Source: Anaerotruncus sp.
Lineage (GTDB): Bacteria > Bacillota > Clostridia > Oscillospirales > Ruminococcaceae
Direction: 5' to 3'
DNA: 41,402 nucleotides
Assembly (NCBI GenBank): GCA_021770005.1
Contig: JAETRV010000024.1
Coordinates: 1 to 41,402, forward strand
In this document: piece by piece, positions 1-41,402 of the stretch
How positions within the stretch are numbered: position 1 is the first letter of the stretch
Layout: every line of letters starts with the position of its first letter
Position numbers and translations under genes: made by a program
Notes under the pieces: model-generated
What the model saw: the letters and a program-made list of their open reading frames with translations, nothing else
Database searches by the model: none
Told to the model about the DNA's origin: nothing

Positions 1-1503
1 ATCAAAGGTCTGGACACCGCTTCCCTGAACGCACAGGACGGTATCTCGGTCGTACAGACCGCTGAAGGCGCGCTGACCGAGGTCCACAACATGCTCAACC
101 GTATGGTCGAGCTGGCAACCCGTTCGGCGAACGGCATCAACGCAGACCAGAACCGTGAGGCGCTCCAGGAAGAGGTTACCGCTCTCCAGAGCGAGATCGA
201 CCGTATCGCGCAGGCAACCACCTTCAACGACATCCACCTGCTTGATGGCACCGGCGGCAGCGACGCCGCTGGCGGCGCTACAAAAGCGGACTTTACAGCC
301 CCGACTGCTGACACTTCTACGGCGACAAACGGTACTGCTGGTACTCCTGCAACCATTAAGTTTGATCTCGCAGGCTTCGTTGGCAAAGAAGAAGGTGACG
401 TAGAGATCAAATCGAAAGACTTGGTAATCGGAACTGTCAAGATCACCAAGGATATGACCGATGAGGACTTTGCAAAAGAGGTTGCGAAGCTGTCTTTCAA
501 GGTGAAAGATGAGAATGGCACTGAGGTAACGTTCACGGGCGCGGTCGACGCCAATAAGACTGGGGTCACCTTCACAGCGGGCAGTAGCGCAAATGCTTTG
601 AAACTGGATGGCACCGGTACGGGCGACAACGGCGCGGATGCTGGCAACAAAATCACGATCACCGCGAAAGAACCCGCTGCTGCGGCTGCTGCGGCTGCGG
701 CTGCTGATCCGGCCTATGTCAAAGGCACCACCTACGACTTTAACTTTACCAACGCAAGTCAGCCGACTGCCACCAATAAAATTACAATCGCTGGGAAAGA
801 ATTCGAGTTTGCCGCCGCTGCTACGGCAGGCAAAGTCGAAATTGGTGCCGACATCGAGACAACAATCAACAATCTGGCAGCGGCGATGGCGGCAGACACT
901 GACATCTCCAAGAATTTTGATGTCACTGCCAAAGACGGCGTTCTCACCCTGACAGCCAAGGCGGATGCCGCGGCGGGTGATACGGCGCCTGAAATCGCGG
1001 CAGCTACTACTTGGGCGGATGCAAAGGATCCTGGGAAGGTACCTGCCCCGACTGTAACTAAGCCTGACGCCAACAACGGCGCTGCAGGCGGTGCCGGAAG
1101 CACCTTTGTCCTCCAGATCGGTGATACTGCGGCGGGCTATAACCAGCTTACATTCACGATCAAGAGCATGACCGCTGCATCGATCGGCGTTGATGCCACT
1201 GCTGTGGATATCAGCACTCTGACCGGTGCGCAGAACGCAATTCAGACGGTCAAAACCGCGATCGACACCGTTTCTACCGAGCGCGCAAAACTTGGTGCGA
1301 TCCAGAACCGTTTGGAATACACCATCAACAACCTGGACACCACTTCGGAGAACATGCAGTCGGCCAACAGCCGTATCCGCGACACCGATATGGCCAAGAT
1401 GATGATGGAGTACACCAAGGTCAACGTGGTCACTCAGTCGGCCCAGGCGATGCTGGCTCAGGCCAATCAGCAGCCGCAGAGCGTGCTCCAGCTCCTCCAG
1501 TAA
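1..1503 (+). CDS. fliC: Flagellin, 5'-truncated by the window edge
   Basis: This is the structural subunit of the flagellar filament, exported and polymerised outside the cell. The frame is open from base 1, so the gene begins upstream of the window; the first ATG at 91 is internal. The N-terminal part carries the conserved D0/D1 helices (GISVVQTAEGALTEVHNML, then NREALQEEV and FNDIHLLDG). The C-terminal part carries the conserved partner helices (AIDTVSTERAKLGAIQNRLE, SRIRDTDMA, QAMLAQANQQPQSVLQLLQ). Between them lies a long variable, surface-exposed region of roughly 300 residues, rich in Ala, Thr, Asp and Gly, with an uninterrupted run of ten or so alanines near base 670-705. Conserved ends around a variable centre are typical of flagellin. 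Tandem terminators follow directly, so it is probably a single-gene or terminal transcript. Confidence 0.96.
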   Translation: MKGLDTASLNAQDGISVVQTAEGALTEVHNMLNRMVELATRSANGINADQNREALQEEVTALQSEIDRIAQATTFNDIHLLDGTGGSDAAGGATKADFTAPTADTSTATNGTAGTPATIKFDLAGFVGKEEGDVEIKSKDLVIGTVKITKDMTDEDFAKEVAKLSFKVKDENGTEVTFTGAVDANKTGVTFTAGSSANALKLDGTGTGDNGADAGNKITITAKEPAAAAAAAAAADPAYVKGTTYDFNFTNASQPTATNKITIAGKEFEFAAAATAGKVEIGADIETTINNLAAAMAADTDISKNFDVTAKDGVLTLTAKADAAAGDTAPEIAAATTWADAKDPGKVPAPTVTKPDANNGAAGGAGSTFVLQIGDTAAGYNQLTFTIKSMTAASIGVDATAVDISTLTGAQNAIQTVKTAIDTVSTERAKLGAIQNRLEYTINNLDTTSENMQSANSRIRDTDMAKMMMEYTKVNVVTQSAQAMLAQANQQPQSVLQLLQ

Positions 1504-1544
1504 TCCAAACAGTTCTTATTTTCCCATCACCCATTTTGCAGAAA

Positions 1545-1580
1545 ACAGCCGGACGGTTTTTGCCGTCCGGCTGTTCCTTT
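1545..1580 (+). terminator. Rho-independent terminator of the flagellin gene
   Basis: A perfect 12-bp stem (1545-1556 pairs with 1563-1574) with a six-base loop is followed by a T-rich stretch. It lies 41 bases after the flagellin stop codon. Confidence 0.92.
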
Positions 1581-1589
1581 TGGAAAAGC

Positions 1590-1625
1590 TCACAAACAAC
1601 TCTTGAATTGTTTGTGAATTTTTTT
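1590..1625 (+). terminator. Second, tandem terminator
   Basis: A perfect 10-bp A/T-rich stem (1590-1599 with 1608-1617) runs into seven T residues. Together with the preceding hairpin it forms a double terminator that insulates the highly expressed flagellin transcript from the efflux operon promoter just downstream. Confidence 0.85.
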
Positions 1626-1633
1626 GTATTCTC

Positions 1634-1662
1634 TTGACTTCTCCTCCCTGTTTGGATACAAT
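1634..1662 (+). promoter_or_regulatory. Sigma-A promoter of the marR-ABC operon
   Basis: TTGACT (1634-1639) and TACAAT (1657-1662) are separated by exactly 17 bases. The predicted start point is about 1669, inside the palindrome at 1667-1693, so repressor binding would block initiation. Confidence 0.85.
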
Positions 1663-1666
1663 TTTG

Positions 1667-1693
1667 TTAGACGGTTAATTATTAGCCGTTTAA
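1667..1693. promoter_or_regulatory. Putative MarR operator
   Basis: A 27-base imperfect palindrome centred on 1680. The halves read TTAGACGGTTAAT and ATTAGCCGTTTAA and are symmetric at all but three positions per arm. It overlaps the predicted transcription start and precedes a marR-family gene, the usual arrangement for an autorepressor. Binding is inferred, not shown. Confidence 0.72.
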
Positions 1694-1720
1694 TTTTTTG
1701 CTTATGAAAGGAGGGTCTGC

Positions 1721-2170
1721 TTGGAAAAACAACGCGGTATCATGCAGATGGATTGGGAAATCCATGCGCTGCAAAAACAATGCCTCAATAAGCTGCTCTC
1801 CGACCGGGGCATCCATTTCGGACAGCCGCCCCTGCTCTTTACTCTGCGCCAGCTCGGAAGATGCAGCCAGAAAGACCTCGCAAAATCATTGTGCGTCTCC
1901 CCTGCTTCGATCGCCGTATCCCTCAAACGGATGGAGAAAGCCGGCTTGATTATGCGGGTGCCCGATCCGGACGATCTTCGTTCCAACCGGATCGAACTCA
2001 CCGAAACGGGCAAAGCCTCCGCCGATTACGCCGAATGGGGATTGCGGGAGGTTTCCATGCAGAACTACTGCGGATTTTCGGAAACAGAATTTTCGCAGCT
2101 GATGGATTTTTACCGCCGTATGCGGCAAAATCTGACCGACTATAAAGAAAAACTGGAGGGATCCGATTGA
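1721..2170 (+). CDS. MarR-family transcriptional repressor
   Basis: A 149-residue winged-helix regulator, the normal MarR length. The helix-turn-helix region lies around residues 45-75 (SQKDLAKSLCVSPASIAVSL) and the wing contains DPDDLRSNRIELTETG, the DxRxxxxxLTxxG signature of the family. Helices at both ends would form the dimer interface. The start is TTG at 1721, chosen because AAAGGAGGG lies seven bases upstream and no better start exists. The stop codon overlaps the start of the next gene (TTGA), so it is translationally coupled to the exporter. A palindromic operator in its own promoter suggests autoregulation relieved by a small ligand, probably an exporter substrate. The ligand is unknown. 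Confidence 0.9.
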   Translation: MEKQRGIMQMDWEIHALQKQCLNKLLSDRGIHFGQPPLLFTLRQLGRCSQKDLAKSLCVSPASIAVSLKRMEKAGLIMRVPDPDDLRSNRIELTETGKASADYAEWGLREVSMQNYCGFSETEFSQLMDFYRRMRQNLTDYKEKLEGSD

Positions 2171-3894
2171 AACTGCTTGTTCCTTATCTGAAACCCTATC
2201 GGAAATCGGTAACCATCGCAATCCTATTCATGCTCTTTGACGTGATCTGCGAGATTCTCCAGCCGATCCTAATGGCGAATATCGTCGGTAAAGGCATCGA
2301 AAGCCAGAACATCCCCTACATCCTCGGGACTGGCGCTGCGATGCTCCTACTTGCCTGCTTCGCGATCTTCTCCGGATTCGGCAATGCCAAACATTCCGCT
2401 ACCGCCGGGGTGGGGTTCGCCGCCAACCTACGAAAAGGGCTGTTCACCAAGGTACAGCAGTTTTCGTTTAAAAATATCGATGATTTTTCCACTGCTTCGC
2501 TCGCGACCCGTCTCACCAATGACGTAACCCTGCTGCAAAACTCCGCAATTATGGGCTTACGCATCCTGATCCGCGCGCCGCTCATGTTCCTTTTCGGGTT
2601 GGTGATGGCACTGCGGATGAACCCTGAATTGGCAACCATTCTGCTGGTCGCAATTCCGGTGCTTTTGGTCGCGCTTGGACTGATTATCCGCACCGCTTTC
2701 CCCCTCTTTAACCAAATGCAGGAGCGGATTGATGGGCTGAACGGCAGCGTGCAGGAAAATCTCACCAACGTGCGGGTGGTCAAGTCGTTCGTCCGCCAGC
2801 AATTCGAAAAGCAGAAGTTCCGTACCTCCAACGATGGCTTAACCGATGCGTCCCTACGCGCCATGAACGTTGTCATCCTCAATATGCCGGTGCTCATGCT
2901 GGTCATGAACCTCTCTACCCTCTCGGTCGTCTGGTTCGGAGGTCAGCAGGTGATCGGCGGGGCTCTCGATGTCGCCCAGATGACCGCGTTCATCAACTAT
3001 ATTTTCCATATCCTCATGTCCTTGATGATGCTCTCGATGATGTTTGTGCTCCTTTCCCGCGCATCCGCGTCGCTCAAGCGTGTCACCGAGGTGCTCCGCA
3101 CTGAGGTTGATCTCACCGATTCGATCCATGCCGGGGAATATCTGGTCAAGGGAGAGGTGAAATTTGAAGGGGTCTCCTTCAAATATGATCCCAGCCATCC
3201 GAAGAATATTTTGGAGGATATCAGCTTTGAGGCAAAACCGGGTGAGGTCGTCGCGATTATCGGCGGGACTGGCGCGGGTAAAAGCTCGTTGATCCAGTTG
3301 ATCCCTCGCCTGTACGATGTCACCGGCGGGCGGGTCCTGGTGGACGGACGGGATGTGCGCGATTATTCGCTTGATTCCCTCCGCGGCCAAATCGGTGTGG
3401 TGCTTCAAAAAAATACACTCTTTTCTGGCACCATCCGCGACAATCTAAAATGGGGCAACTCGCAGGCCACCGATGAAGAGGTCATCGCGGCGGCAAAGGC
3501 CGCGCAGGCGCACGAGTTTGTCAGCGGTTTCCCGGATGGATATGACACCTGGGTCGAGCAGGGCGGCGTCAATCTGTCGGGCGGGCAGAAGCAGCGGCTC
3601 TGCATCGCGCGGGCAATGCTCAAAAAGCCACCCATCTTGATTTTAGACGACAGCACCAGCGCGGTCGATACCGCCACCGAAAGCAAAATCCGAGAATCGT
3701 TCCATACCATGCTCGCGCACACTACCACCTTCTTGATTGCACAGAGGATCAGCTCGGTGCGCGATGCCGACCGAATCATCGTCCTGGACGATGGGCGGAT
3801 CGTTGCGACCGGCACCCATGACGAGCTGATGCAAACCAGCGAAGAATACCAGGAAATCTACTACTCCCAGCAGGAAAAGGAGGCGGATGCTTAA
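2167..3894 (+). CDS. ABC exporter half-transporter, degenerate-site subunit
   Basis: A 575-residue fusion of a six-helix exporter membrane domain (about 1-310) and an ATPase domain (about 330-570). Visible motifs are Walker A GGTGAGKSS, signature LSGGQKQR, Walker B ILILDDSTSAVD and the switch region IAQRISSV. Two catalytic positions are altered: the Walker B glutamate is Asp and the switch histidine is Gln. In heterodimeric exporters of the BmrC/BmrD, LmrC/LmrD and TM287/288 type this marks the subunit contributing the non-hydrolysing site. The start is TTG 2167, overlapping the marR stop by four bases. The downstream partner overlaps in turn. Its likely role is efflux of amphipathic drugs or other toxic compounds. 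Confidence 0.93.
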   Translation: MKLLVPYLKPYRKSVTIAILFMLFDVICEILQPILMANIVGKGIESQNIPYILGTGAAMLLLACFAIFSGFGNAKHSATAGVGFAANLRKGLFTKVQQFSFKNIDDFSTASLATRLTNDVTLLQNSAIMGLRILIRAPLMFLFGLVMALRMNPELATILLVAIPVLLVALGLIIRTAFPLFNQMQERIDGLNGSVQENLTNVRVVKSFVRQQFEKQKFRTSNDGLTDASLRAMNVVILNMPVLMLVMNLSTLSVVWFGGQQVIGGALDVAQMTAFINYIFHILMSLMMLSMMFVLLSRASASLKRVTEVLRTEVDLTDSIHAGEYLVKGEVKFEGVSFKYDPSHPKNILEDISFEAKPGEVVAIIGGTGAGKSSLIQLIPRLYDVTGGRVLVDGRDVRDYSLDSLRGQIGVVLQKNTLFSGTIRDNLKWGNSQATDEEVIAAAKAAQAHEFVSGFPDGYDTWVEQGGVNLSGGQKQRLCIARAMLKKPPILILDDSTSAVDTATESKIRESFHTMLAHTTTFLIAQRISSVRDADRIIVLDDGRIVATGTHDELMQTSEEYQEIYYSQQEKEADA

Positions 3895-5750
3895 TGGCTC
3901 CTCACAAGAAACCCGCTGCCATCCGGAAGCCTAAAAACTTCGGCGCATCGGTCGCATTCGTCTGGTCCTATCTCAGACGCAAAAAAGGTATGCTCTTTCT
4001 CGCGGCGGTGATGGTGATTGTGAATATCGGCGCCTCGCTGGCGGGGACCGCCATGCTCCAGCCAATCATCGACAACTTTCTCCAGCCAGTGGAGCAAATC
4101 CCGGTTGCCGCGCGGCTGTCCGGCCTGCTGAAAGGGGTTATCACCCTGCTTTGCATCTATCTGGCGGGCGTCTGCGCAAGCTATCTGCAAACCCGCCTGA
4201 TGCTCTCCGCCACCCAGCGTTCGATCAACGATCTGCGGCGGGAGCTGTTCGACCACCTTCAGGACCTCTCGGTCCGCTACTACGATACCCATACCCATGG
4301 CGAAATGATGAGCCGGTTTTCCAATGACGTGGATACCCTCAACGACGCGCTCGCCAACTCGCTGACCTCCCTCTTTTCAAGCGTGATTACGCTGTCGGGC
4401 ATCCTCTTCCTGATGCTTCGTCAAAGCTGGGTGCTCACCCTGCTCACCCTCGCCATGACGCCGGTCATGTTTCTTGCGGCGGGCAACCTGATGAAACGCA
4501 GCAGCAAATATTTTGTCGCGCAGCAGGCCAACCTCGGCAAGGTCAACGGATATGTCGAAGAGATCATCACCGGGCAGAAGGTGGTGAAGGTGTTCTGCCA
4601 TGAGCAGGATGCGGTTGCGGAGTTTGACGAATACAACGAGGCGCTCCGGCAGACCGCCACCACCGCGCTCACCTACTCGGGCCTGATGATGCCGGTCATG
4701 ATGAACATTTCCACCATCAACTATGCGCTTGTCGCAATGATCGGCGGGCTACTCGCTATCTTCGGATATCTGAGCGTCGGCGGGCTGGTCGTTTTCCTCC
4801 AACTCACCCGCCAGTTCTCGCGGCCGATTACGGAGGCTTCCAGCCAGTATAACGCGGTGATCACCGCAATCGCGGGCGCCGAGCGGATTTACGAGGTCAT
4901 GCTCGAACCCGCTGAGGAGCCCGACCCGCCGCATGCCGCCACCTTGGTGCAGGAGGGGCACGACTTTTTCTGGCAACGGTATGGAGAGGACGGAAAACCA
5001 TCTGAGCGGGTGCCGGTTGCCGGGGATGTGCGGTTTGAGGAGGTCTCGTTCGGGTATGTCCCCGAAAAGCAGATTCTCAAGCAGATCTCCCTCTATGCCA
5101 AACCTGGCCAGAAAATCGCGTTTGTTGGGTCAACCGGCGCGGGTAAAACCACGATCATCAACCTGCTCACCCGGTTTTATGACATCGACCAAGGCCGGAT
5201 CACGGTCGATGGGATCGACATACGCGACATCCGTAAGGACAGTCTGCGCGATGCGATGTCGGTCGTGTTGCAGGACACCCACCTGTTTACCGGCACCGTC
5301 CGGGAAAACATCCGCTATGGGCGGCTCTCAGCCACCGATGAGGAGGTCGAACAAGCTGCCCGCCTTGCAAGCGCGCATTCGTTCATTACCCGCCTGCCCC
5401 ACGGCTACGACACAGTGATTGAGGGGGACGGCGCAAACCTCAGCCAGGGACAGCGGCAGCTGCTGAATATCGCGCGGGCAGCCGTCGCGGATGCGCCAAT
5501 CCTAATTCTGGATGAGGCAACCAGCTCGGTCGATACCCGCACCGAGCGGCATATTGAGCATGGGCTTGACCGGCTGATGAAAGGGCGCACGACATTTGTC
5601 ATCGCGCACCGGCTCTCAACCGTCCGCAATTCTAAGGCAATCATGGTTATGGAGCATGGGCAGATCATCGAACGTGGCACCCATCACGACCTGCTTGACC
5701 AGCGGGGCCGGTACTACCAGCTCTATACCGGCGCGGTCGAACTTGATTGA
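3894..5750 (+). CDS. ABC exporter half-transporter, catalytic partner
   Basis: A 618-residue membrane domain plus ATPase, starting on the stop of the previous gene (TAATG). It has Walker A GSTGAGKTT, a canonical Walker B with glutamate (ILILDEATSSVD) and a canonical switch histidine (IAHRLSTV). Its signature is LSQGQRQL rather than LSGGQ. The canonical Walker B here faces the intact LSGGQ of the other subunit, so the pair has one competent and one degenerate ATP site, as in TM287/288-like heterodimers. An insertion of about 35 residues just before the ATPase domain (HDFFWQRYGEDGKPSERVP region) is common in this subunit type. A terminator follows. Confidence 0.93.
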   Translation: MAPHKKPAAIRKPKNFGASVAFVWSYLRRKKGMLFLAAVMVIVNIGASLAGTAMLQPIIDNFLQPVEQIPVAARLSGLLKGVITLLCIYLAGVCASYLQTRLMLSATQRSINDLRRELFDHLQDLSVRYYDTHTHGEMMSRFSNDVDTLNDALANSLTSLFSSVITLSGILFLMLRQSWVLTLLTLAMTPVMFLAAGNLMKRSSKYFVAQQANLGKVNGYVEEIITGQKVVKVFCHEQDAVAEFDEYNEALRQTATTALTYSGLMMPVMMNISTINYALVAMIGGLLAIFGYLSVGGLVVFLQLTRQFSRPITEASSQYNAVITAIAGAERIYEVMLEPAEEPDPPHAATLVQEGHDFFWQRYGEDGKPSERVPVAGDVRFEEVSFGYVPEKQILKQISLYAKPGQKIAFVGSTGAGKTTIINLLTRFYDIDQGRITVDGIDIRDIRKDSLRDAMSVVLQDTHLFTGTVRENIRYGRLSATDEEVEQAARLASAHSFITRLPHGYDTVIEGDGANLSQGQRQLLNIARAAVADAPILILDEATSSVDTRTERHIEHGLDRLMKGRTTFVIAHRLSTVRNSKAIMVMEHGQIIERGTHHDLLDQRGRYYQLYTGAVELD

Positions 5751-5765
5751 ACGCCATCGAAAATC

Positions 5766-5803
5766 AAAAAGGAAATCCCTTTCTTTTTGGGATTTCCTTT
5801 TTT
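5766..5803 (+). terminator. Terminator of the marR-ABC operon
   Basis: A perfect 12-bp stem (5768-5779 with 5789-5800) is flanked by an A-run upstream and a T-run downstream, so it may also terminate the convergent acetyltransferase transcript. Confidence 0.9.
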
Positions 5804-5821
5804 GCTGGAACGGACAGCCGT

Positions 5822-6403
5822 TCATCCGCATCCTTTTTCACAGATTTCCTGTACTAGTTCCGGAGGAAGAAGCCGCCAGCTCACCGGTTCGGGCGGATTT
5901 TCGACCCGAGGACGCAGAAACTTTTCATACCATCCAACATCCCGCCATGTCCCCAGCTTGTAACCAGCATCTTTCCAGACCCCTACCAGCTCAAACCCCA
6001 TCTCCCGGTGAAGCCGGTCGCTTGCAGGGTTGGGCTGGGTCACCGAGCCGTATGCCCCGGTGTATCCCTGCTCGGTCAGCAGGCCGAGCAGCGTCCGGTA
6101 GAGACATCTCCCCAACCCCTGCCCGCGCTGGTCTTGACGCACATAGATCGAAAGCTCCACCGACCACTGGTAAGCCTTCCGGACCCCCAATGCCCCCGCA
6201 TAGGCATAGCCCACGATTTCCCCGTCTGCCTCGCAGACCAACCAAGGATATTGCTTAACCGTCCGCTCGACACGGGCAGTAAACTCCTCAAGGGTGGGCG
6301 GCTGGTACTCAAAACTGACTGTCGTTCCGGCAACATACGGTGCATAGATTTCCCGCACCGCTGGGATATCCGCCGGCTGGATCATGCGAATCTGTCTGCT
6401 CAT
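5822..6403 (-). CDS. GNAT N-acetyltransferase, phosphinothricin acetyltransferase-like
   Basis: A 193-residue acetyl-CoA-dependent N-acetyltransferase. The N-terminus (IRMIQPADIPAVREIYAPYV) and the STVSFE-like stretch TTVSFEYQPPT match the PAT/Bar/YwnH subgroup. The acetyl-CoA loop is RQDQRGQGLG (motif A). The segment SDRLHREMGFELVGVWKDAG followed by GTWRDVGWYEK is the PAT-type C-terminal motif. Members acetylate small amines such as phosphinothricin, methionine sulfoximine or amino-acid analogues; the substrate here cannot be read from sequence. A ribosome binding site (GAGAGGGG) precedes the ATG at 6403. It is separated from upstream clpB by a terminator and has its own promoter. Confidence 0.88.
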   Translation of the reverse strand: MSRQIRMIQPADIPAVREIYAPYVAGTTVSFEYQPPTLEEFTARVERTVKQYPWLVCEADGEIVGYAYAGALGVRKAYQWSVELSIYVRQDQRGQGLGRCLYRTLLGLLTEQGYTGAYGSVTQPNPASDRLHREMGFELVGVWKDAGYKLGTWRDVGWYEKFLRPRVENPPEPVSWRLLPPELVQEICEKGCG

Positions 6404-6430
6404 AAAAATCCCCTCTCCCGCTTTTTCTGT

Positions 6431-6459
6431 ACTATACCATACATGGAATAAAAAAACAA
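6431..6459 (-). promoter_or_regulatory. Promoter of the acetyltransferase gene
   Basis: On the minus strand, TTGTTT (6459-6454) and TATAGT (6436-6431) are 17 bases apart. The -35 element sits in the T-run of the clpB terminator, so the two elements are nested. Confidence 0.6.
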
Positions 6460-6497
6460 CCGCTGTCCCGGCGCCGAACGGGCGGGACAGCGGTTGT
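6450..6497 (-). terminator. Terminator of clpB
   Basis: A perfect 15-bp GC-rich stem (6456-6470 with 6483-6497), followed on the minus strand by a run of T residues. It starts nine bases after the clpB stop codon. Confidence 0.93.
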
Positions 6498-6505
6498 AGA
6501 AAGCA

Positions 6506-9118
6506 TCATTCCTCCGGATTTTCCCGGATCACGAGGTCGTCGTTCTCCACATCAATTTCCAAGCGGGTATTGGGTGCGAGGTCTTTCGCAATCATCATCC
6601 GGGCCAGCATCGTTTCCACCTTATGCTGTAAAAACCGTTTGAGTGGACGCGCACCATAAACCGGGTCATACCCGCAATCAACAATCTTCTGTTTCGCTGC
6701 ATCGGTCGCCGAGAGGTGTAGCTGTTTGTCGTTCAGACGTCTTTGCAGGTCCGCCAGAAGCAGATCGACGATCTTGGTCGTTTCGGATTTGGTCAGCGGC
6801 TTGTAGAATACGATCTCATCCAGCCGGTTCAGGAACTCGGGGCGGAACTGCTGCTTGAGCAGGGTGTCCACATTCTTCCGCGCCTCTTCGGTGATCTGCC
6901 CATTCTGGTCGATGCCGTCCAGGATGTAGGGCGAGCCGAGGTTGGAGGTCAGGATAATGATGGTATTTTTGAAATCGACCGTCCGGCCCTGGGAATCGGT
7001 GATCCGTCCGTCGTCCAGCACCTGGAGCAGGATGTTGAACACGTCCGGATGGGCCTTTTCGATCTCGTCAAACAGGACCACTGCATACGGCTTGCGGCGC
7101 ACCGCCTCGGTGAGCTGGCCGCCCTCCTCGTAGCCGACATATCCCGGAGGCGCTCCAATCAGGCGGCTCACGCTGTACTTCTCCATATATTCGCTCATGT
7201 CGATCCGGACGATATTTTTCTCGTCATCAAAGAGCGACTGCGCCAACGCTTTGGCAAGTTCTGTCTTGCCCACACCGGTCGGACCGAGGAAGAGGAACGA
7301 GCCAATCGGGCGGTTGCGGTCCTGAATCCCCGCACGCGACCGCAAGATCGCTTCCGCGACCTTGGTGACCGCCTCATCCTGCCCAATCACCCGCTGGTGC
7401 AGGATATTTTCCATGTTGAGCAGTTTATCCCGCTCTCCCTCCATCAGCTTGGCAACCGGTATCCCCGTCCACCGGCCGACAATCCGCGCGATCTCCTCCT
7501 CGGTGACCTTATCCCGCAGCAGGGTGGTGTCCTTCTCCGCCTGGCTCGCCATCTGCTCCTCGGCTTCCAACTGCTTTTGGAGGGCAGGCAGTTTGCCATA
7601 TTTTAGCTCGGCGGCGCGGTTCAGGTCGTATTCACGCTCCGCCTTCTCGATGTCGGCGTTGACCTGTTCCAGCTCCTCACGCAGCTTCTGCACCTTACCG
7701 ATTGCATTTTTCTCGTTCTCCCAACGGGCCTTCATCCCTTTGAACTGTTCCCGCATCTCGGCAAGCTCTTTCTGAATCTCCTTGAGATGCTCCTGGGAAA
7801 GCTGGTCTTTCTCCTTTTTCAGTGCGGCTTCCTCGATTTCATGCTGCATGATCTTGCGGGAGATGTCGTCCAGCTCGGTTGGCATCGAGTCCATCTCGGT
7901 CCGGATCATCGCGCACGCCTCATCCACAAGGTCAATCGCCTTATCCGGCAGGAACCGGTCGGAGATGTAGCGGTTGGAGAGCACCGCCGCCCCAATCAGC
8001 GCCTGGTCCTGAATCTTCACCCCGTGGAATACCTCATACCGCTCTTTCAGTCCACGCAGGATCGAGATGGTGTCCTCTACCGTCGGTTCTGGCACCATCA
8101 CCGGCTGGAACCGGCGTTCAAGTGCGGCGTCCTTCTCGATATACTGCCGGTACTCATTGAGGGTGGTCGCTCCGATACAGTGCAGCTCACCGCGCGCCAA
8201 CATTGGTTTGAGCAGGTTGCCCGCATCCATGCTGCCCTCGGTCTTGCCCGCCCCCACGATGGTATGCAGCTCGTCGATAAACAGGATAATCCTGCCCTCG
8301 CTCTTTTTGATCTCCTGCAACACCGCTTTCAGACGTTCCTCGAACTCACCGCGGAACTTTGCCCCCGCAATCAGCGCGCCCATATCAAGCGAGAAGATGG
8401 TCCGATCCTTCAGGTTTTCAGGCACATCCCCCCGGACAATCCGTAGCGCCAACCCTTCGGCGATTGCGGTTTTGCCGACGCCTGGCTCACCAATCAGGAC
8501 CGGATTGTTTTTGGTCTTGCGGGAGAGGATGCGGATGACGTTGCGGATCTCGTGATCCCGCCCAATGACCGGGTCCAGCTTTTGGCTGCGCGCCATCTCG
8601 ACTAGATCGGAGCCATATTTTTTCAGTGCATCGTAGGTGGATTCCGGGCTATCGGAGGTCACACGGGTGTTCCCGCGGACGCTGACCAGCGCCTGCAAAA
8701 AGCTGTCTTTGGTGATGCCGAACTGCTGAAACACCCGCTTGAGGGCGGTATTCGGCGTTTCGAGCAGGGCAAGCATCAGATGCTCGACCGAGACATACTC
8801 ATCCTTCATCCGGTCTGCGGTTTTTTCCGCCTGCACGAGCGTGCGGTCCACCTCCTGCGACACATAGATTTTGTCCCGCTCCCTTCCAGGACCGCTCACC
8901 CGCGGAATCCGTTCGACCTCGGCCTTGACCGCATCCTGCATAGCGGATACATCCACATCCATCTTTTTGAGCATCTGCCCAATCAGGCCGTCCTCTTGTG
9001 CGGTCAGCGCGGCGAGCAGATGCGGCTGCTCGATCTGCATGTTTTCATATTCGGTTGCAAAATCCTGTGCGGCCTGCAAAGCCTCGAGCGACTTCTGGGT
9101 AAATTTCTGAGCGTTCAT
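6506..9118 (-). CDS. clpB: ATP-dependent disaggregase ClpB
   Basis: An 870-residue Hsp100 chaperone that extracts polypeptides from aggregates together with DnaK/DnaJ/GrpE; full family length. Order: N-terminal Clp_N repeats (about 1-145), first AAA+ domain with Walker [10 protein letters not shown] and Walker B ILFIDELH, the long coiled-coil middle domain (about 410-525) that separates ClpB from ClpA and ClpC, then a second AAA+ domain with GPTGVGKTE and [14 protein letters not shown]. The ATG at 9118 has AGGAGGG seven bases upstream. A perfect CIRCE element lies between promoter and gene, so it should be repressed by HrcA and induced by heat or protein damage. It is monocistronic, bounded by a strong terminator. 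Confidence 0.98.
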
Positions 9119-9161
9119 AAACGACCCTCCTATTTTATAGCATGTATTGAAAACAAATGAT

Positions 9162-9188
9162 TTAGCACTCTATATATCTGAGTGCTAA
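9162..9188. promoter_or_regulatory. CIRCE element (HrcA operator)
   Basis: TTAGCACTC, a nine-base spacer and GAGTGCTAA form the exact consensus HrcA operator. It lies just downstream of the -10 element of the clpB promoter and 43 bases before the start codon. Confidence 0.97.
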
Positions 9189-9192
9189 TTGT

Positions 9193-9221
9193 ATTGTACC
9201 CCCGGTTTTCGGAAAAATCAA
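9193..9221 (-). promoter_or_regulatory. Sigma-A promoter of clpB
   Basis: On the minus strand, TTGATT (9221-9216) and TACAAT (9198-9193) with a 17-base spacer. The predicted start point falls at the edge of CIRCE, as expected for HrcA control. Confidence 0.87.
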
Positions 9222-9340
9222 GTACAAATTGTGAATTTTTCAGGGATGCATCTCCAAAAGAACCGGGCATGTCCCTAGCATATTCTCCCCCGCCTTTCCA
9301 TATGGATTTCGTGGAGACTGTTGTATTCCCACCTTTCTGA

Positions 9341-9369
9341 TTGACTTTCCGAAAGGCGGATGGTATGAT
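9341..9369 (+). promoter_or_regulatory. Sigma-A promoter of the AGCS symporter operon
   Basis: TTGACT (9341-9346) and TATGAT (9364-9369) with a 17-base spacer, giving a leader of only about 18 bases before the start codon at 9394. Confidence 0.82.
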
Positions 9370-9393
9370 TTTGATGTCAAAGGGGACGGATGG

Positions 9394-10788
9394 ATGGAGG
9401 GACTGGTTCGGACGCTCACCAGCCTGAACAGCCTGTTGAACGGCATTGTCTGGGGACCGGCGATGGTCGGGTTCATGCTGCTGGTCGGGATCTATTTCAC
9501 TGCCGGCACCGGCTTTTTTCAGGTGCGGCATTTTGGGCTGCTGCTGCGGGAAACATTGGCCGCGATCTTTCTCGACCGGGAGGTCCACGACAAGCAGGAC
9601 CCCCACTCGATCTCACAGTTCCAGGCGCTCTCAACCGCGCTCGCCGGGACGCTCGGCACCGGAAATATCGTCGGGGTGGCAACTGCGATCACTGCTGGCG
9701 GGGTTGGCTCGATCTTCTGGATGTGGGTTTCAGCTTTCTTTGGGATGATGACCAAATACGCCGAAAACGTCCTCGGGAACCGCTACCGCTATCGAGACGA
9801 ACAGGGTGCATGGGTCGGCGGACCGATGGTCTATATCGAACGTGGGCTGGGCTGCCGGTGGCTGGCGGTATTGTTCGCGCTCTTCTGTATGTTTGCGGCG
9901 TTTGGAATCGGCAATATGACCCAATCCAACGCAATCGCTGGCGCGTTCGAATCCTCCTTACAGATTGCCCCCCTCTCGACCGGTATTGTCGTCGCCCTGC
10001 TCTGCGGGCTGGTCGTGCTCGGCGGGATTAAACGGATCGCTTCGGTCGCTGAACGCTGTGTCCCATTGATGGCGGTGGTCTACACCCTGGGCGCCGCGGT
10101 GATCCTTTGGTTTCACCGCGACCGGCTTCCCGATGCGTTCTCCGCAATCTTCCAGGAGGCGTTCAGCCTTCGGGCGGCAGGCGGCGGTGCAGGCGGTTAC
10201 GCAATGATGCGTGCAGTCCGGTACGGAGTGGCGCGCGGCATCTTTTCCAACGAGGCCGGGCTGGGCAGTTCGGTGATCGTCAACTCGGCTTCCAACGTGA
10301 AGGACCCGGTCCGCCAGGGGATGTGGGGCATCTTCGAGGTGTTCGCTGACACGATCGTTATGTGTACGATCACCGCGCTGGCTATCATCGTTTCAGGCGC
10401 GCACCTCTCGGGCGCGGAGGGGGCGGGGATGTCGATCGAGGCGTTTGAGGGGGTATTCGGACACGCCGGTGGGCTGTTTGTCGCAGCGGCGATTGCGTTT
10501 TTTGCATTCTCCTCGATCCTCGGCTGGTCTTACTACGGCGAGCGGGTGGTCGAATACCTCTTCGGCAAAAGACCGCTCGGTATCTACAAGCTGCTGTTTA
10601 TCGGGATGACCGCGGTGGGATGTATCGGCCATCTCGAGCTGGTCTGGAGTCTTTCGGATACCTTCAATGGGCTGATGGCAATTCCCAACTTGATTGCAAT
10701 CCTCCTGCTCTCAGGGCAGGTATTCACAATCACTCGGGACTATTTCCAGCGTCCCAACAGGAAAAAAGCAAAGGAGCTGTCCAAATGA
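9394..10788 (+). CDS. Alanine/glycine:cation symporter (AGCS) family protein
   Basis: A 464-residue multi-helix membrane protein that imports a small amino acid (alanine, glycine or, in some members such as AlsT, glutamine) with Na+ or H+. The family signature GTGNIVGVATAI and the following GGVGSIFWMWVSAFFGMMTK are clear. Later segments (FSNEAGLGSS, SILGWSYYGERVVEYLFG) are also diagnostic. Start ATG 9394 is chosen over an out-of-frame ATG four bases upstream; AAAGGGG lies nine bases before it. The stop overlaps the next start by ATGA, so symporter and HAD phosphatase are coupled. Amino-acid specificity cannot be decided from sequence. Confidence 0.93.
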   Translation: MEGLVRTLTSLNSLLNGIVWGPAMVGFMLLVGIYFTAGTGFFQVRHFGLLLRETLAAIFLDREVHDKQDPHSISQFQALSTALAGTLGTGNIVGVATAITAGGVGSIFWMWVSAFFGMMTKYAENVLGNRYRYRDEQGAWVGGPMVYIERGLGCRWLAVLFALFCMFAAFGIGNMTQSNAIAGAFESSLQIAPLSTGIVVALLCGLVVLGGIKRIASVAERCVPLMAVVYTLGAAVILWFHRDRLPDAFSAIFQEAFSLRAAGGGAGGYAMMRAVRYGVARGIFSNEAGLGSSVIVNSASNVKDPVRQGMWGIFEVFADTIVMCTITALAIIVSGAHLSGAEGAGMSIEAFEGVFGHAGGLFVAAAIAFFAFSSILGWSYYGERVVEYLFGKRPLGIYKLLFIGMTAVGCIGHLELVWSLSDTFNGLMAIPNLIAILLLSGQVFTITRDYFQRPNRKKAKELSK

Positions 10789-11465
10789 ACTACCGTGTCA
10801 TCCTGATGGATGCAGACGACACCCTCTTCGACTTCCGGAAAGCGGAAGATGCCGCCATTCATCGTCTCTGCGAACTGCACCGGATCCCGGACGCAGACGC
10901 AGTTGCTCCGCTCTATTCCCGGATCAATCTTGCATTGTGGAAACGGCTGGAACAGGGGGAGATCACCCAAGCGGAACTGCGGGTGGAGCGGTTTGCCGAG
11001 CTTTCCCGCGCACTGGGCCTGCCGCTCGACCCGGATCTCCTGAACCAGGATTACAGCCGGGCACTCGGCGAAGGCGCTTTCCTGCGGGACGGCGCGCTCC
11101 CCCTCTGCCGCACCCTATCTAAATCCCTGCCACTCTACATCGTCACCAACGGGATTCTGGAAATCCAGACCAACCGGTTAAATCGTTCCGCGCTGCGGCC
11201 CTACATCCGGGAGATGTTTGTCTCGCAGGAGATCGGATTCTCCAAGCCCCGCCGGGAATACTTTGATGAGGTGCTGCACAGGATCGGCAGCCCGCCGCGT
11301 GAACAGGTCATCCTGCTCGGGGATTCGCTCAGCTCGGACATGCGCGGCGGACGGGCGGCGGGAATCGCAACCTGCTGGTATTGCCCGGACGGCGGGACGC
11401 CAACCGCCGACTGCGACTTTTCGATCTCCCATCTTTCCGAATTCCGTTCGGTGGTGGGTCTCTGA
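10785..11465 (+). CDS. yjjG: HAD-family nucleotidase, YjjG type
   Basis: A 226-residue haloacid dehalogenase-fold phosphatase. Motif I is DADDTLFDF, where the Asp-Ala-Asp-Asp-Thr pattern and DF are typical of the YjjG subgroup. Motif II is the Thr of YIVTNG, motif III the Lys in GFSKP, motif IV LLGDSLSSDMRGG. The YjjG family dephosphorylates non-canonical pyrimidine nucleotides, a nucleotide-pool cleaning role; a broader sugar-phosphate or nucleotide specificity is possible. The start is ATG 10785 with AAGGAG nine bases upstream, overlapping the symporter stop. The in-frame upstream ATG at 10620 lies inside the symporter and is not used. Why it is coupled to an amino-acid symporter is unclear. 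Confidence 0.88.
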   Translation: MNYRVILMDADDTLFDFRKAEDAAIHRLCELHRIPDADAVAPLYSRINLALWKRLEQGEITQAELRVERFAELSRALGLPLDPDLLNQDYSRALGEGAFLRDGALPLCRTLSKSLPLYIVTNGILEIQTNRLNRSALRPYIREMFVSQEIGFSKPRREYFDEVLHRIGSPPREQVILLGDSLSSDMRGGRAAGIATCWYCPDGGTPTADCDFSISHLSEFRSVVGL

Positions 11466-11496
11466 AGAAAATTTCATAAAAATCAACTTGAAAAGA

Positions 11497-11525
11497 TTGA
11501 CAGCGTTTACCGAGTATGCTATAGT
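11497..11525 (+). promoter_or_regulatory. Promoter of the riboswitch-oadB transcript
   Basis: TTGACA (11497-11502) and TATAGT (11520-11525) with a 17-base spacer; the predicted start is about 11532. The leader to the first gene is therefore about 270 bases, and it holds the riboswitch and terminator described next. Confidence 0.87.
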
Positions 11526-11539
11526 AAGAGCGTCAAAGT

Positions 11540-11640
11540 GAACTGGATAGTCCGGGGGAGTAGTCGGCACATTTCGGTGTGCAGTTAAATCAACAGCATT
11601 GGCCCTTGCGGGTCATGGTTTAACTTGAAATGGCAAGACC
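11540..11640 (+). promoter_or_regulatory. yybP-ykoY-like (Mn2+-sensing) riboswitch
   Basis: The leader contains the conserved 5' core GGGGAGTAG (11555-11563), a short hairpin (GGCACATTTCGGTGTGC region), a second arm closed by GTTAAA/TTTAAC with the internal TCAACA motif and a TGGCCC/GGGTCA hairpin, then the conserved 3' core GCAAGACC (11633-11640). The same cores bracket the Mn2+ riboswitches of Lactococcus and of E. coli mntP/alx, as recalled from the family. The terminator just downstream uses AAGACC as its 5' strand, so ligand-stabilised aptamer should prevent termination: an ON switch. P1 pairing is weak by eye, so class assignment is good but not certain. Confidence 0.75.
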
Positions 11641-11673
11641 TGTGTTTCATGGATGTGGAACGCAGGTCTTTTT
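11635..11673 (+). terminator. Riboswitch-controlled intrinsic terminator
   Basis: A 10-bp stem (11635-11644 with 11661-11670) followed by TTTTT. Its 5' strand overlaps the conserved 3' end of the aptamer, so aptamer and terminator cannot both form. Confidence 0.82.
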
Positions 11674-11798
11674 CTATCGCGAAAAAAACTGGGCATCCTT
11701 TTACTGTCGGGAAACAGCAGGGGCCTTTGGAGTCCCTGCCCCGCGTCCCTATGCGCACAGCTGCAAACAATCCAGTCAAATCGAAAGGGGAAAATCAA

Positions 11799-12938
11799 AT
11801 GGATTTCTTATTATCCGGCGTCATGGCGGTCACATGGCAGCAGGTCGTCATGTACTGCATCGGCGGGCTGCTGATCTATCTGGCGATTGCAAAAGAATTC
11901 GAGCCTGCGCTGCTCATGCCGATGGGATTCGGCGCAATCCTGGTGAACCTGCCATTGTCCGGCGTGCTCGACCAGGTGTTACAAGGCGGCATCGAAGCAC
12001 AGGGCATCATCCAGTGGCTATTCCAGACCACTATTGAGGCGTCCGAAGCGCTCCCAATCCTGCTGTTTATCGGAATTGGTGCTATGATCGATTTTGGACC
12101 TCTGCTTTCCAATCCGAAGATGATGGTATTCGGTGCGGCGGCACAGTTCGGTATCTTTTTCACGATCTCGCTGGCGGCGCTCTTTGGCTTCGATCTCAAG
12201 GATGCAGCCTGCATCGGTATTATCGGTGCGGCGGACGGCCCGACCTCGATCATGGTTTCCCAGATCTTCAAATCCAGGTATATGGGCGCCATCGCCGTTG
12301 CCGCCTATTCCTATATGGCGCTGGTGCCGATCATCCAGCCGATGGCGATTAAGCTGGTCACCACCCAGAAGGAACGCCGCATCCGGATGCACTACAACCC
12401 GAAAAGTATCACCAAAACCACCCGCATCCTCTTCCCGATCCTTGTAACGATCATCGCCGGGCTGGTCGCACCGATGTCGGTCTCGCTGGTCGGATTTCTG
12501 ATGTTCGGCAACCTGCTACGGGAATGTGGTGTGCTCAACTCGCTCGCCCAGACCGCCCAAAACGAGTTTGCGAACATCATCACCCTGCTGCTCGGTATCA
12601 CGATTTCATTTTCGATGCAGGCGGAACAGTTCGTCACTTGGGAGACCTTCTTCATCATGGGGCTGGGGCTGGTCGCGTTTATCTTCGACAGCATCGGTGG
12701 CTGCCTATTCGCGAAGCTGCTCAACCTCTTCCTCAAAGAGAAGATCAATCCGATGATCGGCGCGGCTGGCATTTCGGCTTTCCCGATGTCCGCGCGTGTG
12801 ATCCAAAAGATGGCATTGAAAGAGGATAACCAGAATCACCTGCTGATGCACGCAATCGGTGCAAACGTCTCCGGACAGATTGGTTCGGTCATCGCGGGCG
12901 GCATCATCCTCTATCTGGTCCCACAGTTTGTGAAATAA
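11799..12938 (+). CDS. Sodium-translocating decarboxylase beta subunit (OadB/MmdB/GcdB) family protein
   Basis: A 379-residue polytopic membrane protein of the family that couples decarboxylation of a carboxybiotin carrier to Na+ export. The central motif GIIGAADGPTSIM holds the Na+-binding Asp. The tyrosine in AYSYMALVPIIQPM and the Asn, Gly and Ser of GANVSGQIGSVIAGG, important in Klebsiella OadB, are also present. Start ATG 11799 has AAAGGGG eight bases upstream; longer in-frame starts (from 11625) run through the terminator and are rejected. No carboxyltransferase or biotin-carrier gene lies nearby; the only neighbour is a tiny OadG-like peptide. With a metal-sensing leader, it may act in ion transport rather than in a decarboxylase. 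That role is inference. Confidence 0.9.
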   Translation: MDFLLSGVMAVTWQQVVMYCIGGLLIYLAIAKEFEPALLMPMGFGAILVNLPLSGVLDQVLQGGIEAQGIIQWLFQTTIEASEALPILLFIGIGAMIDFGPLLSNPKMMVFGAAAQFGIFFTISLAALFGFDLKDAACIGIIGAADGPTSIMVSQIFKSRYMGAIAVAAYSYMALVPIIQPMAIKLVTTQKERRIRMHYNPKSITKTTRILFPILVTIIAGLVAPMSVSLVGFLMFGNLLRECGVLNSLAQTAQNEFANIITLLLGITISFSMQAEQFVTWETFFIMGLGLVAFIFDSIGGCLFAKLLNLFLKEKINPMIGAAGISAFPMSARVIQKMALKEDNQNHLLMHAIGANVSGQIGSVIAGGIILYLVPQFVK

Positions 12939-12955
12939 AGAAGGAGGAATCGTAA

Positions 12956-13093
12956 ATGTTTGGTCCACAGGCAATCGGCAACTTCCTGATTTCGTTGGAA
13001 ATCATGGGGCTGGGAATGGTCGGCATCTTTGCTGTGATCCTCATTATCATTGGGGTTGTCTCCCTGCTGACACGGTTCAGCGGTAAATCCTGA
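12956..13093 (+). CDS. OadG-related small membrane subunit (45 aa)
   Basis: A 45-residue ORF with an AAGGAGG ribosome binding site, 17 bases after the OadB-like gene. It has one transmembrane helix (about residues 15-39) containing MGLGMVGIFAVIL, which matches the conserved GMGMVGIF segment of oxaloacetate decarboxylase gamma subunits. Full-length OadG has about 80 or more residues, with a soluble C-terminal tail that docks the biotin-bearing alpha subunit. Here that tail is absent and the protein stops at SGKS, so it probably stabilises the beta-like subunit without recruiting an alpha subunit. A terminator follows 20 bases after the stop. Confidence 0.8.
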   Translation: MFGPQAIGNFLISLEIMGLGMVGIFAVILIIIGVVSLLTRFSGKS

Positions 13094-13113
13094 ACCGGAA
13101 CAAAAGTGATATG

Positions 13114-13156
13114 GCATCAGACTGCCGGGCCACGCCTGCCAGCCTGATGCTTTTTT
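13114..13156 (+). terminator. Terminator of the oadB-like operon
   Basis: GCATCAG (13114-13120) pairs with CTGATGC (13144-13150), followed by six T residues. The loop is long, with some internal pairing. Confidence 0.78.
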
Positions 13157-13179
13157 GCGCCTATTCTTCCGCTATAAAG

Positions 13180-13204
13180 AAAAAAAGCAGGCTTCTCAGC
13201 CTGC
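13180..13204 (-). terminator. Terminator of the GPH symporter operon
   Basis: A 7-bp stem GCAGGCT/AGCCTGC with loop TCTC, followed on the minus strand by T residues. It overlaps the last bases of the 13196-13609 gene. Confidence 0.82.
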
Positions 13205-13609
13205 AATCTGCCGGACAAACGGCGGTGGAGAAAGACGATTGCGCAGCACCCTGCCCAACGGCATCACCAGGATACAGAGCAGGAACCAGAGGATGGTATA
13301 CAGCGGGCAGACCTGCCCAAACAGGTTGCCCTGCTCGTCCGAGTAATCCCAGACATCCAGCCCCAGCAGCTTGTTGACCACGCAGCCCGCTGCAAATTCG
13401 ACCGAGGTGAGGATGGCACAGCCGGTCAGCGCGCGCCGTAAAAGTGAACGCCCTTGCATCCGCAGGTCTGCCAGGTAGAGCAGCAGAAATCCCGCGCCGC
13501 CCGCAATCCCCATTGACCAGTGGGTGAATCCCCGCCAAACCAGTTCGATGATCTCATAGCCGAGCGAACCGATGGTGCAGACGGTCAGATATTCCCCTGT
13601 CTGCTTCAT
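13196..13609 (-). CDS. Putative ABC-transporter type IV (CmpB-like) small membrane protein
   Basis: A 137-residue protein with about four predicted membrane segments. The C-terminal half has the pattern WDYSDEQGNLFGQVCPLYT followed by ILWFLLC. This resembles the Pfam 'putative ABC-transporter type IV' (CmpB/DUF1113) family, in which a WDYS..N..G..C..Y...W motif recurs. The function of that family is not established. Its start overlaps the symporter stop by ATGA, so the two are translationally coupled, which suggests an accessory role for the symporter or shared regulation. No ATPase gene is near, so calling it an ABC permease would be unsafe. Confidence 0.65.
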   Translation of the reverse strand: MKQTGEYLTVCTIGSLGYEIIELVWRGFTHWSMGIAGGAGFLLLYLADLRMQGRSLLRRALTGCAILTSVEFAAGCVVNKLLGLDVWDYSDEQGNLFGQVCPLYTILWFLLCILVMPLGRVLRNRLSPPPFVRQIAG

Positions 13610-14994
13610 GCTGCTGCCCCCCTATCCTCACCATTGATCCTACGGTAGACCTCCTGCTTCTTCTCCGCGCTCAGGTTCCAGATGAACTGGTAGGCGAACC
13701 ACGCAACCAGCATCCCGATTGCAGGCAGGCCCAGGGTCAAAAATTTGATACCGAACAGGGTCCCTGTTGTCTGTACCGCCAGATCGGCGTTATAGCCAAC
13801 CAGGTCCAACCCCAGCCCTGCCAGGAACCCGGCCAATGCCTGCCCGGTCTTGCGGACAAAGCTGTAGGTTCCATAGATAATCCCCTCCTGCCGGTTCCCA
13901 GTGAGATACTGGTTGTAGTCGATACAGTCGGAGACCATCCCCCAGACCAGTGAATTGGGGATGTTCATGGTCAATGCAGAGAGGAACGACAGGACAATAT
14001 ACAACCAGATGTTGTCAGGCAACAGAAAGGTCAACCCGAAAAAAGCCGCCGAAAGCAGGCTTCCCACCGCTGTGACCGCCTGTATACCAAACCGTTTGAC
14101 CAGCCTGGAAAGGAATGGAGCGATCAACAGAGACGGTACCATGCTGATAATCGTCGTGACACCCATCAGTGTGAATGCGTTGAGGTTGTTCTTGAAATAA
14201 TAGATCAACATGGCGCCGTTAATCATCGTGCCGAAGATCATCGCGAGGGAAGCGACCGAAACCGAGATAAACGGGCGGTTCTGTCCGATCACCCGGAGAT
14301 ATTCGGCTGGCCGTATCTCCTCCCGCGCCCTGGGCTGCCCAGTCGACCTGATATTCTCCTGCACAGTAAAATAAGCGATTACATAGGAAGCAATCCCAAT
14401 CGCACCCATAGCCACCATCGCCATCAGATAACCCTTCGCCTGATCCTCTGCGAAATAGCTGAGGATCAGCGGCACCAGCATCCGCGGGATAAGATTACCC
14501 ACTGTGCCTCCGATCCCGCGCGCCACCGAAAGCGAAGCGCGCTCGGCGGTATCCTGCGTCATTACCGCGGCCAGAGAGCCATATGGAATATTGACAAACG
14601 TGTATGCCATCCCCCATAAAATATAGGTCGCATAGGCCCAGACCAGCTTCTGGACCGGCGTCAGCCCAGACGGCATAAAAAACATCAAAATCGCGCAAGC
14701 AATTACAATCCAGGAGCCTTGCAGCAGGAACGGACGGAATTTGTCTACTGCTCCTCCCCGCTGATGGCGCAGCCTGCGCGCGAACAGTTTATCCGTGAGA
14801 ATCCCCATGAATGGATCGTTAAACGCGTCCCAGAACCGCGCTACCAAAAACAGCACACCTGCCGCCGCCGCAGAAATCCCCGCTACGTCGGTATAGAATG
14901 CGAGCAGGAAGGTGGAGGACATCGCAAACGACATATTGTTTGCAACGTCACCCAACATATATCCAAATTTATTCGCAAAGGTAATCTTTTTCAT
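13606..14994 (-). CDS. Glycoside-pentoside-hexuronide (GPH) family cation symporter
   Basis: A 462-residue, 12-helix MFS-fold transporter of the MelB/UidB/YihO group that imports a glycoside, pentoside or hexuronide with Na+ or H+. The N-terminus (FANKFGYMLGDVANNMSF, then FYTDVAGISAAAAG and ARFWDAFNDPFMGILTD) carries the family's signature, including the cation-site aspartates. The mid-segment YTFVNIPYGSLAAVMTQD and the later MVSDCIDYNQYLTGNRQEG are also typical. No glycosidase is adjacent, so the substrate is unknown. It starts at 14994 with a modest AAAAGG site and is followed, with four-base overlap, by the CmpB-like gene. Confidence 0.92.
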   Translation of the reverse strand: MKKITFANKFGYMLGDVANNMSFAMSSTFLLAFYTDVAGISAAAAGVLFLVARFWDAFNDPFMGILTDKLFARRLRHQRGGAVDKFRPFLLQGSWIVIACAILMFFMPSGLTPVQKLVWAYATYILWGMAYTFVNIPYGSLAAVMTQDTAERASLSVARGIGGTVGNLIPRMLVPLILSYFAEDQAKGYLMAMVAMGAIGIASYVIAYFTVQENIRSTGQPRAREEIRPAEYLRVIGQNRPFISVSVASLAMIFGTMINGAMLIYYFKNNLNAFTLMGVTTIISMVPSLLIAPFLSRLVKRFGIQAVTAVGSLLSAAFFGLTFLLPDNIWLYIVLSFLSALTMNIPNSLVWGMVSDCIDYNQYLTGNRQEGIIYGTYSFVRKTGQALAGFLAGLGLDLVGYNADLAVQTTGTLFGIKFLTLGLPAIGMLVAWFAYQFIWNLSAEKKQEVYRRINGEDRGAAA

Positions 14995-15130
14995 AAACTT
15001 TCAGCCTTTTCTTTTTCCTTGCGGGTCAACCGCATACTGAAAGTATGGAGCAGGCAGGTGCAAATATACGACACGCCTGAATTTCCCTGCCATGCGCATC
15101 ATATAGCTATTTTTCCCAATTTATGTGCAA

Positions 15131-15197
15131 AAACAGAAAAATGCCCCCGTATCACCAGGGGCTGCCTTTCGAGCGGCCTGATAGGGGGTACGGGGGC
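15131..15197 (-). terminator. Terminator of the sigma-54 sulfur operon
   Basis: A long interrupted stem (15143-15151 with 15189-15197, plus inner pairs), followed on the minus strand by ATTTTTCTGTTTTTG. It lies about 90 bases after the cysteine desulfidase stop and before the symporter gene. Confidence 0.75.
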
Positions 15198-15202
15198 GCT
15201 TC

Positions 15203-15250
15203 GCCCGTCCGACGGGCGGCGGGATGGGGATGGTGTCGACATCCCCATCC
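15203..15250. repeat. Two adjacent GC-rich inverted repeats
   Basis: GCCCGTCCGACGGGC (15203-15217) is a short perfect hairpin. GGATGGGGATG and CATCCCCATCC (15222-15232 and 15240-15250) form an 11-bp stem with a seven-base loop. They sit between the desulfidase stop and the operon terminator and may protect the mRNA 3' end. The remaining sequence to the symporter start (14995-15130) shows no gene. Confidence 0.7.
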
Positions 15251-15288
15251 TCTATGTGAATCAGCTGTTGATCTCTGGATCTTTCAAT

Positions 15289-16578
15289 TCAGCAGGCGGA
15301 CCCTTGACCAATCATGATTTTCAAAATCTCGGTGTCAGTTTCCCGCATTCCTTCCGCTGCCATCCGGCCAATGCTGGCAATGGTCTGCTCTACGCTCTCT
15401 TTCACCAGTCCTTCACCAGCTCCGAACGTGTTCCCGTCCATGGACATCTCATGTGCCAGGATGGCGGCATCCACCGACGCGGCGATCTTAGCAGCACAGC
15501 TCCCCTTGGCGCCGTCGCAGACAATGCCCGAAACGTTGGCGAGGGTGTTGGTGATGGTGCGGCCAATGGTGTCGTAGTCCCCGCCATGGAGGTAGGTGAT
15601 TCCCGCCCCGCTGCCGCAGGCGGCGCAAACTGCCCCGCAGAACGCGGAGAGACGTCCGATCCCACGCTTCTGGAGCAGGGCCACCAGATTGCTCACCACC
15701 AGAGCGCGGTACATGGTCTCCTCGGTGGCCCCCAGATATTTGGCATAGACCACGATGGGCACCGAGCAGGTGATCCCCTGGTTGCCGCTGCCCGAGTTTA
15801 TCACAACCGGCAGGACACAGCCGCCCATCCGGGCGTCACTGCCAGCAGCAGCCATAGCCCGAGCGCGGATACGCACATTGTCTCCATAATGGCGCAGGAG
15901 AGTGGCCCCTACCCTGCCGCCGTAGATGTGGGTCATCCCTTCCTGTGCGATGCGGGTGTTGTATTCCACCTGCCGGGACAGGACGGGCAGTACATCCTCA
16001 AGGTCTACGGTATTGGCAAATTCCAGAATATCAGCCAGATTCAGAGAATCCAGGTCGGAGGCTTCGTCCTCATCCGAGGTCTCAACCGGCTCCTGATAGA
16101 ACAGCTTTTCGCCGTCTCGCTCGATGCGGATGACGTTGGTGTGCTCATCCCGGATTTCCGCCAGAGCGGTATGGCCGCCCCCCTCCATCCAGATGACGAT
16201 ATGCAGGCGGGATGGCGTTTCCAGAAGCTCTTCGGTGCAGATTCCGGCTTCTAGCAGCTCCCGGGTTTTCTGGAGGTCGTCCGGCCCCACCTTGCTGAGG
16301 ACCTCAAGCCCCAGGCTGGGGTCTCCGGCCACAGCGCCCAGGATCGCACTGGTGTTGATCCCTTTCATGTTGCCGGTGGTGGGGACAATCACCCCTTTGG
16401 CGTTCTTGATAATGTTCCCGCTGCACGAGGCCCGGATTTTCTCGGGCATCACCCCAAGCGCCTCCCGGGCTTTTGCGGAGGCCAGCGCAATGGCAATCGG
16501 CTCGGTGCAGCCCAGGGCGGGCACCAGCTCTTCGTTCAGGATACGGACGTAGGTTTCATAAGTGCTTTTTTCCAGCAT
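15289..16578 (-). CDS. cyuA: L-cysteine desulfidase (CyuA/YhaM, UPF0597 family)
   Basis: A 429-residue iron-sulfur enzyme expected to convert L-cysteine to pyruvate, ammonia and sulfide. The N-terminus (NEELVPALGCTEPIAIALA) and the stretch VIVPTTGNMKGI match the family. The cluster-binding cysteines should include those in ALGCTEP and in the C-terminal block FCGAVCAACGSGAG and VCDGAKGSCAAKI. Length matches E. coli YhaM. It is the last gene of the sigma-54 operon, 26 bases after the CoA-disulfide reductase, with AGGAGT before the ATG at 16578. Its presence fixes cysteine as a central intermediate of the cluster. Members of this superfamily also resemble L-serine dehydratase alpha subunits, but the YhaM-type N-terminus argues for cysteine. 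Confidence 0.9.
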   Translation of the reverse strand: MLEKSTYETYVRILNEELVPALGCTEPIAIALASAKAREALGVMPEKIRASCSGNIIKNAKGVIVPTTGNMKGINTSAILGAVAGDPSLGLEVLSKVGPDDLQKTRELLEAGICTEELLETPSRLHIVIWMEGGGHTALAEIRDEHTNVIRIERDGEKLFYQEPVETSDEDEASDLDSLNLADILEFANTVDLEDVLPVLSRQVEYNTRIAQEGMTHIYGGRVGATLLRHYGDNVRIRARAMAAAGSDARMGGCVLPVVINSGSGNQGITCSVPIVVYAKYLGATEETMYRALVVSNLVALLQKRGIGRLSAFCGAVCAACGSGAGITYLHGGDYDTIGRTITNTLANVSGIVCDGAKGSCAAKIAASVDAAILAHEMSMDGNTFGAGEGLVKESVEQTIASIGRMAAEGMRETDTEILKIMIGQGSAC

Positions 16579-16604
16579 TTTTTACACTCCTGATTTTTGA
16601 AGGA

Positions 16605-18299
16605 TTATTCCTGCTTTCCGCAGGGGGCACAGTTCTTCTTTTCAGCGTCAGCCATCCCGGCGAGGTCTTTCCGATAGGCGGAATACAGGGTATAACCACC
16701 CGAAAGATTGTGAACCTCTTTCGCTCCGTTCTGGGTAAGGATCCGCTGGGCAATGTACCCGCGCAGCCCCACCTGGCAGGTGACATAAACCGGCTTGGAG
16801 AGATCGATCTCGTCAAGCCGCTGGCGGAGCTGATCCACCGGGATATTTACAAATCCGGGTACTGTGCCCAGTGCTTTCAGCTCCCCAGGATTCCGGACGT
16901 CGATGCAGAACGCATCTTCCGGGAGATGCTCCACGTCCTCGGCATAGAACGGGTTCATGGTCCCTTCCAGAACGTTCTGGGCCACAAAGCCCGCCATATT
17001 CACCGGGTCTTTCGCGCTCGAGAAAGGCGGCGCATAAGCCAGCTCCATCTCCTGAAGGTCATAGATCGTAAGCCCAAACCGCACTGCGTTGGCCAGGTGG
17101 TCGATCCGCTTATCTACGCCTTCGCCGCCCACAATCTGTGCACCCAGCACCTTCCCCTCACCGGGGGTATAGAGCAGCTTCACGATCATCTGGTTGCTGC
17201 CGGGATAGTACCCCGCATGGCTGGCGGAGACGGTAAACGTCTTGTGGAACGGGATGCCGGCGGCTTTGAGGGATTCCTCTTTTTCGCCGGTGCAGGCCAC
17301 CACCTGGTCAAAGAACTTCATGACCGAGGTGCCTTGGCTCCCCTTGTAGCGCGCCCTTTTGCCGCAGATCACGTCCGCGACAATCCGGGCCTGCTTATTT
17401 GCGGGACCGGCCAGCGGGATCACCTGCACCTTGCCGGTGACGATATTTTTCACGGTGGCGGCATCCCCCAACGCGTAGATGTCCGGGACGCTGGTGCGCA
17501 GTTCCTCGTCTACCAGAATCTCTCCCCGGCGGCCCAGCTCTACCCCGCTCCCCTCCAGGAACCGGGTTTCAGGGGCAACGCCGATGCTGAGGATCACCAT
17601 ATCGGCGGGCACAGCGGTACCGTCATCCAGCAGGACACTGTCTTTGGTAAAACCGGCGCATTTTTTTCCAACGTAGAGCCCCAGGCCCTTTCCTCGGATG
17701 TAGTTGTGGACGGTGTGCGCCATATCCATATCGAGGGGGGCCATCACATGCGGGGCGGCCTCCACCACCGAGACTGCGAGTCCACGGTCCGCCAGATTTT
17801 CCGCCATTTCCAGCCCGATGAATCCGGCGCCGATTACAGCAGCGGTTTTCGGGGCAGCCTGCTGAATATGGTCATAGATGGCGTAGGTGTCAGGGATGTT
17901 CCGGAGGGTGAAGATGTGGTTCTCCTCCATCCCGGGCATCTTCGGCCGGATGGGGGAAGCGCCGGGCGAAAGTACCAGGCTGTCATAGCTTTCGGCGTAG
18001 GTCTCGCCGGTGACATGGTTCTTCACGGTGACCATCTTTGCGGCGGAATCCACGCCGGTGACCTCATGCTGTACCCGGACGTCCACGTTGAAGCGGGCGC
18101 GGAACGCTTCCGGTGTCTGTACCTGAAGCTTTGCCCGTTCGGTGATGGTACCGCCAATGTAATAGGGCAGGCCACAGTTGGCAAACGAGATATATTCCCC
18201 TTTTTCAAAGAGGATGATCTCCGCCGTTTCATCATTGCGGCGCAGACGGGCGGCAGCACCAGCGCCGCCCGCGACGCCTCCTACAATCAGTACCTTCAT
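16605..18299 (-). CDS. CoA-disulfide reductase with C-terminal rhodanese domain
   Basis: A 564-residue flavoprotein. The FAD-binding GGVAGGAGAAARLRR and the single active-site cysteine in SFANCGLPYYIGG identify the CoA-disulfide reductase/NADH oxidase/polysulfide reductase group. A second Rossmann motif AAVIGAGFIGLEMAENL binds NAD(P)H. Residues about 460-550 are a rhodanese domain with active loop CQVGLRG. Such CoADR-rhodanese fusions reduce CoA or protein persulfides and polysulfides to sulfide (Npsr type). A short tail ends with CAPC, an extra CxxC beyond the rhodanese fold. Start 18299 is preferred to an upstream in-frame ATG because AAGGAAG sits nine bases before it and the protein then begins MKVLIVGG. 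In this operon it probably handles persulfides released by the C-S lyase. Confidence 0.92.
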   Translation of the reverse strand: MKVLIVGGVAGGAGAAARLRRNDETAEIILFEKGEYISFANCGLPYYIGGTITERAKLQVQTPEAFRARFNVDVRVQHEVTGVDSAAKMVTVKNHVTGETYAESYDSLVLSPGASPIRPKMPGMEENHIFTLRNIPDTYAIYDHIQQAAPKTAAVIGAGFIGLEMAENLADRGLAVSVVEAAPHVMAPLDMDMAHTVHNYIRGKGLGLYVGKKCAGFTKDSVLLDDGTAVPADMVILSIGVAPETRFLEGSGVELGRRGEILVDEELRTSVPDIYALGDAATVKNIVTGKVQVIPLAGPANKQARIVADVICGKRARYKGSQGTSVMKFFDQVVACTGEKEESLKAAGIPFHKTFTVSASHAGYYPGSNQMIVKLLYTPGEGKVLGAQIVGGEGVDKRIDHLANAVRFGLTIYDLQEMELAYAPPFSSAKDPVNMAGFVAQNVLEGTMNPFYAEDVEHLPEDAFCIDVRNPGELKALGTVPGFVNIPVDQLRQRLDEIDLSKPVYVTCQVGLRGYIAQRILTQNGAKEVHNLSGGYTLYSAYRKDLAGMADAEKKNCAPCGKQE

Positions 18300-18353
18300 C
18301 ACTGCATCTTCCTTTCTGTTCAAAATGGTCATTTTGATTTTTCAAACAGCCCC

Positions 18354-19535
18354 TTAGAGATAGTGAGGGGTGTTTGGTGTGAGCACCTCGCAGCCGTCCT
18401 CGGTGATGAGTACCATATCTTCGATGTTGAAGCCCTGAACGCCAGGGATGTAGCAAGGGACCTCCATAGCCAAAATCATCCCTGCTTCCAGCGGACGGGT
18501 GGTGCCGGCATTGATGATAGGCGCTTCGCAGGTAGCGGGACCCATGCTGATGCTGTGCCCCTGATGTCCGCGAACGTAGGCGGGGAACATCTCCTTCACA
18601 TAATCATATGCCGCATGGTAAAGGTCACAGATCGGAAGTCCCGGTTTGGCTGCGGCAATCATCCGACGCTGTCCCTCATAGAGGCGGTCTTTCAGCTTGT
18701 AGAGGACCGGGTCAGCACCCTCCATCACCCAGGAGCGAGAGGTATCGGTAGTGTAGAAATCGAACTCGGCATTGACGCCCGCGTCAAATTTCACCACGTC
18801 CCCCTTCTGGATGACGCCATCCCCCGGGATGGTGAGGCGGGAACCGGATTCCCCAGTGGAGAACATCGACCACGAGCTGGGAACGGCGAGGCCGGTAGCG
18901 TTCACCGTACGGCGGAAGGTCTCCACCAGTTCCCGCTCGCTGACACCGGGTTTCGCGATCTTGCTGACAGCGGTGAACCCTTCATCCGCAACCCGGCAGA
19001 GGGTGCGGAACAGCTCGATCTCCTCCGGGGTCTTGACGCTGCGGGCAAAGACAAAAAGATCGGAGATATTCTCAAATTTTGCCTCGGGGAAAGCTGCGAT
19101 TATCTCATTATAATACAGGACAGGAAGATAATCCAGCTCCAGCCCCAGCTTTTTATTTGCCAGGTCCATCTCTCGGACGATCTTTTTCACCACATCCAAG
19201 GAGCTTTCCATTGCCGCCGGCGGGGGAATGATTGTGCCATTCGCCACCTCATCCCAGGTTTTCAGGCCCACCCAGGTGTCATACTTCTTGATGATGAACC
19301 GTCCAGCGCTCTTCTTTTCGAAGGTCGGGACCTCAAAATCCATGGTGGTAAGCTGGGTCGGGACATCCTCCCGGGCGGAGACCACCGCCACAGAAAACCC
19401 AGGCTGACGGGAAACAGTGTGCTGATGTCCCCCAAAGCCGGTGACATAATGAAAATTTTCCGGAGAAGAGACAATGGCTCCATCCAGACCCTGCTGGCGG
19501 AGCAGTTGTTTGATTCTGTCTTCCTTTGGCAGCAT
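18354..19535 (-). CDS. M24-family metallopeptidase (Xaa-Pro peptidase/creatinase-like)
   Basis: A 393-residue protein with a creatinase-like N-domain (1-160) and a pita-bread M24 catalytic domain. The five metal ligands are visible: Asp in KFDAGVN, Asp in YTTDTSRSW, His in GHQGHSIS, Glu in LAMEVPCY and Glu in NIEDMVLI. Family members cleave Xaa-Pro dipeptides or remove N-terminal residues; some cleave C-N bonds in small molecules. The substrate is unknown, but its place between an importer and cysteine-degrading enzymes suggests an imported peptide or amide containing a sulfur amino acid. No signal peptide is seen, so it acts in the cytoplasm. It lies 54 bases before the CoA-disulfide reductase. 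Confidence 0.88.
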   Translation of the reverse strand: MLPKEDRIKQLLRQQGLDGAIVSSPENFHYVTGFGGHQHTVSRQPGFSVAVVSAREDVPTQLTTMDFEVPTFEKKSAGRFIIKKYDTWVGLKTWDEVANGTIIPPPAAMESSLDVVKKIVREMDLANKKLGLELDYLPVLYYNEIIAAFPEAKFENISDLFVFARSVKTPEEIELFRTLCRVADEGFTAVSKIAKPGVSERELVETFRRTVNATGLAVPSSWSMFSTGESGSRLTIPGDGVIQKGDVVKFDAGVNAEFDFYTTDTSRSWVMEGADPVLYKLKDRLYEGQRRMIAAAKPGLPICDLYHAAYDYVKEMFPAYVRGHQGHSISMGPATCEAPIINAGTTRPLEAGMILAMEVPCYIPGVQGFNIEDMVLITEDGCEVLTPNTPHYL

Positions 19536-19571
19536 AATGGTTGCGCTCCTTTCGTTTTACGGGATTTTTTG

Positions 19572-19614
19572 GGGAAGCGGTTGCGCACGCACAAGACGCA
19601 CGCAGCCGCTTCCC
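19572..19614. repeat. Intercistronic hairpin after the AbgT gene
   Basis: A 9-bp stem GGGAAGCGG/CCGCTTCCC lies between the abgT-like and M24 genes. On the transcribed minus strand it is followed by an A-run, not a T-run, so it is unlikely to terminate. It could slow 3' exonucleases and shift mRNA ratios within the operon. Confidence 0.6.
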
Positions 19615-19631
19615 GGAAAGAGATTGCCGTT

Positions 19632-21200
19632 TTAGGCAGGATAGAACAGGGATGCACCCGGTCCAAGAGGCAGGCCAAGGAGATACCAGAGCGAGAAAAG
19701 GACGATCCAGCCCAGCAGGAAGCAGATCGAGTAGGGCAGCATAGTCGAGATAACGCTGCCAATACCGGCCTTCTTGTCATACTTCTGGAAGAACGCCACC
19801 GTCAGTACAAAGAACGGCATGAGCGGGGCAATGATGTTGGTGCTGGAATCACCGATACGGTAGGCAACCTGGGTCAGCTCGGGAGAGAGGCCAAGCCGCA
19901 TGAACATCGGAACGAAGATCGGCGCCATGATGGCCCATTTTGCGCTATCCACCGCGATGAAGATGTTGATGAACGCGGTGAGGATGATGAAGCAGATGAC
20001 CAGCGGCAGGCCCACGAAACCGATGTCTTTGAGGAAGTTTGCGCCGGATACCGAGATGATGGTGCCCAGATTGGAATAGTTAAAGCAGGTGGTGAACTGA
20101 GCGGCGAAGAAGATCAGGACCATGAAGCTTGCAAGGCCGGAAATGCACTTGTTCATCAGCTGGATAACGTCCTCATCGTTCTTGATGGTGCCCGCACCGA
20201 TTCCGTAGGCAATACCGGAGATGAGGAACAGCAGCATGATAAAGAAGATGATGCCGCTCATGAACGGGCTGGAGAGGAATCCGCCGGTCTCAGGGTTGCG
20301 CAGGAGGCCGTTGGAGGGGGCCACCGCAATGACAATCAGAGCAACATAGACCAGGCTGGCGATTCCAGCAAATCTGAGGCCCCGTTTCTCGGCAGCGGTG
20401 AGCTCCTCGGTAGCGCCATCCACAGCGCCCTCATATTTGCCCAGATGGGGTTCGACCAGCTTGTCGGTGACGAAGGTACCGATCGCGGTGATGAGGAAGG
20501 TGGAAACGAACATAAAGAACCAGTTGCAGACCGGGGTGACCATATAGTTGGGGTCCAGTGTCTGGGCCGCCTGGGTGGACATACCGGCGAACATGGGGTC
20601 ATTGGTACCGATTAGAAGGTTGGCGCTCCATCCGCCGGAAACGCCGGCGAAAGCCGCAGCCAGTCCAGCGATCGGATGCCGCCCAAAGGCCATAAAGAGG
20701 ATCGCGCCCAGCGGAACCAACACCACATAACCGGTAGAGGACGCGATGTTGGACATAATGCCCAGGAACACGACCATCGCGGTGACCAGTGTTTTCGGCG
20801 CGGAGTTGGCGGCTCTTCTCAGCATCGCGGAGATCATGCCGCTGCCGTCCGCCACGCCGACACCGATCATGATGGTAAAGACAGTACCCAGTGCGAAGAA
20901 GCCGGTGAAGCTGCTGACCACGGTGGTGACCAGATGACGGATCGAATCAGGGGTAAGCAGATTGACTGCACTCACTGTTTTTTCGACGATGGCGTTGCCG
21001 TTGGCGGTGTCGATCGTCTCATAGGTCACCGACACCCCAAGCGAGCCGCAGATCGCAGAGATGACGATGACTGCCAATGTCAGAATCAGGAAGATGGTAG
21101 CGGGGTTGGGAAGCGCGTTGCCCACCCGTTCCACAGCATCCATGGCCCGGACAATGGCTCCCTTCTTTTCCAGGGAACTGCTGTTTTTGTTTTTTGCCAT
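19632..21200 (-). CDS. AbgT-family transporter
   Basis: A 522-residue polytopic membrane protein of the AbgT/YdaH/MtrF family. These proteins import p-aminobenzoyl-glutamate in E. coli or export sulfonamides in other species. The segments VERVGNALPNPATIFL, VFLGIMSNIASSTGYVVL, PIAGLAAAFAGVSGG followed by WSANLLIGTNDPM, and GDSSTNIIAPLMPFF are family hallmarks. E. coli abgT is linked to M20 hydrolases that split the imported amide; here an M20 hydrolase is likewise part of the regulon. That supports import of an N-acyl or peptidyl amino acid, probably sulfur-containing given the neighbours. It is the second gene of the sigma-54 operon, flanked by intercistronic hairpins. Confidence 0.92.
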   Translation of the reverse strand: MAKNKNSSSLEKKGAIVRAMDAVERVGNALPNPATIFLILTLAVIVISAICGSLGVSVTYETIDTANGNAIVEKTVSAVNLLTPDSIRHLVTTVVSSFTGFFALGTVFTIMIGVGVADGSGMISAMLRRAANSAPKTLVTAMVVFLGIMSNIASSTGYVVLVPLGAILFMAFGRHPIAGLAAAFAGVSGGWSANLLIGTNDPMFAGMSTQAAQTLDPNYMVTPVCNWFFMFVSTFLITAIGTFVTDKLVEPHLGKYEGAVDGATEELTAAEKRGLRFAGIASLVYVALIVIAVAPSNGLLRNPETGGFLSSPFMSGIIFFIMLLFLISGIAYGIGAGTIKNDEDVIQLMNKCISGLASFMVLIFFAAQFTTCFNYSNLGTIISVSGANFLKDIGFVGLPLVICFIILTAFINIFIAVDSAKWAIMAPIFVPMFMRLGLSPELTQVAYRIGDSSTNIIAPLMPFFVLTVAFFQKYDKKAGIGSVISTMLPYSICFLLGWIVLFSLWYLLGLPLGPGASLFYPA

Positions 21201-21226
21201 AAGTAAGTCCTCCTCCTTTTTTTACA

Positions 21227-21293
21227 GCGCCGCCCGCCATCCAAAAGGGCGCGGCGGACAGGGCTGCTCTTTCGCATCCCCGCCTGGGCGGGG
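21227..21293. repeat. Intercistronic GC-rich hairpins between patB-like and abgT-like genes
   Basis: CCCCGCC and GGCGGGG (21278-21284, 21287-21293) form a tight hairpin. A weaker one pairs CGCCGC near 21228 with GCGGCG near 21251. No T-run follows in the direction of transcription, so these are probably mRNA-processing or stability elements rather than terminators. Confidence 0.55.
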
Positions 21294-21306
21294 TGGGAAA
21301 CAGACA

Positions 21307-22491
21307 TTAACGGCCCATAAGCTGGTCCACAGCCTGTTTTAGCTGGGATAGGGCCTTTTCCACAGTGGAGCGTGGGCACGCAATGTTCATCCGCATATAC
21401 CCTTCCCCGTCCTCCTTGCCGAATGCCCGGCCGTCGTTCAGGGCAAGGTTCGCTTTGTCCACCATGAATTTAGGGAGCGCATCACCCGGGAGGTTCAAGC
21501 CCTTGCAGTTGAGCCAGAGCAGATAGGTGCACTCGGGCCTGCCCATGGTGATCTCTGGGATATTCTCCCGCAGGAACTCCTCCACATAGAGGACGTTGGA
21601 TTCCAGATGGGCCAGCAGCTGGGTGAGCCATTCCTCCCCATGCCGGAAAGCGGCTTCCACCGCCACCAAGCTGAAGCAGTTGTTGCGGTGCACGTCCAGC
21701 GACTTCCAGAACTTCTGGTACTTGGCAATCAGTTCCTCATTGGGGAAAATGATGGTTGCCGCCTGAAGGCCCGCCAGATTGAACGTCTTGGTGGCCGAGG
21801 TGCAGGTGATGGTATTCTCCGCGATCTTCCCGCCCAGTGAAGCAATGGGAATGTGCTTATGGCCGAAGAGCATCAGGTCGCTGTGAATCTCGTCGCTGAC
21901 GATCAAGGTGCCATACTTCACGCAAAGTTCCCCCATCCGGCGAAGCTCCTCCTCGGTCCACACCTTCCCAACCGGGTTGTGGGGGTGGCAGAGGATGAAC
22001 AGGGGCGGACGCCGCTTGAGTGCCTCCTCAAAAGCGTCGAAATCGAGCGTGTAATGGTTATCCTGCTCGATGAGCGAAACGGTCAACGGCTTCCTGTCCC
22101 AGTTTTCCACCGAATCGAAGAATTCCCCATAAACAGGGGTCAAGAACAGGATCTCGTCCCCAGGGTTGGAAAACTCCCGAACACAGGTACAGATGGCGGG
22201 GACCACACCCAGACTGAAAATGCACTTGGCAGGGTCGGGCCGCCAGCCGTTGCGCTTCTCCTGCCATTCGCAGACCGCCTCAAAATAGGAGTCCGGACGG
22301 CTGGTGTAGCCGAACATCCCCTGCCGGTTGCGGGCGTCCATGGCGTCCATGATCGGCTGGGCGGTGCAGAGGTCCATGTCGGCAATCCACATGGGGACGA
22401 GGTCCCGCCGGCCGTACTTCTGCTCCATCTCGTCGTACTTGACGGCGAAGTTGTCCCATCGGTTGATGGGTTTGTTAAAATCATACTGCAT
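21307..22491 (-). CDS. PatB/MalY-family PLP-dependent C-S beta-lyase
   Basis: A 394-residue fold-type I PLP enzyme. The N-terminus FNKPINRWDNFAVKYDEM and LVPMWIADMDL are the PatB/MalY signature. The PLP lysine is in SATKTFNLAGLQ, with the pyridine-binding Asp in IVSDEIHSDL and the phosphate/carboxylate contacts in CHPHNPVGKVW. The reaction is beta-elimination of cystathionine, cystine or cysteine S-conjugates, giving a thiol or persulfide, pyruvate and ammonia. It is the first gene of the minus-strand operon, 36 bases from the predicted start point of a sigma-54 promoter, with AGGAGA before the ATG. With the persulfide reductase and cysteine desulfidase downstream, cystine or S-conjugates are the likeliest substrates; a plain aminotransferase role is less likely. 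Confidence 0.92.
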   Translation of the reverse strand: MQYDFNKPINRWDNFAVKYDEMEQKYGRRDLVPMWIADMDLCTAQPIMDAMDARNRQGMFGYTSRPDSYFEAVCEWQEKRNGWRPDPAKCIFSLGVVPAICTCVREFSNPGDEILFLTPVYGEFFDSVENWDRKPLTVSLIEQDNHYTLDFDAFEEALKRRPPLFILCHPHNPVGKVWTEEELRRMGELCVKYGTLIVSDEIHSDLMLFGHKHIPIASLGGKIAENTITCTSATKTFNLAGLQAATIIFPNEELIAKYQKFWKSLDVHRNNCFSLVAVEAAFRHGEEWLTQLLAHLESNVLYVEEFLRENIPEITMGRPECTYLLWLNCKGLNLPGDALPKFMVDKANLALNDGRAFGKEDGEGYMRMNIACPRSTVEKALSQLKQAVDQLMGR

Positions 22492-22538
22492 CTCTGAATG
22501 TCTCCTTTCGCATTCTCTGGGATACGCCCAATATTACT

Positions 22539-22552
22539 GCATAAACTGTGCC
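22539..22552 (-). promoter_or_regulatory. Sigma-54 promoter of the patB-abgT-cyuA operon
   Basis: On the minus strand TTGGCACAGTTTATGCA has GG (-24) and GC (-12) exactly ten bases apart and the TGGCAC core intact. The predicted start is about 22527, some 36 bases before the patB-like ATG. An enhancer-binding regulator gene lies immediately upstream. Confidence 0.88.
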
Positions 22553-22700
22553 AAACCATGCATTGCGAAAGAATTTTGTGCATTTGACTAAAAATTAACG
22601 ATAATTCTTTGTCAATCTCACAAGAAAAACTGACATAAAGACAGCATGTGCGCGCTTTTGGAATGATAAAAAAATGCGCGCCATCTTTCTTTTTTTGCAA

Positions 22701-22717
22701 CAAATCCACCTGTTTTG
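22701..22717. promoter_or_regulatory. Putative enhancer site 1 for the sigma-54 activator
   Basis: CAAATCCACCTGTTTTG, one of three close matches to AAATCCACCTRTTT found only beside the two sigma-54 promoters. It lies about 175 bases upstream of the predicted operon start, a normal enhancer distance. Confidence 0.6.
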
Positions 22718-22730
22718 TTTTTAGGCTATC

Positions 22731-22748
22731 CAAATCCACCTATTTTTC
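22731..22748. promoter_or_regulatory. Putative enhancer site 2 for the sigma-54 activator
   Basis: CAAATCCACCTATTTTTC, exactly 30 bases (about three helical turns) from site 1 and in the same orientation, so two activator dimers would bind the same DNA face. Confidence 0.62.
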
Positions 22749-22787
22749 ACCATTTTCATCATTTGGGAAGAATGGGTTAATCCATCC

Positions 22788-24899
22788 TTATAAAAGGGTT
22801 AGGACCTCCCGTCCCAACGGAGTCAGGCAGCTCCCGGCCCGCCCCCGGCGTACCTCCACGATCCCCCGCTCTTCCAGATGGGCCAGCGCAGTGCGGATGG
22901 TCTGCTCGGTCGCAGAAATCCCCTCCTCCTCCGCCAGGGCCGCCAAGCTCTTCCGCCCCATAGAGGAGCCTGTTTCAAGCTGTTTCAGGATAAAATAATA
23001 GACCGGCAGGCTCTGCCCGGCTTTCCGCCGCAGCCAGTCCGCAGTGTCCATAGCCGGCGTGCGGGCCAGCGGAAAAACAGGAGGATTAGGCGGTGGCGTA
23101 TCAGGAGAAACCGGCGATACCTGGGTGGGCGGGATACCTCGCTCTTTAGCACAGGCTAAAATGGTGGCAGGAAGGTCCTCCGGCTCAATAAAAGGTTGAT
23201 CCAGATAGGCCAGATATTCTACACAGTTGTGGAGTTCCCGAACGTTCCCCTCCCACGGATGGTTCATTAAGAGCTGCCAGGCAGCCGGTGAAAGGGCGAA
23301 TTCCTTTCCCAATCCTTCGCGAATCCCTTCAAAGAGCAGGCGCATATCCTGTCCCCGTTCCCGGAGCGGCGGAAGGCTCAAAGGAAGTACACTGAGACGG
23401 TAGTAGAGGTCTTTTCGGAATCCCCCCTTCCGGACGATCGCGAGGAGTTCCTCGTTGGTGGCAGCGATAATCCGAACATTCACATAGATGACATCCACGC
23501 CGCCCAAGCGGACAATCTCTTTCTCCTGCAAGACCCGCAGGAGTTTTACCTGAAGCAGGGGGCTCATCGCCTCTATTTCATCCAAAAAGAGGGTTCCGCT
23601 CCGAGCTGCCTCAAAGAACCCGATGTGCCCCCCTTTCCTCGCACCGGTAAAAGCTCCCTCCTCGTATCCGAAAAGCTGGCTCTCCAATAGAGAATCAGGG
23701 ATTGCGGCGCAGTTGATGGCCACAAACGGCTCCCGGCTCCGGGCGCTGGCGGCATGGATGGCGTGGGCAAATAGCTCTTTGCCGGTGCCGCTCTCCCCAC
23801 TGATGAGCACAGAAGCATTGCTGGCGGCCATCTTTTTGGCCAGTGCCTTGGCTGTGAGCATAGCAGGGCTTTGGCCCACGATGCTGTCAAAGGTGTATTT
23901 GGTCACATGCCCTTTCCCCAGTATCTGCCGGCGGATCTTCTGCTGACGCTTTTCTTCGTCCCGGAACCGTTGCAGGATGCAAAAAGCCCCTATCAGCTCC
24001 CCATTTCGGAATACTGGTTGGATGCTCACATTCACTGGGCTGCCGCCGATCTCCACCAGCCGGGCGCTGATGGCCTTGTGGTCCTCAAAACATTCCTCAA
24101 AGGGCAGGAACGGCAGCGACTGCCGGGCTTTGCGGTCGAGGAGATCATTGGGGGAGATTTCCAGAATCGCCTCCGCCTTGGCGTTGCAGGCAAAGATGGT
24201 GCCGTCCGAATCCACACCGATCACCCCGGCTTCCAAAGTCTGCTGGAAGAGGTCAAAGATACTCTCCACCTGGATCGACCGGTGGAACATCCGCTCAATG
24301 CTATATGCATGTTCCGCCAATGAAGAAAGATAGGCCCGAAAATCGGGGCGGTCCAGCATATGCTCGCACTTGAGGTGAAAGGCCAGCTCGATGAAGGTAT
24401 TGGCACTGAGAAGCCGGGGGCCTAGGTCGATGACCTCCTCCACCCATTGGGGAACATACCTCCGTTCGCCGGTGGTAATGGCACAGGAAAGATGGGGAGG
24501 CTCCGGAGCCCCGGGATAGTAGGGGTAAAGCTGGATATGTCCCACCCCCAACTGGTTGAGAAGGGCAATTGTTTCGGTGACCATGGGCTGGTTGATATTC
24601 ACCAACAGGGCGTTGGTCCCCCGAGGAAGGGCCATGAGACGTTGGAGGCTCTCCCGAGTGATCCGCACCTCGGTGATGACGACCGCCCCTCCGCTGGGGA
24701 TAATATGGGAAATTTCCCGTCCGATCAGGGCGCAGGTGGAAATCAGATAGACATCCGCCGGGTCAATCTGATCGATGGTTCCTCCCTGTACGCTGTATGT
24801 GCTGATCTGGATATGCTCCCCCAAAAAATCCCGTACCTGTCGGGCGTAGAGTTCCACCGAATCAGCATCCCAAGTAGCGATGGCTAGATGTTTTTCCAT
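22788..24899 (-). CDS. Sigma-54-dependent enhancer-binding transcriptional activator
   Basis: A 703-residue activator. Residues about 1-200 are a sensory region without a receiver signature, somewhat like PrpR-type ligand domains. A PAS-like domain follows (about 215-320; GVIGVDSDGTIFACNAKAEA). The AAA+ domain (about 335-575) has Walker A GESGTGKE, the sigma-54 contact loop GAFTGA, Walker B TLFLDEIE and arginine finger region FRKDLYYRLSVLPL. The C-terminus is not a Fis-type helix-turn-helix but a winged helix (SLAALAEEEGISATEQTIRT, then ALAHLEERGIVEVRRG). Start 24899 (AAAAGGGGCG upstream) is preferred to a longer frame from 24962. It sits between two sigma-54 promoters and surely controls them; the signal is probably a cluster substrate. 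Confidence 0.93.
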   Translation of the reverse strand: MEKHLAIATWDADSVELYARQVRDFLGEHIQISTYSVQGGTIDQIDPADVYLISTCALIGREISHIIPSGGAVVITEVRITRESLQRLMALPRGTNALLVNINQPMVTETIALLNQLGVGHIQLYPYYPGAPEPPHLSCAITTGERRYVPQWVEEVIDLGPRLLSANTFIELAFHLKCEHMLDRPDFRAYLSSLAEHAYSIERMFHRSIQVESIFDLFQQTLEAGVIGVDSDGTIFACNAKAEAILEISPNDLLDRKARQSLPFLPFEECFEDHKAISARLVEIGGSPVNVSIQPVFRNGELIGAFCILQRFRDEEKRQQKIRRQILGKGHVTKYTFDSIVGQSPAMLTAKALAKKMAASNASVLISGESGTGKELFAHAIHAASARSREPFVAINCAAIPDSLLESQLFGYEEGAFTGARKGGHIGFFEAARSGTLFLDEIEAMSPLLQVKLLRVLQEKEIVRLGGVDVIYVNVRIIAATNEELLAIVRKGGFRKDLYYRLSVLPLSLPPLRERGQDMRLLFEGIREGLGKEFALSPAAWQLLMNHPWEGNVRELHNCVEYLAYLDQPFIEPEDLPATILACAKERGIPPTQVSPVSPDTPPPNPPVFPLARTPAMDTADWLRRKAGQSLPVYYFILKQLETGSSMGRKSLAALAEEEGISATEQTIRTALAHLEERGIVEVRRGRAGSCLTPLGREVLTLL

Positions 24900-24985
24900 A
24901 AAAACACGCCCCTTTTCATAAAATGGATGGAAAACAGGAGAAATAATGGCCGATATTTCCAATTAGACCTACCCTATTTCCCATG

Positions 24986-24999
24986 AAATCCACCTATTT
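24986..24999. promoter_or_regulatory. Putative enhancer site 3 for the sigma-54 activator
   Basis: AAATCCACCTATTT, identical over 14 bases to site 2. A weaker CCTATTT repeat lies 20 bases away at 24973-24979. It is about 50 bases upstream of the -24 element of the M20 hydrolase promoter and about 90 bases upstream of the activator's own start, so it could serve both. Confidence 0.6.
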
Positions 25000-25047
25000 A
25001 TTATTGCATGGGAGGCTTTCCCTGTCAAGAAAGAGCAAATCTCATAC

Positions 25048-25061
25048 GGCACAAAACTTGC
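25048..25061 (+). promoter_or_regulatory. Sigma-54 promoter of the M20 amidohydrolase gene
   Basis: CGGCACAAAACTTGCT has GG (-24) and GC (-12) ten bases apart; only the first T of TGGCAC differs from consensus. The predicted start is about 25073, leaving a leader of nearly 40 bases. Confidence 0.8.
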
Positions 25062-25110
25062 TGGTATCTTATGAAAACGAGAATCACCGACCCGGAAAGG
25101 AGATCAAACC

Positions 25111-26292
25111 ATGCTGGAAATGAAATCGCTTTATCAGGAAGCTCTGGCAGAGAAGGATAGATTGGTATCCTGCCGCCGCACCCTCCACCAGATGCCGGAA
25201 CTGGGAATGGAACTGCCCAACACGGTGGCCCATGTCTATCGGGAACTGGAGGCATTGGGAATCCAGCCACAGGAACTGGCAGGAGGCGTTACCGCATGTA
25301 TCGGACGTCCCGGCGGGAAAGTATTCCTGCTGCGGGGGGATATGGATGCACTGGAGATGCCGGAACAGAGCGGCCTTCCCTTCGCCGCTACGGGTAACCA
25401 TGCACATACCTGCGGCCACGACATTCACACGACCATGCTCCTGGGGGCTGCCCGGCTCTTGAAACGCCATGAGGAGAAGCTTCCCGGGCAGGTAAAACTG
25501 ATGTTCCAACCCGGGGAGGAAAACCTGCAAGGGGCCTCCGCTATGGTAAAAGCGGGAATCCTCGCGCATCCCAAGGTAGACGCGGCCCTGGCGCTCCATG
25601 TCTTTCCTGGGGAGTGCCATGTGGGGACGGTGATGTGGCGGCAGGGGCCGGCTCTGGCCTCTTCGGACAGTTTCCGGATCACCGTCACCGGTAAGGCCGG
25701 ACATGGCGCGATTCCGCAGAATGCGGTAGACCCCCTTAATATCGCTGCCCATATCCTTTTGGCCTTACAGGAGGTGAATGCCCGGGAAACCGATCCGCAA
25801 GACCCGCTGGTGCTCACCGTCTGCACCATTCACGCCGGACAGCTGCATAATTCCATTCCGGAAAACGCAGTCCTCACCGGCAGCATCCGGGCGTTCTCCA
25901 ACCACAACCGGGCCATGGCCAAGGAGCGTTTGGTACAAATCTGCCAAGGGATGGCAGCACTTTTCCGGGGAAGCTGCCAGGTGGAGTTCCTTGCGGGAAC
26001 CGCTTCTCTCCATAACCAGCCCGAGCTGGCCGCAGAGCTGGCAGGCTACACCGGAGAGATCGCGGAAAAGATGACCGAGCTTCCCCGGCAGATGGGAAGC
26101 GAAGATTTTGCCGAAGTGACACAGGAGGTCCCCTCTGTCTTTATGGGGATCGGCGCCGGCGGGCCGGAGGAAATCTACCATCAGGCAGGCTCCCACCATC
26201 CCGCTATCGTCTTTAATGAAGACGTCCTCCCCTTGGGCGCTGCTGTTTTGGCTGGATGCGCTGGGAAATGGCTGGAAAAACACAGCGTCTGA
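25111..26292 (+). CDS. M20D-family amidohydrolase / N-acyl-amino-acid deacylase
   Basis: A 393-residue metal-dependent amidohydrolase of the HipO/AbgB/N-acetyl-cysteine deacetylase type. The N-terminus (CRRTLHQMPELGMELPNT), metal ligands in HTCGHDIHTTM and MFQPGEEN, and the His of LALHVFPG are visible. The dimerisation domain begins near residue 185 (FRITVTGKAGHGAIPQNAVD), and GSEDFAEVTQEVPSVFMGIG closes the active site. It hydrolyses N-acyl or N-aroyl amino acids, releasing the free amino acid. The gene is divergent from the activator gene and has its own sigma-54 promoter and AAAGGAG site. In the regulon it would deacylate what AbgT imports, feeding PatB and CyuA; N-acyl cysteine derivatives are the prime candidates. 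A bidirectional terminator follows. Confidence 0.9.
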   Translation: MLEMKSLYQEALAEKDRLVSCRRTLHQMPELGMELPNTVAHVYRELEALGIQPQELAGGVTACIGRPGGKVFLLRGDMDALEMPEQSGLPFAATGNHAHTCGHDIHTTMLLGAARLLKRHEEKLPGQVKLMFQPGEENLQGASAMVKAGILAHPKVDAALALHVFPGECHVGTVMWRQGPALASSDSFRITVTGKAGHGAIPQNAVDPLNIAAHILLALQEVNARETDPQDPLVLTVCTIHAGQLHNSIPENAVLTGSIRAFSNHNRAMAKERLVQICQGMAALFRGSCQVEFLAGTASLHNQPELAAELAGYTGEIAEKMTELPRQMGSEDFAEVTQEVPSVFMGIGAGGPEEIYHQAGSHHPAIVFNEDVLPLGAAVLAGCAGKWLEKHSV

Positions 26293-26421
26293 AAGCCGGG
26301 AAGCCTCCTTGTCCAGATGGTTTTATAGGAAAAGCAATTAAGGACAAAAAAGACTGACAAATTCCGCTTTACCGCCCCCACAGATATTTTCCTGAAAGTG
26401 CTATAGCTGGTCACACCGTAT

Positions 26422-26468
26422 AAAAAGGGCAAGGCAAACCATTTTGGTCTGCCTTGCCCTTCATTTTT
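26422..26468. terminator. Bidirectional terminator
   Basis: A 12-bp stem AAGGGCAAGGCA/TGCCTTGCCCTT (26425-26436, 26450-26461) has an A-run before it and a T-run after it. It serves the M20 gene on the plus strand and the DHHW gene on the minus strand. The rest of 26293-26485 holds no recognisable gene. Confidence 0.9.
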
Positions 26469-26485
26469 TAAAAGAAATCAATTTT

Positions 26486-27664
26486 TTAATAGGTGATCCT
26501 TGCAACATCCGCACTGCTCGAAAAGGTCATAAAATTATAGAGGATTAATACATCATCGAAAGCAACCTGCTCCATCAGCTCGCTAACCGGCGTCAGATTG
26601 CTGCGCAGGTCCACAATATAAACCTCATCGTAGTTGTAGGTCAAAAATGGGGCAAAGCTATTTCCAAAGCTATCCTTAAACAGCAGGACCCTTGAGGTTT
26701 TCCCCTCCTCGTGTTCGAGGTTGTTCCCGGATTTGATGACTGTCACATCCGCATTTCCCCAGAGAAGGCCAGCATGTTTATCCCGAACTTCCCACTGGGC
26801 AGCGTTATGCAGGGTGGGTTTCCGCTCCCCACCAACCGTCACCGAATCGACCGGGAGATCATAAACGGCGATTGTGTCCGGCAGCGCAGAATAGAGCTTA
26901 CATTTGCTGAAATAACTCCCATAGAAATCGGGCAGGTAGTAGAGATATGGCGCAAGCGTTTCCAGCTCAACCGGAGTTTTCCCGCGCGACTCAACAAACG
27001 CTTTGTAGGCGCGATAAGCTCCATAAGAAGTCCAGTGATGGTCGGTCCGGTAGTAGGCGAGCAGCTCCTCCTCGTTGGGGCCTCGGGACGCGTTAAATGC
27101 TGCTGCATCCACTGCGGCTTGCTCCATCACCGGGAACAGGTCAAGCCATTCCGCCTCGATCTGTGGACGAATCTGCTCACAATAGGCGCGCTGGTCGACA
27201 TTATGCAGTCCGGCGGGAAGGTGGTCCCCCAGTATTGCGTAGGAACTTGGGATCACCGAAAGGGTGACCGGCACCCTCTTCCCATAGGTTTCGGTAAATT
27301 CATTGAAAAAGCCGATATTCCGTTCGATCCGGTCCTCATCCGTTGTCTGGTATTCCTCAAATAGATAATGGTCTGAGCCGTAAACAATCCCATTATTCTT
27401 GATCTTTCCGAACGCCGACTCGCTGACCGATTTTACGGTGATCCACCAGTCACGCCCCACAAACTGGTCATTGATATAGGTTTCGTACTTGGGGGTATAC
27501 TGGTTTTTAAAGAGCTGAGACCAGCTGAACGCAGGCTTCTGGGCCAGATATTTGTTCTCCATCTCGCTGAATTCCCGGTTGTTCGCGCACATATCTGCAA
27601 CCGTGGTGGCGAACAGAAAGAGGGTGAACAGGATTAAAAGTGGATACCGCTTGATTTTTTGCAT
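26486..27664 (-). CDS. DHHW-family protein (AlgJ/AlgX-like)
   Basis: A 392-residue protein with an N-terminal membrane anchor (about residues 8-24) and an extracytoplasmic SGNH-like domain. The family motif TDHHWT lies near residue 208, and the nucleophile region LLFKDSFGNSF near residue 330. Proteins of this kind work beside MBOAT acyltransferases and are thought to carry acyl groups to cell-surface polysaccharides, as AlgJ and AlgX do for alginate. It lies 12 bases after the MBOAT gene on the same strand, so the two are co-transcribed. The polysaccharide is unknown; no glycosyltransferase is present in the window. Confidence 0.88.
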   Translation of the reverse strand: MQKIKRYPLLILFTLFLFATTVADMCANNREFSEMENKYLAQKPAFSWSQLFKNQYTPKYETYINDQFVGRDWWITVKSVSESAFGKIKNNGIVYGSDHYLFEEYQTTDEDRIERNIGFFNEFTETYGKRVPVTLSVIPSSYAILGDHLPAGLHNVDQRAYCEQIRPQIEAEWLDLFPVMEQAAVDAAAFNASRGPNEEELLAYYRTDHHWTSYGAYRAYKAFVESRGKTPVELETLAPYLYYLPDFYGSYFSKCKLYSALPDTIAVYDLPVDSVTVGGERKPTLHNAAQWEVRDKHAGLLWGNADVTVIKSGNNLEHEEGKTSRVLLFKDSFGNSFAPFLTYNYDEVYIVDLRSNLTPVSELMEQVAFDDVLILYNFMTFSSSADVARITY

Positions 27665-27676
27665 CTTCAGCCCCCC

Positions 27677-29062
27677 TTAGAAACGGAAGTACAGGAATGG
27701 ATTGTAGGTGGAATCCACTAGATAGGCCACCGACAGCAACAGGACCAATCCAAGGAATGGGATTTCCAGCCACTTGCAGAGCCTGGGCAGCCGGTCGCGG
27801 AGTAGATTGAGCACCGGCAGCGAGAATACCACTCCAACCAACATGATGATCCCGTAGTTGCGCAGATAGTACATCCAGTCATTCCCCCCATGTGGCAGGA
27901 AAAGCAGCGAAAAGAAAGAGCCGGTCTTGCTCATATCGGTAATTGCAAACAACACCCAGCTGATCTGAAGTCCAATCAGGACATAAAGGTGAGAAAATAC
28001 GCGGTGCTGGTCAAGGAAACGTCGGAGGAACAGCCGCTCAAAACTCTGCATCACGAAGAAATACAGCCCCCAGAGCACAAAATTCCAGGCTGCACCATGC
28101 CACAAACCTGTAGCGAACCAGATCAGGAACAGGTTCCGGTACTGTTTCCACCGGCTGACCCGGTTGCCGCCCAGCGGAAAATAAAGGTATTCCCGGAACC
28201 AGCCGCCAAGGGTCATATGCCATCTGCGCCAGAACTCGGTCAAGCTGCGGGAGATATAGGGATAGTTAAAGTTCTGCGGGAAGTGGAATCCAAGTGCACG
28301 TCCCATCCCGATTGCCATGAGTGAATAGCCGGAAAAATCAAAGTAGATTTGCAATGCGTAGGCGGTAAGCGCAACCCAGGCCCCCAAGCTAGAAAGTCCG
28401 GCAAATCCCGAGGATTCCACTTCGGTCCAGAGCGCGCCGATATTGTTGGCAAGCAACACCTTGCTCCCCAGACCGAGGATAAACAGCACGATCCCGTCCT
28501 GTATCGCATCAAGCGTGATCCGGCGGTCTTTGAGTTCCCGGTTGATGTCCGAATACTTCACGATCGGACCGGCGATCAGCTGTGGGAAGAGGACGACAAA
28601 CGTCCCAAAATCAATGATGTTACGCTCTACTTCGATCTTTCCAAAATAGACATCGATGGTATAGGTCATAATCTGGAAGGTGTAGAAACTGATGCCAAGC
28701 GGCAGGTTCTTAGTGACCTCCAGCATGGGGAAGGAGGTCCCGAACAGCGCATTGATATTCAGCAGCAAAAAGTTGCTGTATTTAAAAAACGCCAGAAATC
28801 CTACACTGAACACCACCGAAACCGCGAGAATCCCCCGGCAAAGATTCCGGCTGCCCCTCCACCGGCCGATCCCGAGTCCGGCGAGGTAGTTCACCAGGAT
28901 GATCGAAAGCATGATCGGGAAATACCGCACCTCTCCCCACGAATAGAAGATCAGGCTCACAAGCAAAAGGGTCAGGTTTTTACATTTTTTCGGCGTCAGG
29001 TAGTAAGCGAGGAATGCTGCCGGCAAAAACCGGAAGAGAAACAGCAGGCTGCTGAAAACCAT
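27677..29062 (-). CDS. MBOAT-family membrane-bound O-acyltransferase (AlgI-like)
   Basis: A 461-residue polytopic protein. The conserved block SLTEFWRRWHMTLGGWFREY, the following FPLGGNRVSRWKQYRN and the catalytic-histidine segment GLWHGAAWNFVLWG identify the AlgI/DltB branch. Such enzymes take an acyl donor on the cytoplasmic side and deliver the acyl group across the membrane to a partner, here the DHHW protein encoded next. The N-terminal SSLLFLFRFLPAAFLAYYL and YFDFSGYSLMAIGMGRALG also match. AGGAGGGG precedes the ATG at 29062. A likely terminator separates it from the upstream DUF4358 gene, so expression may depend on read-through or on a weak promoter that I could not place with confidence. 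Confidence 0.93.
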   Translation of the reverse strand: MVFSSLLFLFRFLPAAFLAYYLTPKKCKNLTLLLVSLIFYSWGEVRYFPIMLSIILVNYLAGLGIGRWRGSRNLCRGILAVSVVFSVGFLAFFKYSNFLLLNINALFGTSFPMLEVTKNLPLGISFYTFQIMTYTIDVYFGKIEVERNIIDFGTFVVLFPQLIAGPIVKYSDINRELKDRRITLDAIQDGIVLFILGLGSKVLLANNIGALWTEVESSGFAGLSSLGAWVALTAYALQIYFDFSGYSLMAIGMGRALGFHFPQNFNYPYISRSLTEFWRRWHMTLGGWFREYLYFPLGGNRVSRWKQYRNLFLIWFATGLWHGAAWNFVLWGLYFFVMQSFERLFLRRFLDQHRVFSHLYVLIGLQISWVLFAITDMSKTGSFFSLLFLPHGGNDWMYYLRNYGIIMLVGVVFSLPVLNLLRDRLPRLCKWLEIPFLGLVLLLSVAYLVDSTYNPFLYFRF

Positions 29063-29103
29063 TCTACCCCTCCTTTTCGTTCTCTATAAACAGAATCAAA
29101 AAT

Positions 29104-29146
29104 CAAAAAAAGTGTATTGGCGCTGTAAAACTATCCAATACACTTT
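29104..29146 (-). terminator. Terminator after the DUF4358 gene
   Basis: A 12-bp stem (29109-29120 with 29135-29146) is followed on the minus strand by TTTTTTGATTTTTG. It lies between the lipoprotein gene and the MBOAT gene. Confidence 0.85.
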
Positions 29147-29208
29147 ACCAAATTTTTCGGATTTATTCAAGACCTTAACGCTGGTTTCACTGCGACCGTA
29201 CGGAGGGA

Positions 29209-29712
29209 TCAGAACGCGCCCTCAACGATCCCCTTCGCATTTTCCAGATCCTCTTCTGTTTCCCCAACGATCAATAGGAATAGATAGTCGCCTTTCTCGA
29301 CCACCAGCCCGCGCTGTGCCTTCTCATATTGGTCGGGCAGATACCGCTCAAAGGATGCCTGTACGTCCGCGAGCCGCTTGGTCAGCCCATCAAACACCTT
29401 CTGCCGGGCTTCGGGCTTCGCTTTGACCGCCACCACATTGTCCGAGCTGGTCATCGTCATTGCCATCTTGCCCGCATATTCCTCCACATCGGCTTCTGGG
29501 TCGATGTAAAACAGGTCCGCAAGCACCTGGTCGTCGATGTCCGCGGGCATCTGAAGGCCAATCTCGTTTTCAATCTGGTCGACCACCGTCTGCACCGTAT
29601 TCCCATCCTTCATCTGTACGGCGTCTGTACCGCCCTCCGCCTTGGAACCGCATCCCGCAAACATCCCAATGCAGACCAATACAGCCGCTAACCATCTAAA
29701 ATTTTTCATCAT
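29209..29712 (-). CDS. DUF4358-family lipoprotein
   Basis: A 167-residue secreted lipoprotein. The signal peptide ends in a lipobox (GMFAGC), and the mature protein is a small acidic domain of the DUF4358 type (EIGLQMPADIDDQVLADLFY, later SFERYLPDQYEKAQRG and YLFLLIVGE). The function of DUF4358 is unknown, but it is often found beside MBOAT/DHHW genes in Clostridia, as here, which suggests a link to surface-polymer modification. The start at 29712 is preferred to an in-frame ATG six bases upstream because AAGGAG is then seven bases away; the upstream ATG would leave almost no spacing. Confidence 0.85.
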   Translation of the reverse strand: MMKNFRWLAAVLVCIGMFAGCGSKAEGGTDAVQMKDGNTVQTVVDQIENEIGLQMPADIDDQVLADLFYIDPEADVEEYAGKMAMTMTSSDNVVAVKAKPEARQKVFDGLTKRLADVQASFERYLPDQYEKAQRGLVVEKGDYLFLLIVGETEEDLENAKGIVEGAF

Positions 29713-29839
29713 GTACATACTCCTTTTCCAAATTGTCCCGCCCTAAAGGGGGCACAGATATAGTGTGCCCAAAATTCATTTTTACTTCATGCGGACGAAA
29801 AAAATCTTCCAGATATACCAGAGCTGGGAAAACAGTATC

Positions 29840-30259
29840 CTATGCCATCCCTTTCAGGATGGTGACCGCATCCTCCAGGTACTGAGCGAGCGTCTTTTCC
29901 TCGACCCCGGCAATCAGAGCATGGCTCCGGCTTGCAGGTGCAGGGATCAGCACCTTGTATGCCCTGCTCTCCGAGACTGCCTGTGCCATCTTTGGGGTCA
30001 ACTCCCCCAACATCGCATTCGCCAGCACGATCCCGATCGGTCCGGCAATGACATCCTGTTCCCGGGCGCGGCCGCAACAATAGACCACCGCATTCTCCCC
30101 GGTCGCACCAGCGGTTGCCCCGGCCTTGAGCATCGAAGCGGTCGCCATCGCGTTTGAGCCAACTGCAACAATCTGCGCCTGCGGCAGCTCCGCCCGCAGA
30201 CGTTCGATCAGGCTGCGCCCGATCCCACCGCCTTGCCCGTCAATCACATAAAAGGTCAT
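29840..30259 (-). CDS. DUF3842 family protein
   Basis: A 139-residue cytoplasmic protein beginning with a Rossmann-like glycine-rich strand-loop (MTFYVIDGQGGGIGRSLIER), the hallmark of DUF3842. It is alanine-rich, with further glycine motifs (GATAGATGENAVVYCCGRA) that could contact a nucleotide or cofactor. No biochemical function is known. Its start overlaps the stop of the biotin ligase gene by four bases (ATGA), so it is translationally coupled to birA. No clear terminator follows; 29713-29839 contains only a small GGGCACA/TGTGCCC hairpin without a T-run. Confidence 0.82.
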   Translation of the reverse strand: MTFYVIDGQGGGIGRSLIERLRAELPQAQIVAVGSNAMATASMLKAGATAGATGENAVVYCCGRAREQDVIAGPIGIVLANAMLGELTPKMAQAVSESRAYKVLIPAPASRSHALIAGVEEKTLAQYLEDAVTILKGMA

Positions 30260-31035
30260 CTCCAGTCCCCCTTCAGACTGATCTCCCCCGAGCTGACCGT
30301 CCGGACATCCCCATCCGGCAGACGAACCACCAGATGTGCGTCCCGATCAATGTCGAGCGCAAACGCTTCCTGCAATTCCTCCCCGCGTACCAGCTGTACC
30401 GGCTTCCCGAGTACGCAGGAACGTGCTTTGTACTCTTCCAGGTATTCCCGGGTCTCGAGCTGGGCGCAAACTTGTTCGAACTCTTCAAGAATCGCAGCAA
30501 TCAGGTGATTGCAATCGATCTCTCCGCCGCCTGCCGCTGCAAGTGAGGTAGCAATCTCCGAGAGCTCGGGCGGGAAGCTGTCAGTTGAGACATTGACCCC
30601 GATCCCGACCACGAGATAATCGAGCTTGCCGCCGGGCAGGAGCGCCGACTCCGCAAGAATCCCGCAGAGCTTTTTCCCACCGAGATAGAGGTCATTCACC
30701 CACTTGATCTTTACGGAAATCCCGGTGACCCGCTCAATCGCCCGCGCGGTGGCGACTGCCGCTGCAGAGGTCACAAGGGTTGACTGCTCCACCGAAAGGG
30801 TCGGGCGCAGGATCACCGTCAGGTAGATGCCGGTCGCATTGGGCGAATAAAAGCTCCGCCCCAGCCGGCCCTTCCCCGCCGTCTGCCGAAGGGCAATCAC
30901 TGCGCTCCCATCCGGCGCGCCCTCCCGCGCCCACTGCTTGGCCGCATTATTGGTTGAATCTATTTCGTCATAGACAACCAGCTCCCGGTCCTCCGAGAGC
31001 CAGTTTCGAATCTGTTCTGCCGAAATCCGTTCCAC
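30256..31035 (-). CDS. birA: Biotin--[acetyl-CoA-carboxylase] ligase, short form without HTH
   Basis: A 259-residue biotin-protein ligase that adenylates biotin and attaches it to carrier proteins such as AccB. The biotinyl-AMP loop is GKGRLGRSFYSP (the GRGRRGR equivalent); STNNAAKQWA, KIKWVNDLYLGGKKLCGIL and VGIGVNV follow in canonical order, and the C-terminal SH3-like cap is present. It lacks the N-terminal DNA-binding domain of bifunctional BirA, so it should be a pure enzyme. The start is taken as GTG 31035, eight bases after GAGGGAGG; an alternative GTG at 31053 overlaps that site. Its leader from about 31162 contains two hairpins. Confidence 0.93.
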   Translation of the reverse strand: MERISAEQIRNWLSEDRELVVYDEIDSTNNAAKQWAREGAPDGSAVIALRQTAGKGRLGRSFYSPNATGIYLTVILRPTLSVEQSTLVTSAAAVATARAIERVTGISVKIKWVNDLYLGGKKLCGILAESALLPGGKLDYLVVGIGVNVSTDSFPPELSEIATSLAAAGGGEIDCNHLIAAILEEFEQVCAQLETREYLEEYKARSCVLGKPVQLVRGEELQEAFALDIDRDAHLVVRLPDGDVRTVSSGEISLKGDWR

Positions 31036-31073
31036 TTGACCATCCTCCCTCACTATGCTTCTATCATCACAAA

Positions 31074-31153
31074 GCTGCCCGATCGCATGACCATCAAAAT
31101 GGGCTCGGGCAGCCGCCCGCGGGCCATGCCAGCCATAACCCGCCCGGTATGGC
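31074..31153 (-). other. Two hairpins in the birA leader
   Basis: GCTGCCCGA/TCGGGCAGC (31074-31082, 31105-31113) is a 9-bp stem, and GCCATA/TATGGC (31132-31137, 31148-31153) a smaller one. Both are in the transcribed leader between the birA promoter and start codon. The first is followed on the minus strand by TTTGT only, so termination would be weak. No known riboswitch class is recognised. Confidence 0.45.
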
Positions 31154-31168
31154 AGCTATTTCAGAATC

Positions 31169-31198
31169 ATCATACCATATTTTTCAGGGTGCTTGCAA
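31169..31198 (-). promoter_or_regulatory. Promoter of birA-DUF3842
   Basis: On the minus strand TTGCAA (31198-31193) and TATGAT (31174-31169) with an 18-base spacer. Confidence 0.65.
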
Positions 31199-31243
31199 CC
31201 GTGAAAAGCAGCCTCGAAGGCAAACACAAATCCCTAGAAACAA

Positions 31244-31275
31244 CAATACCACCGGCTATTTCACCGGTGGTATTG
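31244..31275 (-). terminator. Terminator of the tRNA operon
   Basis: A 12-bp perfect stem (31244-31255 with 31264-31275) lies 15 bases after the last tRNA. The T-tract that follows on the minus strand is interrupted (TTGTTTCT). Confidence 0.7.
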
Positions 31276-31289
31276 CCGTTCTGTTCCGT

Positions 31290-31364
31290 TGGCTGGGCTA
31301 GCTGGATTCGAACCAGCGAATGCAGCAGTCAAAGTGCTGTGTCTTACCGCTTGACGATAGCCCA
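31290..31364 (-). tRNA. tRNA-Gln(TTG)
   Basis: The cloverleaf folds with acceptor TGGGCTA/TAGCCCA, T-arm GCTGGTTCGAATCCAGC and anticodon loop CTTTGAC on a CAGCA/TGCTG stem, giving anticodon TTG. The discriminator is G and CCA is encoded. It is last in the tRNA operon. Confidence 0.96.
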
Positions 31365-31405
31365 AAGAAAAAATCTCCGCTCGTCTGGGCGGGCAGAGAT
31401 TTTTG

Positions 31406-31483
31406 TGGGGTGGATAGTGGGATTCGAACCCACGGTCTTCAGTGCCACAAACTGACGCGTTAACCAACTACGCTATACCCACC
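31406..31483 (-). tRNA. tRNA-His(GTG)
   Basis: Acceptor GTGGGTA/TATCCAC, preceded by the extra G at position -1 opposite discriminator C, a histidine-specific identity element. The anticodon loop TTGTGGC gives GTG, the T-arm is GTGGGTTCGAATCCCAC and CCA is encoded. Confidence 0.96.
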
Positions 31484-31489
31484 ATATTC

Positions 31490-31566
31490 TGGCGCGCCAG
31501 GAGGGACTCGAACCCCCGACCTACTGCTTAGAAGGCAGTTGCTCTATCCAGTTGAGCTACTGGCAC
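31490..31566 (-). tRNA. tRNA-Arg(TCT)
   Basis: Acceptor GTGCCAG/CTGGCGC with one G-T pair, anticodon stem ACTGC/GCAGT around CTTCTAA giving anticodon TCT, T-loop TTCGAGT, discriminator G and encoded CCA. Confidence 0.96.
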
Positions 31567-31600
31567 AAACTCGCGCTTTATGATCTGTGGGGTGCGAATA

Positions 31601-31674
31601 TGGAGCGGGTGATGGGAATCGAACCCACGTGTTCAGCTTGGAAGGCTGACATTCTACCATTGAACTACACCCGC
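31601..31674 (-). tRNA. tRNA-Gly(TCC)
   Basis: Acceptor GCGGGTG/CACCCGC, anticodon loop CTTCCAA giving TCC, T-arm with TTCGATT loop, discriminator T and encoded CCA. It is first in the four-tRNA transcript. Confidence 0.96.
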
Positions 31675-31695
31675 ACAACCCAAGCGACGATATTT

Positions 31696-31724
31696 ATTCT
31701 AACAAACCTGCCGCAATTTGTCAA
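31696..31724 (-). promoter_or_regulatory. Promoter of the tRNA operon
   Basis: On the minus strand TTGACA (31724-31719) and TAGAAT (31701-31696) with a 17-base spacer; the start point is about 15 bases before tRNA-Gly. Confidence 0.88.
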
Positions 31725-31826
31725 GAGCCTGCGCATCTTTTTTCCTGAATATTTGCGAGGCCCCCGCAAATAGGGGCGGGAAAAGATTAACAGGTTATGA
31801 ATTCTGCGCCATTGCGGGGGAGATTC

Positions 31827-31855
31827 TTGCAATTTCCGCTCTTTTCCGCTATACT
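31827..31855 (+). promoter_or_regulatory. Promoter of rpe
   Basis: TTGCAA (31827-31832) and TATACT (31850-31855) with a 17-base spacer, leaving a leader of about 60 bases before the rpe start. Confidence 0.78.
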
Positions 31856-31920
31856 GTATAGGTCAAATTATCGGGACAGACCAAATCGTAGTCCATCCCG
31901 TTGCGAAAGAGGGGGTCCCC

Positions 31921-32592
31921 ATGCTGAAAATTGCACCGTCCATCCTGTCCTGCGATTTCGCCAACCTCGAAGCGGAGGTTTCCGCCATGCAGCGCGCCGG
32001 GGCGGACATGATCCATGTTGATGTGATGGATGGGCATTTCGTTCCCAATCTGAGTCTTGGACTCCCTGTGGTCGCTTCCCTGCGCAGAAAGACCGACGCA
32101 TTTCTGGATGTGCACCTGATGATCTCCAGCCCCCTTTCCTATGCGGAAAAGTTTGTGGAGGCGGGCGCTGATCTCGTCACCTTCCATGTCGAGAGCGAGA
32201 GCGATATCCAGCAGACGATTGACGCGATCCGGCAGACCGGCAAACGGTGCGGCCTTTCGGTCAAACCCGACACCCCAGCGGAAGTGGTCTTCCCCTATCT
32301 CGAACAGATTGACCTTGTTCTGGTCATGACGGTGGAGCCCGGTTTCGGCGGGCAGAAGTTCCGGCCGGAGCTTTGCCCCAAAATCCGGGCAATCCGGCAG
32401 GAGATCGACCGGCGCGGGCTTTCGGTTGACCTTGAGGTCGATGGCGGCATTGATAACCAGACCATTTCACAGGCCGCGCAGGCGGGCGCAAATGTGTTTG
32501 TGGCGGGCAGCGCCCTTTTTTCACAGCCCGATTACCGGGAAGCAGTGGAGAAACTGCGCACCCATGCTCAGGGTTCCTCTTATATAGGTTAA
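31921..32592 (+). CDS. rpe: Ribulose-phosphate 3-epimerase
   Basis: A 223-residue TIM-barrel enzyme interconverting ribulose-5-phosphate and xylulose-5-phosphate in the pentose phosphate pathway. The N-terminus KIAPSILSCDFANL, the metal-ligand motif HVDVMDGHFVPNLSLG, the second ligand region LDVHLMISSP, the MTVEPGFGGQKF loop and the phosphate site VDGGIDNQT followed by GANVFVAGSALF are all present. The length is typical. The ATG at 31921 has a purine-rich GAGGGGG site. It converges on mecA with only nine bases between the stop codons and no obvious terminator. Confidence 0.97.
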   Translation: MLKIAPSILSCDFANLEAEVSAMQRAGADMIHVDVMDGHFVPNLSLGLPVVASLRRKTDAFLDVHLMISSPLSYAEKFVEAGADLVTFHVESESDIQQTIDAIRQTGKRCGLSVKPDTPAEVVFPYLEQIDLVLVMTVEPGFGGQKFRPELCPKIRAIRQEIDRRGLSVDLEVDGGIDNQTISQAAQAGANVFVAGSALFSQPDYREAVEKLRTHAQGSSYIG

Positions 32593-32601
32593 GGAGCGCT
32601 C

Positions 32602-33174
32602 TTATCCGAAATAGGAGGAGAGCAGGTCGATGGCATCCTTTTCGATGAGCAGCTCTGCATGTTCGTCCAGCCAGGCTGCCGCGACCGGTCCTTCCCCCCA
32701 GCGCGGCCCGAATTCATCCAGGACCGCAAGCGAACGGTTCTCAAGCACGTCGAGCGGATAGACTGCGAGCCGCCATTCCCCGTTGATCCGATAAAGCATA
32801 CTTTTTCGGATCCTGTGGGCGTACCGCTGGAACAGCTTCACCGACCCGCCGATCAAAGCGTCCACATCGGAAAACGCATAGATCACCGGCGATACAGCAT
32901 GCCGGCGCACCTTCCATCTGCGGGGCGGTCCATCCTGTGGGGACGCAAAAAGCAGGGCACAGCCGCCATCTTCCAGCAGGTAGATGCGGACCAGCAGACA
33001 GTCCTCCGGCTGAAACCCGACCTCCTTTTCCGCAATCTCGAGCAGGGCGAGCACCATCGCCTGTGTGGCCGGGTTGGCGCAGTCGATTCCCTCGTTGGAA
33101 AGACCGAGCGCCGTAAGCTCGGGCTCCGAAAGGCGGATACTCATCCTGTTGCGTCCCAGTTGCTTGATTTCCAT
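32602..33174 (-). CDS. mecA: MecA-like adaptor protein
   Basis: A 190-residue protein. The N-terminus (MEIKQLGRNRMSIRLSEPEL, then TALGLSNEGIDCANPATQ) resembles the substrate-binding domain of MecA/YpbH adaptors, followed by an acidic middle and a C-terminal domain (YAFSDVDALIGGSVKLFQRY) resembling the ClpC-binding half. Bacillus MecA (about 218 residues) delivers substrates such as ComK to ClpC/ClpP. The present protein is a little shorter and no competence genes are in view, so the client is unknown. It is divergent from the Rnf-like operon with only 51 bases between start codons. The ribosome binding site is GGGGGG. Confidence 0.72.
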   Translation of the reverse strand: MEIKQLGRNRMSIRLSEPELTALGLSNEGIDCANPATQAMVLALLEIAEKEVGFQPEDCLLVRIYLLEDGGCALLFASPQDGPPRRWKVRRHAVSPVIYAFSDVDALIGGSVKLFQRYAHRIRKSMLYRINGEWRLAVYPLDVLENRSLAVLDEFGPRWGEGPVAAAWLDEHAELLIEKDAIDLLSSYFG

Positions 33175-33225
33175 ACCGTTCCCCCCTCAACCCAGATATA
33201 TGATTGAATTGACCGGAGGTTTCCT

Positions 33226-35448
33226 ATGGCAGGATTTTTATACCGGGGCATCTTGCTCCAACAACATAAAGAGCCGGCGCTCTCGCGGGATCTGCGGGAA
33301 TTTTTCAATGCGGATACCATCGGTATCCAGATGAACCGTCCTCAGGTGGAGGACCCCAACCGGCTTTCCGCCGACGAAATCTGTGAGATTGCGCGGGAGG
33401 CGAAGATCGTCGACGAGCGGGATGGTGTCCCCCTGATCGACAAGATGCTGCGGGCGCGGGTACGCAGGCTGCGCCTGTTGGTGGGCGATGCGATCGACGA
33501 TGAACCATACATCTCCAGTCAGCTCAACCCGCTGCTGAAAAACCAAGAGGTTGCTTTCTGCGGGCTTGCCCTGCTGCAAAAGGCGGTGAACGCGCCGCAG
33601 GCGTGCTTTGCTGTTTATCGCAACATGACCGACCTCGAAATCCGGATTCCCAAGACGATCGGTTCCTATAAAGTTCGCCGGATCCACGGACGTTATCCTG
33701 CCGAATACCGGGCGTCCAAATTCTACGGTTCCGAACGCGGGGTGCTTGAGATCGGGGTGGGCGCAATCATCCACCTTGCGCGCGCGGTCCTCTTCAATAA
33801 GCCGCAGACCACCACCTTTGTCACCGTTGCGGGTGACTGCATCGGTAACCCCACCAATCTGGAGGTTTCGCTCGGCATGACCGTCACCCAGACGCTCGAA
33901 CGGTGCGGCCTGATCGACGATCCGGTACGGGTGGTCATCGGCGGTTCGATGACCGGCATCAGCGTCATCGACACCGACAAAACTCTAATTAACCCCTCGA
34001 CTCGGGCAATCCTCGCGTTCCGCGCCCGGATCGGAGAGAGTGGTTTCAACTGCATCGGCTGTTCCCGGTGTGTGCACGCCTGCCCCGAGGGCCTGAACCC
34101 GTTTTTCCTCTACCGCAGCTTTCACCAGCGCCGGTATGAGGAATTCCGCAAATCCGACCCTCAGATGTGCATTGGATGCGGTTCGTGCAGCTATGTCTGC
34201 CCTGCCAAGCTCGACCTGACTGGCTCGATCCTGCGCGGGCAGGCTGAGATGCGCCGGATGGTCGGTTCGATCCGGCTATCCAAAGCGCTCGAACAGAAGA
34301 AAAAGGATGCGGAGTTCCAAAGCTACTATCAGGATTACCTGCTCTATCAGGAAGGAAAAGCCCAAAAGCGCGATCTGCGCCAGCTGGAAAAGGCGCGGCT
34401 CTCGAACGAACGCGCGGTGAAAGCGGAGCTTGAGGAAGCGGAAAAGCAGGCTGCGGCAACCTTAGAAGCTGCCAATGCTGCCGCACAGGCGGCGCTGGAG
34501 CAGGCGTTAAAAGCCGCCGCCGATCAGTTCCAACTGGAAGAGGAGACAGTTCAAGTCACGATCGAGGCCGCTCAGACGGTCCAGACGCAGACCGGGCAAC
34601 AGCTGGAACAGGTCCGGATGAACGCGCAGCGGGCACAGGAAGCCGCCCAGAAAGCGCACGAGCGGGCCGCGCAGGCGGACGCCCGGGTTTCCGCGTTGGA
34701 AAACGAGGTCAAACAGAAGGCTGCGGCCCAGCAGGACCTCGAAAAGATGCTGCCTTCCATCAAACAGGCGGTGTCCCGAAGCGAAGCCGAGGCGCGGCGG
34801 GCGGAAGAAGCGAAATCCGCGCTCGCGGGCGATAGCTCGGGAGAGGCGTTCCACTCGGCCAAAGCCGCCGCAAAGCAGGCTTCCGAAAGCGCGAAATTCG
34901 CGGCGAAAAATCTTGCGGATGCGGAGAAATCCGCAGAGAAAGCCGCGGCCGAAACGGCGAAGGCGAAAGAGCGCCTTGTCACTGCCCGGCTTGATGCGGA
35001 GCAGCAGCACCGGAACGCGGAATCACTCCGGATCACCGCACAAGAAGCGGCCAAGGCGATCGAGGGGGCCGCTGCACAGGTTTCGGGGCAGGAGCGGACG
35101 GTCGAATATACCGGGCAGGTATGCGCCGAAAAGCTCCAGGAAGCGCGGCAGATACGGGAGAAAGCCGATGCCGAAGCACAGGAGCGGTTCCGGCGCGAAA
35201 GTGAATCAGCCAAGGCGGCGTATGACGCCGCGATGCGGGCCGCTGCTGACGCATGGCAGACCGCGTCCGAGACGATTGCCTCCCAATATCAGGCAACCCG
35301 GACGTTCCTTGCACAGCGGCTCGCACAGACACAGGCCAATTCCGAAGCCGCACATGAGGCGGCAGAGCGTGCCACCTCCGATTGGGGCAGCCCGGACAGA
35401 AAATCCGCTGCCCACGAGCCTGTCAACATAGGGGAGGAAACCCAATGA
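33226..35448 (+). CDS. rnfC: RnfC-like subunit with altered flavin/NADH loop and long coiled-coil tail
   Basis: A 740-residue protein. Residues 1-270 follow RnfC order (EDPNRLSADEICEIAREAKI, then GDAIDDEPYIS, VTVAGDCIGNPTNLEVSLG). Where normal RnfC has the glycine-rich GxGGAGFPTxxK loop for FMN and NADH, this protein reads VDERDGVPLIDKM (residues 62-74). Two ferredoxin-like 4Fe-4S motifs are intact: C276-x2-C279-x2-C282-x3-C286 and C315-x2-C318-x2-C321-x3-C325. Residues about 375-715 form a highly charged, Ala/Glu/Gln/Lys-rich coiled coil; some proteobacterial RsxC proteins also have Ala-rich tails. AGGAGG-like GGAGG precedes the ATG. The stop overlaps rnfD by ATGA. It is clearly an RnfC homologue, but NADH oxidation is doubtful. 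Confidence 0.88.
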   Translation: MAGFLYRGILLQQHKEPALSRDLREFFNADTIGIQMNRPQVEDPNRLSADEICEIAREAKIVDERDGVPLIDKMLRARVRRLRLLVGDAIDDEPYISSQLNPLLKNQEVAFCGLALLQKAVNAPQACFAVYRNMTDLEIRIPKTIGSYKVRRIHGRYPAEYRASKFYGSERGVLEIGVGAIIHLARAVLFNKPQTTTFVTVAGDCIGNPTNLEVSLGMTVTQTLERCGLIDDPVRVVIGGSMTGISVIDTDKTLINPSTRAILAFRARIGESGFNCIGCSRCVHACPEGLNPFFLYRSFHQRRYEEFRKSDPQMCIGCGSCSYVCPAKLDLTGSILRGQAEMRRMVGSIRLSKALEQKKKDAEFQSYYQDYLLYQEGKAQKRDLRQLEKARLSNERAVKAELEEAEKQAAATLEAANAAAQAALEQALKAAADQFQLEEETVQVTIEAAQTVQTQTGQQLEQVRMNAQRAQEAAQKAHERAAQADARVSALENEVKQKAAAQQDLEKMLPSIKQAVSRSEAEARRAEEAKSALAGDSSGEAFHSAKAAAKQASESAKFAAKNLADAEKSAEKAAAETAKAKERLVTARLDAEQQHRNAESLRITAQEAAKAIEGAAAQVSGQERTVEYTGQVCAEKLQEARQIREKADAEAQERFRRESESAKAAYDAAMRAAADAWQTASETIASQYQATRTFLAQRLAQTQANSEAAHEAAERATSDWGSPDRKSAAHEPVNIGEETQ

Positions 35449-36515
35449 AACTGAGCAGACATCCCGCCCCGCACATCCGTCATCAGGAGAACAACCGGAC
35501 GCTGATGTCCGACGTTTTGATCCTCCTGATGGTGCTGATGGTGCTGGCCTATCTTTTTTACGGACTGCGCGCACTTGCTGTCTGCGGCGTATCGGTCCTG
35601 ACCGCAGTGCTCACCGATGCGGCCTGTACCCTGCTGCGCGGCAGGCGCCTGAACCTGTTTGACCTTTCCCCGGTGGTCACCGGAATGCTGATTGCGCTTT
35701 GTATGCCCGCCACCGTCAGCTTTAAGATCGTTGCGGCGGCAGCGGTTTTCGCAATCGCAATCGCCAAGCACCCCTTTGGCGGATTGGGGAACAACCTGTT
35801 CAACCCTGCGGCCTCGGGGATCTCGTTCGCCGCGATCTGCTGGCCCCGGCTGGTATTCGTCTATCCGATGCCATTCGCCAAAATTGGGGTACTGGGGACG
35901 GTCGCCGCGAACGCCACCGATTACTATTATACATATAGTTCGGTCAATGTGCAGGGGATTGCACAGGAGGTGAGCCTGCGGCTCTACCAAAATCCGGCCT
36001 TCGTGCTCAAGGTCGGCGGGGTCCCGACCAACGACCTCACCGAGATGCTGCTGGGCAACTATCCCGGCCCGATGGGCGCGACCAACATCCTCGTCCTGTT
36101 GACCTGCCTGGTCTACCTGCTCTTCCGCCGGACAGTCCGTTGGCAGATGCCGCTCCCTTTCCTCGGAACCTGTGCGCTGATTGCGTTCCTGTTCCCGCGC
36201 ACCGGGCAGAGCGGCCTGCGTTCGGTCGAATTTGAGCTCATGTCCGGTCTGTTGCTCTTCGGCGCGGTCTTTATGATCAGCGACCCGGTCACCAGCCCCA
36301 AGCGCGACTCCGCCTATTTCATCTATGGCATCTTTGCCGGGACCATCACCATGGCATTCCGATACTTTGGCGGGTTTGAGGAGAGTATGCCGTTTGCGAT
36401 CCTGCTCGCCAATGCGTTTGTCCCGTTGATTGACCGGTATAACGAACGGCTCCACCGCCTGATAAGGAGGAAACAGCTTGAATCTCGCAAAAATCAGAAC
36501 CTACAGGAAGCATAG
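35445..36515 (+). CDS. rnfD: RnfD-like membrane subunit lacking the flavin-threonine motif
   Basis: A 356-residue polytopic protein. HPAPHIRHQENNRTLMSDVL, KHPFGGLGNNLFNPAASG, the GAVFMISDPVTSPKRDS block and ANAFVPLIDRY are standard RnfD/NqrB features. Canonical RnfD has an S/Q-[GA]-A-T-P-L motif whose Thr carries covalent FMN. Here the equivalent stretch (about residues 180-200, YQNPAFVLKVGGVPTNDLTE) has no such motif. The only Gly-Ala-Thr (211-213, in PGPMGATNIL) aligns with the separate GxxGExS motif downstream. The protein may therefore not bind covalent flavin. Start ATG 35445 overlaps the rnfC stop; AGGGGAGG lies upstream. Its 3' end overlaps rnfE by 38 bases. Confidence 0.9.
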   Translation: MKLSRHPAPHIRHQENNRTLMSDVLILLMVLMVLAYLFYGLRALAVCGVSVLTAVLTDAACTLLRGRRLNLFDLSPVVTGMLIALCMPATVSFKIVAAAAVFAIAIAKHPFGGLGNNLFNPAASGISFAAICWPRLVFVYPMPFAKIGVLGTVAANATDYYYTYSSVNVQGIAQEVSLRLYQNPAFVLKVGGVPTNDLTEMLLGNYPGPMGATNILVLLTCLVYLLFRRTVRWQMPLPFLGTCALIAFLFPRTGQSGLRSVEFELMSGLLLFGAVFMISDPVTSPKRDSAYFIYGIFAGTITMAFRYFGGFEESMPFAILLANAFVPLIDRYNERLHRLIRRKQLESRKNQNLQEA

Positions 36516-37158
36516 CCGCTGGGCCGACGGGCTTTTCTGGAAAAATCCCGTCCTGGTGGGTGGTCTTGCCTTGCCGCTTGCAATCATTGTCAGCCACAAC
36601 CTCAAAAGCGCGGTCGCGATTTCGATCCTGATGGCCTGTTCGCTCATCCCGACCGTTCTCTTTGCCCTGTTGATCGGCCGGCGTCTGCCCCAGTGGATCG
36701 CTTCGATGCTTTATGCGGTCGTGGCGCTGGCGCTGGTGCTCGTGAGCGAGCCGCTGATCCTGCCGATCGCCCCCGGGATGAGTGATACCCTCGGCGTCTA
36801 TCTGCCGATCCTGTCGGTCAATACGGTGCTCTCCACGCTCTGTGCGCGCTGTGCCTCCAAACGCGTCCGGCCGTTCCTCATGGTGGTGGACGCGGTGGTC
36901 TATAGCGCCGGGTTTGCACTTGCAATGGCGCTGATTGCCTGTGTGCGCGAGCTGTTCGGCAGCAATACGATCTGGGGGCTCTCGGTCAAATTCCCGATTC
37001 GGACCCGTGGGATGCAGATCGCCTTTGCGGGCTTCATCCTTGTGGCGCTGTTTGGCGCGCTCTTCCGGGCTCTGCACCGGGGGATGGTTGCACTGCTCTG
37101 CCGTCGCTCTAGGCCCAAGGCGGAGACCGCGGGTCAGCCTTCGGGAGGTAGCTTATGA
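36478..37158 (+). CDS. rnfE: RnfE-like membrane subunit without the [2Fe-2S] cysteines
   Basis: A 226-residue, six-helix protein of the RnfE/RsxE/NqrD family: LFWKNPVLVGGLALPLAIIV matches WKNNxALVQLLGLCPLLAV, and LGVYLPILSVNTVLSTL matches LGIFIPLIVTNCIVVG. In normal RnfE one cysteine in each of these two stretches helps hold the intramembrane [2Fe-2S] cluster. Here the first stretch has no cysteine and the second has Thr116 in its place. A CxxC occurs a few residues later (C122, C125), out of the usual position. The start is TTG 36478, supported by AAGGAGG seven bases upstream, although it lies 38 bases inside rnfD. It overlaps rnfA by ATGA. Confidence 0.85.
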   Translation: MNLAKIRTYRKHSRWADGLFWKNPVLVGGLALPLAIIVSHNLKSAVAISILMACSLIPTVLFALLIGRRLPQWIASMLYAVVALALVLVSEPLILPIAPGMSDTLGVYLPILSVNTVLSTLCARCASKRVRPFLMVVDAVVYSAGFALAMALIACVRELFGSNTIWGLSVKFPIRTRGMQIAFAGFILVALFGALFRALHRGMVALLCRRSRPKAETAGQPSGGSL

Positions 37159-37757
37159 ATCTGCTGAATGATTTCCTGTTGATCGTCCTGAGTGCGATCG
37201 TCCTGCAAAATGCAATCTTTACCCGTGGGTTTGGTGCGAGCCGGGGCAGCCTGATGCGCACTTCTTCCCGGAAAATCCTGCAATTCGGATGTGCGCTGAC
37301 CGTCGTTGCAACCGTTGCTGCGCTCCTTGTGTGGCCGGTGCAGCTCCTCCTACGCGACCGGCTCGAGGCGGATGTCCAGCTCATTGCCCGATATGCCGCC
37401 ACCCTTGCCGGCATCTGCATTGTCTACATCGCAATCTGGCTGCTGACCAAATATTGCTTCCCCATCATCCATTATGACATCCGTGGCCTGCTCTCCAATG
37501 CGGCTTTCAACTCTGCAACCCTCGGTTCCCTGCTGATCGCCTTTTCGGGCGGTTACGGGCTGATACAGACGGTCGGCTTTGCGCTTGGCTCGGGGATCGG
37601 CTATACCCTGGCCGTCCTGCTGCTCTGCGAAGGCCGGCGGCGGATCGCCCTTTCGGATGTCCCGCGGGCGTTCCGGGGGGTGCCGGTCATGCTGCTCTAT
37701 GCGGGTATCCTTTCGCTCGCCATCTACGGCCTGATTGGGCACCAGCTCCCCACCTGA
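37155..37757 (+). CDS. rnfA: RnfA-like membrane subunit without the [2Fe-2S] cysteines
   Basis: A 200-residue, six-helix protein of the RnfA/RsxA/NqrE family. LLNDFLLIVLSAIVLQNAIF corresponds to the family's LLLxxxxxxLVNNFVL, and DVPRAFRGVPVMLLYAGILS matches DVPxPFRGxxIxLITAGLxS very well. The two cluster cysteines are replaced: the FLGxCPFxG position reads GFGASRGSL (Ser29), and the TTNCAVLG position reads AFNSATLG (Ser120). Both are Cys-to-Ser changes at conserved sites while flanking residues are kept. Frames are intact and translationally coupled, arguing against decay. A DUF4015 gene follows after 25 bases with no terminator. Confidence 0.86.
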   Translation: MNLLNDFLLIVLSAIVLQNAIFTRGFGASRGSLMRTSSRKILQFGCALTVVATVAALLVWPVQLLLRDRLEADVQLIARYAATLAGICIVYIAIWLLTKYCFPIIHYDIRGLLSNAAFNSATLGSLLIAFSGGYGLIQTVGFALGSGIGYTLAVLLLCEGRRRIALSDVPRAFRGVPVMLLYAGILSLAIYGLIGHQLPT

Positions 37758-37782
37758 TTAACTTTCCTCGGAGGTACCTCAA

Positions 37783-39051
37783 ATGCCAAAGGCAGTCAAG
37801 GTAAAGCGCTATAAAAATATCTATAAGCGCCGCACCCCCCTCTCGATCCTGTTGCGGATCGTCTGCATCGTGGTGGTGATCGGCCTGCTTGGGTTTATCG
37901 GCTGGAGCGCCTATGAACCGGTTCGGGCCTATCTCGACAGCATCGCCTTTGAATGGAAAAATAACCCTACTCCCTCCCTTCCGGAACTCCCGGAGCCGCC
38001 TGCCGTGTCCGAGCCGGAAACGTCCAGCCCGGAATCCGTACCAAAGCCGCTGCCCGAACCAGCGGTATCCTCGCCCAAACCCGAGCCAACAGAGCCGGAG
38101 AACTCAGAACAAATCCCATCCGGTGTGCAGCTCCAGGGCGCCTATCTGCCGGTTTCAGACCTGCTTGACCCGAATCTGCTCGCCGCGCGGCTCTCCGACT
38201 TTCAGGAGGCAGGCTATACGGCGGTGTTGATCGATCTCAAGGATACCAATGGCAGCCTGCTCTACCGTTCCCAGCGGGGACGTGCCCCGCTCGAAGAAGG
38301 GATCACCCCTTACGACCTGTCCGCAGTCTGTGAGCAGATCCGCGAGGCGGGGATGCTCCCGATCGGACGGATGCACGCTTTCCGTGATTATACGGCAGCA
38401 CTCTCAGACAACAATATGGCGGTACAGTATCTCGATACCCGCGAGCACTGGCTCGACAACGCCCGGGAGAAGGGCGGAAAGCCCTGGCTGAACCCCTATT
38501 CCGAACAAGCCCGCGCCTATCTGGTGGGGCTGGCGGAGGAGGCGGTTTCGATGGGGGTCGGGCAGATCCTGCTCGACAGCGTGATGTTCCCCGTCGGGGT
38601 CCGGCTGGACGCCGCAACCTACGGCGAAACCGGTGATGTCAGCCGTTCGGAGGTGCTTTCCGCATTTATCCAGCAGGTTTCCAGCGCGGTTTCTGCTAAA
38701 GGCGGGACGGTAAGCCTCTTGGTTCGAGCGGCGGATGCATTTTCCAATCCAGACAGTCTCGGCGGAGACCCGCTTGTGCTCTCTGACCAGATCACTTTAG
38801 ATCTTTCCCCGGCAACTCTAGGGGAGAATTTCTCTGCGGGTGGGTTCACGGCCGAACACCCCATGCAGGACCCGGGCGATACCGTCCGGAGGATGCTTGA
38901 CGCCCTGTCAGGCAGGCTCCCGGCGCAGTTTACCGCGCTGATTCAGGACCCAAACTATAGCTCCATAATGGTGCAGGCGATACAGGATGTATTAAAAGAA
39001 AACGGTGTGGAAAACTATTTGATCGTGCAAGACAGTCCCTATCCCAACTGA
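37783..39051 (+). CDS. Membrane-anchored DUF4015 (putative glycoside hydrolase) protein
   Basis: A 422-residue protein with a basic N-terminus, one transmembrane helix (about 20-43), a Pro/Glu/Ser-rich spacer (about 62-110) and an extracytoplasmic TIM-barrel-like domain of the DUF4015 family. Characteristic strands are GYTAVLIDLKDTNGSLLY, AVCEQIREAGMLPIGRMHAF, then KPWLNPYSEQARAYL and GQILLDSVMFP. The family is annotated as putative glycoside hydrolase from fold similarity; no activity or substrate is established. It lies 25 bases after rnfA with its own GGAGG site and no terminator between, so it is probably in the Rnf-like operon, an unusual partner for an electron-transfer complex. Confidence 0.85.
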   Translation: MPKAVKVKRYKNIYKRRTPLSILLRIVCIVVVIGLLGFIGWSAYEPVRAYLDSIAFEWKNNPTPSLPELPEPPAVSEPETSSPESVPKPLPEPAVSSPKPEPTEPENSEQIPSGVQLQGAYLPVSDLLDPNLLAARLSDFQEAGYTAVLIDLKDTNGSLLYRSQRGRAPLEEGITPYDLSAVCEQIREAGMLPIGRMHAFRDYTAALSDNNMAVQYLDTREHWLDNAREKGGKPWLNPYSEQARAYLVGLAEEAVSMGVGQILLDSVMFPVGVRLDAATYGETGDVSRSEVLSAFIQQVSSAVSAKGGTVSLLVRAADAFSNPDSLGGDPLVLSDQITLDLSPATLGENFSAGGFTAEHPMQDPGDTVRRMLDALSGRLPAQFTALIQDPNYSSIMVQAIQDVLKENGVENYLIVQDSPYPN

Positions 39052-39065
39052 CAGGAGGATTCCCC

Positions 39066-39620
39066 ATGGCATTTAAAGTCCGGCTGTTTCCCGGTGCGCC
39101 CGATTTCGAGACGCTGCATGTTGCCAAGCTGACCTGTTTCCCGCTCGAAACGCGCGATTACCGGCCTTATTCTCAGGTGCGCATCTGCTTTGCGGCGGAT
39201 GGCCTGCATCTTCAGCTTTTGAGCTTTGAATCCAAGCCGCTCCCCAATAGCCGGATGGAAGCGGTCCTACAATTTACAGGAGGTGATCCGCCAATCCTGC
39301 TCTCGCTTCAGGCGGACGGCGCTTGCTCTGCCGCTGTTGGAAGCGCTTCGGAGCCGCTGGAGGGCGTTTCGGTACACCTATTTGAGGGAGAAGATTTACA
39401 AGGTGTGTACTGGGGTGGAAATATCATCGTTCCCACCTGCCTGCTGAACCGTTATGTCAGCGGGTTCTCCGCCCGGCCGGGTGTCACCTTCCGGGGAAAT
39501 TTTTATAAGACCTGCGAAAATTCCCGGCGTCCGCATTATGGGTGCTTTTTTCCGGCGGATTTCTCCCTTTCCCGTGAAGATCCCCGAAATTTCGGGGAAT
39601 TTGTGGTGATCGATTACTAA
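39066..39620 (+). CDS. CBM9-like domain protein
   Basis: A 184-residue protein without a signal peptide. The C-terminal half has the pattern of carbohydrate-binding family 9-like proteins: GVTFRGNFYKTCENSRRPHY, then GCFFPADFSLSREDPRNFGE. These correspond to the GNFYKCG...HPHW...P..DFH.P..FG motif of that family. The N-terminal half (about 1-90) is less recognisable. Such small stand-alone CBM9-like proteins are common in Clostridia and have no defined role. It follows the DUF4015 gene by 14 bases with AGGAGG, so it closes the same operon. A perfect CCCCGAAATTTCGGGG hairpin lies inside its last codons. Confidence 0.72.
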   Translation: MAFKVRLFPGAPDFETLHVAKLTCFPLETRDYRPYSQVRICFAADGLHLQLLSFESKPLPNSRMEAVLQFTGGDPPILLSLQADGACSAAVGSASEPLEGVSVHLFEGEDLQGVYWGGNIIVPTCLLNRYVSGFSARPGVTFRGNFYKTCENSRRPHYGCFFPADFSLSREDPRNFGEFVVIDY

Positions 39621-39643
39621 GGACCCTTCCGGAAATTCCAAAC

Positions 39644-39770
39644 TATAATAATAGAGACGGAAAAAACCGCTCAGGCGGGTACCGGAAATCAAAGCTGGTT
39701 TTTAAATATCCATTTATTGATTCAACCATTGTAAACCGCTAAGAGCGGTATTGCTCCGGGTTCTATAGCC
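39644..39770 (+). promoter_or_regulatory. Candidate promoter and structured leader of unknown class
   Basis: TATAAT (39644-39649) is a perfect -10, but no good -35 is seen. Downstream the leader holds a perfect ACCGCT/AGCGGT hairpin (39735-39749), a smaller ACCGC/GCGGGT arm near 39667, and possible closing pairs between ATAGA near 39651 and TCTAT near 39762. It resembles a riboswitch aptamer in architecture, but I cannot match it to a known class; the cyclic-di-GMP signatures are absent. Confidence 0.45.
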
Positions 39771-39788
39771 CATCCACACAGGATTGTG

Positions 39789-39840
39789 TTGGTGGGCATG
39801 CCCACCAACGTAAAATAACCTGTTATTTTACGTTGGTTTT
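39789..39840 (+). terminator. Mutually exclusive hairpins, candidate attenuator
   Basis: TTGGTGGGCATGCCCACCAA (39789-39808) is a perfect 20-base palindrome. A 16-bp stem follows (39804-39819 with 39822-39837) and ends in a short T-run. The two share ACCAA (39804-39808), so only one can form in RNA. The second resembles a terminator with a weak T-tract, 49 bases before the hemerythrin fusion gene. Confidence 0.65.
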
Positions 39841-39885
39841 GCTATGTTTATCATCAGTCAGACAGAATAATAAGGAGGACTTTGC

Positions 39886-41250
39886 ATGAATGACGTTCAG
39901 TTTGCATGGCAGGAAGAATTCAACATCGGAGTGAGCAGCATCGACCGGGAACACCGGCAGCTTTTCAGGATTATCAACAAACTTTTCGCACTCCGGAAAG
40001 AGGAAAAAGACGACCAGTGGGCCTGTCAGGAAGCGATTAAATTTTTCAAAGCACATGCGGTACGGCACTTTGCAGATGAGGAAAGCTACATGGAGTCGAT
40101 CGACTACAGCGACCTAGAGCAGCACCGGCGTGCACATAGAGGGTTCCGGGAAAACACGCTCCCTGCACTCGAACAGGAGCTGGAACGCACAGACTATGCC
40201 TCCGATGCAGTAGACCATTTCCTGGGCGTCTGCGCCGGGTGGCTGATCGGGCACACTATGACAGAGGACGCCGCTATTGTGGGAGGGCGGATCACCAAGT
40301 GGAAAAACCTTCTGCCCGAGCAGGAACTCAAAGCCTTGGAAAAGCTGATTATCCAGCTTGTGTTCGATATGTTCCATCTGGAATCGCAGCTGGTCAGCGA
40401 TGTATACGGAGGGGAAAAGTTCGGAAGAGGGGTCTATTACCGTCTGGTTTATGGGATTGGGCAAGGAAAGGAAACACAGGAGATCCTGCTGGTCTTTGAG
40501 GAAAAACTGCTGATCAACACCGTTGGGAAGGTCATGGGGATCAAAACAAATAAGCTGGACACCATGTTAATCAATGCCAGCCGGTATGTGGCGCAGCAAT
40601 TTGCCGGACGTATTATCGAGCATCTCCCGAACGCCAAAGAGTATAAGCTGAAAGAGGATAACCTTCTGTCATACGATCAGTTTCAAAAGGTGTTCGAGAC
40701 CGAGAAACCGCAGGTCAGCTTGCTGTTTAACACTGGGGGCTCTGGTTATTTCTCCTATTGCGCCATCGCGCCCCACCTGTTCCAAAGTAACGTTGGTATC
40801 CCTCTTGAGCATGAAAATGCCATGAACGAGGTCAAGAAATATCTGGAAAAACGTGAGAAAGAGGAAATCCTCTGTCAAAAGCCGAAGGTGCTTGTGGTAG
40901 ACGATTCTGTCACCGTACGTCAGGGGATCAAGCAGCTGCTAGGCTCGGATTATGAGGTTGCATTGGCTGAATCTGGCGTGGCCGCCATCCGCACCATCAC
41001 CTTGAACCGCCCGGACCTGATCCTGCTGGACTACGAAATGCCGGTTTGCGACGGCAGCCAGGTATTGGAAATGCTCCGCTCGGAAAAGGAATTTGCAAAT
41101 ATTCCGGTAATTTTCCTGACTGGCAGGAGAGATCGGGAAAGTATGATAAAGGTTATGCCTCTAAAGCCGTCGGGTTACCTTCTGAAAAACTCCAAACCTG
41201 CGGATATTAAAAAATCCATCGACGCTTTCTTCGAAAAGAAAAAGGACTGA
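39886..41250 (+). CDS. Hemerythrin / CheX-like / response-regulator receiver fusion
   Basis: A 454-residue, probably cytoplasmic, three-domain protein. Residues 1-135 are a bacteriohemerythrin: REHRQLFRIIN, HAVRHFADEESYM, QHRRAHRGF and IGHTMTEDA supply the His/Glu/Asp ligands of a di-iron oxygen-binding site. Residues about 145-310 resemble a CheX/CheC-type domain (LLINTVGKVMGIKTNKLDTM, ASRYVAQQFAGRI), though the phosphatase E-x2-N residues are not evident. Residues about 325-450 are a receiver with VVDDS, phospho-acceptor in LLLDYEMP, Thr in FLTG and Lys in LKPSGY. It plausibly links O2 or NO sensing to chemotaxis. AAGGAGG precedes the ATG. No terminator is seen before the window ends. Confidence 0.88.
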   Translation: MNDVQFAWQEEFNIGVSSIDREHRQLFRIINKLFALRKEEKDDQWACQEAIKFFKAHAVRHFADEESYMESIDYSDLEQHRRAHRGFRENTLPALEQELERTDYASDAVDHFLGVCAGWLIGHTMTEDAAIVGGRITKWKNLLPEQELKALEKLIIQLVFDMFHLESQLVSDVYGGEKFGRGVYYRLVYGIGQGKETQEILLVFEEKLLINTVGKVMGIKTNKLDTMLINASRYVAQQFAGRIIEHLPNAKEYKLKEDNLLSYDQFQKVFETEKPQVSLLFNTGGSGYFSYCAIAPHLFQSNVGIPLEHENAMNEVKKYLEKREKEEILCQKPKVLVVDDSVTVRQGIKQLLGSDYEVALAESGVAAIRTITLNRPDLILLDYEMPVCDGSQVLEMLRSEKEFANIPVIFLTGRRDRESMIKVMPLKPSGYLLKNSKPADIKKSIDAFFEKKKD

Positions 41251-41291
41251 TAGCTTCATTTCGGGAATACGTGGGAAACCTCAGATCAATC

Positions 41292-41402
41292 AAAACCACC
41301 AGTTGAACTGGTGGTATGCACTAGCCCTAGAAGGGCATATTACAGGCATACCCCTTAAGGGGTATCGAAAGGTCTAACAACCGCATTACTATTACAGGCC
41401 GC
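41292..41402. mobile_element. Hairpin-rich sequence resembling an IS200/IS605-family end, truncated
   Basis: Three perfect short inverted repeats follow each other: ACCACCAGTT/AACTGGTGGT (41295-41315), GCCCTAGAAGGGC (41324-41336) and ATACCCCTTAAGGGGTAT (41348-41365). Subterminal hairpins of this kind, with a CCACCAGTT-type stem, occur at the ends of IS200/IS605 elements, which lack terminal inverted repeats. No transposase is visible because the window stops, so this is a tentative call. Confidence 0.4.

Follow-up and report, generated by a model that had tools for sequence, protein, structure and literature searches.

Gene content and organization of the locus

The window, as the whole stretch of DNA analysed here is termed, comprises 41,402 nucleotides of an Anaerotruncus sp. 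contig (JAETRV010000024.1) and carries four consecutive forward-strand genes related to those of the Rnf complex. The first, recognised from the ORF call and family profiles, encodes an RnfC-like protein of 740 aa (33226..35448) and is followed by genes for three membrane proteins: an RnfD-like protein (35442..36515; 357 aa counted from 35442), assigned by family profiles and alignment, and an RnfE-like (36478..37158, with a TTG start) and an RnfA-like protein (37155..37757), both assigned by family profiles. Successive ORFs overlap by 7, 38 and 4 nt, and the ORF call contains no internal stops across 33226-37757. The RnfD-like protein matches PF03116 with an E value of 1.5e-81 and scores above the TIGR01946 cut-off, and the RnfE-like and RnfA-like proteins match PF02508 (E 9.3e-23 and 2.3e-17, respectively). 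The ORFs and profiles bear out the original prediction of intact, overlapping RnfC, D, E and A homologues in a single operon. Neither RnfG nor RnfB is encoded in this operon or by its neighbours. A canonical rnfCDGEAB operon with ApbE, whose presence the original prediction had proposed to check, was found by a genome search elsewhere in the same genome (locus L005), and is the only canonical rnf set there.

Two syntenic markers lie upstream, a divergent mecA-like gene on the reverse strand (32602..33174; PF05389, E 9.4e-12) and a forward ORF (31921..32592), compared with neighbouring genes at other loci, which we take from a reading of its sequence to be rpe (ribulose-phosphate 3-epimerase). 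Downstream, 25 nt after rnfA, a forward-strand gene encodes a DUF4015 protein (37783..39051; PF13200, E 5.7e-27) with a basic N terminus, a long N-terminal helix (residues 20-60), a linker and a glycoside-hydrolase-like domain. By Foldseek, its AlphaFold2 model (mean pLDDT 83.6) shares its fold with 4s1a and E. coli PgaB, and the Asp of its ILLD..FP stretch varies across 29 aligned rows. Next on the same strand is a gene for a 184 aa protein (39066..39620), which has a weak CBM9-like match below cut-off (E 0.0042) and, among the loci scanned, was detected only in the ten of the same genus. A possible intrinsic terminator with a 15-pair stem follows the operon (39804..39837, forward strand), identified only by a consensus scan that found 12 such elements in the region against 7.1 expected.

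Cofactor sites of the four subunits

The RnfC-like protein scores 147 bits against TIGR01945, under the cut-off of 246, in a match that begins at profile position 109; it lacks the N-terminal RnfC domain, and its FMN/NADH domain is degenerate. The canonical motif GLGGAGFPTHIKM of L005 corresponds to DERDGVPLIDKM in the window protein, and NAAECEPYI to DAIDDEPYI. The GG loop of the FMN/NADH site is missing in all 15 readable rows of the window's group, the row of L008 being cut by a contig end. At the sites of the glycine-rich loop and the ECEP motif of canonical RnfC, three acidic residues (D63, D66 and D92) are invariant in 14 RnfC-like rows. Both [4Fe-4S] motifs are intact (CIGCSRCVHACP and CIGCGSCSYVCP), and residues 1-346, modelled with AlphaFold2, match the RnfC subunit of 9eri (Foldseek E 7.1e-23); an Ala-rich tail begins at about residue 345. 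All eight cysteines of the two predicted clusters are present in 16/16 rows of the window's group that possess RnfC, in agreement with the original prediction that the ferredoxin-type clusters were kept. This perfect conservation, as read from the alignment, is as compatible with genuine electron transfer as with sensing.

Taking L005 as the reference, with cysteines numbered as in A. woodii, C25 and C108 of RnfE are replaced by P and T in the window, and C25 and C113 of RnfA by S and S, leaving none of the four cysteines of the membrane [2Fe-2S] cluster. Likewise, the Thr of the RnfD AATPL motif, which carries covalent FMN, is N. As all four cysteines and this Thr are present in 27/27 canonical rows of the same order, their absence from the window is not a matter of chance. 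The RnfD-like protein does retain, as mapped by alignment, the riboflavin-site N and D (N123 and D249 of A. woodii), and therefore one non-covalent flavin site may survive. The original prediction had each subunit losing its cofactor residues; this stands for the [2Fe-2S] cysteines, the RnfD Thr and the RnfC FMN/NADH loop, but not for the riboflavin pair of RnfD, and in RnfC the change goes beyond substitution, since the whole N-terminal domain is missing.

Distribution and conservation within the family

The stripped operon is present in 30 of the 37 members of the window's family that were searched, flanked in most cases by a mecA-like and a DUF4015 gene. D, E and A are all found in 34/34 loci of this type (f1) that are not cut by a contig end, namely 33 tree rows and L051, whose RnfE was recognised separately and which stands outside the combined tree and the residue counts. 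Also outside the tree are L073, a 43 aa fragment, and L050, L060 and L076, where contig ends leave D and E not together. The RnfE of L075 is just 134 aa long. The same losses, for which a genome search had been proposed, are common to the 33 window-type loci: at most two of the four cluster cysteines remain at any locus (two only in L043), RnfE has Cys at its cluster positions in none, the RnfD Thr is missing in 30, and across the alignment no alternative ligands are conserved where the four Cys would be. Every one of these 33 loci is without RnfG and RnfB, and DUF4015 follows in 31; the link is not obligate, L059 and L062 having D-E-A without it.

RnfC is missing in 17/33 of these loci, in 16 of which rpe lies upstream with no RnfC between; the other, L064, begins at a contig edge. 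No relocated RnfC was found in 15 RnfC-less genomes, where the best RnfC matches score 123-202 bits, compared with 526-584 bits for true paralogues and 163-171 bits for copies of the canonical type; a further match is present in G023 (44.6 bits) and in G024 (131.9 bits), that of G024 being unassigned. The riboflavin pair N123/D249 is kept complete in 15/16 rows with RnfC compared with 9/17 without. The ion-path residues of RnfE persist in most RnfC-less rows despite the loss of the cysteines (R67 in 14/17, E115 in 15/17), whereas in the window's own group R67 occurs in 5/16 and E115 in 3/16, the window having Ala at both. Because these residues are mostly lost there, a reading as an ion transporter is weaker for the window's group.

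The window rnf-like genes are under purifying selection, with dN/dS values against L006 of 0.064 (C), 0.042 (D), 0.116 (E) and 0.146 (A), similar to those of the neighbouring rpe (0.078) and mecA (0.099). Simple decay, against which the original prediction had argued, is rejected on this range (0.04-0.15) and on family-wide conservation. The canonical copy, purifying selection and shared losses together support the further proposal that the complex is a paralogue with a changed function in which the membrane scaffold was retained, a transporter, a sensor or another electron path being the candidate roles.

Origin of the stripped operons

Outside the window's family, DUF4015 genes also follow canonical rnf operons, so the window operon probably occupies an old Rnf locus from which the redox parts have gone. 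DUF4015 accompanies 18/27 canonical rows, a proportion that is not a frequency, DUF4015-linked loci having been sampled through a DUF4015 search. That search fetched 54 loci, of which L131-L133 show no DUF4015 by the model used here; elsewhere in the order, 21/51 DUF4015 loci have no rnf gene beside them, some being cut by contig ends.

Two further lineages, f7 (g33) and f3 (g63), of four genomes each, show similar losses, and no other PF02508 pair is present in any of these eight genomes. In f7, all four rows have lost the cysteines and keep R67 and E115 of RnfE, and ApbE is absent from all four genomes, although present in G097, a canonical member of the same genus. The f3 lineage is intermediate, with three or four membrane cysteines lost; ApbE is present in the two genomes whose RnfG keeps its SGAT motif and absent from the two in which RnfG is truncated or mutated, genomes that are only 85-87% complete. 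In L097 (f3), an 80 aa ORF takes the place of RnfG and appears, by eye, to be the RnfG membrane helix alone.

In the RnfD tree, the stripped f7 rows group with the canonical rows of f7 (support 91), as do the stripped f3 rows with the canonical f3 locus L070 (support 99). A single origin of all losses is rejected on this tree (p-AU 0.016), though not on the RnfC tree (p-AU 0.16). RnfD does not reject a joint f1 and f7 stripped clade (p-AU 0.52), which the unconstrained RnfC tree recovers (95.8), and in the combined D+E+A tree the f7 rows sit on a long branch outside the canonical rows; L057 and L075 were excluded from single-gene trees as long branches. The trees point to at least two separate losses of the redox parts, perhaps three. 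No stripped copies were seen outside the order in a class-level RnfA-profile search of 156 genomes, considering matches to E 1e-20 only, a limit at which divergent copies like those of f7 could be missed. The window was the top match (249 bits), followed by one of 150 bits. A motif scan of 12 of the 19 loci outside the order found both canonical Cys motifs in nine; L136, L142 and L151 were read in another frame.

Functional interpretation

That the same pump was stripped more than once suggests a further role for its membrane core. We give an even chance to the reading, drawn from sequence comparison, that this is a former Rnf operon in which redox pumping was lost and a second job of the RnfD/E/A core kept. 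The operon, most likely at an old DUF4015-linked rnf locus, would have lost ferredoxin:NAD+ oxidoreductase activity together with redox-driven ion pumping. The remaining D/E/A core would act by alternating access, like a transporter, on an ion or an envelope solute, and its function would be linked to that of the glycosidase-like, membrane-anchored DUF4015 protein. Within the window's group, the two [4Fe-4S] clusters of RnfC and the riboflavin of RnfD could form a lid that senses redox state or feeds in electrons over a short path; roughly half of the family would have lost this lid, with D/E/A working there without redox. More tentatively, the DUF4015-linked Rnf of the order may have had two jobs all along, electron-driven ion pumping and an envelope role, independent of redox, that RnfD/E/A perform with DUF4015, with the redox job independently discarded by two, probably three, lineages, up to the loss of ApbE or RnfC, giving rise to a cofactor-free class of transporter or channel.

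The invariant RnfC cysteines (8/8 in 16/16 rows) and the more frequent retention of N123/D249 where RnfC is present also lend themselves to another, rather doubtful, scheme: a short transmembrane conduit passing electrons from ferredoxin or another cytosolic donor through the RnfC clusters and RnfD riboflavin to an outside acceptor, with no ion pumping. Export of electrons is proposed in PMC10979944 for two-subunit Nqr/Rnf-like complexes whose RnfD-like subunit is unflavinylated. However, the operon has no flavinylated extracytoplasmic acceptor resembling RnfG, about half of the family keeps D, E and A without RnfC, the retention of E and A is left unexplained, and the riboflavin-pair and Cys counts are not phylogenetically independent. 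The second RnfA match in 28/30 family genomes with a stripped copy (read fully only in the window's own genome) would suit an accessory or regulator of the canonical Rnf in the same cell, pairing with its subunits, for example, or titrating RnfB/RnfG; this is unlikely, as the f7 g33 and f3 g63 genomes have no other PF02508 pair and the stripped complex therefore acts alone there.

That the operon is a functionless, decaying remnant is very improbable. The many lost functional sites and the intermediate f3 states (cysteine losses and the short ORF of L097) would suit it, but the low dN/dS, which applies to the window genes and not to f3, the open frames, the family-wide operon order and the new conserved acidic positions D63, D66 and D92 all oppose it. 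Equally improbable is a working Rnf with its cofactors on other residues or on subunits encoded elsewhere: the predicted RnfC fold is kept, but no substitute ligands are conserved in place of the four Cys, RnfG and RnfB accompany 0/33 loci, and the window's own genome has one canonical set.

Published models have Rnf linking electron flow to ion movement by way of the membrane cluster that RnfA and RnfE hold between them (PMC11889175). Removal of the redox parts in more than one lineage, partly stepwise and with the membrane core kept, offers a clean route to the role of RnfD/E/A itself. It also cautions against inferring ferredoxin-driven energy conservation from Rnf family matches alone: all four genomes of f7 g33 and all four of f3 g63 would score as Rnf-positive, while their sole Rnf is stripped or partly stripped. 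A full-text literature search, judged by titles and abstract openings and with subscription journals outside its scope, returned no description of a cofactor-less Rnf.

Comparison with known systems

The window shares with the Rnf complex (RnfABCDGE, ferredoxin:NAD+ oxidoreductase; structures 9eri, 7zc6 and 8ahx) homologous C, D, E and A subunits, an identical gene order apart from the missing G and B and, at the level of residues, the two RnfC [4Fe-4S] motifs and the RnfD riboflavin site. Missing relative to that complex are the subunits RnfB and RnfG, the ligands of the membrane [2Fe-2S] cluster, the site of covalent FMN in RnfD and, in RnfC, both the FMN/NADH loop and the N-terminal domain. 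Na+-NQR has been proposed to descend from a duplicated rnf operon minus rnfB, keeping the transmembrane electron path of Rnf and gaining NqrF, while NqrA, the RnfC homologue, is without redox cofactors (PMC4014512, PMC12174285). On that account both systems lost rnfB, but in the window it is the RnfC clusters that remain and those of the membrane that are gone; neither NqrF nor NqrC was matched among seven neighbouring proteins scanned. The two-subunit Nqr/Rnf-like complexes (Meheust et al. 2021; PMC10979944) combine an RnfG-like flavoprotein with an RnfD-like protein fused to an NAD-binding domain, the latter lacking the flavinylation Thr as in the window. This architecture is not seen here, the window RnfD-like protein having PF03116 alone and no FMN-bind match being present in the seven proteins scanned. 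The DUF4015 partner resembles PgaB and DUF4015-type glycoside hydrolases in fold (4s1a, E. coli PgaB); it is glycosidase-like by PF13200 and fold only, its activity being putative. Ammonium and urea transporters are not known to work with E and A partners. RnfD is related to the ammonium/urea transporter fold (PMC12174285), which would make the largest window membrane subunit a relative, by fold, of solute transporters.

Gene content and cofactor sites

Four overlapping genes on the forward strand of the window (33226-37757), assigned from their ORFs and family matches, encode RnfC-, RnfD-, RnfE- and RnfA-like proteins and are followed, 25 nt after the RnfA-like gene, by a gene for a DUF4015 protein (37783-39051). 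Directly 3' of this lies a gene for a 184 aa protein (39066-39620), detected in same-genus loci only and with a sub-threshold CBM9-like match, and a terminator-like stem is located at 39804-39837; the 5' side of the operon is occupied by a divergent mecA-like gene and rpe. A putative MBOAT-like acyltransferase ORF was recognised by eye on the reverse strand (27677-29062).

Such Rnf-like loci that have lost redox-cofactor sites, here termed stripped (33 loci, 16 with RnfC and 17 without), were compared with 27 canonical rnfCDGEAB loci of the same order, cofactor roles and residue numbering being drawn from the A. woodii structural study (PMC11889175). The ligands of the membrane [2Fe-2S] cluster (C25 and C108 of RnfE, C25 and C113 of RnfA) are all present in 27/27 canonical rows. 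Among the 33 stripped loci, cysteine is found at neither RnfE position in any row, at the RnfA C25 position in one and at C113 in 17, with a maximum of two of the four per row, reached only in L043. The covalent-FMN threonine of RnfD, present in every canonical row (27/27), is absent from all 16 stripped rows with RnfC and present in three of the 17 without (L101, L109 and L110), where it lies in a gapped stretch, TTPAS. In RnfC, an acidic motif (DERDG in the window's genus) stands in place of the Gly-rich FMN/NADH loop in 15/15 readable rows, the N-terminal domain is gone from the window RnfC, with L061 and L057 still possessing sequence of that length, and neither RnfG nor RnfB was found at any of the 33 stripped loci. 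The original prediction that cofactor-binding residues had been replaced therefore stands for the membrane cysteines, the FMN threonine and the RnfC loop but not for the RnfD riboflavin pair, N123 and D249, both of which are present in 15 of the 16 rows with RnfC against 9 of the 17 without, a contrast that, because the rows are related, is suggestive only.

The further claim that RnfC had kept its ferredoxin clusters is consistent, at the level of sequence, with the presence of all eight [4Fe-4S] cysteines in 16/16 rows. The AlphaFold2 model of the RnfC core (mean pLDDT 78.4) has the RnfC fold, with chain C of 9eri as its best structural match (E 7.1e-23). The window protein carries an Ala/Gln/Glu-rich tail of ~400 aa (34260-35448), and RnfC measures 576 to 1018 aa in loci of the genus and 344-417 aa in other stripped loci; E. 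coli RsxC also has a long Ala-rich tail. In RnfE, R67 and E115, an ion pair linked to Na+ entry in the A. woodii study (PMC11889175), are retained in 14/17 and 15/17 RnfC-less rows, respectively, and in just 5/16 and 3/16 rows with RnfC, the window having Ala at both.

Decay of the window genes, which had been discounted at the outset, is rejected on their dN/dS against a stripped relative, L006 (C 0.064, D 0.042, E 0.116, A 0.146); the neighbours gave 0.102 (DUF4015), 0.099 (mecA) and 0.078 (rpe). Other stripped pairs, drawn from the f1 type, which includes the window's locus, and the f7 type, reached 0.30 in f1 and 0.44 for f7 RnfE. Long low-complexity extensions are found at the N-terminus of stripped f7 RnfE (L112, 6357-7874) and at the C-terminus of canonical f4 RnfE (L093, 6875-8335).

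Distribution and origins

Searching 61 genomes with the window RnfA gave matches in 55; a stripped locus is found in 30/37 family members searched (contig-edge pieces only in G019, G033 and G036) and in 3/24 other order members (G040, G058 and, by RnfA alone, G050), in addition to an f7-type locus in G042. The recurrent order is rpe, mecA-like, (C)DEA, DUF4015, with the mecA-like gene missing from several loci and DUF4015 from 2/33 (L059, L062). A second RnfA match occurs elsewhere in 28 of the 30 genomes, the exceptions being G011 and G032 (84-86% complete); this second copy was fully examined in the window's own genome only (2.93 Mb, 155 contigs; closest named relative found Anaerotruncus sp. 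G3(2012), RnfD identity 95%). There, the canonical operon whose existence had been left as a question was located on contig C22, one rnfCDGEAB set with an adjoining ApbE gene. In this genome, G000:C145:15587-16483 gives another RnfC-like match, the third and a weak one (57.8 bits). No dedicated RnfC was found elsewhere in 15 RnfC-less genomes.

In other families, DUF4015 follows canonical rnfCDGEAB in 18/27 canonical rows, the sampling having favoured DUF4015 loci, a divergent mecA-like gene lies upstream in L074 and L104 of these, and rpe lies upstream of canonical operons at 43 nt (L087) or 752-879 nt (L093, L094). The C22 copy groups with L065, L077 and L078 in an unrooted tree. The simplest reading of this synteny, the tree being unrooted, is that the stripped operon occupies the old rnf locus, which would make the C22 copy a second type.

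Cofactor sites have also been lost at DUF4015-linked operons in genera g33 (f7) and g63 (f3), in whose eight affected genomes no other PF02508 pair was found. The f7 loci (L108, L112, L113, L115) are CDEA-DUF4015 without G or B and have no membrane cysteines, Asn for the FMN threonine and a changed RnfC loop; L095, from a fifth g33 genome, is canonical. The f3 loci (L097, L098, L100, L102) retain the RnfD threonine and RnfC cluster cysteines, having lost four membrane cysteines in L097 and three in the others; where RnfG would be expected, L097 has just a short ORF, taken by eye for the RnfG membrane helix, and in L100 the RnfG motif is mutated and RnfB was not detected. The flavin transferase ApbE is absent from 4/4 stripped f7 genomes (90-98% complete) and present in G097, the genome of L095; among the f3 genomes, all just 85-87% complete, it is present in G079 and G096 (RnfG with SGAT) and absent from G109 and G122 (RnfG without SGAT).

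In the RnfD tree, f7 rows group with canonical rows of their own family (support 91) and f3 rows with L070, a canonical f3 locus (99); the tree rejects a single clade of all stripped rows (p-AU 0.016) but not one of f1 and f7 stripped rows (p-AU 0.52). The RnfC tree does not reject the single clade (p-AU 0.16); its free search joined the stripped f1 and f7 rows (95.8), although holding all f7 rows together gave a likelihood above that search (p-AU 0.79). The combined D+E+A tree supports a separate f3 origin (98), whereas f7 forms a long branch that falls outside the canonical set. Given these results, two origins of the loss are fairly supported, and a probable third is indicated by L095 and L112, which belong to one genus.

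The neighbouring DUF4015 protein

The DUF4015 protein is predicted to begin with a long helix, followed by an alpha/beta domain that Pfam labels a putative glycosyl hydrolase; its best structural matches, all with modest TM-scores, are the hypothetical protein 4s1a and E. coli PgaB, followed by many glycoside hydrolases. Its gene is not tied to rnf: of the 51 DUF4015 loci retrieved from the order, 30 have adjoining rnf genes and 21 lack them, some of these being truncated at contig ends. At L114, L124, L126 and L130, the mecA-like gene stands directly beside DUF4015 with no intervening rnf, the arrangement that a deletion of rnf would leave. No PF02508 protein was found in G044 (L130, one contig) or G130 (L124), and G072 and G090 retain a PF02508 pair elsewhere.

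Function and relation to known systems

In the A. woodii study (PMC11889175), ferredoxin-dependent NAD+ reduction was abolished by removing the B8 cluster or the membrane cluster, and likewise by removing flavin-site residues in RnfG and RnfD. Electrons cannot pass along the Rnf route once RnfB, RnfG, the membrane cluster and covalent flavin are missing, and the stripped complex, lacking these parts, is therefore very probably no ferredoxin:NAD+ pump. A short electron conduit leading to riboflavin is the less likely of two readings of its role, and is favoured by the retained RnfC cluster ligands and by a riboflavin pair kept less often where RnfC is missing. There is perhaps an even chance that D/E/A instead form a transporter-like core, which would be coupled to an envelope enzyme, the DUF4015 protein; in the group to which the window belongs, RnfC would act as its redox lid.

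Judged by titles and the starts of abstracts, no description of such cofactor-stripped complexes was found in the literature searched. The nearest precedents are NQR and the two-subunit Nqr/Rnf-like complexes. In NQR, rnfB and the NqrA cofactors have likewise been lost, with the membrane path retained (PMC4014512, PMC12174285), and the two-subunit complexes share an unflavinylated RnfD-like protein (PMC10979944). Because several defining Rnf features that were tested are absent, the stripped complex is classed as a new variant inside the Rnf/Nqr superfamily, rather than as a member of Rnf.
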